Origin: Methylococcus sp. Mc7
Lineage (GTDB): Bacteria; Pseudomonadota; Gammaproteobacteria; Methylococcales; Methylococcaceae
NCBI RefSeq assembly: GCF_019285515.1
Contig: NZ_CP079095.1
Coordinates: 434,001 to 498,000 of the forward strand
Length of the DNA: 64,000 bases
Reading direction: 5' to 3'
The notes beneath the pieces were generated by a model that saw nothing but the letters and a program-made list of their open reading frames with translations, ran no database searches and was not told the DNA's origin. Positions within the stretch are counted from its first letter, which is position 1. Every line of letters begins with the position of its first letter. Positions 1-64,000 of the stretch are shown piece after piece. Position numbers and translations under genes: made by a program.

Positions 1-524
<524 letters not shown>

Positions 525-664
525 TTAACCTTTAGTGTGTGCGGGAGTCTGATCGTTGTTATTGCCGGCCGCCAAAACGCTCTGCGGAAACTCGAAACGC
601 ATTTCGATTCCCGGGCTTTTTCGCTAGTATTTTACCGTTTGCTTTACTGAGGAGAACAGAAAAG

Positions 665-1222
665 GTGTTCAAGCGTTTTCATCCATCGATGCTTTTCCTG
701 TTAGTGTCATTGGCCGCGACCGCGGCGCAAGGCGGAAATTCGGACCCCTGGCTGCTGGTGGAGACCAAGCCCCACGTCCTGAAAGTGATGCAGGGCGACA
801 CGCCGCTGGAAGTGTTTACCAAGATCGCCATCGGACAGCACGGCGCCGGCGTCGAAAAGCGCCGCAACGACAACAAGACGCCGCTGGGCGAATACCGCAT
901 CGGCTGGATCAACGAAAACAGCAAGTTCCACCGCTTCTTCGGACTGACCTACCCGAATCCCGACATCGCCAAGCGCGGCTTCATCCGCGGCCTCATCGAC
1001 GAACACTTGGTGCGCCACATCCTCCGCGCCCATCTGGTGGAAGCGACTCCGCCGCAGGATACGCCGCTGGGCGGGCAGATCGGCATACACGGTGTCGGCG
1101 CAGGCAACCGGGAGGTGCACGAGATGTTCGACTGGACCCACGGCTGCGTCGCCCTGACCAATGAACAGATCGACCAGCTTACCCCCTGGGTCAGGAAAGG
1201 AACCCTGGTAGTCATCCGCTGA
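665..1222 (+). CDS. L,D-transpeptidase (YkuD/ErfK family)
   Basis: Periplasmic cell-wall enzyme of the YkuD fold, which forms 3-3 peptidoglycan cross-links or attaches proteins to peptidoglycan. The 185-residue product has a signal peptide (VFKRF followed by the hydrophobic stretch LFLLVSLAATAAQG) and ends in the YkuD catalytic signature: His142-Gly and then His159-Gly160-Cys161, with Cys161 as nucleophile. Threonine stands where Ser usually precedes the HGC triplet. I chose GTG at 665 because a GAGGAG ribosome site lies about ten bases upstream and the frame then begins directly with a signal peptide; the open frame extends upstream to 539 without a good site. An Lpp-like lipoprotein gene follows, which is a natural partner if this enzyme anchors a lipoprotein to the wall, but that link is inference. 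Confidence 0.88.
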   Translation: MFKRFHPSMLFLLVSLAATAAQGGNSDPWLLVETKPHVLKVMQGDTPLEVFTKIAIGQHGAGVEKRRNDNKTPLGEYRIGWINENSKFHRFFGLTYPNPDIAKRGFIRGLIDEHLVRHILRAHLVEATPPQDTPLGGQIGIHGVGAGNREVHEMFDWTHGCVALTNEQIDQLTPWVRKGTLVVIR

Positions 1223-1362
1223 CACGATCGAAAGACCTCGCAGAAACTCAAAAAACACTGGAAAGGCTTGCGATTTCGCGGCAAACTACGCCGCGGGATC
1301 ACTCCCTCCGGAATGGATACTTGTGTACTAAATTTCGTTCACCGCAAAAGAAGGAAAGCGAC

Positions 1363-1641
1363 ATGATGAAAGCAACCAAGTTCGCAGTGGTTCTGATGGC
1401 CGCCGGTCTGACCGTCGGGTGCGCTTCGAAGTCTGACATCACCAACCTGCAGACCCAGATCGACGGTCTGAAGGCTGAGCAGGCTTCCATCAAGAGCACG
1501 GCTGACGAGGCTCTTTCCGCTGCTCAGGCAGCTGAATCCAAGGCCGGTGCCGCAGAAGCCGCTGCTCGCCGTGCTGCAGCCGCAGCTGAAGAAACCAACA
1601 GCAAGCTGGACCGCATGTTCAAGAAGTCGATGATGAAATAA
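1363..1641 (+). CDS. Lpp/OprI-like murein lipoprotein
   Basis: Small outer-membrane lipoprotein of about 92 residues. The signal peptide MMKATKFAVVLMAAGLTVGC ends in an LTVGC lipobox. The mature part is a continuous alanine-rich heptad helix (repeats of AEAAARRAAAAAE type), as in the trimeric alanine-zipper lipoproteins Lpp and OprI, ending with lysines (MFKKSMMK). The C-terminal Lys needed for covalent wall attachment in E. coli Lpp is present. ATG codons at 1363 and 1366 follow an AAGGAAAG ribosome site. A TTG-initiated frame from 1321 is open but would bury the signal peptide. A strong intrinsic terminator follows directly, consistent with an abundant monocistronic message. Confidence 0.85.
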   Translation: MMKATKFAVVLMAAGLTVGCASKSDITNLQTQIDGLKAEQASIKSTADEALSAAQAAESKAGAAEAAARRAAAAAEETNSKLDRMFKKSMMK

Positions 1642-1672
1642 TCATCGATGTCCTGAAGACATACGCTCGAAT

Positions 1673-1704
1673 AAAACCCCGGCGGTATCCGCTGCCGGGG
1701 TTTT
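1673..1704. terminator. Bidirectional intrinsic terminator
   Basis: An 11-bp perfect stem, AAAACCCCGGC paired with GCCGGGGTTTT, around a 10-base loop, with A-run and T-run flanks on both sides. It lies between the convergent lipoprotein gene and rsmA and can serve both. Confidence 0.9.
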
Positions 1705-1754
1705 ATTATGCCCGCCGGAAATGCGGGCGGATGAGTCAAACTGGTACCTGCTTT

Positions 1755-2528
1755 TTACGGACTCAACTGTCGGCTCAAGCCGACATAGTCGTCCAGCGAC
1801 AATTCCTCGGCACGCGCACCGGGATCGATTCCGGCACGGGCCATCGCGGTTTCATCCAGTAATCCTTTGAGTGCGTTCCGCAGCGTCTTCCGGCGCTGGC
1901 CGAATGCCGCCGCGACCACCGCGGACACCCGCTTCACCCGGTCGGCGTCGGGCGGCCCGGCGTGCGGCACCAGCCGCACCACCGCCGATACCACCTTGGG
2001 CCGCGGGTAGAAGCACTCCGGCCCCACATCGAACAAATGCTGCGCCTCGCAATAGAGTGCGGCCATGACGCTCAGCCGCCCGTAGTTTCCGTCGCCGGGC
2101 CCCGCGCAGAGGCGATCCACCACCTCTTTCTGCAGCATGAAGTGCATGTCCTCGATCGCATCGAGCTGATCGAACAAACGGAACATCAGCGGGGTGGAGA
2201 TGTTGTAGGGCAGATTGCCCACGACCCGGAGCCTTGCATCCCGGGCGATGGTCCGAAGGTCGAACTTCAGGGCATCGCCTTCGTGAATCCGCAGCCGCTC
2301 GGCACCGGCAAACCGCTGTTTCAGCGCCGCGACCAGATCGCGGTCCAGTTCGATCACGTCCAGATACGCCCCGGACTGCAGCAGCTCGCGGGTCAAAACC
2401 CCTTCGCCGGGGCCGATTTCCACCAGCCGGTCCGATGGACCGGGGCCGATGGCGGCGACGATCTCGCGGATCACGCCGGGATCGCGCAGGAAGTTCTGGC
2501 CGAAACGCTTGCGCGGAACGTGCATCAT
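1755..2528 (-). CDS. rsmA: 16S rRNA (adenine1518/1519-N6)-dimethyltransferase
   Basis: KsgA/RsmA dimethylates two adjacent adenines in the 3' hairpin of 16S rRNA late in 30S assembly. The 257-residue product opens with RKRFGQNFLRD, the family hallmark, then the SAM-binding segment LVEIGPGEGVLTREL and the catalytic NLPYNIS motif (family NLPY) near residue 105. Length is normal. The gene is the last of a minus-strand cluster. Its start overlaps the pdxA stop (ATGATG over TGA), indicating translational coupling, and the pdxA-rsmA order is common in gammaproteobacteria. Confidence 0.96.
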   Translation of the reverse strand: MMHVPRKRFGQNFLRDPGVIREIVAAIGPGPSDRLVEIGPGEGVLTRELLQSGAYLDVIELDRDLVAALKQRFAGAERLRIHEGDALKFDLRTIARDARLRVVGNLPYNISTPLMFRLFDQLDAIEDMHFMLQKEVVDRLCAGPGDGNYGRLSVMAALYCEAQHLFDVGPECFYPRPKVVSAVVRLVPHAGPPDADRVKRVSAVVAAAFGQRRKTLRNALKGLLDETAMARAGIDPGARAEELSLDDYVGLSRQLSP

Positions 2529-3517
2529 GCCCGCACCGTCGACCGGACTTCGGCCATCTCCGCCGCGACCCGGACGGCCTCTTCCAGGCTGCCGGTGTCG
2601 ATCCGGCCGGTGCCGGCCAGGTCCAACGCCGTGCCGTGGTCCACCGAGGTGCGGATGATGGGGAGCCCCAGGGTGATGTTCACCGCCCGGCCGAATCCCG
2701 CATATTTCAGCACCGGCAGACCCTGGTCGTGATACATGGCCAGCACCGCGTCGGCGCGCTCGAGATTCCGGGGGAGAAACAGGGTGTCGGCCGGCAGCGG
2801 GCCGGTCAGGTCCATCCCCTCCTGCCGCAGCCGCGCGAGCACCGGCTCGATCACGGTGATTTCCTCGCCTCCCAGATGCCCGCCCTCGCCCGCATGCGGA
2901 TTGAGCCCGCAGACCAGGATACGCGGCCGGGGAAGACCGAAGCGGCGGACCAGATCGTCGTGGAGGACCCGCAGCGTCCGCGTCAGCCGCTCGACGGTGA
3001 TGGCCCGGCTCACCTCGGCCAGAGGCAGATGAGTGGTGGCCAGCGCAACCCGTAAACCTTCGGTCGCCAGCATCATCACGGGCCAGCCGCCGGTGATCTC
3101 CGCAATGAATTCCGTGTGGCCGGTGAAGGCGATGCCGGCATCGTTGATGACGGATTTCTGCACCGGGGCCGTGACGAGGGCGTCGTAACGCCCTGCCAGA
3201 CAGGCTCGCGCGCCTTCGGAGATGGTTTCGAGCACATAGGCGGCATTGGCCGGATCGAGCTTTCCGGGCGCGGTGCCCGGCCGCTGGCGGGTCGGCAGGA
3301 CGTGCAGCACGCCTCGTTCATGCGGCGGTACGGCGCCGCCGGACACAACCGGGCGCAGTTCGAGTGGGACGCCGAGCAGGCGCGCCCGGCTTTCCAGCAG
3401 CCCGGGATCGCCCAGCACCGTGATGCTGCAGCGAGCCGGGCGACCGGCCAGCAGCACGCACAGGTCCGGGCCGATGCCGGCCGGCTCTCCGCTGGTCAGC
3501 AGCAGACGGGGAGGCAT
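2525..3517 (-). CDS. pdxA: 4-hydroxythreonine-4-phosphate dehydrogenase
   Basis: Oxidises 4-phosphohydroxy-L-threonine in the deoxyxylulose-5-phosphate-dependent pyridoxal phosphate pathway. The 330-residue protein begins MPPRLLLTSGEPAGIGPDLC, the characteristic GEPAGIG start. Metal-binding histidines lie in the FTGHTEFI and AMYHDQGLPVLK segments, and GLNPHAGEGG is conserved. The reading frame is open far upstream, but that part overlaps surA in another frame, so ATG at 3517 (with a GGAG-like site), 13 bases after the surA stop, is the sensible start. It sits between surA and rsmA, the classical surA-pdxA-rsmA arrangement. Confidence 0.95.
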   Translation of the reverse strand: MPPRLLLTSGEPAGIGPDLCVLLAGRPARCSITVLGDPGLLESRARLLGVPLELRPVVSGGAVPPHERGVLHVLPTRQRPGTAPGKLDPANAAYVLETISEGARACLAGRYDALVTAPVQKSVINDAGIAFTGHTEFIAEITGGWPVMMLATEGLRVALATTHLPLAEVSRAITVERLTRTLRVLHDDLVRRFGLPRPRILVCGLNPHAGEGGHLGGEEITVIEPVLARLRQEGMDLTGPLPADTLFLPRNLERADAVLAMYHDQGLPVLKYAGFGRAVNITLGLPIIRTSVDHGTALDLAGTGRIDTGSLEEAVRVAAEMAEVRSTVRA

Positions 3518-3530
3518 GGGAGACGCCGGC

Positions 3531-4895
3531 TCAGCGCATGAAGGTTTCGGGCGAATCTTCGTCGGACGGCGCATCGTCGCCCGGAGATGCCGGTGCCTCA
3601 TCGAGGCGGATTTCCACGTAAGCCTCGTCGCGGATCTTCCGCAGCCAAAGTTCCGTTTCCTCGTCCACCTTGCGCTTGAACAGCTCCTCACGCGCCCGGT
3701 TTTTCAGCACTTCATTGGTGTCGCTCGATTCCTGCCGCTCCAGCACCTGGATCAGATGCCAGCCGAACTGGGTCTGGACCGGATCGCTGAGCTGGTTTTC
3801 GTCCAGCGCGTTCATCGCCTCCTCGAACGGCGGCACCAGGGCGCCCGGCTTGACCCAGCCCAGATCCCCGCCCTTGATCGCCGAACCCTTGTCGTCGGAA
3901 TGGCCGCGCGCCAGCTCGGCGAAGTCGTCGCCGTTTTCGATCCGGGTCTTCAGGGCCAGCAGCTTGTTCCTGGCATCCTCGTCGGACTGCACTTCGTTCG
4001 GCTTGATCAGGATGTGCCGGACGTGGGTCTTGGTCAGCTTGGCCTCGCCCACGCCTCGCATCGCCATCATTTTTACGATGTGATAACCGCCGGGGCTGCG
4101 GATGGGATCGCTCACCTCGCCGTCCTTCATCCCGCCCACCACCTCGGCAATATGGCTGGGAATCTCGCTGAGCTTGCGCCAACCGAGATCACCGCCTTCC
4201 AGCGCCTGCGGATCGTCCGAGTAGCGGATCGACGCATCCTTGAAATCGAGACCGGCCTTCAATTCCTTCACGACCTTGTCGGCCCGTTCCCTGGCCTTCT
4301 TCACTTCGTCCGGCGCGGCCTCGCGCGGGGTGGCGATGAGAATGTGGCCCAGCCGGTATTCCCGGTCCGCGACCGCCCCGGAACCGCCCTGGACCTCCAG
4401 ATAGTGCTCGACCTCCCGGTCGCTGATCTTGATCTGGTTGTTGACCTGGCTGGCGCGGAGCCGGCCCATGGCGATTTCGCCCCGCACCTGTTCCAGGAAA
4501 TCGCCGTAGTCGAGCCCTTCCTGGGCGAGCGACCGTCGGAATTGATCGGGCGTGAGGTTGTTGCGCTGGGCGATCTGGCTCACGGCCATGCGCAAGGTGT
4601 CGTCGTCCACCTGGATGCCCATCTTTTCGGCCATCTGGAGCTGGATTTTGTCGACGACCATGCGCTCGAGCACCTGCCTGACCAGGATCGAATCGGGTGG
4701 CAACGAAGCGCGGCTGGCGCGAAGGCTGCGCTTGATCTCGTCGACCTTGCGGACCAGTTCGCTCTCCAGGATGACGCCATCGTCCACCACGGCCACGATG
4801 CGGTCGACGGCCGCATCCGCGGTCGCCCAGCAAGCCACGGCGAACAGGGCGAGGAAGGCCAGACGGACCAGCTTCTTGAAACTAGAAATCATCAT
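3531..4895 (-). CDS. surA: Periplasmic chaperone and peptidyl-prolyl isomerase SurA
   Basis: Chaperone that escorts outer-membrane proteins through the periplasm to the BAM complex; LptD is a known client in E. coli. The 454-residue product has a signal peptide (hydrophobic run LVRLAFLALFAVACWATADA), an N-terminal SurA domain beginning with the conserved phrase VDRIVAVVDDGVILESEL, and two parvulin PPIase domains at roughly residues 175-275 and 285-385 (each with a DLGW motif and a GxHIV or GWHLI ending). The C-terminus is acidic. It overlaps the end of lptD by 14 bases, so both probably share one transcript. Confidence 0.95.
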   Translation of the reverse strand: MMISSFKKLVRLAFLALFAVACWATADAAVDRIVAVVDDGVILESELVRKVDEIKRSLRASRASLPPDSILVRQVLERMVVDKIQLQMAEKMGIQVDDDTLRMAVSQIAQRNNLTPDQFRRSLAQEGLDYGDFLEQVRGEIAMGRLRASQVNNQIKISDREVEHYLEVQGGSGAVADREYRLGHILIATPREAAPDEVKKARERADKVVKELKAGLDFKDASIRYSDDPQALEGGDLGWRKLSEIPSHIAEVVGGMKDGEVSDPIRSPGGYHIVKMMAMRGVGEAKLTKTHVRHILIKPNEVQSDEDARNKLLALKTRIENGDDFAELARGHSDDKGSAIKGGDLGWVKPGALVPPFEEAMNALDENQLSDPVQTQFGWHLIQVLERQESSDTNEVLKNRAREELFKRKVDEETELWLRKIRDEAYVEIRLDEAPASPGDDAPSDEDSPETFMR

Positions 4896-7800
4896 TCGGC
4901 ATCCGGTAACCCGTAAGGGATCGATACAGGAACCTGTCGACCTGATCGCCGAGCCGGGTCAGGCCTTTGAGTTCGAGCTGGACGAAAAAGGCGGTGTTGG
5001 ACGTGCTGTCGTTAAAGTTATTCTGATTGACACCGTTCAGGTATTCGCGCCCGATCACGGTGAAACGCCAGCAGCAGGTTTCATGCTCCAGACCGACGAA
5101 GCTCTCCAGCGTTCTGTTGTAGAGCAGCGAATACTGCCAGCGCCCGATGAAATGCCAGTCCTTGAAGAACGGAATGCGGAACGACACGTCGGTATTGTTC
5201 AGTGCGCTGGAGAGCTGGTCGGCCTGGTTGGGGATGGGTTGGCGGTAGCGGTAGCTCAGATTGAGCAGATTGTTCTGGCGGTCGTTGTACTGCAGCCCGG
5301 CGGCGCCGCGTTCGATGCGGCCGCTGTCCGGCGACACCTGCCCTTCCGCTCCGATCGACCAGTTTTCCGTCACCCTGGCGTCCACCTGGCTGACGACGTT
5401 GGCGAAACTCTGGTTGTAGGTATCGTAGGTCGTCTGGCCCTGGTCGGTGCCCAGGTCGATGCCCAGGGGATTGGTGCCGTAGGGGTTCACCAGGGTCACG
5501 GACGGATCGTTGATGAAGAACACCTTCCCCAGGCTGGCTTTGAACCGTTCCAAGCCGCTGTCGTGGTCGATGAAACGGGAAGTCAGGCCGACGGTCACCT
5601 GATTCATGTCCGCCAGACGGTCGGCACCCGCGAAACGGTTGGTGCGGAACAACTGGTAGTACGTGAAGTCGTAGTAGTTGCTGTCGAAGATCGGATAGTC
5701 GTTCTGGTTGATCTTCGGCACATAGGTATAGAACACGCGGGGTTCCAGCGTCTGCCGCAGCGAGGCGGATCCCAGCTCGAAATCCCGGTCGAAAACCAGG
5801 CCGCTGTCCACCGAAAAGATGGGAGCGACGCGATTCAGGCTGCTGTCGGTCCCCGCCGCCTGGTCCTGGAGCATATAGGTCGTGTTCTGCAAAGCCACGC
5901 TGGGAATGACGAAACTGCCGGGGGACTGGATGGGATAGGAAATCTGCGGCCGGACGTTCAGACGCTGGCCTTTGACGTTGCTGCCGCCATGGTCGAAGTT
6001 CACGACCTCCGCGTTGGTCTGGAAGCGGAACCCTGAATCGCCGATCTGCGCACCGTAATTCCCCCTGAGGCTCGGCAGGCGGTAATAAGGGGTCTGCTCC
6101 GGCGGAATCGACGGATCGACGTTCTGGTAATAGTCGGTCAGCAGCCTGACCGAACCGTTCGAATACATATAGTCCGCATACGCCTGGCTCTGGATGAAGG
6201 TGTTGGAGTTAAGGCCGAGGTTGTTGTTCACCTGATTGAGATAGAGAGGATCGGAAACGTAGTTCAGGTCGACCAGCGTGAACAGGTTTTCGGTCCACCG
6301 CCCCATGGCATCGAAGCCAGCCTGCCCCCGAGTCTGTTTCTCTTGAGTGTCCTCCGGCATGATCTCCCCCAGCAGGCGAATCCGCTGGTGTTCGGTCAGC
6401 CAGCGGAAATCGCCGCCAAACAAAGGCCCGCGGTTCGTCATCTCCCGTGCCGTCACCGTCAGATCATAATCGGGCGCCAGGTTGAAATAGTATGGAACGG
6501 TGAGATTGTAGCCGTTGGTTCCCGACCAACCCGGCGTCGGCGACAGGAATCCGGATTGCCGCCGGTCGTCCACCGGGAAATCCATATAGGGAGTGTAGAA
6601 CATCGGCACCCCCTTGAACTCCATCCAGGCATGGGTGGCTTCCCCTCGTCCGGTTTCCTTGTCGATCGCGACCTCGTCGGCATGCAGCATCCAGTCCGTA
6701 TTCCCCGGCGGGCAGGTGGTGTAGGTGGCGGTTTCGTAGCGCGAACGGGTATCGCTGTCCATGTGCGCGACCCGGGCGACGCCGCGCGACGGCATGGTCT
6801 CGACGATGAACTGGCTATTACGCAGTACGCCCTTGTCGTCCTCCATCCGCAGGAACGCGGTGTCGCTCGAAAAGGCCAGGCCTTTTTCGCGGTAGAACAC
6901 GCTGCCGCGGGCATTCACCGTGTCGGCTTCGGTGTTGAGGCTCAGGAAATCGCCCTTCACGTGCTGATCGTAACGCGTCACCTCGGCGCTGCCGGTGAAG
7001 GTCGCGACCTCCTGATCGTCCATTTCGCCGTAATCCCCGTGGACTTCCACCGGCGCCCGTTTGCGGGCGAGCCGGTCTTTCGAGGTGAGGAGGAAATCCT
7101 TGGCCGCATCGGACTCGCGCTTTCCGCGGGCGCAGGTTCCCGCCCACGGATTACCCGGCATCATGCCGAGCAGGCGGTCGAAGCGCTGTTCATCGTATTC
7201 CGTGATCGTCGTCGCCTGGGCCCAGTCCTCGGGGGGCTCGCCGGCGGCGCCGACCGGCCGCGCCACCCCTCGGGGGTCCGGCCCCACCAGGTTGCAGTCC
7301 CAGCTCCTGCTCTCCTTCTGCGGTCGGCAGGTCCAGCCGGTCGGCGCGCTCGGAGCATGGGCGGCGACGGGCTGGGGCAAGGCCGCCTCCTGCCGCACCG
7401 ACACGGTTCCCGAGGGGACGAAGCGCGAGGCGGCCAGCGGCGTTTCCGGCCGGGGCGCCCTGGCGGGGGACGGCGCTTCCGGCTCGCCGGCCGCCACCTC
7501 GGGTACCGCCTTTTCCGTCTCCGCCGACTCGCCTTCCTCATCCTCCTCTGCGTCGGCGGGCCTGGCCGCCATCCCGGCTGGCGGTGCGGGCTCGGCGGGG
7601 CGAACCGGAGGCGGCACCGGCCTGGGCTCGGATTTGGCCACCGGCGCCATTTCGGCCGGCGGGGACGGAGGAGCCGTGGCGGGCGCGGCACGGCGCGACT
7701 CCGGCAAAGCCGCCTCCCTCGGCGCTATCGGCCGGGCAGGCGGGGCCTTCGGCCCGGGCTCTGCCGGCGTTTCCGCACCGCCGTCCTTTCTCTTGGCCAC

Positions 7801-7977
7801 GCACTCCCACTGCTTGTCGTCGACACTGCGTTCGCAGTTCCAGTTGCCCACCGCGACAGCCGGTTGATGCCAGGTCGCGGCCAGCGCCATGAATACCGCG
7901 GTCCGCAGCGGGACGGAAGCATGGCCAGCAGCGGGCGAAGCATCCGCATTCGAAGAAGCCGGTCCAGGCCCGCGCAC
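4882..7977 (-). CDS. lptD: LPS-assembly protein LptD, with long Pro/Ala-rich N-terminal insert
   Basis: Outer-membrane beta-barrel that inserts lipopolysaccharide into the outer leaflet. The OstA-like jellyroll lies around positions 7090-6600 and the large LptD barrel domain fills the rest. A consecutive Cys pair (HETCCWRF, near 5070) corresponds to the C-terminal cysteines that form the essential interdomain disulfides. Unusual: between the signal peptide (VFMALAATWHQPAVAVG) and the jellyroll lie about 180 residues rich in Pro, Ala and Glu, flanked by two copies of a WxC-x8-WxC motif. The start is uncertain. The frame is open to ATG 8142, but that is far upstream of the signal peptide and leaves no room for a promoter before the divergent gene. 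GTG 7977 is a compromise; TTG 7983 and ATG 7890 are alternatives. Confidence 0.9.
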   Translation of the reverse strand: MRGPGPASSNADASPAAGHASVPLRTAVFMALAATWHQPAVAVGNWNCERSVDDKQWECVAKRKDGGAETPAEPGPKAPPARPIAPREAALPESRRAAPATAPPSPPAEMAPVAKSEPRPVPPPVRPAEPAPPAGMAARPADAEEDEEGESAETEKAVPEVAAGEPEAPSPARAPRPETPLAASRFVPSGTVSVRQEAALPQPVAAHAPSAPTGWTCRPQKESRSWDCNLVGPDPRGVARPVGAAGEPPEDWAQATTITEYDEQRFDRLLGMMPGNPWAGTCARGKRESDAAKDFLLTSKDRLARKRAPVEVHGDYGEMDDQEVATFTGSAEVTRYDQHVKGDFLSLNTEADTVNARGSVFYREKGLAFSSDTAFLRMEDDKGVLRNSQFIVETMPSRGVARVAHMDSDTRSRYETATYTTCPPGNTDWMLHADEVAIDKETGRGEATHAWMEFKGVPMFYTPYMDFPVDDRRQSGFLSPTPGWSGTNGYNLTVPYYFNLAPDYDLTVTAREMTNRGPLFGGDFRWLTEHQRIRLLGEIMPEDTQEKQTRGQAGFDAMGRWTENLFTLVDLNYVSDPLYLNQVNNNLGLNSNTFIQSQAYADYMYSNGSVRLLTDYYQNVDPSIPPEQTPYYRLPSLRGNYGAQIGDSGFRFQTNAEVVNFDHGGSNVKGQRLNVRPQISYPIQSPGSFVIPSVALQNTTYMLQDQAAGTDSSLNRVAPIFSVDSGLVFDRDFELGSASLRQTLEPRVFYTYVPKINQNDYPIFDSNYYDFTYYQLFRTNRFAGADRLADMNQVTVGLTSRFIDHDSGLERFKASLGKVFFINDPSVTLVNPYGTNPLGIDLGTDQGQTTYDTYNQSFANVVSQVDARVTENWSIGAEGQVSPDSGRIERGAAGLQYNDRQNNLLNLSYRYRQPIPNQADQLSSALNNTDVSFRIPFFKDWHFIGRWQYSLLYNRTLESFVGLEHETCCWRFTVIGREYLNGVNQNNFNDSTSNTAFFVQLELKGLTRLGDQVDRFLYRSLTGYRMPNDDF

Positions 7978-8188
7978 GATCAAACCGGCACCCCCGCGAC
8001 GGAGCCGGACCAGAGAGCCTGAACGGCGAGGGAAAACCACCGGGTCATCGATGCGGAAATGGCATGGGGAAAGTGGTCCAGGAAATGCTTGTACCCAGCT
8101 CGATAGAACGGACAGCCATGCGACGCGCAAATCCTCTATCATTAAGAACCATGGAAAATCGGATCATTGTAACCCAAGGTTTGCACTT

Positions 8189-9217
8189 TTGATTAACTCC
8201 CCCGGCATCACCGCCGACAACCGCTTCGAAGCGCTTCTGCGCTGGCTTCCGGCCGTCCTGGGACGCGATCCCGACGACATCCGCCCGGTCTCCGGAGACG
8301 CCAGTTTTCGCCGTTATTTCCGGATCCGGACGGGCGACACCAGCCATATCGCGATGGACGCCCCGCCGGCCAAGGAAAAGCTGCGGCCCTTCGTTCATGC
8401 CGCCGGGCTGATGGAAAAAGCCGGGGTGCACGTTCCCCACATCTTCGCCGCCGACGAAGAGCGGGGCTTCCTGCTGATGTCCGATTTCGGCGACATGAGC
8501 TACCTGCAGCAACTGGCAACGGGAGACGCCGACGCCCTGTACGCCGATGCGCTGGAAACGCTGGCACGGATGCAACTCGGGATCGACGCCGCCGGCTGCG
8601 GCCTGCCCGCCTACGATGAAGCCCTGCTGCTGCGGGAACTGGAACTTTTCCGCGCATGGTTCCTCGAGGGACTGCTGGGACTGGAACTGAGCACGGCGGA
8701 GGAAGCGCTTTACCGGCGGCTCTCCCTGAATCTCGCCGAATCGGCCCTGCAGCAGCCTGCCGTCGTCGTCCATCGCGACTTCCATTCCCGCAATCTCATG
8801 GTCACCGGCGAACGCAATCCCGGCGTGCTCGACTTCCAGGACGCCGTCGTGGGCCCCATCACCTACGATCTGGTCTCCCTGCTACGGGACTGCTACATCG
8901 CCTGGCCCGAGGCCCGCGTCAAGCGCTGGATGGACGATTACCGCCACCGCCTCGCCGACAGCGGACCGCGCGCCGCGGCCGACAGCGAAACCTTCCAGCG
9001 TTGGTTCGACTTCATGGGCCTGCAGCGCCATCTCAAGGCCGTCGGCATCTTCGCCCGGCTCCATCTGCGCGACGGCAAGGATGGCTACCTGCCGGACATT
9101 CCCCGGACCCTGCGCTACATCCTGGAGGTCACCGGCAGATATCCGGAATTGGCGGAATTCCGCCGTTTCCTCGACCTGCGCGTCCGTCCGGTCCTGAACG
9201 AGGCCGCCGCCGCGTGA
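8189..9217 (+). CDS. amgK: N-acetylmuramate/N-acetylglucosamine anomeric kinase AmgK
   Basis: Phosphorylates the anomeric hydroxyl of MurNAc or GlcNAc released during cell-wall turnover. The 342-residue protein has the aminoglycoside-phosphotransferase fold: an early SGDASFRRYFRI segment, the catalytic loop VVHRDFHSRNLMV and the metal-binding segment LDFQDAVVGP. I place the start at TTG 8189, nine bases after AAGG and just before the conserved N-terminal FEALLRWL helix; the frame is open upstream but runs into lptD. It overlaps the next gene, murU, by four bases (GTGA). The amgK-murU pair defines the recycling route that bypasses de novo UDP-MurNAc synthesis and can confer fosfomycin tolerance in Pseudomonas. 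Confidence 0.9.
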   Translation: MINSPGITADNRFEALLRWLPAVLGRDPDDIRPVSGDASFRRYFRIRTGDTSHIAMDAPPAKEKLRPFVHAAGLMEKAGVHVPHIFAADEERGFLLMSDFGDMSYLQQLATGDADALYADALETLARMQLGIDAAGCGLPAYDEALLLRELELFRAWFLEGLLGLELSTAEEALYRRLSLNLAESALQQPAVVVHRDFHSRNLMVTGERNPGVLDFQDAVVGPITYDLVSLLRDCYIAWPEARVKRWMDDYRHRLADSGPRAAADSETFQRWFDFMGLQRHLKAVGIFARLHLRDGKDGYLPDIPRTLRYILEVTGRYPELAEFRRFLDLRVRPVLNEAAAA

Positions 9218-9900
9218 AAGCCATGATCCTCGCGGCGGGCCGGGGCGAGCGCCTGCGTCCGCTGACCGACCATACTCCGAAGCCCCTTCTGCCCGCAGGC
9301 GGCCGCCCGCTGATCGAACACACATTGAAGGCGCTGGTGGGCGCGGGATTCGCGGACATCGTCATCAACCTCGCCCATCTCGGCCGGCAGATCCGCGAAC
9401 GGCTGGGCGACGGCGGACGCTTCGGCGCCCGCATCCGGTATTCCGACGAAGGCGACCACGCGCTCGAAACCGCCGGCGGCATCCGCCAGGCCCTGGACCT
9501 GCTCGGCCCGGAGCCGTTCGTCGTCGTCAACGGCGACATCGGCACGGACTACGATTTCTCCCGCCTGCGCCGCGAACCGGCCGGCGATGCCCATCTCGTG
9601 CTCGCGCCCAACCCTCCTCATCATCCGCAAGGCGACTTCCGCCTCGACGGCGGCAGGCTGACGCCGCCCGGCGACGGCGCCCAGACCTGCACATTCGCCG
9701 GGATCGGTCTGTACCGGGCTGAACTGTTCGCATCGCTCCCGCCGGGACGGGCGCCTCTGGCGCCGCTGCTCCGGCAGGCCATGGCCGCCGGCCGTGTCAG
9801 TGGCGAACTGCACTCGGGCTTCTGGCTGGACATCGGTACGGCGGAGCGGCTCGGGGCTTACGACCGCTGGCTCCGCGCCCGTGAACGGCGACCCACATAG
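9214..9900 (+). CDS. murU: N-acetylmuramate alpha-1-phosphate uridylyltransferase MurU
   Basis: Converts MurNAc 1-phosphate and UTP to UDP-MurNAc in the peptidoglycan recycling pathway, directly downstream of the AmgK step. The 228-residue product is a compact sugar nucleotidyltransferase: glycine-rich nucleotide loop [13 protein letters not shown] near residue 6, the sugar-phosphate Lys in PKPLLPAGG, and the metal-binding NGDIGTDYD. Its start, GTG 9214, overlaps the amgK stop. It is shorter than hexose-phosphate uridylyltransferases, as expected for MurU, and lacks the left-handed beta-helix of GlmU. Confidence 0.9.
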
Positions 9901-10025
9901 CCCGTGGGGGCCGTTTGACATGCGCCGCCCCGGCCGGTAACGTTGGACATTTTTTCCGGATTCCGGCTCAGCTCGCGAATGCCGGTCCCGATTCGAGGCA
10001 CAACTCCCCCACCCAGGCCCCCAGG

Positions 10026-11210
10026 ATGGAAGAATTTCAGCGCATCAAACGCCTGCCCCCTTACGTCTTCAACATCGTCAACGAACTCAAGGCGAAGGAA
10101 CGGGCGCAGGGCAAAGACGTCATCGATTTCGGCATGGGCAACCCGGACCAGCCCACGCCGCAGCACATCGTCGACAAACTGATCGAATCCGCACGCAAGG
10201 GCGCCACCCACCGCTATTCGGTATCCAAGGGCATTCCCCGCTTGCGGCGGGCCATCTGCAGCTGGTACCGGTCGCGCTACGGCGTCGAGCTCGACCCCGA
10301 GTCCCAGGCCATCGTGACGATCGGCTCCAAGGAAGGCCTGGCGCACCTGGCGCTCGCCACCGTGGGACCGGGCGATGCCATCCTGGTGCCGAATCCGGCC
10401 TATCCGATCCACCCCTACGGCTTCGTGCTGGCCGGCGCCGACATCCGCCACGTGCCGCTGATCCCCGGCGTGGACTTCTTTTCCGAGCTGGAAATGGCGA
10501 TCAAGACCTCCTGGCCCAAGCCCAAGATGCTGATCCTGAATTTCCCGGCCAATCCCACGGCGCAATGCGTGGAACTGGAATTCTTCGAGAAGGTCGTGGA
10601 AATCGCCCGCGAATACAAGATCTGGGTGGTGCACGACCTGGCCTACGCCGATCTGGTGTTCGACGGTTACGTCGCCCCCTCCGTCCTGCAGATACCCGGC
10701 GCGGACGAGATCGCCGTCGAATTCTTCACCCTGTCCAAGAGCTACAACATGCCCGGCTGGCGGGTCGGCTTCATGTGCGGCAACCGCGAGCTGGTGTCGG
10801 CCTTGGGACGCATCAAGTCCTATCTGGACTACGGCACGTTCACCCCGATCCAGGTCGCGGCGATCACGGCGCTGGAAGGCCCGCAGGACTGCGTGGAAGA
10901 CATACGGCTGATGTACCAGAGCCGCCGCGACGTCCTGTGCAAGGGGCTCAATGACATCGGCTGGCCGGTGGAGAAACCCAAGGGCACCATGTTCGTCTGG
11001 GCCAAAATCCCAGAACAGTACCAAGGACTGGGTTCGCTGGAGTTCGCCAAGAAGATGCTGCTCGACGCCCATGTCGCGGTCTCGCCCGGCATCGGTTTCG
11101 GCGAATTCGGCGACGACCACGTGCGCTTCGGCCTGATCGAAAACGAGCACCGTACCCGCCAGGCCATCCGCGGCATCCGCGATATGATGCGCAAGGACAA
11201 CGCCGTATAA
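10026..11210 (+). CDS. alaC: Pyridoxal-phosphate aminotransferase, AlaC-type (alanine transaminase)
   Basis: Class I/II aminotransferase of 394 residues. The PLP lysine is in the motif [14 protein letters not shown] (around residue 239), and the [10 protein letters not shown] and [10 protein letters not shown] segments bind the cofactor. The closest family I recognise is AlaC of E. coli, which makes alanine from pyruvate and glutamate; LL-diaminopimelate aminotransferases are similar, so the substrate is inferred. ATG 10026 fits the conserved N-terminus [15 protein letters not shown]. It precedes hom and thrC on the same strand with a 35-base gap, so aspartate-family amino acid genes may be cotranscribed with it. 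Confidence 0.88.
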
Positions 11211-11245
11211 TTCGCACTTTTTCCCCAAGTCTTGAGGAACGCAGC

Positions 11246-12556
11246 TTGAACCCGGTAAAAATCGGCATCCTCGGCCTCGGCACGGTGGGCGGCGGCACGG
11301 TCAACGTGCTGCGGCGCAATGCCGACGAAATCACCCGCCGCGCCGGCCGCGAAATCCAGGTCTGCCGCGCCTCGACCCGGGACCTGTCGCGGACCCGCAT
11401 CTGCGACACCTCCGGCATCGCCCTGACCGCCGATCCTTACGAGATCGTCTCCGACCCCGAGATCCAGATCGTGGTCGAGACCATCGGCGGCGAATCCCCG
11501 GCGCGGGACCTGGTCATGAAGGCGCTGGAAAACGGCAAGCACGTCGTCACCGCCAACAAGATGCTGATCGCCCTGCACGGCAACGAGATCTTCGCCGCCG
11601 CCCGCGCGCGCGGCCTGATGGTCGCCTTCGAAGCCGCCGTGGCCGGGGGCATCCCCATCATCAAGACCATCCGCGAAGGCCTCGCCGGCAACAAGGTCGA
11701 ATGGCTGGCCGGCATCATCAACGGCACCAGCAACTTCATCCTCACCGAGATGTGGGAAAAGGGCCGCGACTTCGCCGACGTGCTGAAGGAAGCCCAGGCG
11801 CTGGGCTATGCCGAAGCCGATCCGACCTTCGACATCGAAGGGGTGGACGCCGCCCACAAGCTGACCATCCTGGCATCGATCGCCTTCGGCATCCCGCTCC
11901 AGTTCGGCAAGGTCTACATCGAGGGCATCACCGGGATCACCGCGGGCGACGTCAAATACGCCGAAGCCCTGGGTTACCGGATCAAGCTGTTGGGGATCGC
12001 CCGCCGCACCCCCAAGGGCATCGAACTGCGGGTCCATCCCACCCTGATCCCGGCGCGGAGGCTGATCGCCAACGTCAACGGCGTGATGAACGCGGTGCTG
12101 GTCAAGGGCGACGCGGTGGGGCCGACGCTTTCTTACGGCGCCGGCGCCGGGGCCGAGCCGACCGCCTCCGCCGTGGTCGCCGACATCGTCGACGTGGTCC
12201 GCACCCTGACCTCCGATCCGGAGAACCGGGTGCCGCACCTGGCCTTCCAGCCCGCCGCGATATCCGAGATCCCGATCCTGCCGATCGAAGAGGTCGAGAC
12301 CGCCTATTACCTGCGGCTCTCCGCCGAGGACAAACCCGGCGTGCTGGCCGACGTGACCCGCATCCTCGCCGGCCACCACATCAGCATCGAGGCCGTGCTG
12401 CAGAAGGAGATGCCGGAGGGCGAGAGCCATCTGCCGGTCATCATGCTGACGCAGAAGGTCGCCGAGCGTGAACTGAACGCCGCCGTGCGGGAGATCGAAG
12501 CCCTGCCGACGATCAAGGGCGCGGTGAAACGCATCCGGCTCGAAACCCTGGGTTGA
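11246..12556 (+). CDS. hom: Homoserine dehydrogenase
   Basis: Reduces aspartate semialdehyde to homoserine, the branch-point step to threonine and methionine. The 436-residue monofunctional form has the dinucleotide-binding motif ILGLGTVGGG at residues 8-17, the catalytic region ending in EGVDAAHKL, and a C-terminal ACT domain (from about residue 350, AEDKPGVLADVTRIL) that normally mediates feedback inhibition by threonine. Translation begins at TTG 11246, seven bases after GAGGA. thrC follows after six bases, so the two form an operon. Confidence 0.96.
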   Translation: MNPVKIGILGLGTVGGGTVNVLRRNADEITRRAGREIQVCRASTRDLSRTRICDTSGIALTADPYEIVSDPEIQIVVETIGGESPARDLVMKALENGKHVVTANKMLIALHGNEIFAAARARGLMVAFEAAVAGGIPIIKTIREGLAGNKVEWLAGIINGTSNFILTEMWEKGRDFADVLKEAQALGYAEADPTFDIEGVDAAHKLTILASIAFGIPLQFGKVYIEGITGITAGDVKYAEALGYRIKLLGIARRTPKGIELRVHPTLIPARRLIANVNGVMNAVLVKGDAVGPTLSYGAGAGAEPTASAVVADIVDVVRTLTSDPENRVPHLAFQPAAISEIPILPIEEVETAYYLRLSAEDKPGVLADVTRILAGHHISIEAVLQKEMPEGESHLPVIMLTQKVAERELNAAVREIEALPTIKGAVKRIRLETLG

Positions 12557-12562
12557 CAAACC

Positions 12563-13705
12563 ATGACCATGACGACACGCTACACCGGCCTCATCGAACG
12601 CTACCGCGACCGCCTCCCGGTCGGCGCGGACACCCGCATCATCAGCCTGGGCGAAGGCGGCACGCCGCTGATCCGGCTGGAAAACATCCCCCGCATCCTG
12701 GGCAAGAACGTCGAGCTCTACGCGAAATACGAAGGGCTCAATCCCACCGGCTCGTTCAAGGACCGCGGCATGACCATGGCGGTGACCCGCGCGGTCGAGG
12801 AAGGCAGCCGCGCCATCATCTGCGCCTCCACCGGCAACACCAGCGCCGCCGCGGCCGCCTACGCCGCGCGCGCCGGCATCACCGCCTTCGTGCTGATCCC
12901 GGACGGCAAGATCGCCATGGGCAAGCTGGCCCAGGCCATGATGTACGGCTCGGTGGTGATCCAGATCAAGGGCAATTTCGACGACGGCATGCGGCTGGTC
13001 AAGGAAGTGGCCGGCGAAGCCCCCGTCACCATCGTCAACTCGATCAATCCCTACCGGCTGCAGGGCCAGAAGACCGCGGCCTTCGAGATCGTCGACGAGC
13101 TCGGCCGGGCGCCGGACTACCACTGCCTGCCGGTCGGCAACGCCGGCAACATCACCGCGCATTGGATCGGCTACAGCGAATACGCCTGCGGCGGGCGCGA
13201 TTGCGTGACCCAGTCTTGCGCCTTCTGCGACGGCGAATGCCGCTTCGTGAGCGGCGGCCCGGTCTTGACGAACCGGCCGAAGATGGTCGGCTATCAGGCC
13301 AGCGGCTCGGCCCCCTTCCTGCGCGGCCACATGGTGGACCATCCGGAAACGGTGGCGACCGCCATCCGCATCGGCCATCCGCAGAGCTGGGATCAGGCCT
13401 GGCAGGTCAGCCGCGAGTCCGGCGGCTGGTTCGACGAATGCAGCGACGCGGAAATCCTGGCCGCGCAGAAAATGCTGACCGAGCACGAAGGCATCTTCTG
13501 CGAACCGGCCTCGGCGACCTCCCTCGCCGGCACCCTGCGCGACATCAAGAGCGGCAAGATCGCCGAAGGCAGCACCGTGGTGCTGACGCTGACCGGCAAC
13601 GGCCTCAAGGATCCCGACACGGCCATCGCCCAGTGCACCCAGAAGCCTTTCACCATCGAGGCCGAGCTGGATTCGGTCAAACGCGCCATTCTCGACACGC
13701 TCTGA
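12563..13705 (+). CDS. thrC: Threonine synthase with a cysteine-rich insert
   Basis: PLP enzyme that converts O-phosphohomoserine to threonine. The 380-residue protein has the PLP lysine in [12 protein letters not shown] (Lys66), the phosphate-binding loop VGNAGNIT and the C-terminal LTGNGLKD motif. It is the short (class with about 350 residues) type. Odd: an insert after the GNAGNIT loop carries five cysteines at 209, 214, 219, 222 and 226 (spacing C-x4-C-x4-C-x2-C-x3-C), resembling a metal-binding knuckle that I do not know from standard threonine synthases. ATG 12563 and ATG 12569 are both possible starts. It directly follows hom. Confidence 0.95.
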
Positions 13706-13832
13706 ACGTCCCCGCCTGCCGCTCCTCACGGGGCGGCGGCCTCTCCCTTTCCAAACCGCCGATTTTTTGACAACCGGCGTAAGGGGCGTCATACACTAAC
13801 CCCAACGGACCAGGCCGCTCGCGGGTTATCTC

Positions 13833-14618
13833 ATGAAGCTGACGTTCATCGGTGTCGGTTCTGCCTTTGCCCTGCAAAACTACCAGTCGAATATCCTGAT
13901 CGAGAGCCAGGGCAGAAAACTCCTGATCGATTGCGGCAGCGATGCGCGCCTTGCCCTGCACCGGCTGGGACTCGGGGCCGGAGACATCGACGCCCTCTAC
14001 GTCAGTCATCTGCATGCCGATCATATCGGCGGCATCGAGTGGCTGGGTTTTTCACGCTATTTTTCCGGCGGGATGCGGCCGGAACTCTTCATCGAGAACC
14101 GGCTGGCGGAGATGCTCTGGGAGCGATCGCTGCGGGGAGGCATGGCCTCCGTCCAGGGACGGTCGATGCGTCTGGACGACTTCTTCTCGGCGGTCCACCG
14201 CCTTTCCCCCGGCGGGGCATTCCGGTTCGGGAGCCTCGGCCTACGTCTTTTCTCGACGTTGCATTATTTCGACTGCCGGGAACCCGCCCCGAGCTACGGT
14301 CTGGTCATCGACGTACCTCCGGAAGCTGCGATGCCGGAAACGACCGGGCCGCGTTGCAGAATCGTACTGACGACCGATACCCAGTTTTGCCCCGACCGCC
14401 TCGTCGGACTCTACGACAGCGCGGACGTCATTTTCCAGGACTGCGAGACGGCCCCGCGGCGATCCGGCATCCATGCGCACTACGAGGAGCTTTGCGGACT
14501 TCCGGCATCGATCCGGAACAAAATGTGGCTGTACCACTACCAGGACGGACCCCTGCCCGACGCGACCGGAGCGGGTTTCCACGGCTTCGTCCGGCAGGGA
14601 CAGGTTTTCGAATTCTGA
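13833..14618 (+). CDS. MBL-fold metallo-hydrolase, RNase Z-like
   Basis: Metallo-beta-lactamase-fold protein of 261 residues. The N-terminus MKLTFIGVGSAFA and the metal motif SHLHADHIGG (around residue 66-75) are those of the RNase Z/phosphodiesterase branch; further metal ligands are plausible in STLHYFDC, TTDTQF and the C-terminal LYHYQDGP. The substrate cannot be told from sequence. Its spacing and size resemble bacterial proteins annotated as MBL-fold hydrolases next to signalling genes, and it is convergent with the downstream response regulator. The upstream 127-base gap after thrC suggests its own promoter. Confidence 0.8.
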   Translation: MKLTFIGVGSAFALQNYQSNILIESQGRKLLIDCGSDARLALHRLGLGAGDIDALYVSHLHADHIGGIEWLGFSRYFSGGMRPELFIENRLAEMLWERSLRGGMASVQGRSMRLDDFFSAVHRLSPGGAFRFGSLGLRLFSTLHYFDCREPAPSYGLVIDVPPEAAMPETTGPRCRIVLTTDTQFCPDRLVGLYDSADVIFQDCETAPRRSGIHAHYEELCGLPASIRNKMWLYHYQDGPLPDATGAGFHGFVRQGQVFEF

Positions 14619-14632
14619 AATCCGGGTGACGG

Positions 14633-15004
14633 TCAGCCCCGCGGGGCGAGCAGGGCTTCGATCTTGGCCAGCAGCCGGTCGAATTCGACCGGTTTGGTGT
14701 CGTAATCGTCGCAACCGGCTTCGATGGCCTTGTCGCGGTCGCCGGACATGGCATGGGCCGTCAGCGCGATGACCGGAATGCCGCGGGTCGCTTCTTCGGC
14801 CTTCAGTTTCCGGGTCGCCTCCCAGCCGTCCATCACCGGCAGGCTCATGTCCATCAGGACGACGTCCGGCAGTTCGGCCTGGGCCACCGCCACACCTTCC
14901 GCACCATCGACCGCGATGACCAGCTCGTAGCCGCGCCGCAGCAGACGCCGGCTGAGCATGTCCCGGTTCATTTCGTTGTCTTCCACCAGCAATATCTTCG
15001 CCAT
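14633..15004 (-). CDS. Single-domain response regulator
   Basis: Stand-alone receiver of 123 residues with no output domain (CheY/DivK type). The acidic pocket (VEDN), the phosphoacceptor Asp in VLMDMSLPVMDG (about residue 53), the Thr in IALTAH and the Lys in TKPVEF are all present. ATG 15004 follows AGGAGAAG. It lies 11 bases downstream of the hybrid histidine kinase gene, so it is probably the last element of a phosphorelay that already contains two receivers within the kinase. Confidence 0.9.
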   Translation of the reverse strand: MAKILLVEDNEMNRDMLSRRLLRRGYELVIAVDGAEGVAVAQAELPDVVLMDMSLPVMDGWEATRKLKAEEATRGIPVIALTAHAMSGDRDKAIEAGCDDYDTKPVEFDRLLAKIEALLAPRG

Positions 15005-15015
15005 GGCCGCTTCTC

Positions 15016-17112
15016 CTAGGCTGTTGTCCCGAGGCATGCGCTGATCCGGTCGCCGAGTTCCCGCAGCAGGTCCTCCCTTCCCCGCGCCCCCTTGTTGACC
15101 ACGTATTCTACGTAGCCGTTCAGGCGCTGGCGATCTTCGGCGGTGAGATCCTTGGCGGTGACGACGATCACGGGTATCGAACGCCAGGCTTCCTGCTGGC
15201 GCAATTCCTCCAGGAAGCTGAAGCCGTCCATTTCCGGCATCATCAGGTCCAGGACGATCAGTTCGGGGCGGTTTTCCGCCACCCGTCCGAGCGCCACCCG
15301 CCCGTTTTCGGCTTCCTCGACCACCCAACCCTCGTGCTCCAGCATCCGTCGCATCAGCTCCCTGAGATCGGCGTGGTCTTCCACCAGCAACACGGGACAA
15401 GGCGGATGGGCGCAGCGGTACTTCTGCAGCACTTTGGCCAAGTAGTCCCTGTCGATGGGCTTGGTCAGAAAATCGGTGGCGCCGAGGGCGAATCCCAGAT
15501 TCCTCTCGTCCAGTATGGTGGCCATGATGACCGGGATCGGCGCCAGTTCCGAATCGGCCTTCAGCGCCGTCAACACCGCCCAGCCGTCCATTCCCGGCAT
15601 CATGACGTCGAGAATGATCGCCCCCGGCCTCAGTTCCCTGGCGAGTTTCAGCCCTTCCTGGCCGCTCTCCGCCTCCTCCATGCGCAGGCCCTGCTGATCC
15701 AGGAAGCGCCGCATCAGGTCGCGCGCCGCCGGATCGTCGTCGATCACCAGCACGGTGGGAATCCCCTTGGCCAAAACCGATCCGGGCTCCGCGGCCTGCG
15801 CCTTTTCCGGCACGCCGCCATCGACGGGCAGATGAATCGTGAAGGTCGAGCCGACCCCCGCCTCGCTCTCCACGGTGATGTCCCCGCCCATCATCTGGCA
15901 GAAACGGCGGCTCAGGACCAGCCCCAGGCCGGTGCCGCCGAAATTCCGTGTGGTCGACGCATCGGCCTGCGAAAACGCCTGGAAGAGACGGGTCATCTGG
16001 TCCGGGGTGATGCCGATCCCGGTGTCGCGGACCGCGAAATGCAGCCAGTCCCTTCCATCGACGCTTTCCCTGTCGACGGCCAGGGTGACGACGCCGTCGC
16101 GGGTGAACTTGGAGGCATTGCTCAGCAGGTTGAACAAGGCCTGCCGCACCTTGGTCAAATCGGCCCGGATCGAACCCGTGCCTTCGGCATACTGGATCTC
16201 GAGGCGGTTGTTGTTCTTGGCGACCACCGGCGCAATGGTCGCCACCACGTCGTCGAGCATGGGAACCACCTCGAAGGTCTCCAGGTAGACCTCCATTTTC
16301 CCCGCCTCGATCTTCGAAAGATCCAGCACGTCGTTGATCAGCGCCAACAGATGCTTGCCGGAAGCGCGGATCTTGTTCAGGTCGGCCAGTTCCTCCTCGC
16401 GCCCCGCGTCTTCGGCATCCTCCGCCAGGATCTCGCTGTAGCCGATGATGGCGTTGAGCGGCGTGCGCAGCTCATGCGACATGTTGGCGAGGAATTCCGA
16501 TTTGAGTCGCGTCGCTTCGAGGGCCGCATCGCGCGCTTCCGCCAGCTCGATGTGGGCGGCTTCCAGTTGCGTCTTCCGCTGTTCCGACAGCTTCACGGCC
16601 TCGACCAGGCTCAGGACCTTGGGAACCTGCAGCGGCAGCACCAGCGCGGTGGCGACCGAAACCACGGCGGTCCGGAGCTTGGTGTATCCGGACAGCCAGT
16701 AGCTCGCGTTCCAGATCGTCCACGCCCCCATGAAATGGGTGACCGCGCAGGCGACGATGAAGAGTCCGAAGGCCAGGAATATCCAGGAAAACGGTATGTC
16801 GCGACGGGCCCGATGGATGAGATAGACCAGGGTCGCCGAGATGCAGACATAGGAGAGCCCGATCAGGAGATCGGTGCTCAGGTGCAGCCACCACAGTTGC
16901 GGCACCCAGAGGTAGCACATGCCGTGCGGCATGAAGGACTGGCCGCTGACGCCGGTCGCGAACAGGTTCGCCGCCAGTCTCGGCCAGGACAACAACAGCG
17001 TCGCGGCTATCGCCACGAGCACGAGCCCGTAGGAGAACCAGCGCAGCTGCGAGACCTGCTCGATACTCTCCGGATTGGGCGGACTTGCCGGGGAAATCTC
17101 TCGACTTGACAT
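15016..17112 (-). CDS. Hybrid histidine kinase with ethylene-receptor-like membrane domain
   Basis: Membrane sensor kinase of 698 residues. Order: transmembrane helix (about 28-45), a three-helix membrane domain (about 72-165), HisKA with phosphoacceptor His213 in NMSHELRTPLN, HATPase, then two receivers (about 450-570 and 575-695). The membrane domain resembles the ETR1 ethylene-binding domain: Asp81, Tyr88, Ile91, Ile119, Cys122 and His126 align with Asp25, Tyr32, Ile35, Ile62, Cys65 and His69 of ETR1, where the Cys/His pair binds Cu(I); the ETR1 Pro36 equivalent is Ser92. ATG 17112 follows a GGAGAG site. A stand-alone receiver follows immediately. Ligand (ethylene, copper or neither) is inference. 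An insertion sequence sits about 80 bases upstream and may have altered the promoter. Confidence 0.9.
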   Translation of the reverse strand: MSSREISPASPPNPESIEQVSQLRWFSYGLVLVAIAATLLLSWPRLAANLFATGVSGQSFMPHGMCYLWVPQLWWLHLSTDLLIGLSYVCISATLVYLIHRARRDIPFSWIFLAFGLFIVACAVTHFMGAWTIWNASYWLSGYTKLRTAVVSVATALVLPLQVPKVLSLVEAVKLSEQRKTQLEAAHIELAEARDAALEATRLKSEFLANMSHELRTPLNAIIGYSEILAEDAEDAGREEELADLNKIRASGKHLLALINDVLDLSKIEAGKMEVYLETFEVVPMLDDVVATIAPVVAKNNNRLEIQYAEGTGSIRADLTKVRQALFNLLSNASKFTRDGVVTLAVDRESVDGRDWLHFAVRDTGIGITPDQMTRLFQAFSQADASTTRNFGGTGLGLVLSRRFCQMMGGDITVESEAGVGSTFTIHLPVDGGVPEKAQAAEPGSVLAKGIPTVLVIDDDPAARDLMRRFLDQQGLRMEEAESGQEGLKLARELRPGAIILDVMMPGMDGWAVLTALKADSELAPIPVIMATILDERNLGFALGATDFLTKPIDRDYLAKVLQKYRCAHPPCPVLLVEDHADLRELMRRMLEHEGWVVEEAENGRVALGRVAENRPELIVLDLMMPEMDGFSFLEELRQQEAWRSIPVIVVTAKDLTAEDRQRLNGYVEYVVNKGARGREDLLRELGDRISACLGTTA

Positions 17113-17189
17113 GATCGGCTCTCCGATGGGCAGTGACCGGCGTCTGGGAGCACGGCGCACACGGCCCGGCGGCCCACCCCCGAGTCCTT

Positions 17190-18575
17190 TCCAATCCAGA
17201 AATGAGCCTGAAGGAGGGTTCTGAGTGAACCTGTTCAGGCGGCGGGTTGTTGGGCTGTGTTGATGTATTGGAACAGTTCGGTGCGCGCCTGGTTGAGGAG
17301 TCGCGCGGCCTCATTGTCGCTGATGGCGTAGGCGATTTCATCCAGTTGTTTGAAGGAGATGCCGGGCTTGAGGTACTGCTCGGCCTCGGGCAGGGATTTG
17401 AGTTTTTCGTAGGGGGTCATGAGATTGGCGTAGGGATAGCGCTTGCGCCGTTTGCCCTTGGCGTCGACGACCGCCTCGGGGAAGAGGCAGGGGCGGTGGA
17501 AGTTGAGATAGGGGGTGAGGACGCCGCTGGAGAAGGCGTTGACCCGCGCGGCGAAGCGTCCGGGGATGTGGGCATAGCCGAGGTGCTTGCGCACGACGGA
17601 GCCGTTCTTGCTTTCGACGAGGGCGTTGTCGTTGGTCTGGCGGGCGCGGGACTTGGTGAAGTCGATGCGCAGTTTCTCCAGGAGTTGGGCGACCCGGTGG
17701 TTGATGTACTCCGAACCGTTGTCGGAGTGGAAGCCGAGGATGACGAAGGGGAAGCTGTCGAGGAGCTGGTTGAGCGCCGGGATGAGGAAGCGCTCGCTGA
17801 TCCGTTCGACGCTGACGACGCACTGCATCTGGGTGGCCTCGTCGACGGCGTTGAGGTGGTAGAGGCCCTTGATGCCGTCGAGATCGCCCTGATGGACGGA
17901 ATCGACGCGCAGGAAGCCGGGGCGTCCGTCCGGAAAGGGTTTGCGGCGCTCGCCGATGGCGACGGGCGTGGGGCGGGTCTTGTCGTAGTGAGTGCGCTGC
18001 CGCCGATAGGTCGTGGAGTGGCGGAGGTTGTAGAGGCCGCCGTTGGAGATGCGGGCGAGGCGGACGAAGCGCTGATCCGAGAAGACGTGGAAGGCGCGCT
18101 CGCAGAGCTTGCGGGTGGCGGGGCCGGAGAGGGTGCCGTGGAGGGCATCGAGTTCGGCCAGGAGCACGGCATCCTGGGGCAGATAGCGACGCTGAAAGGC
18201 GTTGGCCGGCCGACCGCGGTGGTCGCGTACCCGTCCCGTTCGGCGGTACTGCGCGATCAGGCGGGTGATCTGGGCGCGGGAGAAGCCGCTGACCTTGATC
18301 AGGTAATCCCGGACGATCCCCTTGTCGGCCTTGCCGAGGCGCAGGTAACCGAGCTGACAGAGCGAGGACTCGATCCAGCCATAGGCCTCCGGGCGGGAGG
18401 GTACGGTGAAGTCCAGCGGTGAGGCGCCATCCAGGAAGGCCCGGATCTCGTCGAGGGTTTGAAGGCGTTGGGTATGCAGTTTCACGATCATCCTCCGATG
18501 ATCCCAAAACCCACCCCCTTCAGGCTCACCTTCCGGTGGAATCACGCCCCTCCTTCAGGCTCATCTTCCGTTGGA
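17190..18575. mobile_element. Insertion sequence of about 1.4 kb with inverted ends
   Basis: One transposase gene is framed by inverted terminal sequences. A 17-base core (ATGAGCCTGAAGGAGGG) is perfect at the left end (17202-17218) and inverted at the right end (18548-18564); similarity continues outward imperfectly to TCCAA/TTGGA. At the right end a second, slightly diverged copy of the end sequence lies 35 bases inside (18518-18540), so the right end has two tandem transposase-binding-like repeats. I could not identify a clear target-site duplication. The element lies between the divergent hybrid kinase and cyclase genes. Confidence 0.82.
17235..18485 (-). CDS. Transposase with integrase-type (rve, DDE) core
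   Basis: Transposase of 416 residues. The N-terminal part contains helix-turn-helix segments (SGFSRAQITRLIAQYRRTGR); the catalytic core follows with the acidic triad in RVDSVHQGD, FHSDNGSEYIN and ALVESKNGS, the layout of retroviral-integrase-type transposases (IS3/IS481-like). The frame looks complete. GGAGG lies six bases before GTG 18485, whereas it directly abuts ATG 18491, so I prefer the GTG start. I cannot assign the IS family with confidence. Confidence 0.88.
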   Translation of the reverse strand: MKLHTQRLQTLDEIRAFLDGASPLDFTVPSRPEAYGWIESSLCQLGYLRLGKADKGIVRDYLIKVSGFSRAQITRLIAQYRRTGRVRDHRGRPANAFQRRYLPQDAVLLAELDALHGTLSGPATRKLCERAFHVFSDQRFVRLARISNGGLYNLRHSTTYRRQRTHYDKTRPTPVAIGERRKPFPDGRPGFLRVDSVHQGDLDGIKGLYHLNAVDEATQMQCVVSVERISERFLIPALNQLLDSFPFVILGFHSDNGSEYINHRVAQLLEKLRIDFTKSRARQTNDNALVESKNGSVVRKHLGYAHIPGRFAARVNAFSSGVLTPYLNFHRPCLFPEAVVDAKGKRRKRYPYANLMTPYEKLKSLPEAEQYLKPGISFKQLDEIAYAISDNEAARLLNQARTELFQYINTAQQPAA

Positions 18576-18614
18576 CAAGGCTCCCCGTTGACAGCGTTTA
18601 CGGAAATCGGTGGA

Positions 18615-20390
18615 ATGTCAAGGCGCCTTCCAGAGACCCGTCTGGCAGGGTCGGCAGGGATATCCGACCTGCGCCGGACGGCGATGAGGTCGCTCGAAAC
18701 CCCTTCGAAGCCTTACCGGGCATGGATTTTCGAAGCCGACCCTCAAGTCTTTGCGAGGCACCATGGACCCCACGGACTCGACGCCGATTCATCGGCCGCC
18801 AGCGCCATGACCGGCACGACGGCACCGCCTCCCGACAAACGGGGGAAACTGGGCCTGGCCAAAATCCGCCATGGCCTGCGGACACCCATCAACCATATCA
18901 TCGGCTATGCCGAAATCCTCCGGGAGGAAACCGCCGACAGCCTGCCCGCCGCTTTCGTCACCGATCTGGAAAAGATCCACAGCAGCGGCTACATCCTGCT
19001 GGCGCTGATCAACCGGCATCTGGGCGAGGACTGCACGCCCAACGCGGAACCCGATCTCCACGCCCTCAGCCACGAGCTGCGCACCCCGGTGAATCACATC
19101 ATCGGCTATGGCGAACTGCTGGCCGAACAGTGCGACGAACTGGGCCAGCCGGACCTGAAGCCGGACCTCGCCAGGATCGTGTCCGCCGCCCACACCTGGC
19201 TGGAGATGATGGAGGAACATTTCGGCAAGCGCGCGAATCCGCCTGCCGAACCGCCCTCGAACCCACCGCCTCCGGCCGCGAATTCCCCGAGCCTGCGGGA
19301 ACACTGGGTCAGCATCCCTCCCACCGAAGCCCCCTCCCGCAGCATTTGCACCGGTCACCTGCTGCTGGCGGACGACGACGAGCCCAACCGCGACCTGCTG
19401 CGCAGAAGGCTGGAGAAGCTGGGCTACCGGATCACGACCTGCGGGGACGGCCTGGAAGCGCTGGCGCTGGTCCGCGACACCCTGCCGGACTTGGTGCTGC
19501 TGGACATGCTGATGCCCGGGCTCAACGGCGACGAAGTCCTGGTCCGCATCAAATCGGACGAAACCCTGAGCCACGTGCCGGTCATCATGATTTCGGCGCT
19601 GGACCAGGTGGAGGGCATCGCCCATTGCATCGAGCTCGGTGCGGAGGACTACCTCGCCAAGCCCTTCAATCCGATCGTCCTGCGTGCGCGCATCGGCGCC
19701 GTGCTGGAGAAAAAGCGGCTGCGCGACCTCGAACAGGTCTACCTGAAGCAGATCGACGGGGAACGGGCGCGTTCCGACCGCCTGCTGCTGAACATCCTCC
19801 CTCAGCCCATCGCCGACCGCCTGAAAAAGGGCGAAGGCCATATCGTGAACACCTTCGACGAGGTCACGGTCATGTTCGCGGACCTGGCGGGTTTCACCGC
19901 CTTGTCCACGGCGATGCCGCCCACCCAGTTGGTCCGCCTGCTCGACCGGATTTTTTCGGCCTTCGACGAACTGGCGGACCGGCACGGGCTGGAGAAGATC
20001 AAGACCATCGGCGATGCCTACATGGCCGCGGCCGGCCTGCCGTTCCCGCACCAGGACCACGCGGCGGCCGCCGCCCGCATGGCGCAGGACATGCACCGGA
20101 CCATCGACCGGATCGGCGCCCAGTGCGCGACCGGGCTGAAAATGCGGATCGGCATCTGCACCGGCCCCGTCATCGCCGGCACCATCGGCCAGAAGAAGTT
20201 CATCTATGACCTCTGGGGCGATACGGTCAACACGGCGAGCCGCATGGAATCGCACGGCCTGCCCGGCCGCACCCAGGTCGCCGCCAGCACCTACGGACTG
20301 CTCCGCGGCCGTTTCGAGTTCGAAGAGCGCGGCACCATCGACATCCGAGGCAAAGGCCCGATGAAGGCGTATCTCCTCCTTTCAAGTTGA
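18615..20390 (+). CDS. Adenylate cyclase with paired HisKA-like segments and a receiver domain
   Basis: Soluble signalling protein of about 591 residues. Two similar HisKA-like dimerisation segments come first (each with a LRTPxNHIIGY motif; the second has the classical SHELRTP box), but no HATPase domain follows. A receiver domain (ADDDEPNRD, LLDMLMPGLNG, KPFNP) and a class III nucleotidyl cyclase domain follow. In the cyclase the metal Asp is in FADLAGFT, the purine-selecting Lys in EKIKTIGDAYM and an Asp in YDLWGDT, the K-D pair expected for cAMP production. The start is uncertain: ATG 18615 lies just outside the insertion sequence; 18684 and 18807 are alternatives, and the element may have removed the original 5' region. 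Confidence 0.85.
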   Translation: MSRRLPETRLAGSAGISDLRRTAMRSLETPSKPYRAWIFEADPQVFARHHGPHGLDADSSAASAMTGTTAPPPDKRGKLGLAKIRHGLRTPINHIIGYAEILREETADSLPAAFVTDLEKIHSSGYILLALINRHLGEDCTPNAEPDLHALSHELRTPVNHIIGYGELLAEQCDELGQPDLKPDLARIVSAAHTWLEMMEEHFGKRANPPAEPPSNPPPPAANSPSLREHWVSIPPTEAPSRSICTGHLLLADDDEPNRDLLRRRLEKLGYRITTCGDGLEALALVRDTLPDLVLLDMLMPGLNGDEVLVRIKSDETLSHVPVIMISALDQVEGIAHCIELGAEDYLAKPFNPIVLRARIGAVLEKKRLRDLEQVYLKQIDGERARSDRLLLNILPQPIADRLKKGEGHIVNTFDEVTVMFADLAGFTALSTAMPPTQLVRLLDRIFSAFDELADRHGLEKIKTIGDAYMAAAGLPFPHQDHAAAAARMAQDMHRTIDRIGAQCATGLKMRIGICTGPVIAGTIGQKKFIYDLWGDTVNTASRMESHGLPGRTQVAASTYGLLRGRFEFEERGTIDIRGKGPMKAYLLLSS

Positions 20391-20454
20391 GCGGCACCCC
20401 GCGCCCTTGCAATAGCACCGATGACAATTTCCCCAGAGCAGCCGAGAAGAGCAC

Positions 20455-22536
20455 ATGAAAAGCCCAGCGGAACACATCGAAACCCAGCGCGTCATGGTCG
20501 GGACCGACAGGTCCGAAACGGCTGATCAGGCGGTCCGGTGGGCCGCATCGTTCGCCGAACGATACGACGCCGAACTCTTCGTGGCGCAGGTGATCTCACC
20601 CAGGAATCCGGCGTCCACCGAATACGGCGCCGCCGAACGCACCCAGGCCGCGCTGGCGGGCGAGGAGCTCGCCGCCTACGCCCGCCAGCTCGCCGGTGCG
20701 CGCGGCCGCGGACTGGTCCTCATCGACCCGGATCCCGCCGCGGCAATCGTTCGCGCGGCCGAGCAGGAGAACATCGACGTGCTGGTCGTCGGCAACCTGG
20801 GCATGGCGGGGCGGAAGGAATTCCTGCTGGGCAACGTCCCGAACCGCATCAGCCACAACGCCCGCTGCACCGTGGTGATCGTGAATACCATGCCGACCGG
20901 GGACCAGCCCTCCAAGCCCTCGCAGATTTTCGTCCGAGGCAGCGAGCCGGCGCCCACCGAGCCTCGGCTGATGGCGCGTGGCGGCCAGATCGCGGCGGTG
21001 ATGGCAAGGCACGGATTGAAGGAGCTGTTCGGACGTCCAGACGAGGAAGGATCGACCGGCCGGCGGCGGCAGGCCAAACGGCTGCGCTCGGCGCTCGAGG
21101 AACTCGGCCCCACCTTTTCCAAGCTCGGCCAGATCCTGTCGACTCGGCCCGACCTGCTGCCCCCCGAGTACATCGAGGAACTGGAGAAGCTGCAGGACCA
21201 TGTGCCGCCGCTGACCGAGCGGGAAGTCGTCGGGGTGTTCGAACGGGAACTCGGCGTGCCCTGGGAGGACGTGTTCGAGTCGATCGAGCCGAACCCGCTG
21301 GCCGCCGGCACCATCGCCCAGGTTCACCGCGCCACGCTGGTGGGGGGAAGCCGGATCGTGGTCAAGGCACAGCGGCCCAACGCCCGCGAGGAGATCGAAC
21401 AGGACCTCGCCCTGCTGGAGGTGTTCGCCGAAAAGGTCGGAGAGCGTCCGGCCCTGAAGAAAGTCATCGACATGGAAGCGGTCTTCAAGCACCTCTCCTC
21501 ATCGCTGCACCGCGAACTCGACTTCCGGCAGGAGGCCGAGAACATCGCGCGGATGCGGGAGGTCCTCATGGGCTACGACCGCCTCAGCGTCCCCGCGATC
21601 CATAACGACTTGTCGACCTCGCGCATCCTGGTGATGGAAGAAGTCCAGGGCGTGCCGGTGGTGGAAGCGCCGGAAGGCCCCGAGCGGTCGAAGGCCGCCC
21701 GGCAACTGCTGGAAAGCTATTACAAGCAGATTCTCGTCGACGGCTTCTTCCACGCCGACCCGCACCCCGGCAACCTGAAATGGTGGAACGAGCGGATCTA
21801 TTTCCTCGATTTCGGGATGGTCGGCGACGTCGGCCCCGAGGTCCGCGAAAACCTCATGCTGCTGCTGATGGCGTTCTGGCAGGGCGATGCCGTGTTCCTC
21901 AGCGAAGTCACGCTGATGCTGGCCGGCGCCACCGACCGAAGCGACCTGGACATCGCCCGCTTCCAGGCCGAAATCGGCGAGCTGATGGCGAAATACCGGA
22001 CTGCGGCGCTGGCGGACATGCAGATCGGCGTGATTCTCCAGGAAATGTGCGAGATCGCGCTGCGTTACGAGGTCCCCATGCCGGCTTCACTGACGCTGAT
22101 CGGCAAGGCGCTGGCCCAGGTCCAGATGGCCACGGCGCGGCTCGACCCCACGCTCGATCCTTTCGACATCGCCGGCCATTTCCTGATGCGGTCGATGTTC
22201 AAGGGCATGAGGTCCCGGCTCGATCCGAAGGCTCTGCTCTACCAATCCCAGAAGCTGCAGGTGCGGGCCACACGGGTGATCGACGCGCTGGAACGCTTGG
22301 TCGGCGCCCGGCCGGGACCCAAGCTCGAGGTGAAATTCCGCGCCAACACGCTCGAAGACGTCGTGCACCGAACCGGACACCGTGTGGCCTTGGGGCTGAC
22401 GGCCGCCGCCAGCCTGCTCGCCGCCGGACTCACGGCCGGCTCGGCGGCGGTCACGGAATGGATCCCCGCGGGCTTTGGCGTCGGAGGGGCGGTGCTGACC
22501 CTCGGTTTGATCGCCGATGCGATGCGCCAGCGCTGA
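20455..22536 (+). CDS. UspA domain fused to UbiB/ABC1-family atypical kinase
   Basis: A 693-residue fusion. Residues 10-145 form a universal stress protein domain with an ATP-loop-like segment VGNLGMAG ending in LLGNVPN. Residues 180-600 form an ABC1/ADCK/UbiB kinase-like domain: the family KxGQ motif in SKLGQILSTRPDLLP, the alanine-rich loop AAGTIAQVH, the lysine in VVKAQRP, HADPHPGN as catalytic loop and DFGMVG as metal site. Two hydrophobic helices at the C-terminus (about 640-690) suggest membrane anchoring, as in UbiB. UbiB supports ubiquinone synthesis or transport, but this long fused form need not do the same job. It follows the cyclase gene by 64 bases on the same strand. Confidence 0.88.
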   Translation: MKSPAEHIETQRVMVGTDRSETADQAVRWAASFAERYDAELFVAQVISPRNPASTEYGAAERTQAALAGEELAAYARQLAGARGRGLVLIDPDPAAAIVRAAEQENIDVLVVGNLGMAGRKEFLLGNVPNRISHNARCTVVIVNTMPTGDQPSKPSQIFVRGSEPAPTEPRLMARGGQIAAVMARHGLKELFGRPDEEGSTGRRRQAKRLRSALEELGPTFSKLGQILSTRPDLLPPEYIEELEKLQDHVPPLTEREVVGVFERELGVPWEDVFESIEPNPLAAGTIAQVHRATLVGGSRIVVKAQRPNAREEIEQDLALLEVFAEKVGERPALKKVIDMEAVFKHLSSSLHRELDFRQEAENIARMREVLMGYDRLSVPAIHNDLSTSRILVMEEVQGVPVVEAPEGPERSKAARQLLESYYKQILVDGFFHADPHPGNLKWWNERIYFLDFGMVGDVGPEVRENLMLLLMAFWQGDAVFLSEVTLMLAGATDRSDLDIARFQAEIGELMAKYRTAALADMQIGVILQEMCEIALRYEVPMPASLTLIGKALAQVQMATARLDPTLDPFDIAGHFLMRSMFKGMRSRLDPKALLYQSQKLQVRATRVIDALERLVGARPGPKLEVKFRANTLEDVVHRTGHRVALGLTAAASLLAAGLTAGSAAVTEWIPAGFGVGGAVLTLGLIADAMRQR

Positions 22537-22573
22537 AGGCCAAGGCGTAGACCAGGGCTGGCCCGCCGCATGC

Positions 22574-22711
22574 TCAAAACCTGGAAGTTCCGCCCCGGCG
22601 GATCGAACGCAGAATGGATTTCTCGAGGCCATAGGCCATGACGGCCATGACCAGCCCGACCAGCCGGCGCTCCAGCCGCTGAAAGAAAGACCTCCGAGAT
22701 CGACCGTTCAT
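22574..22711 (-). CDS. Small basic protein of unknown function (45 residues)
   Basis: Short reading frame starting at ATG 22711 after a strong GGAGAAGG ribosome site. The product (MNGRSRRSFFQRLERRLVGL and on) is basic with one amphipathic or weakly hydrophobic helix (LVGLVMAVMAYGLE) in the middle and arginines at both ends, so membrane association is possible. It does not match anything I recognise. It is convergent with the UspA-UbiB gene, ending 37 bases from its stop. The ribosome site is the main support; without comparative data it could be spurious. Confidence 0.45.
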   Translation of the reverse strand: MNGRSRRSFFQRLERRLVGLVMAVMAYGLEKSILRSIRRGGTSRF

Positions 22712-22765
22712 GCCTTCTCCCCCGCCCGATGGGCAAACCCAAGGCGCCGCCCAATCGGCGAGTCC

Positions 22766-23254
22766 TCAGGGAATGTCAAACGCCCGCTCATCCTCCGGCA
22801 TACCGGACCCTTGAAAGAATTCCGGCCCGAGTTCGGAAACCGGGGCGCCCTTACAGCGGAAATTCGCGATGAGCTTGCCGCCCTTGTCGACGACGACGCC
22901 GTCCTTTTTCCAGCCCTTGCCGCTGCCGGTATAGACCACGTAGTTGTACTCGCCCTTGCTGAAGCGCAGAAAGGCGCCGCCGCCGCCGGAATACATCAGG
23001 GTTCCCCCTTTGGCGGCGGTCGCCGGATGGGCGGCCGGATCGGGCAACCTGATTTCCGGATGGCCTTCCGAGCCGAACCGGTACTGGATGGAACCCGCCG
23101 TCGGCGACAGCTCCTTCGACGCGCAGACCGACACGATCTTCTCGCCCACATTGCAGGAGAACACCGTTTTCTCCTCCACGGTACAGTGGCCGGCCGCTGC
23201 GTGTGAAGCAGCCGGGACCAGGCCGAGCGCCAACAAACCCGCAATTCTTTTCAT
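22766..23254 (-). CDS. Exported protein of unknown function
   Basis: A 162-residue product with a clear signal peptide (MKRIAGLLALGLVPAASHA) and a mature part with four cysteines in the pattern HCTVEE, FSCNVG, SVCAS and FRCKG, which may form two disulfides in the periplasm. The middle is rich in beta-strand-like sequence (GEYNYVVYTGSGKG). I do not recognise the family. ATG 23254 follows AAGGGGG. It is transcribed toward the 45-residue reading frame, 54 bases away. Confidence 0.75.
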   Translation of the reverse strand: MKRIAGLLALGLVPAASHAAAGHCTVEEKTVFSCNVGEKIVSVCASKELSPTAGSIQYRFGSEGHPEIRLPDPAAHPATAAKGGTLMYSGGGGAFLRFSKGEYNYVVYTGSGKGWKKDGVVVDKGGKLIANFRCKGAPVSELGPEFFQGSGMPEDERAFDIP

Positions 23255-23388
23255 TTGAACCCCCTTACGAGCCGGAAATGCCGATCTTACTTCAGATGAC
23301 CGCCTCCCGGGATACAAGCGGCTTGTTTGGGGCAGCGACCGTCCTCCTGAAACCATTCGGCGGAATCGCAGCGGATTGCATGAGTCGG

Positions 23389-23790
23389 TCAACCCGGCGT
23401 CACCAAAGTCAGGCGGGGGAAATAATGCGCATACCTGCCGGCGTCACGCGTCAACAAAGGGATTCCGAGAATAGCCGCGTGTGCTCCGATAAAGAAATCC
23501 GGCAGGACGCCCTGCTTGGTGCCTTTTTGCCGGCGATATTGGAGAAAGGCCTTTCCCGCCAGGAACAGGGCTTCCCGCGGGATCGACTCGACGATCAAAC
23601 CGGCTTCGGCCAGCATGGCTTCCAGTTCCTCGATGCGATGGAACGCGATCGACAACTCGGCATAAACGACGGGGTTGATGATCAGGACATCGTTCAGGGC
23701 GGCTCGATCCAATTGCTCTTGCGACCAGTCGGCCCAGATGGGGTCGTCTTCGATGACATCGAGAATGACGTTCGTATCCACCAAGACCAC
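23389..23790 (-). CDS. vapC: VapC-type PIN-domain toxin
   Basis: Ribonuclease toxin of a type II toxin-antitoxin pair. The 133-residue PIN domain shows the conserved acidic residues: Asp in LVDTNV, Glu in VYAELS, Asp in LPDFFIGAHA and Asp in LLTRDAGRY. Translation starts at GTG 23790, one base after the antitoxin stop, so the two are translationally coupled. PIN toxins of this class usually cut tRNA or rRNA; the target here is unknown. Confidence 0.88.
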   Translation of the reverse strand: MVLVDTNVILDVIEDDPIWADWSQEQLDRAALNDVLIINPVVYAELSIAFHRIEELEAMLAEAGLIVESIPREALFLAGKAFLQYRRQKGTKQGVLPDFFIGAHAAILGIPLLTRDAGRYAHYFPRLTLVTPG

Positions 23791-23791
23791 G

Positions 23792-24025
23792 TCAGCTCTC
23801 GCCCCGCGTCAGAGCCATGATCTCATCCGTGCTCATCTTGACCGTGGCGACTCCGCGGAGGGAGGCAAACCGGCTTGCGGGCCGCTTGGTTTCGGCAGGC
23901 AAGAGCATCACTTGTCCATCCTCCGTGACCTTGAAATCCACCACGCTTCCCGCCCGCAAGCCGAGCAGGGCACGAACGGCTTTGGGAATGGTGACCTGTC
24001 CTTTGCTGGTCAGTGTGCTACTCAT
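23792..24025 (-). CDS. AbrB/MazE-type antitoxin
   Basis: Antitoxin of 77 residues with an N-terminal swapped-hairpin AbrB DNA-binding domain (STLTSKGQVTIPKAVRALLG) and a C-terminal segment that would bind the PIN toxin. It precedes vapC by one base. A 9-bp inverted repeat lies 14 bases upstream of its ATG and is the likely operator for autorepression. AbrB-type antitoxins paired with PIN toxins are a well-known VapBC subtype. Confidence 0.88.
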   Translation of the reverse strand: MSSTLTSKGQVTIPKAVRALLGLRAGSVVDFKVTEDGQVMLLPAETKRPASRFASLRGVATVKMSTDEIMALTRGES

Positions 24026-24038
24026 GTGCCCTGCCTCA

Positions 24039-24070
24039 AGGTAATACTATTGAAAACCATGGTATTACCT
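24039..24070. promoter_or_regulatory. Inverted repeat, likely antitoxin operator
   Basis: AGGTAATAC (24039-24047) and GTATTACCT (24062-24070) form a perfect 9-bp inverted repeat with a 14-base spacer, located just upstream of the AbrB-type antitoxin start. AbrB/MazE antitoxins bind such palindromes to repress their own operon, so this is the probable operator; binding is inferred. Confidence 0.6.
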
Positions 24071-24282
24071 CGCGGGAAGCGGCGCAACAAGGGGCCGGGC
24101 CGGATAGCCCGGCATGAATGGACAACGGACTACCACTTCATGCCAGCGAACCGGATCTTCTGCCTCATTTCGATGCGTCGTGTTCCACAATTGCACCTCA
24201 TCCTGTCGGAAGCGCTTCTGCTCCGCGCGCCCCTTGACTCACCGCCAATTTGAAATCAATAGCCTATGCATGCTCGACACAC
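24071..24282. other. Intergenic region upstream of the narK promoter
   Basis: About 210 bases between the toxin-antitoxin operator and the narK promoter with no convincing gene. A 7-bp hairpin (GCCGGGC with GCCCGGC, 24094-24113) is visible. The rest should hold activator sites for the sigma-54 promoter, but I could not find a clean NtrC palindrome. Confidence 0.4.
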
Positions 24283-24300
24283 TTGGCATATGTAATGCTT
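24283..24300 (+). promoter_or_regulatory. Sigma-54 type -24/-12 promoter for narK
   Basis: TTGGCATATGTAATGCTT has the invariant GG and GC dinucleotides separated by exactly ten bases, plus the flanking TTGGCA and TGCTT of the RpoN consensus. The same arrangement precedes the porin gene at 35549. Transcription should start near 24310, a few bases before the first leader hairpin. Confidence 0.72.
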
Positions 24301-24315
24301 GAATCCTTCTGAAAC

Positions 24316-24403
24316 CTGCGCCAATGGCGGCGCGGCACCAGGACAAAGGCGTCTTGGGCTTTTGCGGAATACCTTCCGCGAAGCCTAAGACGCTTTTTTT
24401 TTT
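24316..24403 (+). promoter_or_regulatory. ANTAR-target (NasT) antitermination leader of narK
   Basis: Two hairpins with six-base loops followed by an intrinsic terminator. Hairpin 1 (24316-24335) has loop AATGGC; hairpin 2 (24338-24357) has loop AAAGGC; both loops have A at position 1 and G at position 4, as in known ANTAR-protein targets. The terminator stem begins inside the loop of hairpin 2 (24349), so hairpin 2 and the terminator cannot coexist. NasT binding to the hairpins should block termination when nitrate is present. NasT itself is encoded at 34337. Confidence 0.85.
24349..24403 (+). terminator. Conditional intrinsic terminator in the narK leader
   Basis: Long stem GCGTCTT...AAGACGC continuing inward through GGGCTT/AAGCC and GCGGAA/TTCCGC, followed by ten T residues at 24394-24403. 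It overlaps the second ANTAR hairpin and would stop transcription before narK unless antitermination occurs. Confidence 0.85.
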
Positions 24404-24459
24404 GCTTCAAGACCAACCCCGACGCGGCACCGCAAGGCCCAAAACCCGGAGCAACAGTC

Positions 24460-25734
24460 ATGAACTTCAAAGAATTCAAGCAGGCCGGACATTGGCCGAC
24501 CCTGCTTTCCGCCTTTCTCTATTTCGACGTGTCCTTCATGGTCTGGGTGATGCTCGGACCGCTTTCCCTTTACATCACCAAGGACTTGGCGCTGCCGCTC
24601 GAGGAGAAGTTCACCATCGTCGCCATACCCATCCTCTCCGGCGCGGTGTTCCGCATCATCCTGGGTTCCATGGCCGACCATATCGGCCCCAAGCTGACCG
24701 GCGTCCTGGCCCAGTTGCTGGTGATCCTGGGCCTCGCCTATGTGTTCGTGTTCGGCCTGCACTCCAAGCCGGAGGTCGAAATCCTGGGGCTGCTGCTGGG
24801 CGTGGCCGGCGCCAGCTTCGCCGTGGCCCTGCCGCAGGCCAGCCGCTGGTATCCGCCCAAATTCCAGGGCGTGGTGATGGGCATCGCCGGCGCCGGCAAC
24901 ATGGGCGTGGTGCTCGATTCCATGATCGTGCCCTGGCTGGCCGAGAAGTTCGGCTGGCAGGCGGTGTTCGGCTTCCTGCTCATTCCCTTGCTGATCGTCC
25001 TGATCGTCTACGCGGTGCTGGTGAAGGATGCCCCGGACAAGCGCACGCCGGTCAGCCTGGCGAACTATGCCGCGGTAATGAAGGACCCCGACGCCTGGTG
25101 GTTCATGTTCTTCTATTCCATCACCTTCGGCGGCTTCGTCGGTCTCGGCAATGCCCTGCCGCTGTACTTCACCAACTGGTATCACGTCTCCGGCATCGCT
25201 GCCGGCATGATGGTCGCCATCGTGGTGTTCGCCGGCTCGATGTTCCGCCCAGTCGGCGGCTACCTGGCCGACCGCATCGGCGGCATCCGCGCCCTCCAGG
25301 TCCTGTTCGTGGTGGTGTCCCTGTCCTATCTGGCGATCTCGTTCATGCCGGAAGGCCCCGCGCCGCAAGCGCCGGGCAACGCCAAGGTGGCCGGCTGGGG
25401 CCTGTGGGAACTGCCGGCGGAAGGCTGGGGTGCGGTCGCCATCTTCTTCGCCGGCACTCTGGCGCTGGGTATGGGCAACGGTTCGGTGTTCCAACTGGTA
25501 CCGCTGCGCTTCCGCAAAGAAATCGGGGTGGTCACCGGCCTGGTCGGTTGCGCCGGTGGCGTGGGCGGCTTCTTCCTGGCGAAGACCTTGGGGCTGTCGT
25601 GGGAAATACAGCACGGCTTCGCGCTCGGGTTCAGCGTGTTCGCCGTACTCCCGCTGCTCGGCCTGGGCGGGCTGGTGATGGTGAGGAAACGCTGGCGCAC
25701 GACCTGGGGCGCGGTTTCCGGAGCACAGGTCTGA
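24460..25734 (+). CDS. narK: Nitrate/nitrite transporter, NarK/NasA type MFS
   Basis: Inner-membrane major facilitator protein of 424 residues that imports nitrate (and possibly exports nitrite). It has the family features: RIILGSMADHIGPK with the substrate-binding Arg in the second helix, and two nitrate signature motifs, GIAGAGNMGVV (helix 5) and GLVGCAGGVGGF (helix 11), where glycine-rich helices line the pore. It is the first gene of the nitrate assimilation operon and lies behind a sigma-54 promoter and an ANTAR leader. No nitrate ABC transporter is encoded in the window, so this is the visible uptake system. Confidence 0.94.
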   Translation: MNFKEFKQAGHWPTLLSAFLYFDVSFMVWVMLGPLSLYITKDLALPLEEKFTIVAIPILSGAVFRIILGSMADHIGPKLTGVLAQLLVILGLAYVFVFGLHSKPEVEILGLLLGVAGASFAVALPQASRWYPPKFQGVVMGIAGAGNMGVVLDSMIVPWLAEKFGWQAVFGFLLIPLLIVLIVYAVLVKDAPDKRTPVSLANYAAVMKDPDAWWFMFFYSITFGGFVGLGNALPLYFTNWYHVSGIAAGMMVAIVVFAGSMFRPVGGYLADRIGGIRALQVLFVVVSLSYLAISFMPEGPAPQAPGNAKVAGWGLWELPAEGWGAVAIFFAGTLALGMGNGSVFQLVPLRFRKEIGVVTGLVGCAGGVGGFFLAKTLGLSWEIQHGFALGFSVFAVLPLLGLGGLVMVRKRWRTTWGAVSGAQV

Positions 25735-25759
25735 CCGCGATCCGGCTCCCGATAGCGCC

Positions 25760-27547
25760 ATGACCGTTCCCGGCCAACCCGTCCTCCGTGCCGCCTTCGT
25801 CTCCCTGCAGGGACGGCGCGAAGACAACCAGGACTTTGCCGGCATCGCCGAGCCGCCGCCACGGGATGCCGCTGCGCGCGGCTTCGTGGCGGCCGTGGCC
25901 GACGGCATCGGCGGCGCCCGTGGCGGCCGGGTCGCGGCGGAAGTGTCGGTGCGCAGCTTCATGGAAGCCTACTACGGCCTGTCCGAAACCTTGGGCATGG
26001 AACAGCTTCTGGACCGTTGCCTGGGCTCGGTCAACCGCTGGGTGCATGCCATGGGCCGGCACGATCCCGAGCTGGCGCACATGGGCACGACCTTCAGCGG
26101 CGTGATCTTCCGCGGCCGCCGCGCCTATCTGGTCCACGTGGGCGACTCCCGCGTCTACCGCCTGCGCGGCGAGGAAACCGAGCTGCTGACTTCGGACCAC
26201 ACCCTGAGCGGGCCGGGGCTGGACCACGTGCTGTACCGCGCGGTCGGGCTGGACCCCGGCCTCCGGATCGATTACAGCGTGTACCCGCTGGAACCGCACG
26301 ACCGTTTTCTGCTCTGCAGCGACGGGCTGCACGGCAGCCTCGAACAGGAACGGATCAGGGAGATCCTGCAGGAACGGGCCACCCCCGAAACCACGGCCGA
26401 GGCGCTGGCACTCCGGGCATTCGAGCAGGGCAGCCAGGACAATATCACCGCCCTGGTGGTGGACGTCATCGCCCTGCCGCCGGCCGAACGGCAGGCTTTG
26501 CGCCTTGCCATCGAGTCCCTGCCGCTGCTGGAACTGCCCAAGGCCGGCGAAGTGGTGGACGCCTACCGCCTGGAGCGGCTGCTCTCCTCGGGGCGCTACA
26601 GCGCGCTGTTTCTCGCTGCCGACACTCTGGGCCAGGACAAGCCGGTGGTGGTGAAGTTTCCGCATCCTCGCGTCGCCAGCGAACGGGAATACTACGACGC
26701 CTTCGTGCGCGAGGCCTGGATCGGCGCCCGGGTGAAAAGCCCCTGGGTCGGCGAGATCCTGGAGCAGGTCCCCGGCCGCCAGAGCCGGCTTTATTCGGTG
26801 ATGCCGTTTTATCCCGGTACCACCCTGGAGCACGAGCTGGCGCACCGGCCGCGCGTCGGCCTGGAAGCCGGTATCGATCTCGCCCTGAAGCTGTGCAAGG
26901 CGGTGCATGCGCTGCACCGCCAGCAGATCGTCCACCGCGACATCAAGCCGGACAACGTCCTGCTGGAGCCGGAAGGCGGCCTCAAGCTGCTGGACCTCGG
27001 CATCGCCCGGTTGCCGGCCTGGGACGAGAATCGGGCCGATCCCATCCCCGGCACCCCGAGCTACATGGCGCCGGAAATGTTCCAGGGCGAGCGCGGCAGC
27101 GTCGCCACCGACGTGTTCGCCCTCGGCGTCACTCTGTACCGCATGTTCGCCGGCGGCGCCTACCCCTATGGCGAGATCGAGCCGTTCAGCACGCCGCGCT
27201 TCGGCAACCCGAAGCCGCTGACCGCCCACCGCCCGGACCTCCCGGCCTGGCTGGACGCCGTGCTGGCCCGCGCCGTCGCGGCCGATGCGGAACAGCGGCC
27301 GGCGGATGCCGTGGAACTGGCCTACGAACTGGAAGCCGGCCTGGAAAAAGGCGGCGGCAGGCGCTCACCCCATCGCGCCCCGCCGCTGTACGAACGCAAT
27401 CCCCTGCTGTTCTGGAAAGCCGTCGCGGCGCTGCTGCTGGTCCTGCTGGCCATGGCCGGCCTGGGCCTGTCACTGCCGTCCTGCCCGCCTGCTGGAACGG
27501 CGTCCCCCCACAATCCCTTGATTCACGATAACGGAGACTCGCGATGA
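25760..27547 (+). CDS. PP2C phosphatase-Ser/Thr kinase fusion, membrane-anchored
   Basis: A 595-residue protein holding opposing activities. Residues 8-235 form a PP2C phosphatase (RREDNQDF, VADGIGG, VGDSRVYRL, CSDGLHG, SQDNITALVV, the metal-binding aspartates). Residues 265-540 form a Hanks-type kinase: VVVKF with the ATP lysine, HRDIKPDNVLLE as catalytic loop, DLG in place of DFG, and the TPSYMAPEMF activation segment. A single transmembrane helix (ALLLVLLAMAGLGLSL) near residue 560 leaves both domains cytoplasmic. The stop overlaps the nirB start (ATGA). Fusions of this type sit between narK and nirB in other nitrate clusters, suggesting a post-translational control of uptake or reduction, but the target is unknown. 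Confidence 0.9.
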   Translation: MTVPGQPVLRAAFVSLQGRREDNQDFAGIAEPPPRDAAARGFVAAVADGIGGARGGRVAAEVSVRSFMEAYYGLSETLGMEQLLDRCLGSVNRWVHAMGRHDPELAHMGTTFSGVIFRGRRAYLVHVGDSRVYRLRGEETELLTSDHTLSGPGLDHVLYRAVGLDPGLRIDYSVYPLEPHDRFLLCSDGLHGSLEQERIREILQERATPETTAEALALRAFEQGSQDNITALVVDVIALPPAERQALRLAIESLPLLELPKAGEVVDAYRLERLLSSGRYSALFLAADTLGQDKPVVVKFPHPRVASEREYYDAFVREAWIGARVKSPWVGEILEQVPGRQSRLYSVMPFYPGTTLEHELAHRPRVGLEAGIDLALKLCKAVHALHRQQIVHRDIKPDNVLLEPEGGLKLLDLGIARLPAWDENRADPIPGTPSYMAPEMFQGERGSVATDVFALGVTLYRMFAGGAYPYGEIEPFSTPRFGNPKPLTAHRPDLPAWLDAVLARAVAADAEQRPADAVELAYELEAGLEKGGGRRSPHRAPPLYERNPLLFWKAVAALLLVLLAMAGLGLSLPSCPPAGTASPHNPLIHDNGDSR

Positions 27548-30006
27548 GCAAGCCCAAACTCGTCCTCATCGGCAATGGCATGGCCGGCGTCCGCACGCTG
27601 GAAGAGCTGCTGAAGCTGGCGCCCGGCAAGTACGACATCACCGTGTTCGGCGCCGAACCCCATCCCAACTACAACCGCATCCTGCTCTCGCCGGTGCTTG
27701 CCGGCGAGAAGAAGCTGGACGACATCATCCTCAACGACGAGGCGTGGTATGCCGAACACGGCATCACCCTGCACAAGGGCAAAAAAGTCGTCGCCATCGA
27801 CCGCGTCCGCCGCAGGGTCCGCTCCGAAGACGGGACTGAAGCCGGCTACGACCGCCTGCTGCTGGCGACCGGCTCGGCGCCCTTCATCCTGCCGGTGCCG
27901 GGCAGGGACCTGGAAGGCGTGGTCGGCTTCCGCGACATCCGCGACGTCGAGCTGATGCTGGAAGCCTCGGAAAAGCACCGTCATGCCGTCGTCATCGGCG
28001 GCGGCCTGCTGGGGCTCGAAGCCGCCAACGGCCTCAAGAAGCGCGGCATGAACGTCACCGTGGTGCACCTGCTCGACACCCTGATGGAGCGGCAGCTCGA
28101 CAAACCGGCTGCGGCCCTGCTGCAACGGGCCCTGGAAGACAGCGGCCTGGACTTCAAGCTGGAAGCCCAGACCGAGGCCCTGCTGGGCGAAGGCCGGGTC
28201 CGCGCGGTCCGCTTCAAGGACGGCTCGGAAATCCCTGCCGACCTGGTAGTCATGGCGGTGGGCATCCGCCCCAATGTCGGGCTGGCCAAGGCATCCGGCA
28301 TCCATTGCGAGCGCGGTATCCTGGTCAGCGACACGATGCAGACCTTCGATCCCCAGGTCTATGCGGTCGGCGAATGCGTGCAGCACCGCGGCGAGCTGTT
28401 CGGCCTGGTCGCACCGCTGTTCGAGCAGGCCAAGGTCTGCGCCAACCATCTGGCGGAATTCGGCATCGCCCGCTACGAAGGATCGGTGACCTCGACCAAG
28501 CTCAAGGTCACCGGCATCGACCTCTTCTCCGCCGGGGAATACCAGGGCGGCGCCGGCTGCGAGGAACTGCTGTTCCAGGACCCCTCGCGCGGCGTCTACA
28601 AGAAACTGGTGGTCCGCGACAACAAGGTCGCGGGCGCCGTGCTATACGGCGACACCGTGGACGGCGCCTGGTATTTCCAGATGATGCGGGACGGCACCGA
28701 CATCTCCGCCTTCCGCGAGAACATCCTGTTCGGCCAGGCCCACATGGGCGATTCCGGCCACGGTGCCGAAAGCCATGCCGCCCGGCTGCCGGAAGACGCC
28801 GAGGTCTGCGGCTGCAACGGCGTCTGCAAGAAAACCATCGTCGATGCCATCGTTCAGAAGAAGCTGTTCACGCTGGACGAAGTGCGCGCCCACACCAAGG
28901 CCTCGGCCTCCTGCGGTTCCTGCACCGGTCTGGTCGAACAGATACTGCAGAGCACCCTGGGCAGCGATTACTCGGTCAGTCCCGCCAAAAAGCCTCTGTG
29001 TCGGTGCACGGACCTCACCCACGAGGAGGTGCGGGAAGCCGTCCGCACCCAGGGACTGCAAACCATTCCGGAACTCATGGGTTCGCTGGGCTGGCGAACA
29101 CCGGACGGCTGCCATGCCTGCCGCCCAGCGCTCAATTACTACCTGCTGTGCCAGTGGCCTGACGAGTACCGGGACGACCCGCAATCCCGCTTCATCAACG
29201 AGCGGGTTCATGCCAACATCCAGAAGGACGGCACCTATTCCGTGGTTCCCCGCATCTGGGGCGGCGTGACCAATCCGCGCGAACTGCGGGCCATCGCCGA
29301 CGTGGCGGAAAAATTCCAGGTCCCTTGCGTCAAGATCACCGGCGGCCAGCGCATCGACCTCCTGGGCGTGCCCAAATCGCAACTGCCGGCCATGTGGGCG
29401 GAGCTGGGCAAGCACGGCTTGATGTCCGGCCATGCCTACGGCAAGTCGCTGCGGACGGTGAAGACCTGCGTAGGCAAGGAATGGTGCCGCTTCGGCACGC
29501 AGGATTCGACCACCCTGGGCATCGAGCTGGAGAAGATGACCTGGGGCTCGTGGACCCCGGCCAAGGTCAAGATGGCGGTGTCCGGCTGCCCGCGCAATTG
29601 CGCCGAAGCCACGATCAAGGATTTCGGGGTGGTGGCCGTGGATTCCGGCTGGGAACTGCACGTCGGCGGCAACGGCGGCGTGAAGGTGCGCGCCACCGAC
29701 TTTCTGTGCAAGGTGCAGACCGACGAGGAAGTCATGGAATACGCCGCGGCCTACCTGCAGCTCTACCGCGAAGAAGCCCGCTACCTGGAACGCACCGCGC
29801 ACTGGATCGAACGGGTCGGACTGCCGTACGTGCAGAGCCGCATCGTCGACGATGCCGAAGGCCGCAAGGCGCTGTGCGCGCGCTTCCTGGAATCGCAGCG
29901 CAAGGCGCAGACCGATCCCTGGGCCGAACGCGCGCAGGGGGCGGAAAAACACGAGTTCGAACCGCTGACGCCCGCGGAGCGGAAAGCGCATGCCTGCATC
30001 GCCTGA
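27544..30006 (+). CDS. nirB: Assimilatory nitrite reductase [NAD(P)H], large subunit
   Basis: Six-electron reduction of nitrite to ammonium in the cytoplasm. The 820-residue protein has an N-terminal FAD/NAD-dependent oxidoreductase region (VLIGNGMAGVRTLEELL; GGGLLGLEAA), two BFD-type iron-sulfur segments (CGCNGVCKKT...CGSCTG and CRCTDL...GCHAC), and the sulfite/nitrite reductase half, whose siroheme-4Fe4S cysteines are in TCVGKEWCRFG and GCPRNCAEA. It overlaps the kinase-phosphatase stop by four bases and is followed by nirD. Confidence 0.96.
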   Translation: MSKPKLVLIGNGMAGVRTLEELLKLAPGKYDITVFGAEPHPNYNRILLSPVLAGEKKLDDIILNDEAWYAEHGITLHKGKKVVAIDRVRRRVRSEDGTEAGYDRLLLATGSAPFILPVPGRDLEGVVGFRDIRDVELMLEASEKHRHAVVIGGGLLGLEAANGLKKRGMNVTVVHLLDTLMERQLDKPAAALLQRALEDSGLDFKLEAQTEALLGEGRVRAVRFKDGSEIPADLVVMAVGIRPNVGLAKASGIHCERGILVSDTMQTFDPQVYAVGECVQHRGELFGLVAPLFEQAKVCANHLAEFGIARYEGSVTSTKLKVTGIDLFSAGEYQGGAGCEELLFQDPSRGVYKKLVVRDNKVAGAVLYGDTVDGAWYFQMMRDGTDISAFRENILFGQAHMGDSGHGAESHAARLPEDAEVCGCNGVCKKTIVDAIVQKKLFTLDEVRAHTKASASCGSCTGLVEQILQSTLGSDYSVSPAKKPLCRCTDLTHEEVREAVRTQGLQTIPELMGSLGWRTPDGCHACRPALNYYLLCQWPDEYRDDPQSRFINERVHANIQKDGTYSVVPRIWGGVTNPRELRAIADVAEKFQVPCVKITGGQRIDLLGVPKSQLPAMWAELGKHGLMSGHAYGKSLRTVKTCVGKEWCRFGTQDSTTLGIELEKMTWGSWTPAKVKMAVSGCPRNCAEATIKDFGVVAVDSGWELHVGGNGGVKVRATDFLCKVQTDEEVMEYAAAYLQLYREEARYLERTAHWIERVGLPYVQSRIVDDAEGRKALCARFLESQRKAQTDPWAERAQGAEKHEFEPLTPAERKAHACIA

Positions 30007-30016
30007 GGAAAACGCC

Positions 30017-30346
30017 ATGAGCCACTGGACCCCCATCGCCCGCCTGGAAGACATTCCGCGCCAGGGCGCCCGCGTCGTCGCGACGCCGCAGGGCAGGGTC
30101 GCCGTCTTCCGCACCGTCGACGACCGGGTTTTTGCCCTGCTCGACCGCTGTCCGCACAAGGGCGGCCCGCTGTCCGAGGGCATCGTGCACGGCGCGCGCG
30201 TCGCCTGCCCATTGCACAACTGGGTGATCGAGCTCGATTCCGGCCAGGCGGTCGCCCCGGACGAAGGCTGCGCCCGCCGTTTCGAAATCCGCCTCGAGGA
30301 TGGCATGGTGGCGATCTCCCTCCCAGACAGCCTTGCGGGAAACTGA
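30017..30346 (+). CDS. nirD: Nitrite reductase small subunit (Rieske-type)
   Basis: Small partner of NirB. The 109-residue protein is a Rieske-fold domain with the complete [2Fe-2S] ligand set, CPHKGG and CPLHNW (Cys-x-His and Cys-x2-His), a form in which the cluster is retained; some NirD proteins have lost it. ATG 30017 lies ten bases after the nirB stop, and nasA starts one base after its own stop. Confidence 0.95.
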   Translation: MSHWTPIARLEDIPRQGARVVATPQGRVAVFRTVDDRVFALLDRCPHKGGPLSEGIVHGARVACPLHNWVIELDSGQAVAPDEGCARRFEIRLEDGMVAISLPDSLAGN

Positions 30347-30347
30347 C

Positions 30348-32996
30348 ATGGACCATCAGTCGCGGCGGACCGTCCGTACCACCTGTCCCTACTGCGGCGT
30401 GGGTTGCGGCGTGCTGGCCACGCCCACGGATGCGGGCGTGGCGATAGAGGGCGATCCGGACCATCCGGCCAACTTCGGCCGCTTGTGTTCCAAGGGTTCG
30501 GCTCTCGGTGAGACCCTGTCGCTCGACACCCGTCTGCTGCATCCCGAAATCGGCGGAATCCGGGCGGGCTGGGACGAAGCCCTGGACACGGTCGCCGGCC
30601 GGTTCCGCGAAACCATCGAGCGGCACGGCCCCGACTCCGTCGCCTTCTACGTTTCCGGCCAGTTGCTGACCGAGGACTATTACGTGGCCAACAAGCTGAT
30701 GAAGGGCTTCATCGGCTCGGCCAACATCGACACCAACTCCCGGCTGTGCATGTCCTCCACCGTCGCGGGCCACAAGCGCGCCTTCGGCGAGGACCTGGTG
30801 CCGGGCTGCTACGAGGACCTGGAACTGGCCGATCTCGTGGTGCTGGTCGGCTCGAACACGGCCTGGTGCCATCCCGTTCTGTTCCAGCGCATCCTGGCGG
30901 CGCGGCGCGCCGACCCGAAACGCCGCATCGTCTGCATCGACCCGCGCCGGACGGCGACCGCCGAATCCGCCGACCTGCACCTGCCCATCCGGCCGGGCAC
31001 CGACGTGCTGCTGTTCAACGGGCTGCTGCACTATCTGCGGCACAACGACCGCCTCGACTTCGAATTCATCGAACGGCATACCGAAGGCTACGCCGCAGCG
31101 CTGGGCATGGCGCAGGAAACCGCTCCCACCATTCCGGCGGCCGCTAACGGCTGCGGGCTTGTGGAAAGCGACGTGGCGCAGTTCTACCGGCTGTTCGCCG
31201 CGACCGAACGGACGGTGACGCTGTGGTCGCAGGGCGTCAACCAGTCGACCAGCGGCACCGACAAGGTCAACGCCATCGTCAACGCGCATCTCGCCACCGG
31301 TCGCATCGGCAAGCCCGGAGCCGGCCCGTTCTCGCTGACCGGCCAGCCCAACGCCATGGGCGGCCGCGAGGTCGGCGGACTGGCCAATCAGCTCGCCGCC
31401 CATCTCGACCTCGACGACCCCCGCCACCGCCGGCAAGTGCAGGAATTCTGGCGCTCCCCCCGCATCGCCGACCGGCCCGGCTACCTGGCCGTCGACCTGT
31501 TCCGGGCCATCGGCGAAGGCAAGATACGCGCGGTCTGGATCATGGCCACCAACCCCGCGGTGAGCCTGCCCGACGCCAACGCCGTACGCCGCGCCTTGAG
31601 CGCCTGCCCCTTCGTCGTGGTCTCCGACTGCGAGCGCGACACCGATCTGGCCCGCTTCGCCCATGTCCAGCTTCCCGCACTGGCCTGGGGCGAGAAAGAC
31701 GGCACCGTGACCAATTCGGAACGGCGGATCTCGCGCCAGCGCGCCTTTCTCGATGCACCCGGCGAGGCCCGGCCGGACTGGTGGATCATCGCCGAAGTAG
31801 CCCGCCGCATGGGCTTCGGCGCCGAGTTCGGCTACCGGAGCGCCGCCGAAATTTTCGCCGAACACGTTGAGCTCTCCGGAATCGCCGGCGCCGAAAAACG
31901 CCGCTTCGACCTGTCCGGGCTTCAAACCGCTTACGACGATTTGGCGCCGACCCAGTGGCCGGTCAACGCCGGGCATCCGCAAGGCACGCCACGGCTCGCC
32001 TTCGACGGCGGGAGCGGCAAGCTGAAATTCGTCGCCGTCCGGCCCCGCCTCCCGGTCAACGCGCCCGACGCCGAATATCCGCTGATCCTCAACACCGGCC
32101 GCATTCGCGACCAATGGCACACCATGACCCGGACCGGCAAGACCCCGCGCCTCACCGGGCACATGCCCGAACCCTACGCCGAGCTTCATCCCGGCGACGG
32201 CGAACGCCTGGAACTCGCCGATGGTGCCCTGGCCCGGCTCGACAGCCGCTACGGCACCGCCTTGGCCCGGGTCCGGTTCAGCGCCGGCCAGCGGCCGGGC
32301 ACGGTGTTCGTCCCCATGCACTGGAGCGAGGGCAACAGCCGGCAGGGCTTGGCGAACGCCCTGGTCAATCCGGCGGTCGACCCGGTGTCCGGCGAGCCCG
32401 AGTTCAAGCACACGCCGGCGCGGATCACGCCCTACAGGCCGGCATGGCACGGATTCGCCATCGCGCGGCGCCGGCTCGAATTTCCCGACGCCGCCTACCG
32501 GGTCGTGATTCCCTGCCGGAACTGCTGGCGCCACGAGCTGGCCGGCGAGGCGGTCCCGGAGGACTGGCGCGAGTGGGCGCAGAACCAAGCCGGCACAGCT
32601 ACCGATATGGAGAGAGACTGGCTGGAGTTCGCGGACCCGCGCGCCGGCCGCTACCGTTGCGCGTGGATCGCAGGGGACCGGATCGAGTTCGCCTTGTTCG
32701 TGAGCCCCTGCCATGAACTGCCGCCCCGCGACTGGCTGGCCGGCCTGTTTGGTCAAGATATTCTGTCCGATGCGGCGCGTGCCAGCCTGTTGGCGGGACG
32801 GCCGCTTTCCGCCGAGGACGATCAGGGCAGGATCGTCTGCGCCTGTTTCTCCGTCGGCGAAAAGGTCCTTCGCCGTGCCATCGCGGCGGAGGACCTGGCC
32901 ACGACGGAACAAGTCGGGACCCGCCTGAAAGCCGGCACCAACTGCGGCTCCTGCCTGCCGGAAATCAGCTCCCTCCTTGCGGAAACGCGGCGCTGA
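30348..32996 (+). CDS. nasA: Assimilatory nitrate reductase, catalytic subunit
   Basis: Molybdopterin guanine dinucleotide enzyme that reduces nitrate to nitrite in the cytoplasm. The 882-residue product has the N-terminal 4Fe-4S motif CPYCGVGC with a later Cys in RLCSKG, the Mo-cofactor domains (SNTAWCHP, GVNQSTSGTDKVNA, TNPAVSLPDA), the C-terminal MGD-binding domain (NTGRIRDQWHTMTRTG), and an extra C-terminal BFD-like [2Fe-2S] domain (CACFSVGEK...NCGSCLPE) that probably accepts electrons. No separate NADH-binding NasB-type gene is in the operon, so the electron donor is unassigned. Confidence 0.95.
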   Translation: MDHQSRRTVRTTCPYCGVGCGVLATPTDAGVAIEGDPDHPANFGRLCSKGSALGETLSLDTRLLHPEIGGIRAGWDEALDTVAGRFRETIERHGPDSVAFYVSGQLLTEDYYVANKLMKGFIGSANIDTNSRLCMSSTVAGHKRAFGEDLVPGCYEDLELADLVVLVGSNTAWCHPVLFQRILAARRADPKRRIVCIDPRRTATAESADLHLPIRPGTDVLLFNGLLHYLRHNDRLDFEFIERHTEGYAAALGMAQETAPTIPAAANGCGLVESDVAQFYRLFAATERTVTLWSQGVNQSTSGTDKVNAIVNAHLATGRIGKPGAGPFSLTGQPNAMGGREVGGLANQLAAHLDLDDPRHRRQVQEFWRSPRIADRPGYLAVDLFRAIGEGKIRAVWIMATNPAVSLPDANAVRRALSACPFVVVSDCERDTDLARFAHVQLPALAWGEKDGTVTNSERRISRQRAFLDAPGEARPDWWIIAEVARRMGFGAEFGYRSAAEIFAEHVELSGIAGAEKRRFDLSGLQTAYDDLAPTQWPVNAGHPQGTPRLAFDGGSGKLKFVAVRPRLPVNAPDAEYPLILNTGRIRDQWHTMTRTGKTPRLTGHMPEPYAELHPGDGERLELADGALARLDSRYGTALARVRFSAGQRPGTVFVPMHWSEGNSRQGLANALVNPAVDPVSGEPEFKHTPARITPYRPAWHGFAIARRRLEFPDAAYRVVIPCRNCWRHELAGEAVPEDWREWAQNQAGTATDMERDWLEFADPRAGRYRCAWIAGDRIEFALFVSPCHELPPRDWLAGLFGQDILSDAARASLLAGRPLSAEDDQGRIVCACFSVGEKVLRRAIAAEDLATTEQVGTRLKAGTNCGSCLPEISSLLAETRR

Positions 32997-33003
32997 CGGG
33001 CAG

Positions 33004-33031
33004 GATATCCGCGGATATCGCTTCGATCGAA
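33004..33031. promoter_or_regulatory. Two adjacent palindromes upstream of nasS
   Basis: GATATCCGCGGATATC (33004-33019) is a perfect 16-base palindrome and TTCGATCGAA (33022-33031) a perfect 10-base one, both in the 39-base gap between nasA and nasS and just before the nasS ATG at 33036. They could be operators or an RNA hairpin that lowers nasST expression; no function is proven. Confidence 0.4.
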
Positions 33032-33035
33032 TCGT

Positions 33036-34340
33036 ATGGACGACTCTCAAGAAACAGCCGTCGGCAACCTCATCGAGAAACCCCGGCTGACACTGGGCTT
33101 CATTCCGCTCACGGACTGCGCTCCGCTCGTCATCGCCCTGGAAAAGGGCCACTTCCGCCGGCACGGTTTGGACGTCGTGCTGTCGCGCCAGCCGTCCTGG
33201 GCCGCCATCCGGGATAAGGTCGCGGCCGGCATGCTGGACGGCGCCCATATGCTCGCGCCGATGCCGATCGCCACCACCCTCGGCCTGGGCGGCGTACGCA
33301 AGGCCACCATCGCGCCGATGTCGCTCGATCTGAACGGCAATGCCGTGACGGTATCCAACGCCCTGTACCGGCGGCTTACGGGCGTGGCTGGCGAAGAACC
33401 GTCACAGCGGCCGGTTTCGGCCCGCGGCCTTCGGCGGTTGCTGGAACTGGACTCCGGCGGCGAAGCTGTGCGGTTCGCCACGGTATTCCCCTTCTCCTCG
33501 CACAACTACCTGCTGCGCTACTGGCTGGCGGCCGCCGGCGTGGACCCGGACCGCCACGTCGGCATGACGGTCATTCCACCACCGCAGATGCCCCGTTGCC
33601 TGGCGGCGGGCGAGATTTCCGGCTACTGCGCGGGAGAACCCTGGAATGCCTACGCGGTCGCGCACGGCATCGGCCGAGTGCTGATCACCGATTATGAAAT
33701 CTGGAACAACAGCCCCGAGAAGGTGCTGGGTGTCAACCAGGACTGGGCCGAACGGCATCCCAATACCCTGCGCGCTCTCCTGATGGCCTTGCTGGATGCC
33801 GCGCAATGGCTCGACCTGCCCAGGAACCGCATGGAAGCCGCCGCCCTCCTCGCGAGTCCCGACTATGTCGGCGTTCCGGCGGACATCCTCCAGATGTCCA
33901 TGACGGGCTCGTTTCAATACGCGGCGGACGAAGCGGCCGTATCCCTACCCGACTTCAACGTATTCCACCGCTATGCCGCCACCTTCCCCTGGCGCTCCCA
34001 CGCCCTGTGGTTCCTGACCCAGATGCTGCGCTGGGGGCAGATCGCCGAACCCGTCGACCTGCATGCGGTCGCGGAACAGGTGTACCGTCCCGACCTCTAC
34101 CGGGACGCCGCGGCTGCCCTCCGGATGCCCTGCCCGTCCGCAGACTACAAGTGCGAGGGCGTCCATGCCGTGCCATGGACGCTGGACACTCGCGCCTCGC
34201 CCTTGGTCATGGGGCCGGACCTGTTTTTCGACGGGACCGCCTTCGACCCGGCCGATCCCATCGCCTATCTCGCCGGCTTCGAACTCCACCGCATGCGGGT
34301 GAAGCTCGACGATCTCGCACGCGCGGGGAACTCGCCGTGA
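33036..34340 (+). CDS. nasS: Nitrate sensor NasS (NrtA-like, cytoplasmic)
   Basis: Homologue of the nitrate-binding proteins NrtA/NasF but without a signal peptide, so it is expected to remain in the cytoplasm as the sensor that holds NasT until nitrate or nitrite binds. The 434-residue product has the family features LTLGFIPLTDCAPLVIALEKG, GAHMLAPMPIATTLG and GYCAGEPWNAYA. Its stop overlaps the nasT start (GTGA), as expected for partners made in fixed ratio. Confidence 0.93.
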   Translation: MDDSQETAVGNLIEKPRLTLGFIPLTDCAPLVIALEKGHFRRHGLDVVLSRQPSWAAIRDKVAAGMLDGAHMLAPMPIATTLGLGGVRKATIAPMSLDLNGNAVTVSNALYRRLTGVAGEEPSQRPVSARGLRRLLELDSGGEAVRFATVFPFSSHNYLLRYWLAAAGVDPDRHVGMTVIPPPQMPRCLAAGEISGYCAGEPWNAYAVAHGIGRVLITDYEIWNNSPEKVLGVNQDWAERHPNTLRALLMALLDAAQWLDLPRNRMEAAALLASPDYVGVPADILQMSMTGSFQYAADEAAVSLPDFNVFHRYAATFPWRSHALWFLTQMLRWGQIAEPVDLHAVAEQVYRPDLYRDAAAALRMPCPSADYKCEGVHAVPWTLDTRASPLVMGPDLFFDGTAFDPADPIAYLAGFELHRMRVKLDDLARAGNSP

Positions 34341-34912
34341 GCCTTCGCATCATGCTAGTGGACGAGGACGACGACCGCAGCGCCGTCCTGCAGCAGGCGC
34401 TGGCCGAAGCCGGCTACCGCGTCGTGGCACGCTTGAGAAACGAGCAGAACCTTGCGCTCGCGGTCGGCGAACACAAGCCGGACATGGTGATCATCGACAT
34501 GGAAGCCCCCGGCCGCGACACCCTGGAACAGATGCGCGAGGTCAGCCGGGACAATCCCAAGCCGATCGTGCTGTTTTCCAACAACCGCGACAGCGAATAC
34601 ATCCGCCAGGCGGTACAAGCGGGCGTCAGCGCCTACGTCGTCGACGGACTGAGGCGGGAACGGATACTTCCCATCGTCGAGGTCGCCATGGCCCGCTTCA
34701 GCGAGTTCCAGGTGCTCCGGCGCGAACTCGAAGACACCCGCGCCCAGCTCGCCGACCGCAAGCTGGTGGAGAAGGCCAAGGGCCTGCTCATGAAGCACCG
34801 CGGCCTCAGCGAAGACGAGGCCTACCAGTCGCTGCGCAAGACCGCGATGGCCAGGAACCAGCGCATCGCCGACGTCGCCCGCACTTTGCTGGCGCTGGAA
34901 GATTTTCTCTGA
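34337..34912 (+). CDS. nasT: Nitrate-responsive antiterminator NasT (ANTAR)
   Basis: RNA-binding antiterminator of 191 residues. Residues 1-120 are a receiver-like domain (MLVDEDDDRS; IIDMEAPGRDT), and the C-terminal ANTAR domain (about 130-190) includes KLVEKAKGLLMKHRGLSEDE. In NasST systems nitrate frees NasT from NasS, and NasT binds the two-hairpin leader of target mRNAs. Matching leaders occur in this window upstream of narK (24316) and the porin (35593). Translation starts at GTG 34337, overlapping nasS. Confidence 0.94.
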   Translation: MSLRIMLVDEDDDRSAVLQQALAEAGYRVVARLRNEQNLALAVGEHKPDMVIIDMEAPGRDTLEQMREVSRDNPKPIVLFSNNRDSEYIRQAVQAGVSAYVVDGLRRERILPIVEVAMARFSEFQVLRRELEDTRAQLADRKLVEKAKGLLMKHRGLSEDEAYQSLRKTAMARNQRIADVARTLLALEDFL

Positions 34913-34996
34913 CGCGTACGACCGCTCGCGTGCCCGGCGACCGGCTCCGGAACCGCCCCATGGTAAACTGCGGCTTCCGAACTCCCTGGCACGACC

Positions 34997-35353
34997 ATGA
35001 GCGTAGCGCTAAGACTTTACGAACAACTGACCGAAGCGGGCGAGGACAAGACGCGCGCCAAACTGATCGCGGAAGCCTTCGAGCATCTGGAGGACCGCTA
35101 TCCCCAGTTGAAGGACGTGGCGACCCAGGGACAGGTGCGCGAGACCGAATTGCGGCTGCAGAAGGAGATCAAGGAGGTCGAGGCGACGCTCCGGCTGGAG
35201 ATCGAAAAGACCCGCCTGGAAATCCGCGAGGTGGAGGTACGATTGACACAAGCCATCCATCGCCAGACCCTCTGGGTGGTCGGTTCCGTCGGCGCCGTGG
35301 TGGGATTGATCCGGCTGCTGGAATGGTTCCTCACCCATCTGCCAAACCCCTAG
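34997..35353 (+). CDS. DUF1640-like coiled-coil membrane protein
   Basis: A 118-residue protein: an N-terminal amphipathic part (RLYEQLTEAGEDKTRAKLIAEAFEHL), a long charged coiled coil (RETELRLQKEIKEVEATL and on, about residues 50-88), and one transmembrane helix near the C-terminus (LWVVGSVGAVVGLIRLLEWF). This layout resembles the DUF1640/CCDC90 group, small membrane proteins of unknown role that often occur in many copies in methanotroph and related genomes. It lies between nasT and the porin leader with its own upstream gap, so a part in nitrate metabolism is not implied. Confidence 0.72.
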   Translation: MSVALRLYEQLTEAGEDKTRAKLIAEAFEHLEDRYPQLKDVATQGQVRETELRLQKEIKEVEATLRLEIEKTRLEIREVEVRLTQAIHRQTLWVVGSVGAVVGLIRLLEWFLTHLPNP

Positions 35354-35548
35354 CGCAGATGTCTCTCTTCGCTTCCGCTTCCACTCGCGCCGAACCGGCA
35401 CCAGCGATTGACCGTTCCCTGACCGGCGGACGGTGACCGCCACAAATGGCGGCGCGACGCCCCGATATCGTGCTCCGGCCCCGCACCGCGATTCCGCCCC
35501 GCTACTCTCAGCCCATAAGAAACAGATACTTGCATCTATTCGACTCCA
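35354..35548. other. Upstream region of the porin promoter
   Basis: About 195 bases with no gene I can support. It lies immediately upstream of a sigma-54 promoter and so should contain activator-binding sites, but no clear NtrC-type palindrome was recognised. Confidence 0.4.
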
Positions 35549-35566
35549 TTGGCACCGATAGTGCTT
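35549..35566 (+). promoter_or_regulatory. Sigma-54 type -24/-12 promoter for the porin gene
   Basis: TTGGCACCGATAGTGCTT has GG and GC separated by ten bases and the TGGCAC -24 element in full. It parallels the narK promoter at 24283. The start of transcription should lie near 35576, just before the leader hairpins. Confidence 0.75.
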
Positions 35567-35592
35567 TGGTAATGACTGGATAAAGCGGTATC

Positions 35593-35676
35593 CCGCGCCA
35601 ACGGCGGCGCGGACCTTTGAGACAAAGGCGTCTCGCGGTTTTCGGAATGTTCCGGAAATCGCGGACGCTTTTTTTT
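35593..35676 (+). promoter_or_regulatory. ANTAR-target (NasT) antitermination leader of the porin gene
   Basis: Hairpin 1 (35593-35612) is CCGCGCC/GGCGCGG around the loop AACGGC; hairpin 2 (35619-35634) is GAGAC/GTCTC around the loop AAAGGC. Both loops have A at position 1 and G at position 4. The downstream terminator begins within loop 2 (35628). The design is the same as in the narK leader; the sequences outside the loops differ, so this is conserved structure and not simple duplication. It places the porin in the NasT regulon. Confidence 0.85.
35628..35676 (+). terminator. Conditional intrinsic terminator in the porin leader
   Basis: Outer stem GCGTC with GACGC, continuing inward through CGCGG/ATCGCG and TTTTCGGA/TCCGGAAA, followed by eight T residues at 35669-35676. 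It overlaps the second ANTAR hairpin and precedes the porin ATG by 39 bases. Confidence 0.82.
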
Positions 35677-35715
35677 ATGCGCGAACGTAAAACAACCATT
35701 CCGGGGGACACGAAA

Positions 35716-37278
35716 ATGGCTCAGACGAATTCGAACCAGACCAAGGCAGCGCCCGTATCTTCCGGCGCCATCACCCGCCGGTCGAAGACCGCCGGCACGG
35801 CCCTTTTTTCGGCTGTGCTGGCTTTGTCCGATGCCGCTTGGGGAGCGGAGGCGGACAAACAGACCAAGCCCCCAAGCGCCTTGCCCACAGAATGGGCCGG
35901 GCCGGCGGACACCCGGATCAAACTGGAAGTGTTCGACCGCGCCCGTGGCGAATTCGCCGACTGGTTCGGCAATCCCCTGGTCAAGGGAAAGCCGGTGCCC
36001 AAGGACTACAACTACAGCTTCGTGGGCAATAAGTTCCAGTTGGGCCTTAGGGTGACCGGAGAACCCTTCGAGGCCTTCGCCCAGTTCCAGGACACCTACA
36101 TCGGCGGCCTGCCGACCAATGGCGTCGGTATAGGCGCCGCGTATTACGCCAGCACGCCGTTGAGCACCCAGAACGGCGCCTTCCTGCGGCAGGGCTGGCT
36201 GCGGCTGAAGGATCTGTTCGGCGTCAACGGCCTGTATCTCAACGGCGGCCGCCAACTGTTTTCCGACGGCCAGCAGGGTCTCGCCCGCCACAAGAACCTG
36301 CGCTGGATCCAGGACTACCGCATCGCCCAGCGCCTGATCGGCCCGTTCGAGTACACCCACGCCGGCCGCAGCTTCGACGGCGGCAGCGTCGGCTACCTGA
36401 CGGACGACCTGGAGGCGGTCGGCTTCGGTTTCATGCCCACCTTCGGCGGCTTCGAGTCCAACGGCATGCCGACCATCGGCAAGATCAACGTGGCGGGGGC
36501 GAGCCTCAGCCTCCGGGATTCGGAAAACGTCGGCAATACCATCGGGCGCCTGTCCTGGTACTACTACTCGGACGACCGGGACATCCTGTTCGTCGACAAC
36601 CGTCCCCTCGCGGCGCGCGAAAAAGCGGTGGGCCAAGGCTCGGCGATCCACACCATCGGTGGCCACCTGGCGCATGTCGAGGAGATCGGCCCCGGCGTGG
36701 CGGACGGGACGGTCTACGCTTTCGGCCAGGTCGGCAACTGGCAGAACCAGAGTCAGGCGGCGTGGGCCTTCGGCGTCGAGGCCGGCTACCAGTTCAGGGA
36801 GGTCTGGGCCGCCCCCTGGCTGCGGGCGGGCATCAACAGCGGCTCGGGCGACGATAACCCGGACGACGATACCCACGGCACCTTCTTCCAGGTGCTGCCC
36901 ACGGCCTGGCTGTATGCCCAGTTCCCGTTCTACAACATGATGAACAACCAGGACGTCTTCGTGCAGGGCATCCTGACGCCCGACCCCAAGCTCAGCCTGA
37001 GGCTGGATTTCCACGCATTGCGGGTCAACGCCGCCCAGGACTTCGTCTATTCAGGCTCGGGCGCGACCAACGACACCGTGTTCGGCTATGCGGGCACACC
37101 GACGGGCGGTGCCAGCAACCTGGCCTATCTCACCCACGTGATGATCAACCTGAAGCCGATCGACCATCTGGCCTTCAACCTGTTTTACGGCCATGCTTTC
37201 GGCCAGAGCATCATCAACAACCAGTACGACGGCAAACAGGGCAATTACGGTTTTCTGGAGGCCATCGTATCGTTCTGA
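35716..37278 (+). CDS. Outer-membrane porin, alginate-export-like family
   Basis: A 520-residue exported beta-barrel. An unusually long N-terminus precedes the hydrophobic signal region (TALFSAVLALSDAAWGAEA). The mature part resembles the alginate-export (AlgE-type) porins: alternating strands such as YLNGGRQLFSDGQQGLARHKNLRW, FQVLPTAWLYAQFPFY and a C-terminal strand ending in aromatic Phe. ATG 35716 follows GGGGGA. Because it lies behind a sigma-54 promoter and an ANTAR leader identical in plan to those of narK, I infer a role in nitrate or nitrite passage through the outer membrane. The family has varied substrates and no sequence feature proves nitrate. Confidence 0.8.
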   Translation: MAQTNSNQTKAAPVSSGAITRRSKTAGTALFSAVLALSDAAWGAEADKQTKPPSALPTEWAGPADTRIKLEVFDRARGEFADWFGNPLVKGKPVPKDYNYSFVGNKFQLGLRVTGEPFEAFAQFQDTYIGGLPTNGVGIGAAYYASTPLSTQNGAFLRQGWLRLKDLFGVNGLYLNGGRQLFSDGQQGLARHKNLRWIQDYRIAQRLIGPFEYTHAGRSFDGGSVGYLTDDLEAVGFGFMPTFGGFESNGMPTIGKINVAGASLSLRDSENVGNTIGRLSWYYYSDDRDILFVDNRPLAAREKAVGQGSAIHTIGGHLAHVEEIGPGVADGTVYAFGQVGNWQNQSQAAWAFGVEAGYQFREVWAAPWLRAGINSGSGDDNPDDDTHGTFFQVLPTAWLYAQFPFYNMMNNQDVFVQGILTPDPKLSLRLDFHALRVNAAQDFVYSGSGATNDTVFGYAGTPTGGASNLAYLTHVMINLKPIDHLAFNLFYGHAFGQSIINNQYDGKQGNYGFLEAIVSF

Positions 37279-37290
37279 GCGTCAGCACCC

Positions 37291-37509
37291 ATGACTCTGG
37301 AATCCCTCCTGACCTGCCCCGTCTGTGGCTTTGCCAGACGGGAAACCATGCCGACCGATGCCTGCCTGTACTTCTACGAATGCACCGGCTGCGGAACCCT
37401 GCTCCGCCCGAAACCGGGGGATTGCTGCGTATTCTGTTCCTACGGTTCGGTCAAATGCCCGCCGATGCAGGAACAGGAGGGGGCGTGCGGTTGCGGCTCA
37501 GGCGCCTGA
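37291..37509 (+). CDS. Small Cys-rich zinc-ribbon protein (GDCCVFCS family)
   Basis: A 72-residue protein with eleven cysteines, including CPVCG, CTGCG, GDCCVFCSYGSVKCPP and a C-terminal CGCG. The segment ETMPTDACLYFYECTGCG is one I recognise from a family of small, widespread proteins of unknown function that are often near metal-resistance genes. It probably binds zinc or another soft metal. It begins 12 bases after the porin stop and may share its transcript. The 3' end overlaps the convergent ferredoxin gene by 12 bases. Confidence 0.8.
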   Translation: MTLESLLTCPVCGFARRETMPTDACLYFYECTGCGTLLRPKPGDCCVFCSYGSVKCPPMQEQEGACGCGSGA

Positions 37510-37812
37510 CACGTCCACCTGCACCCTGCCGTTCTCGATCCGCATCGGATATTCCTTCATGCACCAGCCGGCGGGTTGCAAGCACTGGCCGTTACGGCCG
37601 TCGAAAACCCAGCCGTGGGCGATGCAGTAAAGAATCCGGCCGTTGAAGTCCCCGCGCCCCAGCGACACCCCCTCGTGGGGGCAGCGGGCATCGTAAGCCT
37701 TCGGTTCCCCGCCGTCGGGCCACAGGATGACGATTTCCTTCTTGCCCACGGTCAAGGGCACCAGCTCGCCTTCGCCGAGCAGGCTTTGTTTGCAGACGTC
37801 TTCGAAAGCCAC
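37498..37812 (-). CDS. Rieske [2Fe-2S] ferredoxin, TmoC-like
   Basis: Soluble electron carrier of 104 residues with Rieske ligands in CPHEGV and CIAHGW. The arrangement KAYDARCPHEG...FNGRILYCIAHGWVFD...EYPMRIENGRVQV is close to TmoC, the ferredoxin of toluene 4-monooxygenase, and to similar ferredoxins of multicomponent oxygenases. The start is GTG 37812, which has GAGGA seven bases upstream; an ATG at 37872 is open but poorly placed. No oxygenase subunits are encoded nearby, so its partner is unknown. The gene is downstream of selO on the same strand. Confidence 0.85.
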   Translation of the reverse strand: MAFEDVCKQSLLGEGELVPLTVGKKEIVILWPDGGEPKAYDARCPHEGVSLGRGDFNGRILYCIAHGWVFDGRNGQCLQPAGWCMKEYPMRIENGRVQVDVSGA

Positions 37813-37893
37813 GAGCGTTTCCTCTTTCCACGGGATGGTCAGAAATTCACGATGACCCGGCGGCAGCGGCACCTGCCTGCGCGGACTCGATTC

Positions 37894-39408
37894 TCACGAG
37901 GAGCAGCTCACCTCGATGTTGCGCATGTAGTCCGGCGGCTCGGCGGCGTAGGCTTCCATGTCGGGCTGCTCGTCGTACGGCCGGCGCAGTAACTCGGCCA
38001 GCTTGGCGACCTCCGAATAGTCTCCCAGCATGGCTTTGTCGATGGCGATCTGCGCCAAATGGTTGCGCAGCACGTATTTCGGATTCACCCGGTTCATCCG
38101 CCCGGCCCGCGCTTCGTCGTCGACATTCCGCTCGCTGCGCAGCCGGCCCCTGTAGTCGGCGACCCACGCATCGAAGGCCTTGATGTCGGCGAACTCCTCC
38201 CGTACCCCCTTGGCGGGCGCGTCGCTGCCGGCACGGATCCGGGAGAGCAACCGGAAGCCGCGGGTGAAATCGCCCCGGCTTCTTTGCAGCAGCCCCAGAA
38301 ATTCGTCTATCAGTTTGGCATCGGTTTCGCGGAAGTCCCTGAGCCCCAGCTTATCGGCCCAGCCGCGCATCACCGACCGGTGATAGACGTGTGCGTAGCG
38401 GGCAGCCAAGTCCTGGCCGATCTCCGCCGCCTGGTTTGGACCGTCGGCCAAGAGCGGCGACACCGCCCGCAGCAGGCGCTCGCAGTTCCAGCGGCCGATC
38501 TCGGGCTGGGCACTGTAGGCATAGCGTCCTTCGTAATCGGAGTGGTTGCAGACGTGGTACTGGCGGAACCGGTCCATGAAGCCGAACGGCCCGTAGTCCA
38601 GGGTCAGGCCGAGCACCGAGAAATTGTCGGTGTTCATCACCCCGTGGCAGAAGCCCAGCAACTGCCATTGCGCGATGAGGCGGGCGGTGCGTTCGACCAC
38701 CTCGCCCAGCCAGGCAGCGTAGCGGTCCGGCCGGCCTTGCAGATGCGGGAAGTGCTCGGCGATCACGTGATCCGCCAGCCTGGCCATCGGCCCCAGTTGG
38801 CCGCGGGCGGCAAAATATTCGAACTGGCCGAAGCGCATGAAGCTGGCGGCGGTGCGGCACACCACGGCGGCGCTCTCCACGGTTTCCCGCACCACCGGTT
38901 GCGGCGACGCCACCAGGCTGAGACAGCGGGTGGTCGGCACCCCTAACGCGTGCATGGCCTCAGACGCCAGGTATTCACGGATCGACGAACGCAGCACGGC
39001 ACGGCCGTCCAGCCCGCGCGAATACGGCGTCGGCCCCGCACCCTTGAGCTGCAGTTCCACCCGCTCCTTTGCCGGTGTGCGCACTTCCGCGATCAACAAG
39101 GCGCGGCCGTCGCCCAACTGCGGCACCCAGGCGCCGAACTGATGGCCGGCGTAGACGGACGCCGAAGACGCATACCCCGGCCAGGGCCGGTTGCCGGCCA
39201 GGATTTCGAGGAATTGCGGCCCCACATCCGGATCGAAACCCAGCTCACCGGCCAACGCGGCGTTGAAGTGCACCATCCTCGGTTCCGGCAGGGGCGTGGC
39301 GGTCACGGGCTGGTGAAAAGGCGCTCCGAGCCGCGCATACACGGGAGAAAGCGGCGGATCGGCCAAGCTGAGCGGCTGGGGGAATGCTCTTGGCATCATG
39401 GCGGACAT
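37894..39408 (-). CDS. selO: Protein adenylyltransferase SelO
   Basis: Pseudokinase-fold enzyme that transfers AMP from ATP to protein hydroxyl groups (AMPylation), linked to redox stress. The 504-residue protein shows family motifs YAGHQFGAWVPQLGDGRA, KGAGPTPYSRGLDGRAVLRS and HGVMNTDNFSVLG (the metal-binding Asn/Asp). The C-terminus ends VSCSS, with Cys502 in the place where eukaryotic SelO has selenocysteine. ATGs at 39408, 39399 and 39396 are possible starts. Upstream is the NRDE gene, separated by four bases, and downstream the TmoC-like ferredoxin. Confidence 0.94.
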   Translation of the reverse strand: MSAMMPRAFPQPLSLADPPLSPVYARLGAPFHQPVTATPLPEPRMVHFNAALAGELGFDPDVGPQFLEILAGNRPWPGYASSASVYAGHQFGAWVPQLGDGRALLIAEVRTPAKERVELQLKGAGPTPYSRGLDGRAVLRSSIREYLASEAMHALGVPTTRCLSLVASPQPVVRETVESAAVVCRTAASFMRFGQFEYFAARGQLGPMARLADHVIAEHFPHLQGRPDRYAAWLGEVVERTARLIAQWQLLGFCHGVMNTDNFSVLGLTLDYGPFGFMDRFRQYHVCNHSDYEGRYAYSAQPEIGRWNCERLLRAVSPLLADGPNQAAEIGQDLAARYAHVYHRSVMRGWADKLGLRDFRETDAKLIDEFLGLLQRSRGDFTRGFRLLSRIRAGSDAPAKGVREEFADIKAFDAWVADYRGRLRSERNVDDEARAGRMNRVNPKYVLRNHLAQIAIDKAMLGDYSEVAKLAELLRRPYDEQPDMEAYAAEPPDYMRNIEVSCSS

Positions 39409-39412
39409 GCGC

Positions 39413-40306
39413 TCAATCCTCCGCGCTGCCGGAAAAAACCGCAGGGTCCATGTCCCATTCCTTCAGCACCCGGCCTGATTCGTTGCCGCTGGCATCGAAG
39501 CTGCGCTCCTCGAAGCGGACGTGGCCGTCGCGCCCCATGACCAGCACCGTGCTGGAGCGCGTGCCATGGTCGCTGCCGGTCACGAAACAGGCGGAGAGCC
39601 GTTCCTCCTCTTCAGGCCCGATTCCGGTATCCGGCAAACCCCGACTATAGGTCGTGCGGCTGGCCAGCAACGCGAAACCGGCGGCTGCGATGTCGCCGGC
39701 GGTCAAAGAGGAGCCAGCCGGCCTCGGGACATCCCCCGCACCCTGGATTGCCACTTGCTCCAGCGGCGAATGCCCCGAGAGCAGCATCTTGTAGCCGCCA
39801 TGGCTAAGGACATAGCCGCCGAACAAGCGGTCCAGCCAGGCGCATTTGGGCCAGGGCTCATCGAGCAGTCCGTTGGACAGCGTATGGATACCCGGCGTAA
39901 GAGCGATCGGCAGGCGCGAGCGGGTACCGGCGTAAAATACTTGGCGGGGCGAACCCAGCAGCAGGTTGTAAGGCGCGTGATCGCCCTTGGAGCGGATGAA
40001 GCGGCGGGCATGCGCCGTGGGATCTTCCCCGGATTCGAGGTAGTCCAGTGGAAGGCGACCGCGTGAAGGCGCGCCGGGTGCCGGCGATGAACCATCCCGG
40101 TACGCGGTCACCAGCGAGAAGCGGCCGTCGCGCGTGACCGCCAGCCAAGTGCCGCCGTGCATTTGGTCTTCGCCGGCCAGACACTCCGGCGCGCGCGTCC
40201 ACCAGCCGGCCGCCGAGGTGGGGCGGTCGTGGCGCTCGTCGCGATTGGCGATCAGCGCCAGGGGAAAGTCGGGGTGGGCACCCCAGGCGATTGCGGCCAC
40301 GCTCAT
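39413..40306 (-). CDS. NRDE/TANGO2-family protein
   Basis: A 297-residue member of the NRDE (TANGO2) family, whose role is not settled (heme or metabolite handling has been proposed for eukaryotic members). The hallmark ANRDER sits near residue 20, followed by RPTSAAGWW and GGTWLAVTRDGRF. Family members usually start MC with a conserved Cys2; this one starts MSVAAIAWG, so the proposed N-terminal nucleophile is missing. The gene ends four bases before selO and is probably cotranscribed. Confidence 0.85.
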   Translation of the reverse strand: MSVAAIAWGAHPDFPLALIANRDERHDRPTSAAGWWTRAPECLAGEDQMHGGTWLAVTRDGRFSLVTAYRDGSSPAPGAPSRGRLPLDYLESGEDPTAHARRFIRSKGDHAPYNLLLGSPRQVFYAGTRSRLPIALTPGIHTLSNGLLDEPWPKCAWLDRLFGGYVLSHGGYKMLLSGHSPLEQVAIQGAGDVPRPAGSSLTAGDIAAAGFALLASRTTYSRGLPDTGIGPEEEERLSACFVTGSDHGTRSSTVLVMGRDGHVRFEERSFDASGNESGRVLKEWDMDPAVFSGSAED

Positions 40307-40494
40307 CGTCTATTCGCTTCTGGAAGTATAGGATTTCCATGTGCGAAGCAACTTGCGCGCCAAAGAGATTGGCCGCTGATTTATTGATTTCGTGCGGGAA
40401 TCACGGCGGGAACTTGTCTCAAACCGGACAATTGGCCGGACCCGCGCACTCGGCGCTCACAGGGGCCCGGCTCGCCCGGCCGGGTTCCCAATGG

Positions 40495-41025
40495 TCACAA
40501 GACGAGGCCTTCGATCCGCAGCATCCTGGCCTTGGTCGCAATGCCGCCATGTGCGGAAAATCCGCCGAGCCTCCCGCTCGCCCCCAGAATCCGGTGGCAG
40601 GGAATGATGAGGGGGATGGGGTTGCGTCCGAGCGCCTGGCCCACGGCGCGGGCCGCGGTGGGCCGGTCCAAGGCACGGGCCAGTTCGCCGTAGGTGCGGA
40701 CCTGCCCGGCGGGGATATCCCGTGCGGCCGAGTAGACGGCCCTGGCGAACGGGCCCGCGCCATCCGGTTCGACCCGAACCGCACTGAAATCCTGGAGATC
40801 GCCCCGGAAATGCCGCCGGACCCTCTCGATCACCTCCGCGATCGCCGGCGGCGGCAACGTCGCCGGCGCCACCCCTGTCCGCTGAGCAATAGCGGACCCG
40901 GTCTCCGCCGCCGTTGCCTCCGGAAGCTGGAACAGGGTGACGACAGGCGCATCGTCTTTTCCCTCGGCCTGTCGCCAAGCGATCCCGCAGACACCGAAAT
41001 CGGTATCGAACAGGTAATGGGCCAT
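40495..41025 (-). CDS. ogt: Methylated-DNA-protein-cysteine methyltransferase
   Basis: Suicide repair enzyme that moves O6-methyl groups from guanine to its own cysteine. The 176-residue product ends with the DNA-binding helix-turn-helix and the catalytic motif IIPCHRILG; the preceding VGQALGRNP segment is conserved. It lacks an Ada N-terminal domain, so it is of the Ogt type. ATG 41025 fits the family start; ATG 41058, which has AAGGAAAC upstream, would add 11 residues. Confidence 0.92.
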   Translation of the reverse strand: MAHYLFDTDFGVCGIAWRQAEGKDDAPVVTLFQLPEATAAETGSAIAQRTGVAPATLPPPAIAEVIERVRRHFRGDLQDFSAVRVEPDGAGPFARAVYSAARDIPAGQVRTYGELARALDRPTAARAVGQALGRNPIPLIIPCHRILGASGRLGGFSAHGGIATKARMLRIEGLVL

Positions 41026-41153
41026 GGGCTCCGCGTCTCTGGACCTGAGGTTGCGCATACTATTTCGTTTCCTTCAGCCGGCTCCCCTTCAGCACCGGTC
41101 CGGCAACACCGCAAATGCCAGCAGATATTTCAGATGTCGAGCCCGGCCCACCA

Positions 41154-41606
41154 TCAACCGCCGCGGGTCCGCTCCTCTCGCCCCTTTTCCCGCCCGAGCA
41201 ACTTGGCCAGTTCCCCCAGTTCGGCGGAAAGGATTTCCAGATAGTCGTCGGCGCTGATGATGCCCACCAAGACACCCCGATCATCGACCACGGGAATGCG
41301 CCGCACGCCGTTTGCGCGCATGCGCTGCAGCGTTTCCCACAATCCGTCCTGTTCGCGTGCGGTTACGAGTTCGAAACTCATGATGTCACCGACCGTTACG
41401 GCATCGGGGGCCACTTCCTCTGCCAGAATCTCGACCACCAGATCCCGGTCGGTCAGGATGCCGAGGGGTTTGCAGCCGCCCTCGGACTCCTCCACCACCA
41501 CGACGCTGCCGACATGATGCTCGCGCATCACCTTGGCCGCCTCCACGATCGTGTCGTCCTTCTTGACGATGACGGTATCTCGAATGCAGAACTGACCGAT
41601 GGACAT
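41154..41606 (-). CDS. Protein with two CBS domains
   Basis: A 150-residue protein made of a tandem CBS pair (about residues 8-60 and 72-125, with GILTDRDLV and VGIISADDY strands). Such stand-alone pairs bind adenine nucleotides and act as energy or ionic sensors on partner proteins. No effector domain is present and the partner is unknown. The C-terminus is a short charged tail. Confidence 0.88.
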   Translation of the reverse strand: MSIGQFCIRDTVIVKKDDTIVEAAKVMREHHVGSVVVVEESEGGCKPLGILTDRDLVVEILAEEVAPDAVTVGDIMSFELVTAREQDGLWETLQRMRANGVRRIPVVDDRGVLVGIISADDYLEILSAELGELAKLLGREKGREERTRGG

Positions 41607-42111
41607 GTTTGCTCCTCGCTGAATCGCTGTAGTGAAACTGCCGGAAAAACGAGGCGACCGCCCCTTTTCAAACTCGATTGTCGGCTATTCCAAGCCGGAG
41701 GGGCAACTGTCGGATTCGGAAAGTACGGCACGTAACCTGCATCTTCGCATGCACGCCGGACATCCGGATGGTCAACCAGAGATGCGATATGGACTCAGTC
41801 AGAACAGTAACTTACATCATCAATCGGGAGAAAGGCGGAAGTACCTCTCCCAGCCGCAATGCGGCAAATGCCCCTTCAACCACTCCCGAAAGCACCGCTT
41901 ACAACGGTAACGACCTGTCGCGAGTCATCGAGGACTCCCTGTCTGACCTGACGGAAGCGGTCAGCCCGCTTTCCTCGGTGACGCCTGGCACCGAAACAGC
42001 AACGCCTGCCGAACCCGTGCGGCGACACCGGCGAACGCAGAGCCGGTGAAACATTGCAACCGATGGATTCAATAGGGGCGCAACGTCTTGGCAGGGGCGA
42101 AACGGCCGCGA
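41607..42111. other. Gene-poor stretch with one doubtful small ORF
   Basis: About 500 bases. A plus-strand frame could encode some 90 residues from ATG 41768 or 41789 to 42049 (MDSVRTVTYIINREKGGSTS and on), ending in a basic tail. It has no clear ribosome site and no family resemblance; I do not call it as a gene. Composition is less GC-rich than the flanks. Confidence 0.4.
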
Positions 42112-42510
42112 TCACCCCTGCCAGTCTTCCAGGACCAGACCGGGGATGCGGGCGAATCCACGGGTGTTGTGGGTCACCAGTGTCATGCCGTGGGCTCCCG
42201 CAATGGCACCGATTTGTAAATCGTAAGGACCGATGGGCGTTGCCTGGCTTGCCAGAAACGCCCGAATCTTGCCGAAATGGCGGGTCGCCTCGCCGGCGAA
42301 AGGGAGACTCGGCAGCCATGACAACAAGGTAAGCAGCCGCTCGCGGTTCTCTTCCGGTTTCCCGCTCTTGCAGACGCCGAGCCACAATTCCGCCTCCACT
42401 GGAGCACACAAGTGCAGCTTGCCCCGCCCCACCCTGCGAACATGGTTCACCACCAGGGGATGCTCTTTCATCAGGGCAATCGCGGCGTTCGTGTCCAGAA
42501 GGTAAGCCAT
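42112..42510 (-). CDS. vapC: VapC-type PIN-domain toxin without a recognisable antitoxin
   Basis: A 132-residue PIN domain with acidic residues in LLDTNAAIAL, PVEAELWLG, PYDLQIGA and THNTRGF, typical of VapC that cleave initiator tRNA. Its ATG overlaps a TGA stop (TGATG), the usual coupling to an upstream vapB. The upstream frame in register is open for only about 37 codons and has no start codon, so the antitoxin appears to be missing or decayed. Confidence 0.85.
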   Translation of the reverse strand: MAYLLDTNAAIALMKEHPLVVNHVRRVGRGKLHLCAPVEAELWLGVCKSGKPEENRERLLTLLSWLPSLPFAGEATRHFGKIRAFLASQATPIGPYDLQIGAIAGAHGMTLVTHNTRGFARIPGLVLEDWQG

Positions 42511-42686
42511 CAGTCCAGCGACTCCGCCGATCGATTAGTCCTACTGTCGCCCGGAGGCAACGTAATAGCCGATGGGAACCGGTGTGGAGCCCCGTAAGGC
42601 AGCCGATATCGTGCGATCAGACCCCAAAAACCGAGTGGAACGATACGTGCTTAAGATTGGAAAAAGGGGTGGTTGGAGAAATGGGG

Positions 42687-43016
42687 ATGTTGACTCGAAA
42701 CATCATTACCGGAGAAGAGCTGGCTCTCTCTGTCACGACGGCTTTCGAGAGGTCGCCCTATGGCCTGCCCGTCGTCGTCACTCAGGAAGGTGAGACATTG
42801 GATCCGACTTTGTTCGCTCGGCATCAGATCATCGAAGCCGACGCGTATGAAATCGAGGATCTGCAGTTAGGCGGTTACCCGATACAATGGGCCGAAGCAG
42901 CCCCGCCTCACCGCGCAACCGTTCCTTGCAGCGTTTTCCCAGACAGCTTTAGATTTGCTTACCGGGTGCATTGCAATATCTTGATGCGTGCCAGAGAAAA
43001 TGCCCAGAAGTCTTGA
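42687..43016 (+). CDS. Hypothetical protein
   Basis: A 109-residue product starting at ATG 42687 behind a TTGGAGAA site. The first 75 residues (MLTRNIITGEELALSVTTAF and on) look protein-like and acidic; the last 30 are more basic and Cys-containing. No family was recognised. It lies in the low-GC islet beside tRNA-Thr and overlaps the 3' end of a convergent small gene by 58 bases, so at most one of the two overlapping ends is under normal selection. Confidence 0.5.
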   Translation: MLTRNIITGEELALSVTTAFERSPYGLPVVVTQEGETLDPTLFARHQIIEADAYEIEDLQLGGYPIQWAEAAPPHRATVPCSVFPDSFRFAYRVHCNILMRARENAQKS

Positions 43017-43168
43017 GCTTCCAAGCTGAGCCTGTGTCCCGCCTCGCTGAGATCCATCGCCCAGTCGTCGCGCGGCGCCTCATAGAAGCTTCCGTTCGGG
43101 AACTCGACTCTCACACCGCCTGCCAACTTCTCAACTTTCAAAGCCCTGGCAAACTCTTCTCCGCTCAT
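42959..43168 (-). CDS. Hypothetical small protein
   Basis: A 69-residue product starting at ATG 43168, seven bases after GAGGA. The sequence (MSGEEFARALKVEKLAGGVR and on) is well balanced in charged and hydrophobic residues, with a beta-like first half and a helical C-terminal part. It does not match a family I know. It overlaps the hypothetical gene on the plus strand tail to tail. Confidence 0.5.
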   Translation of the reverse strand: MSGEEFARALKVEKLAGGVRVEFPNGSFYEAPRDDWAMDLSEAGHRLSLEAQDFWAFSLARIKILQCTR

Positions 43169-43642
43169 GTCGTTCCTCACCCAATCGCTACAAGCCTGGC
43201 CATCTCACCGGTAGCCTTACCCCTAAAGCGTAGTCAATATTTCACAATATGGAAGAGTACAACCGCCGGCCGGCTTCCGCTCCGCACACTCGGTGGACTG
43301 GATTTCCGTACGAGCCTGCACGCTTGAAGGTCCTCATCGATGGGCGTGAGAAGTAGACGTGCCAACGAGCCCGTAAAAACTGGAGCGATGCGGCATCATG
43401 GACTCTCGGCGGGCACGATCTGCCGCACATCTTGGCATCTGGCAGGTCCTAGCGCGGCACTTACCCGACGAACTGGGAACAGGGGGATCGGCGGAAATGG
43501 CTTGCCGGTACACACGCGCCTCAGCGGCGACCGTCTGACTACGCACGCCAGCAACATGATGAAAGAACCCGGCGGCAGGTTACGAAACAGCTGCACCGGC
43601 AAGGTGAGACCCGAAGATTTCGGTGGTAAGCCATTGAATCAT
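43169..43642. other. Intergenic stretch between a small ORF and tRNA-Thr
   Basis: About 470 bases at the 3' side of tRNA-Thr with no gene I can support. Open frames exist on both strands but lack ribosome sites and protein-like composition. I found no copy of the tRNA 3' end that would mark an attachment site. Confidence 0.4.
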
Positions 43643-43718
43643 TGGAGCCGGTGATAGGATTTGAACCTACGACCCGCACATTACGAATGTGCTGCTCTAC
43701 CGACTGAGCTACACCGGC
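43643..43718 (-). tRNA. tRNA-Thr (anticodon CGT)
   Basis: A full cloverleaf on the minus strand: acceptor GCCGGTG with CACCGGC, D arm TAGCTCAG...GGTAGAGC, anticodon stem GCACA/TGTGC with loop TTCGTAA (anticodon CGT, reading ACG), T arm GTAGG TTCAAAT CCTAT, and encoded CCA at 43643-43645. Confidence 0.97.
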
Positions 43719-43823
43719 CTTGTTTCCTGGAACGCGCATTATAGGCAGACGACTTGGCTGACACAACTGGGAGATGTGCAGAGGTCGTGGGGCGAACCCC
43801 GTCGTAGGACTCATCATCGTTCT

Positions 43824-44219
43824 TCATCGCAACTGAACCTCGTCCATGCCATCGGTATCGATGTCTTCGTATGCGTCCGGTGTGAATCTCGGCGTGCATA
43901 CGGCGAGAAATACCAAGTCGTTCCCGCCCGTGTTGGAGATGCGCTGGGAAACACCCGACGGTATGACAACCACATCCCCAGGCCCAACGACCGAAGGCGC
44001 CAAACCCTCGATTTCAACCCGTCCCTGGCCATCCAGGATCAGGTAACGCTCCGTCGTGTTGCTGAGGCGGTGCAGCCGGGTGGTGACGCCGGGTTCAACC
44101 CTGGCTCGCGCGACGGAAACATCCGCATCGTCGGTGGAATTCCACCATTCAGTGATGTAGCAACGTTCGTCGAAATAGTATTCCGTCGCCGATCCGCAAT
44201 AGATACTTGCCTGAGTCAT
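43824..44219 (-). CDS. Cupin-domain protein
   Basis: A 131-residue single-domain cupin. The first cupin motif is present as TTRLHRLSNTTERYLILDGQG and the second as GPGDVVVIPSGVSQRISN. The metal-binding set looks reduced: His and Glu in motif 1 are present, while the motif 2 His is replaced by Gln, so activity may not be metal-dependent. The ligand or reaction cannot be inferred. It is divergent from mutS. Confidence 0.82.
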   Translation of the reverse strand: MTQASIYCGSATEYYFDERCYITEWWNSTDDADVSVARARVEPGVTTRLHRLSNTTERYLILDGQGRVEIEGLAPSVVGPGDVVVIPSGVSQRISNTGGNDLVFLAVCTPRFTPDAYEDIDTDGMDEVQLR

Positions 44220-44383
44220 GACGAGTGCTCTTCGGGGTTGCTGACGGCCGCCTGTAGCGGCTCCGGGGCTGACCGCAGTATACGCGATCGCGCGCCGAAA
44301 GCCGGCGATGCCCTCACGATTCGGTTAAAATCCGCAATTTAGCCCCGCTCCATGGCACGCTGCCCCACCCGAAGCTCCATCCG

Positions 44384-46948
44384 ATGACCGATCAGCCCGA
44401 CCTGTCCAGACACACTCCGATGATGCAGCAGTTTCTCCGCATCAAGGCGGAGCATCCGGACCGGCTGCTGTTTTACCGGATGGGCGATTTCTACGAGCTG
44501 TTCTTCGAAGACGCCCGGCGGGCGGCGAAGCTGCTGGACCTGACCTTGACCAGCCGGGGCGAGTCGGGCGGCGAACGCATCGCGATGGCGGGAATTCCCT
44601 ACCACGCGGTCGACGGCTATCTGGCGCGCCTGATCCGGCAGGGCGAATCGGTGGCGATCTGCGAGCAGATCGGCGATCCGGCCACTTCGAAGGGGCCGGT
44701 GGAGCGCAAGGTGGTGCGGATCGTCACACCCGGCACGGTGACCGACGAGGCGCTGCTGGAGGAGCGCCGCGACAACCTGCTGGCGGCGATCGTCCGCGAC
44801 GGCTCGGCGTTCGGGCTGGCGGTGCTGGATCTGTCCGGCGGCCGTTTCACCTTGCAGCAGCCGGAGTCGGCCGCGCAGCTTCTGAACGAGCTGGCGCGGC
44901 TGAATCCGGCCGAGCTCCTGGTCAGCGAAGACGAACCGCTGGCGGAGGGGCTGTCGGGGCAGCGGGGCCTGACCCGGCGTCCGCCCTGGCATTTCGATCC
45001 GGAGAGCGGCCGCCGCCAGTTGCTGAACCAGTTCGGCACCCGTGACCTGTCGGGCTTCGGCTGCGAGCATCTGGGCTTGGCGCTGGGCGCCGCCGGGTGC
45101 CTGCTGCAATACCTGCGCGACACCCAGCGCAGCGCCCTGCCCCACATCCGCAGCGTCCGTGCAGAGACCGGCGCGGAATACATCAGCCTGGACGCCGCCA
45201 GCCGGCGCAATCTGGAGCTGGACTGGCATCCTTCCGGCCGCGCCGAATTCACCCTGCTGGGCATCCTGGACCGGACCGGATCGGCGATGGGCGGGAGGCT
45301 GCTGCGGCGCTGGCTGCATCAACCCTTGCGCGACCGGACGACCATCCGGCTGCGCCAGGAAGCGATCGGCGAGTTGCTGGCGGACCGCCGCTTCGAAGCC
45401 CTGCACGATCTGCTGCGCGGCGTGGGGGACGTCGAGCGGATCGCCGCCCGTATCGCCCTGAAGTCGGCCAGACCGCGCGATCTCACTACACTGCGCCAGA
45501 CCCTGCAGACCCTGCCCGCAATCCGGGACAGCTTTGACGGCATCGAAGGCGCACTGCTGGGCGGGCTGGCGCGGCGCATCGTCGACCAGCCCGAGCTGAA
45601 CGGCCTGCTGCAGCGGGCCATCGTCGATAATCCGCCGATGCTGATCCGCGACGGCGGCGTGATCGCCGACGGCTACCACGCCGAGCTCGACGAACTACGC
45701 CAGTTGAGCGAGAACGCCGACCAATTCCTGGTCGATCTGGAAGAGAAGGAGCGTGAGCGCACCGGCCTCGCCAGCCTCAAGGTCGGCTACAACCGGGTGC
45801 AGGGGTTCTACATCGAACTGCCCCGGAGCCAAGCCGAAAAGGCGCCGGTGCACTACAGCCGGCGCCAGACGTTGAAGAACGCCGAGCGCTACATCACGCC
45901 GGAGCTGAAAGCCTTCGAGGACAAGGTACTGAGTGCCCGCGAAAGGGCACTGTCCTGCGAGAAGGCGCTCTACGACGAATTATTGGAAACGCTCGGGAAT
46001 TGGCTGCCTGCGCTGCAAGACTGCGCGGCGGGGCTGGCCGAACTGGACGTGCTGGCGACCCTGGCGGAGCGCGCCGAGCGGCTGAACTGGGTTGCGCCGC
46101 GACTGGTGGATGCACCGGGTATCCGCATCGTCGGAGGGCGCCATCCGGTGGTCGAACAGGTCAGCGGCATGCCATTCGTGCCCAATGACCTGGAATTCGG
46201 TCCGGACCGGCGCATGCTGGTCATCACCGGGCCGAACATGGGCGGCAAGTCGACCTACATGCGGCAGGCCGCGATCATCGTGCTGATGGCCCACATCGGG
46301 AGCCACGTCCCGGCGGCGGAAGCCGAGATCGGCCCGATCGACCGCATCTACACCCGCATCGGCGCCTCCGACGACCTCGCCAGCGGCCGCTCCACCTTCA
46401 TGGTGGAAATGACCGAGACCGCCAACATCCTGCACAACGCCACGGCTGAGAGCCTGGTGCTGATGGACGAAATCGGCCGCGGCACCAGCACCTTCGACGG
46501 GCTTTCGCTGGCCTGGGCCTGCGCCGAGCACCTCGCGCGGGAGACCCGCGCCTATACGCTGTTCGCCACCCATTATTTCGAACTGACGGCGCTGGCCGAG
46601 GAATGCGACGGCGTCGGCAACGTACACTTGGACGCCGTGGAGCACGGCGACAAGGTGGTGTTCCTGCATGCGGTCCAGGACGGACCCGCGAGCCAGAGCT
46701 ATGGTCTACAGGTGGCTGCGCTGGCGGGGGTTCCGCCGACGGTGGTCGACAACGCGCGGCGAAAACTGGAGCAACTGGAACGGCAGGCGCGTTCGGCCCA
46801 TCAGCAAGCTGCGCCGGTGACCCAGCTCGATTTGTTCCTGGCGCCGGAGCCGCACCCCGTGGTGCGGCGGCTGGAAACCTTGGACATCGACGGCCTCAGC
46901 CCGCGCGAGGCCTTGAATCTGTTGTTCGAGCTGAAGCAGTCGCTGTGA
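44384..46948 (+). CDS. mutS: DNA mismatch repair protein MutS
   Basis: Recognises base mismatches and starts methyl- or nick-directed repair. The 854-residue protein has the mismatch-reading FYELF motif ([12 protein letters not shown]) at the N-terminus, the core and clamp domains, and the C-terminal ATPase with Walker [10 protein letters not shown], Walker [12 protein letters not shown] and the helix-turn-helix end. Length is that of the E. coli protein. ATG 44384 gives the normal start [20 protein letters not shown]. Confidence 0.97.
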
Positions 46949-46953
46949 AGACG

Positions 46954-46980
46954 GCCCGGCGGCGCGGTTCGCCGCCGGGC
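46954..46980. terminator. GC-rich hairpin between mutS and dsbC
   Basis: A perfect 11-bp stem, GCCCGGCGGCG with CGCCGCCGGGC, around a five-base loop in the short gap between the convergent mutS and dsbC genes. It has no T-run on either side, so it may be a weak or Rho-assisted bidirectional terminator or protect the transcripts' 3' ends. Confidence 0.6.
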
Positions 46981-46993
46981 TCGGAAAGGGAGA

Positions 46994-47743
46994 TTACGGC
47001 GTCTTGGCCTGCTTGCCGCCTTCGTCCTTTTCATGTTTCAGCATGCGGACGAGCTGCTCGGCCGGAACGTAGCCCGGCAGCACGTTGCCGCCGCCGGTGA
47101 CGATCATCGGCGTGCCTTGGGCACCGATGGCGGTTCCCAGCGCCATCTGCTCCGTCACAGGGTTGTCGCAGGATTTTTCTTCCACCTTCTCGCCCTTCTT
47201 GGCCTTGGTCAGAGCGGCGTTGCGGTCCTTGGCGCACCATACGCTGACCGCCTTGTCCCAGGAATCCGAGCCCTCCCCTGCCCGCGGGAAGAACAGGTAA
47301 CGGATCTCGATGCCTTCCTTGAGGTAATTGTCCATCTCCGAATGGAGCTTGCGGCAGTAGCCGCAATCGATGTCGGTGAACACGTAGGCCACGTATTTGC
47401 CGATCTTCGGTTTGAACGCGATCATGTTCTTCTCGCCCAGCTTTTCCAGCGCCCCGATCCGCGCGGCAGCCAGCTTGGGTTCGGTGAGGTCTTCCCGGTT
47501 CTTGAGGTCGATCAGCGAGCCCTGGATCAGGTATTTGCCATCGTCGGAGACATAGAACAGCTTGGGACCGACGACGACCTCGGAAATGCCGGCCATCGGC
47601 GAGGGCTTGATGGAATCGGGCTTCACCCCCGGCAATGCCTGCTTGATCGCATCCTCCACGGCTTTGGCGTCCGCCAGGACGGACGAGACGGGTACAGCCA
47701 GGAGCGCGACCAGGGATAGCAGGGAACGGAACGCAGGTTTCAT
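46994..47743 (-). CDS. dsbC: Periplasmic disulfide isomerase DsbC
   Basis: Rearranges wrong disulfides in periplasmic proteins, kept reduced by DsbD. The 249-residue product has a signal peptide (LLSLVALLAVPVSSVLADA), an N-terminal dimerisation domain and a C-terminal thioredoxin domain with the active site DIDCGYCRKLH and the cis-proline segment GAQGTPMIV. A second Cys pair (WCAKD, KSCDNP) is the usual structural disulfide. LptD, with its essential disulfides, is a known DsbC client in E. coli. Confidence 0.94.
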   Translation of the reverse strand: MKPAFRSLLSLVALLAVPVSSVLADAKAVEDAIKQALPGVKPDSIKPSPMAGISEVVVGPKLFYVSDDGKYLIQGSLIDLKNREDLTEPKLAAARIGALEKLGEKNMIAFKPKIGKYVAYVFTDIDCGYCRKLHSEMDNYLKEGIEIRYLFFPRAGEGSDSWDKAVSVWCAKDRNAALTKAKKGEKVEEKSCDNPVTEQMALGTAIGAQGTPMIVTGGGNVLPGYVPAEQLVRMLKHEKDEGGKQAKTP

Positions 47744-47778
47744 CAGGGGATACCTCGGGATGGGAAGGAATTGGGAGC

Positions 47779-49137
47779 TTAGGAAAACAGCCGTTCGATG
47801 TCGAGCATGAAAGCGAGCGCCATCAGCGCGATCAGGATGAAAAGCCCGACCTGCTGCGCCAGCATCTGGGTCCTTTCGGAAAGCGGGCCGCCTTTCACCG
47901 CTTCGATCAGATAGAACATCAGGTGGCCGCCGTCCAGCACCGGGACCGGCAGCAGATTGAGCACGCCGAGGCTGACGCTGATCAAGGCCAGGAACTTGAC
48001 GAAATGCAAGAGGCCCAGCTTGGCGGACTGTCCGGCGTACTGGGCGATGCTGATGGGGCCGCTCAGGTTTTCCACGGTCGCCTTGCCGATGAGCATGCGC
48101 CCGATCATCTTGAGCGAGAGCCACGCGTAATCGCCGGTGCGCTCCGCCGCCGCGCCCAGGGCCGGCAGCACGCCCAGCCGATACTCCACTTCCATCGCGG
48201 CCCGCACCGAATCCGGTATCCGGGCCACCGCGCCTATCCTCCCGATCGGACCTTTCGGCCCGTTGACGGTGTCGGGCCGGACCTCCAGGGATACATGCAC
48301 GCCGTCACGCTCGGCCACCAGCCCGATTTTCTGGCCGGGACGGGCGCGCACGATGTCGACCCACTGGCGCCAGGTGCGCAGCGCCTCACCGTCCGCCGAA
48401 AGCAGCAGGTCGCCGGGTTTCATGCCGGCCCGCTCCGCCGGACCGCCGGGCTCCGTCCGCTCGACCACCGGCGGTAGCTCCGGCTCCCAGGGTTGCAGGC
48501 CGAGCCGGTCCCCCAGGACTTCCGGGGTGTTGAGCACGTGGGCCGGAATGCTGAGGGTACGGACCGCGCGTCCGCCATCGCCGGTCTTCACCTCGACCTC
48601 GACGGCTCCCTCGTCCATGACCCGCTCGAAGATCCGCCCGACGGCGAGACCCCAGGTCGGCGTCGGATCGCCGTCGACGGCGAGGATCTCGTCCTCCGGC
48701 TCGAACCCCGCCTCGGCGGCGAAGGTGCCCGCTTCCACCGGCCCGAGCACCGGCCGTATGCCGGTCTCGCCGACCATGAACACGCCCCAGTAAAGCAGGA
48801 TGGCCAGAAGGAAATTGAAGATCGGTCCCGCAGCGACAATGGCGAACCGCACCGGGAGGCGCTGCCGGTTGAAGGCGTAAGGAAGGTCGGCCGGAGCGAC
48901 CGTCCCTTCCCGCTCGTCGACCATGCGGACGTAGCCGCCGATGGGGATGGCGGCCAGCGTGAATTCGGTGCCGTCCGGTTTCCTTTGCCAGCGCAGGAGG
49001 GGCGTGCCGAAACCGAGGGAGAACCGCAGCACTTTCACGCCGAGCTTGCGCGCCACCCAGTAATGGCCGAACTCGTGCACCGCGATGAGCAGCGCCAGAG
49101 CGATGAGAAAATAGAAAACCGTGTGGATGAGAGACAT
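47779..49137 (-). CDS. rseP: Site-2 protease RseP
   Basis: Intramembrane zinc metalloprotease that cleaves anti-sigma factor RseA and remnant signal peptides. The 452-residue protein has the zinc motif VHEFGHYWVAR in the first helix, two PDZ domains (about 115-300), and the LDGGH motif near the C-terminus (LPVPVLDGGHLMFY). Its start shares one base with the dxr stop (TAATG). The cdsA-dxr-rseP order is the standard gammaproteobacterial arrangement. Confidence 0.96.
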   Translation of the reverse strand: MSLIHTVFYFLIALALLIAVHEFGHYWVARKLGVKVLRFSLGFGTPLLRWQRKPDGTEFTLAAIPIGGYVRMVDEREGTVAPADLPYAFNRQRLPVRFAIVAAGPIFNFLLAILLYWGVFMVGETGIRPVLGPVEAGTFAAEAGFEPEDEILAVDGDPTPTWGLAVGRIFERVMDEGAVEVEVKTGDGGRAVRTLSIPAHVLNTPEVLGDRLGLQPWEPELPPVVERTEPGGPAERAGMKPGDLLLSADGEALRTWRQWVDIVRARPGQKIGLVAERDGVHVSLEVRPDTVNGPKGPIGRIGAVARIPDSVRAAMEVEYRLGVLPALGAAAERTGDYAWLSLKMIGRMLIGKATVENLSGPISIAQYAGQSAKLGLLHFVKFLALISVSLGVLNLLPVPVLDGGHLMFYLIEAVKGGPLSERTQMLAQQVGLFILIALMALAFMLDIERLFS

Positions 49138-50321
49138 TAAATCCTACAGTTGCCGATGTACGTCTCCGCTACCTTGCGGGTTTCCGCGTCCGCTTGCAAG
49201 ACCGAATCGATGGCATCCGCCGCTCCGGCCGCAACCGTCGCCATGCAGTGCTCGATCACCCGCGGTATGCCGGTGAAAGCCAGCCGTCGGTCCAGGAACG
49301 CAGCGACCGCGGCCTCGTTGGCCGCATTCAGGATCGCCGGCGCCGTGCCCCCCGCCCGCACCGCCTCGTAGGCCAGGCGCAGGCAAGGGAAACGGGCAAG
49401 GTCAGGACGCTCGAAGTTCAATTGGTGGACAGCGAACAGATCGAGAGGTTCCGCGCCGGATTCGAAACGCTCGGGCCAGGCGAGCGCGTGGGCGATCGGA
49501 ATACGCATGTCGGGGGTCCCCATCTGGGCCAGCACGGTGCCGTCGACGTAGTCCACCATGGAATGGATCACGCTCTGGCGGTGCACGACGACCTGCACGT
49601 CGTCGGGCTTAGCGTTGAACAGCAGGCAGGCCTCGATCACTTCCAGACCCTTGTTCATCATGGTGGCCGAATCGACCGATATCTTCCGGCCCATCACCCA
49701 GTTCGGATGCGCCACGGCCTGCTCCGGCGTGACCGACTCCAGCTCGGCGATGGGGGTGTTGAGGAACGGCCCTCCGGAAGCGGTGAGCAGGATGCGGCGC
49801 ACCCCGACGGCCTCGGTGCCGGCGCGATAAGCCGCCGGCATGCACTGGAACACCGCGTTGTGCTCACTGTCGATCGGCAGCAGCCTGGCCCCCGCCCGGA
49901 CCACTTCGGCCATGAACAACTGGCCGGACATCACCAGCGCTTCCTTGTTGGCCAGCAACACCTCCTTGCCGGCCCGCGCCGCCGCCAGGGTGGGCAGCAG
50001 CCCTGCGGCGCCGACGATCGCCGCCATCACGCTGTCCACCTCCGGGAGGGAGGCGACCTGTTCCAGTGCTCCCGGACCGGACAGTACCTCGATGCCGCCC
50101 AGACCCGCCGCCACCAGCCGCTCCCGCAGATCCGCCGCGGCCTCGGCCCGGATCGCCACCGCATAGCGCGGCCGGTGATCGCGGCATTGCTCGAACAAGC
50201 GGTCGATGTTGCCGTTGGCGGTCAATGCCACCACGCGGTAGCGGTCGGGATGGCGCGCCACCACATCGAGCGTGCTGACGCCGATCGAGCCGGTGGAGCC
50301 GAGTATGCATATGCCTTTCAC
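49137..50321 (-). CDS. dxr: 1-deoxy-D-xylulose 5-phosphate reductoisomerase
   Basis: First committed enzyme of the non-mevalonate isoprenoid pathway, target of fosmidomycin. The 394-residue protein starts with the NADPH motif [15 protein letters not shown] and has the substrate and metal motifs [25 protein letters not shown] and NEAAVAAFL. The start is GTG 50321 with GGAG upstream. It lies between cdsA and rseP; uppS, also isoprenoid-related, is in the same operon. Confidence 0.97.
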
Positions 50322-50354
50322 GGAATTCTCCAGGATTTCTGCCAGCGCCGCGGT

Positions 50355-51320
50355 TTACTCTTCCGGAGCCGATTCATCGGTCCCGGCGTCTTCCGGCTCC
50401 ATCGGTTCCGGAACGCTTTCATCGCTTTCCGGCTGGATCGGCTCGACCTGAACCGGCGCGCCCTCCATTTCGGTGGGCACTTCGATCGTCACGGGCTCCG
50501 CGGTCTGCAGAAACAGGCCGAGAAGCATGGAGCCGGCGTAGAAGACCGCGACCGAGGCCAGCAAAGCGTCGATCCGGTCGAGCACTCCGCCATGGCCGGG
50601 CAGGAGCGATCCGCTATCCTTCACGCCGCGCTGCCGCTTGAGCAGGCTTTCGAACAAATCGCCACCCACGGAAATCACGACGGTGACGACGGAAAGGATG
50701 ACGAAATCGGCGATGGTCAAAGGCTCCAGCTTGAACCACAGCCCCACGGCGACTGCCAGGACGGCCGAGACCGCCAGAGCGCCGTACAGCCCCTCGACCG
50801 TCTTGCCGGGACTGATTTCCGGCATCAGCTTGGTGAAGCCCCAGTTGCGCCCGACGAAATAGGCGGCAATGTCCGCGAAAGAAATCAGCACCAGCAGATA
50901 CAGCGCCTGTACGGCGCCGAAATTGAAGCGCAGCCAGATGAACAGGATCCAGGAGGTGAGCAGGATGAACCAGCCCAGCCCCAGCTTCAGCCCCACCGGC
51001 AGCCGGATCGCCAGCGCTTTGTCCGGCCTGGCCCGCAGCAGCATGCCGACGGCGAACCACCACGCCACCACCGGCCACATTAGCCAGTCGACCGTATAGG
51101 GCGCCCACGCACTGGCGAAAACCATGGGCAGTCCGAGGGCGGCGAGGAAAGCGATCCGCCCGACGCGGTTGTCCACACCGGAGACGCCCGCCCATTCCCA
51201 GGCGGCGAGCAGGATCACGCCCCCCCACACCGCCGAAAACGCGGTGGGCTTAAGCAGCAGGACGGCCGCGATGACCAGTGGCGCCAGGACCAGGGCCGTA
51301 ATCAAGCGATTTTTGAACAT
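50355..51320 (-). CDS. cdsA: Phosphatidate cytidylyltransferase, with acidic C-terminal tail
   Basis: Integral membrane enzyme that makes CDP-diacylglycerol from phosphatidate and CTP, the precursor of all phospholipids. Several transmembrane helices and the signature SLLKRQRGVKDSGSLLPGHG followed by GVLDR are present. Odd: about 45 residues at the C-terminus, after the last helix, form an acidic, proline- and glutamate-rich tail (EPIQPESDESVPEPMEPEDA) absent from E. coli CdsA. It follows uppS by 45 bases. Confidence 0.95.
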   Translation of the reverse strand: MFKNRLITALVLAPLVIAAVLLLKPTAFSAVWGGVILLAAWEWAGVSGVDNRVGRIAFLAALGLPMVFASAWAPYTVDWLMWPVVAWWFAVGMLLRARPDKALAIRLPVGLKLGLGWFILLTSWILFIWLRFNFGAVQALYLLVLISFADIAAYFVGRNWGFTKLMPEISPGKTVEGLYGALAVSAVLAVAVGLWFKLEPLTIADFVILSVVTVVISVGGDLFESLLKRQRGVKDSGSLLPGHGGVLDRIDALLASVAVFYAGSMLLGLFLQTAEPVTIEVPTEMEGAPVQVEPIQPESDESVPEPMEPEDAGTDESAPEE

Positions 51321-51365
51321 GGCGGAATCGGATTGGGTGAGTTGGAAAATCTTGGCGGCATGAGG

Positions 51366-52154
51366 TCAGGGCATCTGGCCCGCGACCTGTTCCCCGGTAT
51401 AGCCGAACCGGCGCTGCCTGCCGGCGTAGTCCTCGAACGCGAGATCCAGCGCATCCTCGTCGAATTCCGGCCACAGCAGGGGCGTGAAATACAGCTCCGT
51501 ATAGGCAAGCTGCCAGAGGAGGAAGTTGCTGATCCGGCGCTCGCCACCGGTGCGGATGAAAAGGTCCGGCTCGGGGAGATCGGCCAGGGCGAGCTGCTGC
51601 TGCAGCATGTCCGCCGTGATCTGCTCAGGCGGCAGCTCGCCCTGCCGGACCTTCGCCGCCAAGGTCTGGACCGCCTGGACGATATCCCAGCGCCCGCCGT
51701 AATTCGCCGCGATTGCCAGTTGCAAGCCGGTATTGTTGCGGGTCAGTGATTCGGCGGCGTCCATCCGCTCGCGCAGAGCCTCCCCAAAGGCCGTGCGGTC
51801 GCCGATGATGCGAAGGCGTACGCCGTTCTGGTGCAGCTTTTCCGTTTCCCGTTCCAGCGTCGACAGGAAAAGCTCCATCAGCACGGAGACCTCCTGCTCG
51901 GGACGGCGCCAGTTCTCGCTGCTGAACGCGAACAGCGTCAGCGCTTCCACGCCCCGCTTCGCGCAGTGCTCCACCACCTTGCGGACCGCGCCGACGCCGG
52001 CGCGATGGCCGGCGGTTCGGGGCAAATAGCGCTCTTGCGCCCAGCGGCCGTTGCCATCCATGACGATGGCGACATGGCGGGGGAGGCTGCGCGTCCTGGC
52101 GCCATCTTCCGGGGCAAGCGCCACCGGCTTGATATTGTCCGGCGAGAAAACCAT
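51366..52154 (-). CDS. uppS: Undecaprenyl diphosphate synthase
   Basis: Makes the C55 lipid carrier for peptidoglycan and other glycans by adding isopentenyl units. The 262-residue product has the catalytic HVAIVMDGNGRWA motif, the FSSENWRRP segment and the C-terminal IRTGGERRISNFLLWQ signature. ATG 52154 is the likely start, 13 bases from the frr stop; an in-frame TTG at 52178 would overlap frr. Confidence 0.96.
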   Translation of the reverse strand: MVFSPDNIKPVALAPEDGARTRSLPRHVAIVMDGNGRWAQERYLPRTAGHRAGVGAVRKVVEHCAKRGVEALTLFAFSSENWRRPEQEVSVLMELFLSTLERETEKLHQNGVRLRIIGDRTAFGEALRERMDAAESLTRNNTGLQLAIAANYGGRWDIVQAVQTLAAKVRQGELPPEQITADMLQQQLALADLPEPDLFIRTGGERRISNFLLWQLAYTELYFTPLLWPEFDEDALDLAFEDYAGRQRRFGYTGEQVAGQMP

Positions 52155-52167
52155 CGATCGCAGAGTG

Positions 52168-52725
52168 CTAAACAGCAAGCAGGTCGGCTTCCTTTTGCTC
52201 CAGAAGCTTGTCCACTTCCTTGATGAACTGGTCCGTGGTTTTCTGGATCTGCTCCTGGCTGCGGCGGTCCTCGTCCTCGGAAATCAGCTTCTCCTTGAGC
52301 GCCGCCTTGAGTTCGTTGTTGGCGTCGCGGCGGATATTCCGGATCGCCACCCGCCCGTTCTCGGCCTCATGGCGCACCACCTTGATCAGGTCGCGGCGGC
52401 GCTCCTCGGTCAGCGGCGGCAGCGGCACCCGGATGACCGTGCCGGCGGTTGAGGGATTGAGCCCCAGGTCCGAGGTCATGATCGCTTTCTCGATCGCCTG
52501 CACCATGTTCCGCTCCCAGGGGGTGACCGCCAGGCTGCGGGCGTCCTCTACCGCGACGTTGGCGACCTGGGTCAGCGGCACCTCATTGCCGTAATAAGAC
52601 ACCCGGATATGCTCCAGCAGGCTCGGGTGGGCACGCCCGGTGCGAATTTTGGCGAATTCGTGCTTCAGGGCCTCGATGCTCTTCTGCATCCGCTCCGCGG
52701 TACGTTTCTGTATGTCGTTGATCAT
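52168..52725 (-). CDS. frr: Ribosome recycling factor
   Basis: With EF-G, splits ribosomes after termination. The 185-residue length is exact for the family, and the motifs [27 protein letters not shown] and RNIRRDAN are all conserved. It starts seven bases after the pyrH stop. Confidence 0.97.
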
Positions 52726-52732
52726 ATGTTCA

Positions 52733-53452
52733 TTACCCCGTTACCAGCAAAGATCCGATATCCTCGCCCCGAATCAGGCGCATCACCGCGCCTGGGCGAA
52801 AAACGTTCATGACCCGCAGCGGCATCTTGTAATCGCGGCACAGCACCAGCGCCGTCGTGTCCATGACATTGAGACGCTGATCCAGCGCCTCGTCGTACGT
52901 CAGGCGCGAATAGAATTTCGCTTCGGGATCTTTCAGGGGATCGGCCGAATAGACGCCGTCGACCTTGGTGGCCTTGATCAGCAGGTCGGCGCCGATCTCG
53001 ATGGCTCTGAGGCTGGCGGCGGAATCGGTGGTGAAGAACGGATTGCCGGTGCCCGCGGCGAAGACCACGACCCGCCCTTTTTCCAGATGCCGGACTGCGC
53101 GCCGGCGGATATAGTCTTCACAGACTTGGTTGATCTTGAGGGCCGACATGACCCGTACCGGCCGCCCCAGGTTCTCGAGGGCATCCTGCATGGCCAGGGC
53201 ATTGATGACCGTGGCGAGCATGCCCATGTGATCGCCGGTCACGCGATCCAGTCCTTCGGAGGCTTTTTCGGCGCCACGGACGATGTTGCCGCCGCCGATG
53301 ACCAGGCCGACCTCGACGCCGGCCCGGCACAGCTCGTCGATTTCCGTCGCGAGCCGCTTCAGGATGTCGGCGTCTATGCCGGCACCCTGGTCTCCCATCA
53401 AGGCTTCGCCGCTGAGCTTGAGCAAGATACGCTTGTATACCGGTTCTGTCAT
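52733..53452 (-). CDS. pyrH: UMP kinase
   Basis: Phosphorylates UMP to UDP; a hexameric enzyme of the amino-acid kinase family, activated by GTP and inhibited by UTP in most bacteria. The 239-residue product shows [19 protein letters not shown] and [19 protein letters not shown]-rich hairpin separates it from tsf upstream. Confidence 0.97.
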
Positions 53453-53511
53453 AAACTCGTCGGAAGCTGGTTAATCCACTCTGATCGGGGCCACACCTGG
53501 CCCGGAAGTTC

Positions 53512-53535
53512 GCCCGGCGCGCCAAGGCGCCGGGC
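53512..53535 (-). terminator. GC-rich hairpin between tsf and pyrH
   Basis: GCCCGGCGC paired with GCGCCGGGC (9 bp) around the loop GCCAAG, in the 92-base gap after tsf. There is no T-run, so it is likely a partial attenuator that lowers pyrH expression relative to tsf. Confidence 0.55.
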
Positions 53536-53544
53536 CACGGTGCG

Positions 53545-54426
53545 TCAGGAAGCGCGCACCTGCGCCATCACTTCCTCGGCGAAATTGGTTTCTTCCTTCT
53601 CGATGCCTTCACCGACTTCGAAGCGGACGAAACGCACCACCGAAGCGCCTTTGGACTGCAGGAGCTTGCCCACCGTCTGGTCGGGATCCTTGACGAACGG
53701 CTGTCCCACCAGGGTGATCTCGCCGAGGAACTTGCCGATCCGGCCCTCGACCATCTTTTCGATGATGTTCGCCGGCTTGCCGCTGGCCTGCGCCTGGGCG
53801 CCGAAGATTTCCTTTTCCTTGGCGATCACTTCGGCGGGTACGCCCTTCTCGTCGCAGCACAGGGGCTTGCTGGCCGCGATATGCATGGCGATGTCCTTGC
53901 CCAATTCGGCGTCGCCGCCGACCAGCTCGACCAGTACGCCGATCCGGGTACCGTGCAGATAGCTCGCCACCCAGCCTTCCTGGCTGCTCAGGCGCTCGAA
54001 GCGGCGCACATTGATGTTCTCGCCGATCTTGGCGATCATCTCCCGGCGCGCCTGCTCTACCGGGGTGCCGTCCGCCATCTGCCCGGCCAGGAAATCTTCG
54101 ACGGTCGCCGCGGAGGACGCCAGGGCCGCAGCGGCGACGTCGTCGGCGAACTTGACGAAATCATCGCCCTTGGCGACGAAGTCGGTTTCGCAGTTGACCT
54201 CGACGATGGCCGCGGCTTTGCCGTCCTCGCTCACCTTGACGCAGACGCGGCCTTCGGCGGCGGTACGGCCGGATTTCTTGTCGGCCTTGGCCAGCCCCTG
54301 CTTTCTCATCAGCTCGACCGCGGCCTCCAGATCGCCGCCGGTTTCCGTCAGCGCCTTCTTGCACTCCATCATGCCGGAGCCGGTACGTTCGCGCAGCTCC
54401 TTCACCATTCCCGCAGTAATGCTCAT
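53545..54426 (-). CDS. tsf: Elongation factor Ts
   Basis: Nucleotide exchange factor for EF-Tu. The 293-residue protein starts [20 protein letters not shown], continues with the UBA-like N-terminal domain and the [10 protein letters not shown] core motif near residue 80. Located after rpsB, separated by an intrinsic terminator that is partly read through, as in E. coli. Confidence 0.97.
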
Positions 54427-54467
54427 TACAGCCAACCTCTCGAATAAAAAACCGTTGATCAATCTCA

Positions 54468-54497
54468 AAAAAACGCCTCCGGGCGGAGGCGTTTTTC
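54468..54497 (-). terminator. Intrinsic terminator/attenuator between rpsB and tsf
   Basis: AAAACGCCTCC paired with GGAGGCGTTTT around a GGGC loop, with a T-run on the minus-strand transcript (A-run at 54467-54473). It would set the S2 to EF-Ts ratio. Confidence 0.88.
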
Positions 54498-54520
54498 ACG
54501 ACACTGCCGGGTGCGGGTTC

Positions 54521-55294
54521 TCAGCCTCCCAGGCTCTCGCCCGTGACCCCCTGTTCCGCTTCCGGCTCCATTTCCACGAATTCATCCGCCGCAGCGGTGC
54601 CGAAATCCACGCCGGACGCCTTGCCGCGCAGAATCGCCGTCGCGGCGCTCTGGGCATACAACTGGACCGCACGGATGGAGTCGTCGTTGCCCGGAATCAC
54701 ATAGTCGATCCCGAACGGGCTGTTGTTGGTATCCACCACGCCCACGACGGGGATGCCCAGCTTGCGCGCTTCGCTGACGGCGTTCTTCTCGTAACCCGTA
54801 TCGATGATGAACATCACGTCGGGAAGGCGGTCCATGTCGCCGATGCCGCCGACGTTGCAATCCAGCTTCTCCAGCTCGCGCATCATGCCGAGCGCTTCCT
54901 TCTTGCTGAAGCGGTTGAGACGGCCATCGTCGCGCATGGCCTGCAGATCCTTCATCCGGGCGATGGATGCCTTGATGGTCTTGAAATTGGTCAGCATGCC
55001 GCCCAGCCAGCGGTGATTGACGTAAGGCATGCCGCAGCGCCGGGCTTCTTCCTCGATGACCTTGCGCATGGTCTTCTTGGTGCCTACGAACAGAATCTTA
55101 CCGCGGTTGGCGGAGACCTGCTCCAGGTATTTCATGGCGTCGTTGAACAGGGGCAGCGTCTTTTCCAGATTGATGATGTGGATATTGCTGCGCGCGCCGA
55201 AGATGAAAGGGGCCATCTTCGGATTCCAGTAACGCGTCTGGTGCCCGAAATGAACGCCCGCTTCGAGCATCTGGCGCATGGTAACTGAGGTCAT
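54521..55294 (-). CDS. rpsB: Ribosomal protein S2
   Basis: Protein of the 30S subunit back side, needed for S1 binding. The 257-residue product has [20 protein letters not shown] and [11 protein letters not shown] as expected, with an acidic C-terminal tail. ATG 55294 follows CGGAGAAA. The leader upstream contains a long structured hairpin, probably for autoregulation. Confidence 0.98.
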
Positions 55295-55353
55295 CGATTT
55301 CTCCGTATAATGTCTTGCCGGGCTGGCAGACCCCGGCGGTAGGGTTGCGCCTC

Positions 55354-55416
55354 CACGCATCCCGGCCGGCGACCGCCCCTTATGGGACGGCACCCCACCG
55401 GCCGTGACGATGCGTG
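55354..55416 (-). promoter_or_regulatory. Structured rpsB leader hairpin (candidate S2 autoregulatory element)
   Basis: On the rpsB transcript three stacked stems can form: an 8-bp base stem (CACGCATC with GATGCGTG), a 7-bp middle stem (CGGCCGG with CCGGCCG), and an apical 7-bp hairpin (CCGUCCC with GGGGCGG) capped by an AUAA loop. It lies between the promoter and the start codon. In E. coli the rpsB leader is the target of S2 autogenous repression; by position this is a likely counterpart. Confidence 0.6.
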
Positions 55417-55444
55417 TGTGGTGTGTTGCCAAATAAAGCTGTGC

Positions 55445-55473
55445 TTTATACCATAGCGGCACCGTTTGGACAA
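55445..55473 (-). promoter_or_regulatory. Sigma-70 promoter of rpsB-tsf
   Basis: On the minus strand, TTGTCC (-35) is separated by 17 bases from TATAAA (-10). Transcription would begin near 55438, giving a leader of about 145 bases. Confidence 0.72.
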
Positions 55474-55527
55474 TCAGCCCTCCCTCCTTCCACGGACCGG
55501 GAGCCCTCCCGTTTCCGCCGTAATTTC

Positions 55528-56313
55528 ATGAGCATCAGCATCAAGAGCGCCGAGGAAGTCGAAGGCATGCGCGTTGCCTGCCGCCTCGCCGCAGAAGTCC
55601 TGGACATGATCGCGCCCTACGTCAAGGCCGGCATCACCACCGAAGAACTCGATCGGATCTGCCACGACTTCATCGTAAACGAGCAGCACGCCGTCCCTGC
55701 CCCGCTGAATTACAAAGGATTCCCGAAGTCCATCTGCACCTCGGTCAACCATGTCATCTGCCATGGCATTCCGGGCCCCAAGAAGCTGAAGAACGGCGAC
55801 ATCGTCAACGTCGACATCACGGTCATCAAGGACGGCTTCCACGGCGACACCAGCAAGATGTTCCTGGTCGGTCAGGTCAAGCCCTATGCCCGGCAACTGG
55901 TCGAGGTCACCCGGGAGGCCATGTACCTGGGCATACGCGAAGTGCGGCCCGGTGCCGCCTTGAACCGGATCGGCGCCGCCATCGAGCGGCATGCCAGCCA
56001 ACACAATTATTCCGTGGTGAGGGAATTCTGCGGCCACGGCATCGGCCGGGAATTCCACGAGGAACCGCAAGTGCTCCACTATTTCGAACCGAAACTGGAC
56101 ATCCGGCTGGAAGCGGGAATGATCTTCACCATCGAGCCGATGATCAACCAGGGCAAACGGCACGTGCAGATGCTCTCCGATGGCTGGACCGCCGTCACCA
56201 AGGATCACAAACTCTCGGCGCAATGGGAGCACACCGTGCTGGTGACGCCGACGGGCTACGAAGTGCTGACGCTGCGGCAAGAGGAAGATTTTGGGCGAAC
56301 CGAACTCGGATAA
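55528..56313 (+). CDS. map: Methionine aminopeptidase, type I
   Basis: Removes the initiator methionine from new proteins. The 261-residue product has metal ligands in VNVDITV and DGFHGDTSKMF, the His in FCGHGIGREFHEEP, and Glu residues in FTIEPMIN and WEHTVLV. ATG 55528 gives a standard start. Its 3' end overlaps glnD by 23 bases. Divergent from rpsB, as in E. coli. Confidence 0.97.
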   Translation: MSISIKSAEEVEGMRVACRLAAEVLDMIAPYVKAGITTEELDRICHDFIVNEQHAVPAPLNYKGFPKSICTSVNHVICHGIPGPKKLKNGDIVNVDITVIKDGFHGDTSKMFLVGQVKPYARQLVEVTREAMYLGIREVRPGAALNRIGAAIERHASQHNYSVVREFCGHGIGREFHEEPQVLHYFEPKLDIRLEAGMIFTIEPMINQGKRHVQMLSDGWTAVTKDHKLSAQWEHTVLVTPTGYEVLTLRQEEDFGRTELG

Positions 56314-58924
56314 ACCGCACGACCTTCATCCGTCCGACCGGATCGGGGCCTGCAAGGCGCAGATCCAGCACAACGCCGCCGAGCTGGCCGGGCGGTTCCG
56401 GTCCGGCACCCCCGTCGCCGAGCTGATCCGCGAGCGCACCGTTTTCATCGACCATCTGCTCGCCGAGGCATGGAACCAGCGCCTCGGGCGGGACGCCACC
56501 GACGTCGCACTGGTGGCCGTGGGTGGCTACGGACGCGGCGAACTGCTGCTGCATTCCGACATCGACCTGCTGGTGCTTCTCGACGATGCCGCACAGTCAT
56601 CGCGCCAACAGGATCTGTCCGATTTCCTGCGCTTTCTTTGGGACATCGGCCTGAAGCCGGGCCACAGCGTAAGGTCGCCGGCCGAATGCGCGGAAGAGGC
56701 GCGCGCCGACCAGACCGTCATCACCAACCTCCTGGAGTCCCGAGTGCTGGCCGGCTCGGCAGCGCTGTGGGACGCGGTGAGGAGCGAAATCGCCCCGGAA
56801 CGCATGTGGTCTTCCGCCACGTTCTTCGAGGCGAAGATGGCCGAGCAGCGGGTGCGCTACGCCAAGTACCACAACACGGCCTACAACCTCGAACCCAACG
56901 TCAAGGAAGGCCCGGGCGGCCTGCGCGACATCCAGCTCATCGGCTGGATCATCCGCCGCCACAGCGACGCGCGGGGACTGCAGGACCTGGTCGCATACGG
57001 CTGGCTGACCGACGCCGAATACCGGGAGCTGAAGGAGGCCCAGGAATTCCTCTGGCGAATCCGCTTCGCCTTGCACGCCCTCACCGGCCGTTGCGAAGAC
57101 CGGCTGCTGTTCGATTACCAGCGCGAACTCGCCGGGCTTTTCGGCTACCGGGGCGAAACCAGCAATGAGGTCGTCGAAGGGTTCATGCAGGACTACTTCC
57201 GCACCGTCACCGGGGTGGAGCGCCTGAACGAGCTGCTGCTACAACTGTTCAACGAGGCCGTGCTGCACCGCGAGGAAGAGTTCTCGCCCACCCCCGTCAA
57301 CGACCATTTCCAGGCGGTCAACGATTACCTGGAAGCCGTGCATCCCGAGGTTTTCCGCGAGCACCCCCTCGCCTTGCTGGAAGTGTTCCTGATCCTGCAG
57401 AAAAACAGCACGCTGGAAGGGGTCCGCGCCGCCACCATCCGTCTCATCCGCCAGCACATCCATCTGATCGACGACACCTTCCGCAACGATCCGGAAGCCT
57501 GCCGGCTGTTCATGGCCATTCTGCGCCAGCCGGGCGGCATCACCCACCAGCTGCGGCGGATGAACCGTTACGGGGTGCTCGCCGCCTACCTGCCCGAATT
57601 CGGCCGGGTCGTCGGCCGCATGCAGTACGACCTGTTCCATGTCTACACGGTGGACGAGCACACGCTGTTCGTGGTCCGCAACCTGCGGCGTTTCGCCCTG
57701 GAGGCGTTCCAGCACGAAAATCCGCTGTGCTATGAACTGTTCCAGCTCATCGAAAAACCCGAGCTGCTCTATATCGCCGCGCTGATGCACGACATCGCCA
57801 AAGGCTCGGGCGGCGACCATTCGGAAGTGGGCGAAAAGATCGCCGAGGAATTCTGCCGGCGCCACCAGATCGGGCCACGAGAAACCCAGTTGGTGAAATG
57901 GCTGGTGCGGCACCATCTGGTGATGTCGATGACGGCACAGCGCAAAGACCTGAGCGACCCGGAAGTCATCCACGAATTCGCCCGGATCGTGCGCAACCAG
58001 AACACGCTGAACCATCTCTATCTGCTCACCGTCGCCGACATACGCGCCACCAATCCATCCCTCTGGAACTCCTGGAAAGGCGCCCTGCTGCAGGATCTCT
58101 ACACCAGCACCAGTTGGACCTTGCGGCGCGGACTGGACACGCCCCCGGACTACGCCGAACAGATCTCCGCCGCCAAGGACGAGGCGCGGGCGCTCCTGCA
58201 ACGCTTCGGCCTGGCCGAGGACGCCATCACCGCGGTATGGGAGAACATCGGCGACGATTATTTCCTGCGCTTCCGGCCCGAGGAAATCGCCTGGCACACC
58301 ACCGCCATCGCCGCCTGCCGGCCGGAGCATCTGCCCCTGGTCCTGCTGCGTCCGGAAAGCCTGCGCGGCAGTGCCGAAGTGTTCATTTACGACCGCAACC
58401 GCGACTTCCTGTTCGCCCAGAGCACCGCCGTGCTCGACCAGCTCGGGCTCACCGTGCTGGATGCCAAGATCATCGCCTCGCGCCAGGGGTTCGCGCTGCT
58501 CAGCTTCAATGTGCTGGAACAGTCCGGCACCGCGCCGGAGGGGCTGTTCCGCCTGGTGCAGATCTGCGACCGGCTGAAGGAAGTGCTGAGCGGCGGCAGC
58601 GCTCCGCCGCCTCCGGTCAACCGCCTGGCCGCCCGCCAGATCCGGCACTTCACCGTGCCGACCAAGGTATTCTTCCACGATGACCCGCAGAACCGGTTCA
58701 GTGTCCTCGAACTGATCGCCACCGACCGCCCCGGCCTGCTGTCCAAGGTCGGCCAGGCTTTCATGCAGACGGGCATACGCCTGCACAATGCTAAAATTTC
58801 CACCATCGGCAGCCGCGCCGAAGACATTTTCTTCATCACCGACCGGGAAGACCGGCCGCTGAGCGATGAAGCGGACCGGTCGGCCCTGCGGCAGGCGCTG
58901 ATAGAATTCGTGGGCGACCACTGA
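56291..58924 (+). CDS. glnD: PII uridylyltransferase/uridylyl-removing enzyme
   Basis: Primary nitrogen sensor: adds UMP to PII proteins when glutamine is low and removes it when high, thereby setting NtrB/NtrC and glutamine synthetase activity. The 877-residue protein has the nucleotidyltransferase motif GGYGRGELLLHSDIDLL near residue 80, an HD hydrolase domain (ALMHDIAKGSGGDHSEVG) and two C-terminal ACT domains that bind glutamine. The start is TTG 56291 behind GAGGA. It bears on the nitrate genes in this window because their promoters look sigma-54-dependent, which implies NtrC control. Confidence 0.96.
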   Translation: MGEPNSDKPHDLHPSDRIGACKAQIQHNAAELAGRFRSGTPVAELIRERTVFIDHLLAEAWNQRLGRDATDVALVAVGGYGRGELLLHSDIDLLVLLDDAAQSSRQQDLSDFLRFLWDIGLKPGHSVRSPAECAEEARADQTVITNLLESRVLAGSAALWDAVRSEIAPERMWSSATFFEAKMAEQRVRYAKYHNTAYNLEPNVKEGPGGLRDIQLIGWIIRRHSDARGLQDLVAYGWLTDAEYRELKEAQEFLWRIRFALHALTGRCEDRLLFDYQRELAGLFGYRGETSNEVVEGFMQDYFRTVTGVERLNELLLQLFNEAVLHREEEFSPTPVNDHFQAVNDYLEAVHPEVFREHPLALLEVFLILQKNSTLEGVRAATIRLIRQHIHLIDDTFRNDPEACRLFMAILRQPGGITHQLRRMNRYGVLAAYLPEFGRVVGRMQYDLFHVYTVDEHTLFVVRNLRRFALEAFQHENPLCYELFQLIEKPELLYIAALMHDIAKGSGGDHSEVGEKIAEEFCRRHQIGPRETQLVKWLVRHHLVMSMTAQRKDLSDPEVIHEFARIVRNQNTLNHLYLLTVADIRATNPSLWNSWKGALLQDLYTSTSWTLRRGLDTPPDYAEQISAAKDEARALLQRFGLAEDAITAVWENIGDDYFLRFRPEEIAWHTTAIAACRPEHLPLVLLRPESLRGSAEVFIYDRNRDFLFAQSTAVLDQLGLTVLDAKIIASRQGFALLSFNVLEQSGTAPEGLFRLVQICDRLKEVLSGGSAPPPPVNRLAARQIRHFTVPTKVFFHDDPQNRFSVLELIATDRPGLLSKVGQAFMQTGIRLHNAKISTIGSRAEDIFFITDREDRPLSDEADRSALRQALIEFVGDH

Positions 58925-58966
58925 CCGCGGCAGTACGCTGCCGGCACGACAAGCAGGAGAATCCGC

Positions 58967-59290
58967 ATGGCAATCGCAATACCGGAGGTAGACAGCTGGT
59001 ACGAAGAAGGGGAAACCGGCAGGCAATTCCGGGTCGTGGCCCTGGACGACGCGAGCGACACCATCGAGATACAGTACCTCGAGGGAGAATTGAGCGAACT
59101 GGACCGGAACTCGTGGGACCAGGCCGCGATCGTCGAGATCGAAGCCCCGGAAGACTGGAGCGCGCCTTTCGACGACGTGGAAACAGACGATCTGGGCTAC
59201 AGCGACCCCGATCTGCACCTCCCCGACACGGACGCTCTGACGCTGGACGACGTGCTGGAGGACGAGGACAAGGACAAGGAGCCGTACTGA
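58967..59290 (+). CDS. Small acidic protein (DUF6763-like)
   Basis: A 107-residue, strongly acidic protein with the conserved-looking start IPEVDSWYEEGETGRQFRVVAL and an Asp/Glu-rich C-terminal half. I recognise the general pattern from short conserved gammaproteobacterial proteins of unknown function. It follows glnD by 42 bases on the same strand and may be cotranscribed. Confidence 0.75.
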   Translation: MAIAIPEVDSWYEEGETGRQFRVVALDDASDTIEIQYLEGELSELDRNSWDQAAIVEIEAPEDWSAPFDDVETDDLGYSDPDLHLPDTDALTLDDVLEDEDKDKEPY

Positions 59291-59298
59291 GGGAGCGG

Positions 59299-60399
59299 CT
59301 AGCCGGGAAACGGACGATAGCGTTCCAGCAGTCCGAGGTCTTCCGCCGCCGCCCGGCAGGTGATACAGCCGTCGTAGGTGTTCACGGCCTTGGCCAGTCC
59401 CGGATCGGCCCGCAGGCAGGCTTCGCCTTCATCGGCCAGGCGCAGCAGATAAGGCAGGGTCGCGTCGGTCAGCGCCAGGGTCGAAGTGCGCGGGTAGGCG
59501 CCCGGCATGTTGGTCACGCAATAGTGGATCACACCGTGCTCCACGTAGACCGGATGGGAATGCGAGGTCGGCCTGGACGTCTCCACGCAGCCGCCCTGAT
59601 CGATGCTGACGTCGACGATCACCGATCCCATCGGCATCGACCTCACCATGGCGTCGGTCACGATGTAATCGGCACGGGCACCCGGCTGCAGCACCGCCCC
59701 CACCACCAGATCGGCATCGCGCAAGGTCTCCGCCAGGCGCGCGCCGTCCGAGAGGAAGAACTCCAGCCCCGGAGCCCGCCGGCACAGGGCCTCGCCCTTC
59801 TCCGGCACCAGCCCCATGACCTGGACGTTGGCGCCCATGCCCCAGGCGGTGAGGGCGGCATGCGAGCCGACCACGCCATCGCCGATCACCACGACCTTGC
59901 CGTGGCGCACACCCATGACCTCGCCGAGTTGCACTCCCCTGCCGCCGTTGAAGCGCGCCAGATAATAAGCGCCGACCTGAGCGGCCATGTTGCCCGCCAC
60001 CGCGCTCATCGGCGCGAGCAGCGGCAGACGCCCCTGCGCGTCCTCCAGCGTCTCGTAAGCCACCGCCGTGGTGCCGCCGTCCAGCAACGCCCGGGTCAGG
60101 CCGGGATCGACGCCGGCCAGGTGGAAGAAGGTGAATACCGTCTGCCGCTTGAGGTAAGGGTATTCCGACGGCACCGGCTCTTTCACCTTGACCACGAGTT
60201 CGGCGGCCCAGGCACCGGCCGCGTCCGCCAGCCGCGCTCCCGCCGCCAGATATTCCTCGTCGGCAAACCCCGACCCGAGGCCGGCCGAGGCTTCGACGAG
60301 CACTTCGTGTCCGGCCCGCACCAGGGCCGCAACCCCTTGCGGGGTGACGGCCACACGGTTTTCCAGGTCCTTGATTTCCTTGGGTACGCCGATTTTCAT
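59299..60399 (-). CDS. ald: Alanine dehydrogenase
   Basis: Reversible NAD-dependent deamination of alanine to pyruvate and ammonium. The 366-residue protein has MKIGVPKEIKDLENRVAVTP, the catalytic His in FTFFHLAG, and the NAD fold VVVIGDGVVGSHAA (usually GGGVVG). In methanotrophs alanine dehydrogenase is a known ammonium assimilation enzyme. The ATG at 60399 overlaps the stop of the upstream gene. Confidence 0.94.
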   Translation of the reverse strand: MKIGVPKEIKDLENRVAVTPQGVAALVRAGHEVLVEASAGLGSGFADEEYLAAGARLADAAGAWAAELVVKVKEPVPSEYPYLKRQTVFTFFHLAGVDPGLTRALLDGGTTAVAYETLEDAQGRLPLLAPMSAVAGNMAAQVGAYYLARFNGGRGVQLGEVMGVRHGKVVVIGDGVVGSHAALTAWGMGANVQVMGLVPEKGEALCRRAPGLEFFLSDGARLAETLRDADLVVGAVLQPGARADYIVTDAMVRSMPMGSVIVDVSIDQGGCVETSRPTSHSHPVYVEHGVIHYCVTNMPGAYPRTSTLALTDATLPYLLRLADEGEACLRADPGLAKAVNTYDGCITCRAAAEDLGLLERYRPFPG

Positions 60400-60827
60400 G
60401 AGAAAATGTAACTGCGGATTTCCTGTTCGGTTTTCTGAACCAGATTCTTGTCCAGGGTCTTGCTGACCAGCTTGGCGGTGGGACCGCTCAAAGCCTGGCG
60501 CAACATTCCGAGAAACTCGGGCCCCGCGATCAGGATGAGCGAGAGGCAATCGCCATTGACCCGCGCCTGCTCGAGGCGCTCGGCCACCCGCTTGGCGAAA
60601 ACCTGCGCCTCATGCTGCTTGGCATCCTGCGGCTTCTCGTAGTCGTGGCGCCCCTCGGTCGAGCTGTTCAGCATCCGGCCCGGGCGGTCCGAGGTCAGAT
60701 CCTGCTCTTTGGCTCGACCCTCCGCATGCACCAGATCGTCGATTTCCTTGAGCGGATTCAGTCGATTGTCGATGGCGAAGATTCGCGCACGGCTGCTCTC
60801 TGCGGCAACCACCCATGTTTTGAACAT
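60396..60827 (-). CDS. Host attachment protein family
   Basis: A 143-residue product of the family named for attachment to host cells (first noted in Agrobacterium), now thought to be an eRF1-like or archaeal-release-factor-like fold of unknown role. Family features: WVVAAESSRARIF at the start and HEAQVFAKRVAERLEQAR in the middle. ATG 60827 follows GGAGG. It overlaps ald by four bases. Confidence 0.82.
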   Translation of the reverse strand: MFKTWVVAAESSRARIFAIDNRLNPLKEIDDLVHAEGRAKEQDLTSDRPGRMLNSSTEGRHDYEKPQDAKQHEAQVFAKRVAERLEQARVNGDCLSLILIAGPEFLGMLRQALSGPTAKLVSKTLDKNLVQKTEQEIRSYIFS

Positions 60828-60952
60828 AGTGTCCTCCATGTTCCGATGGTGAATAAAGGGTGCAATCGCAAACGGATTGTTTCCGGCCTCGGCCGGATCC
60901 GCTTGACTTCATTCTGCCACAATTGAGCCGGCTTGGATCGCCCGGCGACCCG

Positions 60953-61981
60953 CTAAAGCATGGCCGAGGCGGCATGCGCCGCCCCCAGCAGGGCGGGCTG
61001 GGGATGAACGGCCACCCGCACCGGCAGCCCCCCCAGCAGGGAGGAAAGCCTTCCCTTTGCCGTGAAGCCGGCCATGAATTTCCCGGTTTGCAGGACGGGG
61101 AGGATTTTCGGCGCGATGCCCCCGCCGACGATCACGCCGCCGAGCGCGAGCGATTTGAGGACCAAATTCCCGGCCTCCGCCCCGTAGATCGCCGCGAACA
61201 GATCGAGCACCGCGGTGCAAAGGGCGTCATGCCGTTCCAAGGCCCACTTGGCGATGATCGGCGCACGGTCGGGGGCGCCGGCCAGCGCCGCATGCAGCGC
61301 CTCGCTTTCCGGGGCCACGCCGGCGTGGCGCAGGTAGTCGTAGAGATTGGCCAGCCCCGAGCCGGACAGTATCCGCTCATAGCTGACGTGCCCGCAGAAG
61401 CGGTCCCGCAGAAAGGTGAGCAGCCCTTCTTCCAGGGGGCCGTTGGGGGCGAAGTCGCTGTGCCCGCCTTCGGTCGGCAGGGCGTGGTAGCGCTCGCCGT
61501 CCCAGTACAGAATGGCCTCGCCCAGCCCCGTCCCGGCGGCGATCACCGCGATGTTGCCCGGCCGCGGCCGGACGGCATGGGGGTTCAGTTCCACCCAGTC
61601 GTCCTCGCCCAGCCGGTAGGCCATGCCCAGTGCCATGGCCTGGACGTCGTTCAGCAGGCGCACAGCGCTCACACCCGTTGCCTCCGCCAGTTCCCGCTCG
61701 GACAGGACCCATGGCAGATTGGTGATTTCGCAACGGCCTTCGCTCACCGGTCCCGGCACGCCGAAACAGGCGACTTCGGGCATCCCTGCCCCCTGTCCCC
61801 GCAGGAACTCCGCCACGACCGCCTCCAGCGAGGCGTAGTCCGCGCTCGCGAAAATCGCCTCGCTCAGGCAGACCAGCCTGTCGCCCCAGCAGTCGAACAG
61901 CCCGAGGACCGTCTTGGTGGCGCCGATGTCTCCCGCCAGCAGCACACTCTTCGCCCCGCTCAACGGATCAGTCCCCCGCAT
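60953..61981 (-). CDS. glk: Glucokinase
   Basis: ATP-dependent phosphorylation of glucose. The 342-residue protein is of the E. coli Glk type: LLAGDIGATKTVLGLF (phosphate loop), FGVPGPVSEGRCEITNLPW, LLNDVQAMALG with the catalytic Asp, GTGLGEA and EGGHSDFAP. Together with the pgm gene at the window start it points to sugar or glycogen metabolism in a supposed methanotroph. The start overlaps the DUF411 gene by 14 bases. Confidence 0.93.
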   Translation of the reverse strand: MRGTDPLSGAKSVLLAGDIGATKTVLGLFDCWGDRLVCLSEAIFASADYASLEAVVAEFLRGQGAGMPEVACFGVPGPVSEGRCEITNLPWVLSERELAEATGVSAVRLLNDVQAMALGMAYRLGEDDWVELNPHAVRPRPGNIAVIAAGTGLGEAILYWDGERYHALPTEGGHSDFAPNGPLEEGLLTFLRDRFCGHVSYERILSGSGLANLYDYLRHAGVAPESEALHAALAGAPDRAPIIAKWALERHDALCTAVLDLFAAIYGAEAGNLVLKSLALGGVIVGGGIAPKILPVLQTGKFMAGFTAKGRLSSLLGGLPVRVAVHPQPALLGAAHAASAML

Positions 61982-62420
61982 AGTCGTGCACGGACTGGAC
62001 GCTGCCGCCCGGCCCGAAACCGACGACGCTGTAGGCGTCCTTCCGCCCGCCCGCTTCCATCCCCGGCGTACCGACCGGCATCCCGGGCACGCTCAGGCCC
62101 AGGAGCGGCGCTTTGGCGTCCAGCAGCTTGCGGATGTCCGCCGCCGGCACATGGCCCTCGATGCGGTAGCCGCCGATCACCGCGGTATGGCAGGACGCCA
62201 GATTCTCCGGTACGCCCAGTTCGCGCTTTACCGCCGCCATGTCGTCCTTGACGATGTCCTTGACGGCGAAACCGTTCGCCTGGATGTGTTCCACCCACTT
62301 CTTGCAGCAGCCGCAGGTCGGGCTGCGGTATACCGTCGCCTCCACGGGCGCGGGCTTTTCCTTGGCGGACAAAGGAAGGGCGGCGCACAGTGCCAGCCCC
62401 AAAAGTATCGTTCTGCGCAT
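61968..62420 (-). CDS. DUF411 metal-binding periplasmic protein
   Basis: A 150-residue exported protein (signal peptide MRRTILLGLALCAALPLSA). The mature domain has the family motif SPTCGCCKKWVEH near residue 37 and later ASCHTAVIGGYRIEGHVP, and a C-terminal YSVVGF. DUF411 proteins are tied to copper or other soft-metal handling and are often near copper-resistance genes. The CGCC-C-H set suggests Cu(I) binding. It precedes glk with an overlap. Confidence 0.88.
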   Translation of the reverse strand: MRRTILLGLALCAALPLSAKEKPAPVEATVYRSPTCGCCKKWVEHIQANGFAVKDIVKDDMAAVKRELGVPENLASCHTAVIGGYRIEGHVPAADIRKLLDAKAPLLGLSVPGMPVGTPGMEAGGRKDAYSVVGFGPGGSVQSVHDYAGD

Positions 62421-62446
62421 ATGGGCCTCGGTGCTTGGTTTGTGGA

Positions 62447-62866
62447 TCAGTCGCCGTGCAAGGTGGCGACGAGGGAGCGGGCTCCGCCGTGCGTCCGGTG
62501 CTCGCCCAGATAGATTCCCTGCCAGGTCCCCAAGGCCAGCCGGCCCTGCCGCACGGGAACGGTCACGCTGTTGCCGACCAGGGTGGCCTTGATGTGGGCC
62601 GGCATGTCGTCATCCCCTTCCAGGGTGTGGCGGTAATAAGGGGCCCGCTCCGGCACCTGCGCCAGCAGATAGGATTCGAGATCGCGGCGCACGTCGGCGT
62701 CGGCGTTTTCGTTGATGGTCAGGGAAGCGGAGGTGTGCTGGATGAAGAAATGGGCAAGACCCTGGCGAAACCGCTCGAGCTCGGGCAAGTTCGCCGTGAT
62801 TTCCGCAGTGATCAGATGGAATCCCCGCGAGCGAGGCTTGAGAACGATCGTCTTCTGAAACCACAT
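62447..62866 (-). CDS. YjbQ/UPF0047 family protein
   Basis: A 139-residue member of the UPF0047 family with the invariant pattern FFIQHTSASLTINENAD (metal-binding His), HTLEGDDDMPAHIKATL and GTWQGIYLGEHR. Members show weak thiamine phosphate synthase activity when assayed; their real role is unknown. It is separate from the DUF411 gene by 26 bases on the same strand. Confidence 0.93.
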   Translation of the reverse strand: MWFQKTIVLKPRSRGFHLITAEITANLPELERFRQGLAHFFIQHTSASLTINENADADVRRDLESYLLAQVPERAPYYRHTLEGDDDMPAHIKATLVGNSVTVPVRQGRLALGTWQGIYLGEHRTHGGARSLVATLHGD

Positions 62867-62925
62867 GAATGCGACACTGCCGCCCTACACCCGGCGTAAT
62901 CTACCACAGGCCGGCCGGAAGCGGG

Positions 62926-63552
62926 TCAGGTGTCGCGCTGGCCGTGGACGGTCAGCAGCAAACGCCGGGGCATTTGACCCAGTCCGCGGGGGAAATCCAA
63001 CACCTGCCTCGCTTTCGGGGTGGTGATGGCGACGGCATAGGGCGGCACCAGATCGGGGGACGCCGCGACGCGATACATGCCGTCGGAAGCTTCCGTTTCC
63101 CCCTCTCCCCGCGCCATATCGAAGCGCCGCGATTTGAGGGCGCCTCCATAAAGGCAAGCCAGTTGCAGCCCACCGGTTTCCTCTTCGACGGCACCGGCGT
63201 CCAGGATGCGGAGCCGCAACACCGCATATTCGGTCCGGTGCCAGTCGCACCAGCGGCAGGTCAGCTGGGTGACGTCCCACACCCAAGCCCGGTAGCCCGG
63301 AATGTCCCGGGCCCAGGAAAGCAGAGAGCGGAAGTCGAAGTTTTCGAAATCGATGCCGCGCGTCACATCGAGCCGCACCATCTGCCGCAGCAAGGTATCG
63401 ACGAAACCGCCCAGGGCCGCGTCGGGCTCGCGGTGGCAGACCCGCAGGTCCACGCCCGGCTTGCTCTCGCGGAACAGCTCATCCGCGTCCTCGGCTATTG
63501 CAGCCACCAGATCCGCCTCACCCTGTGCGATGACTCTCGCCAATGCCGCCAT
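62926..63552 (-). CDS. Protein of unknown function
   Basis: A 208-residue soluble protein that I cannot assign. It begins MAALARVIAQGEADLVAAIA after a good GGAGG site. A Cys/Trp-rich segment near residues 90-105 (VWDVTQLTCRWCDWHRTEY) contains a CRWC pair that could bind metal or redox cofactors. The C-terminus ends in basic residues. It is flanked by the yjbQ-like gene and the YbaY-like gene, all on the minus strand. Confidence 0.7.
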   Translation of the reverse strand: MAALARVIAQGEADLVAAIAEDADELFRESKPGVDLRVCHREPDAALGGFVDTLLRQMVRLDVTRGIDFENFDFRSLLSWARDIPGYRAWVWDVTQLTCRWCDWHRTEYAVLRLRILDAGAVEEETGGLQLACLYGGALKSRRFDMARGEGETEASDGMYRVAASPDLVPPYAVAITTPKARQVLDFPRGLGQMPRRLLLTVHGQRDT

Positions 63553-63693
63553 GTCTTGCCTCCATCGAACTGGAACCGCTCGAGCGCGTATCGTTTCCCA
63601 AGCAAGGTTCGCTCCAACCTGGAAGCAAGCATAGCCGGAGAATATGACAACTTGTATTCCTCAACGGCGAAACGGCGTGTTTCGGAACCTCCC

Positions 63694-64000
63694 CTAGGGG
63701 CCGGCAACGCGGTGCAGTTCCAGATCGGCGCGGTCGGGATGGCCGAAAGTCAGCACCGGCACACCATGCCGGGACGCGAGCACCGTCTCGCCGTCCTGCT
63801 TGACCACGGCCCTCACCCGGTAATGCCGGTCTTCCGCCACCACCCGCCGGTCGAACGACACTTCGAAGGACACCGGCGACGAACCGGGCCAGGTGTCCTC
63901 GGCCATGCCGACCAGCACCGGCCGGACGTCGTGGCGTGTCACGTCTTCCAGGCTGACGATCAGTTCCGCGTTCGGATTCAGCTCCACGCGCTCGCGCCAG
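63694..64000 (-). CDS. YbaY-like lipoprotein domain (3' part; runs off the window)
   Basis: The frame continues past the window edge upstream (RERVELNPNAELIVSLEDVT). The visible 101 codons resemble the YbaY domain, a beta-rich periplasmic fold in lipoproteins of the type III secretion pilotin-like family (VSFEVSFDRRVV...YRVRAVVKQDGE). The N-terminus with a possible lipobox is outside the window, so localisation cannot be judged here. Confidence 0.7.
   Translation of the reverse strand, partial: WRERVELNPNAELIVSLEDVTRHDVRPVLVGMAEDTWPGSSPVSFEVSFDRRVVAEDRHYRVRAVVKQDGETVLASRHGVPVLTFGHPDRADLELHRVAGP

Follow-up and report, generated by a model that had tools for sequence, protein, structure and literature searches.

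The DNA analysed here (referred to as the window) covers bases 434001–498000, 64,000 nt, of the one-contig genome of Methylococcus sp. Mc7 (4,003,396 bases) and harbours a nitrate assimilation cluster in the order narK, a PP2C/Ser-Thr-kinase fusion, nirB, nirD, nasA, nasS and nasT, followed by orf118, a leader and a gene encoding an outer-membrane porin. The first gene, narK (24460–25734, +), encodes a nitrate/nitrite transporter of the MFS type (TIGR00886, 261.9 bits, under the cut-off of 311.7) and is preceded by a leader at 24283–24403 (+) consisting of a sigma-54-type promoter, a narK RNA (Rfam RF03032, 43.9 bits, over the cut-off) and a terminator. The fusion of a PP2C phosphatase and a Ser-Thr kinase is situated between narK and nirB at 25760–27547, and a homologue is kept in the nas clusters of several genera. 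NirB alone in the cluster passed a curated NCBIfam cut-off (949.9 against 578.35 bits), while the other genes were named from their Pfam domains, their best matches and where they lie. The gene nasS (33036–34340, +) encodes an NMT1_2-type protein (PF13379, 297.4 bits), presumed from its family, its place and its position adjoining nasT to be the nitrate/nitrite sensor, and nasT (34337–34912, +), whose GTG start overlaps the nasS stop, encodes a response-regulator and an ANTAR domain (PF00072, 55.3 bits; PF03861, 73.6 bits) and is the presumed reader of the leaders. A search of the genome revealed NasT as its only ANTAR protein, so the genes expected of a NasS-NasT regulon are in place, nasS together with nasT and no second ANTAR protein found.

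Between nasT and the porin leader lies orf118 (34997–35353), a charged protein of 118 aa with no family match over cut-off, which among the loci searched occurs only in the five porin-bearing Methylococcus genomes. The porin gene itself is located at 35716–37278 (+) with an ATG at 35716, and a gene for a GDCCVxC-domain protein of 72 aa (37291–37509), starting 12 nt after the porin stop, may be co-transcribed with it and follows it in four of the five Methylococcus genomes with the porin. No role in the switch was seen for orf118 or the GDCCVxC protein in the loci searched. Further downstream in the window a t44 RNA was found at 55344–55438 (-, 81.6 bits).

When analysing the region upstream of the porin gene a sigma-54-type promoter, TTGGCAC-N6-TGCT, was identified at 35549–35565 (+), with the same 12-nt spacing of GG and GC as the consensus used for comparison, TGGCAC-N5-TTGC. 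The RNA start is predicted from the sequence to lie near 35576, ~0.66 kb downstream of the end of nasT, where an earlier reading made from the sequence alone (the sequence-only reading) had put the distance at about 0.7 kb. The promoter scored 13.5 out of 15, 99% of 3000 random stretches of 150 nt scoring at most 13.0. Without mismatches, TTGGCAYNNNNNNTGCT could be found in only two places in the window, the narK leader and the porin leader; when one mismatch was allowed there were four matches against 1.69 expected, a number reached in 11 of 100 shuffles and unremarkable alone.

Two ANTAR-type hairpins follow the promoter, hairpin 1 (35593–35612, +) with a 7-bp stem and the loop AACGGC (35600–35605) and hairpin 2 (35618–35635, +) with a 6-bp stem and the loop AAAGGC (35624–35629). 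According to the accessible parts of the literature an ANTAR target consists of two hairpins whose hexaloops carry A1 and G4 (PMC3369931, PMC8934654), the minimal target having been redefined as one hexaloop (PMC8934654), and both loops of the porin leader are of this kind. Folding proposed an intrinsic terminator with a T8 run at 35627–35676 (+; T8 at 35669–35676), the 5' arm of which overlaps hairpin 2 and uses six of the eight tested hairpin-2 nucleotides. The terminator part accounts for -30.9 kcal/mol, and the fold of 35580–35680 reaches -52.2 kcal/mol (z -5.7), with none of 200 shuffles as good. Since the 3' half of hairpin 2 lies inside the terminator in the best fold, hairpin 2 and the intrinsic terminator exclude each other. 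Promoter, both A1/G4 hairpins and the terminator overlapping hairpin 2 were thus all found where the sequence-only reading had placed them, on the same plan as in the narK leader. A weak match to Rfam P11, an annotated Pseudomonas small RNA, was also seen at 35538–35669 (23.1 bits, cut-off 70), and as the P11 consensus contains UUGGCAC and GACAAAGGCGUCC, this small RNA could belong to the ANTAR leaders as well.

An ANTAR-family covariance search, which had been proposed along with that reading, was performed by scanning the genome with the narK RNA model RF03032. Among the 13 matches listed at E up to 10 the narK leader came first with 43.9 bits and the porin leader second with 32.7 bits (E 3.4e-4 for the 4.0-Mb genome), followed by a site of 21.7 bits. 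The resemblance exceeds chance, but the score lies under the gathering cut-off of 43.2, probably because ~11 additional nt separate promoter and hairpin 1 when compared with the narK leader, and the porin leader was filed as narK-like and not as a member of the Rfam family. To avoid circularity we trained another covariance model, R1, on 21 leaders taken from the present genome (its narK leader) and from relatives, none of which precedes a porin. The underlying alignment A1 comprises 21 of 30 narK-RNA loci; L052 and L053, which duplicate L051, were dropped, as were L070 and L071 for their long inserts and L075 as a chance-like match, and the porin leaders L002, L065, L067 and L077 were deliberately kept out. 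In a genome scan with R1 the held-out porin leader was matched at 35591–35634 with 47.7 bits (E 9.6e-14), the best site after the narK and porin leaders reaching 22.3 bits. The stem pairing is conserved among the 21 non-porin leaders, with a covariation score of 0.385 against 0.144 when shuffled and none of 500 shuffles as high, and among the porin leaders both arms of the hairpin-1 stem vary between the genera g1, g2 and g7.

A search for the narK RNA in 61 genomes (this one and 60 others) at E up to 0.01 gave 36 matches in 26 genomes, 30 of which were examined for the gene that follows. This was narK in 12 cases, a gene for a NasS-type binding protein in nine, nirB in four and the porin in four, while at the remaining locus (L075) none of the nine proteins taken from the window as queries was found after the narK RNA. 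Within this set of genomes the leader is thus almost always a sign of nitrate genes or of the porin.

Extending the search to 251 genomes of the order revealed the porin in 39 and an R1 leader (E up to 1e-4) in 59, 35 of the latter having no porin match, and in a sample of 397 genomes of the phylum a porin match at E 1e-20 was found only in the genome of the window itself. These numbers agree with the suggestion that the porin is not a standard part of nas operons. A manual comparison of coordinates showed 12 of the 39 porins to have a leader on the same strand ending at most 300 nt before the matched stretch, and they represent six genera: g1 (G000, G002, G003, G004 and G005), g2 (G006 and G020), g7 (G011), g8 (G012 and G021), g3 (G007) and g13 (G017). 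Fewer than 0.001 such pairs are expected by chance, as estimated from the density of the listed matches. In all 12 the terminator overlaps hairpin 2, involving six to eight of the eight tested nucleotides and with T runs from 4 upward (for G004, G006 and G020 tested on the records L036, L034 and L035). The sigma-54 scores are 13.2–13.5 in g1, 13.0 in g2 and 13.2 in g13; those of g8 (12.0, with the site 118 nt away), g7 (10.5) and g3 (9.5) are no better than random (mean 10.4, 95% 12.0), leaving g7 and g3 without a convincing site and g8 with a weak and distant one. The narK and porin genes are divergently oriented in Methylotetracoccus and Methylolobus, and both carry their own ANTAR leader; on record L034 the leaders lie at 5330–5373 (-) and 5758–5802 (+) and on L035 at 5215–5258 (-) and 5809–5853 (+).

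Another ten porins are found within or next to nas/nrt genes (G008, G010, G033, G023, G028, G499, G060, G541, G619 and G643). In G008 one leader is followed by nasS-narK-kinase-nirB-nirD-nasA-nasT-porin, and in Methylohalobius (L037) nrtA-nrtB-nrtC-porin comes after a weak leader of 17.4 bits, the ATPase matching ntrCD with 335 bits, over the cut-off of 291.8. In G643 the porin is a fragment lying at the end of a contig, with a leader of 18.1 bits and a NasS-type gene upstream. The porin of G033 is preceded by a weak leader of 19.1 bits with a sigma-54 score of 13.2 and no clear T run; this genome stands outside the 12 and is counted as nas-linked by its neighbours. Records from Deltaproteobacteria and Binatia (L041 and L038) show porin, leader and nirB in a row. 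A 13th case, G585, encodes a remote porin (L148, 188–2161; 27% identity over 275 residues), and ~0.2 kb upstream of its 535-residue frame a T8 terminator can be identified together with a two-hairpin leader (20.3 bits) and the sigma-54-like site TTGGCAC-N6-TGCC; judged from these motifs it is possibly a third porin lineage under nitrate antitermination. No nas link was seen in the flanks of 16 of the 39 porin genomes, several of them on short contigs and some with flanks ending at a contig end (G013, G024, G030, G031, G034, G036, G464, G487, G504, G513, G523, G531, G573, G591, G603 and G641).

The porin consists of 520 aa, begins with what by eye is a signal-like segment and matches PF13372 (Alginate_exp) with 62.7 bits, over the gathering cut-off of 25.2, the best stretch being residues 335–494. 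It is the only PF13372 porin found in the genome and is 93–97% identical to the porins of four other Methylococcus genomes; no match at E 1 was obtained among PDB sequences. A structure was modelled with AlphaFold2 from an alignment of 33 rows (A2), from which L040 (internal stop in the matched stretch), L032, L033, L046, L049 and L050 (partial or doubtful) and L009, L034, L035 and L036 (copies of included rows) had been left out. The model has a mean pLDDT of 78.9 and a pTM of 0.78, residues 1–55 being under 50, and 18 long strands could be counted in its DSSP line. In a Foldseek search AlgE chains came out on top (3rbh_C, 11% identity, with TM values of 0.72 for the target and 0.58 for the query length), followed by MOMP, Occ/OprD and chitoporin. 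The porin is thus predicted to form an 18-strand AlgE-like barrel with 10–12% identity to AlgE. The description of the sequence-only reading, alginate-export-like, is borne out by the Pfam family and the predicted fold, but at this level of identity "alginate export" is a family label only. A crude strand-alternation rule, applied to the strands without loops, gave 12 positive and 12 negative lumen-facing residues for the window porin and a predicted net negative lumen for a second nas-linked porin group. Judged by this crude rule, the predicted lumen charge lends no support to anion selectivity.

A tree of the porins was constructed with 45 rows, of which 25 were scored as nas-linked, 17 as unlinked and three excluded as unseen, with G585 and G643 absent and G033 labelled leader-bearing although it stands outside the 12. 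In the tree the nas-linked porins fall into separate groups, with porins neighbouring SsuA-like genes between them, and the nas label requires at least four changes, gains or losses. A single origin of the nas-linked porins was rejected when 22 rows of two nas-linked groups, named after the tree had been seen, were held together (p-AU 2.8e-43). In six genomes of family f8, probably Methylomonadaceae, a sister group of porins is located before a gene for an SsuA-like binding protein with 27–29% identity to NasS (L133, L134, L136, L137, L139 and L147). In L133, the one set annotated, the best matches were SsuA_fam for the binding protein, SaoP for the permease and ntrCD for the ATPase, each score staying under its cut-off, and the locus also contains OsmC-like and acyl-CoA-dehydrogenase-like genes. 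Another porin subgroup is followed by proteins of 376 and 363 aa (L135, 9262–10392, and L143, 2463–3554) that are 54% identical to each other and have no Pfam match over cut-off, a faint match to glycosyl hydrolase 88 being seen in one of them.

The porin is very probably a second target of NasS-NasT nitrate antitermination. Its place in the NasT regulon, suggested by the sequence-only reading, is supported by the held-out match with R1, the leader in 12 genomes of six genera, the terminator overlap and NasT as the sole ANTAR protein, all of them sequence evidence. Under nitrogen limitation the sigma-54 promoter would produce the leader RNA. When nitrate is lacking NasS would hold NasT, the terminator would form and transcription would halt before the porin gene, while in the presence of nitrate or nitrite NasT would be freed, presumably bind the two hexaloop hairpins and block the terminator, and the porin would then be made alongside NarK, NirBD and NasA. 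The barrel, of the AlgE/Occ type with 18 strands, would most likely raise the permeability of the outer membrane for nitrate and/or nitrite and so keep the inner-membrane transporter, NarK here and NrtABC in some relatives, from being starved. We give this reading as a whole, NasT antitermination of the porin jointly with nitrate or nitrite as its cargo, a probability of roughly 0.6.

General porins are usually held responsible for letting nitrate cross the outer membrane. If the proposed reading is true, the outer membrane is a regulated step of nitrate assimilation and the nitrate ANTAR regulon extends to it, through a porin that shares the RNA switch of the nitrate transporter, is conserved in six genera and is combined with inner-membrane transporters of different types. 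The porin gene could be tested in a cultured laboratory methanotroph. More tentatively, and with somewhat less than even confidence, a dedicated nitrate/nitrite channel of the outer membrane may be built into the nitrate assimilation of many methanotrophs and some deltaproteobacterial lineages, in the same regulon as the inner-membrane transporter and drawn from at least two lineages of the barrel family (perhaps a third, G585).

The nitrate/nitrite channel of the sequence-only reading is our best guess and comes from the gene company, narK, nrtABC and nirB-nasA, with which it fits; the predicted charge-balanced lumen and the six relatives beside an SsuA-like protein do not speak for it. These same two observations agree with a porin in the NasT regulon having some other cargo, for example molybdate for the reductase, or being a broad pore that raises general permeability on nitrate, although in L133 the ATPase next to the SsuA-like binding protein is best with the nitrate-type ntrCD, under cut-off. 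Such a cargo appears unlikely, if worth serious consideration, given that the porin is repeatedly paired with different nitrate transporters and reductases (NarK, NrtABC, NirB-NasA) in distant lineages. That the porin mainly lets excess nitrite from nitrate reduction out of the periplasm is improbable as a separate explanation; accessible parts of the literature describe nitrite export as possible for NarK-type proteins (PMC6759348) and nitrite build-up in M. capsulatus (PMC10623323), but nothing in this analysis separates the two directions. It overlaps with uptake of nitrate or nitrite through the porin, since a passive pore would serve both directions. The terminated leader could also act mainly as a small RNA titrating NasT, with porin control secondary, as for an ANTAR-binding RNA of Enterococcus, and the leader does weakly resemble P11; we consider this very unlikely as the leader is found directly before the porin in six genera, each time with the terminator overlapping hairpin 2, which is the plan of antitermination in cis. 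A chance resemblance or a functionless copy of the narK leader, to which the Rfam score below cut-off might point, was rejected on the held-out 47.7 bits and the conservation in 12 genomes of six genera with stems changed on both sides.

In the open-access literature no paper placing a porin in a NasT regulon or describing a nitrate porin was found, most subscription papers being outside the scope of the search, and the parts covered of PMC4831470, PMC12316311 and PMC6714388 contain nothing on the window porin. For M. capsulatus Bath at 37°C the transcript of the nitrate transporter is given as 74-fold, and those of nasA and nirD as 12-fold, lower on ammonium than on nitrate, and with nitrate the nasA and nirD transcripts were less abundant at 42°C than at 37°C too, so effects of nitrate and of growth are mixed in these data; "porin", "outer membrane" and "alginate" are absent from the main text (PMC10623323). 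In Bradyrhizobium, going by the accessible part of PMC6759348, where the word "porin" is absent, NasT leaders have been observed upstream of nirA and of a coxS-like gene, and further ones are predicted for narK and bjgb. The narK operon with its predicted leader rose, and did not fall, without nasT under denitrification, so that activation cannot be taken for granted from the presence of a leader, and the outer-membrane protein gene blr1311 was up 2.3-fold without nasT (PMC6759348).

When compared with known systems, OpdQ of Pseudomonas aeruginosa resembles the window porin in that its amount rises with nitrate but, as far as the accessible text goes, belongs to the OprD family and is controlled by NarXL in low oxygen and not by an ANTAR leader (PMC4694141). 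The Kuenenia porin KSMBR1_3177 is raised under nitrogen (ammonium) limitation and is thought by its authors to aid the influx of a nitrogen source, but it has a BBP2 domain and serves another nitrogen source, and no ANTAR leader is mentioned in the part of PMC7438415 covered. The alginate exporter AlgE (PDB 3rbh) shares the PF13372 family and is the best PDB fold match to the modelled porin; at 10–12% identity it differs from the window porin, which sits with nitrate genes. The NasS-NasT/nasA system of Paracoccus denitrificans (PMC3795266, PMC5424462), where NasT binds a nasA leader RNA (PMC3795266), likewise has, in the accessible texts, nasS and nasT and a hairpin leader before the target but no porin, a word absent from both main texts. 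The narK RNA (RF03032) shares with the porin leader the sigma-54-type promoter, hairpin 1, hairpin 2 and the terminator overlap, the porin leader differing in its longer spacer between promoter and hairpin and in having an outer-membrane porin as target, and what is proposed here is a known switch extended to a new kind of target and not a new kind of system.
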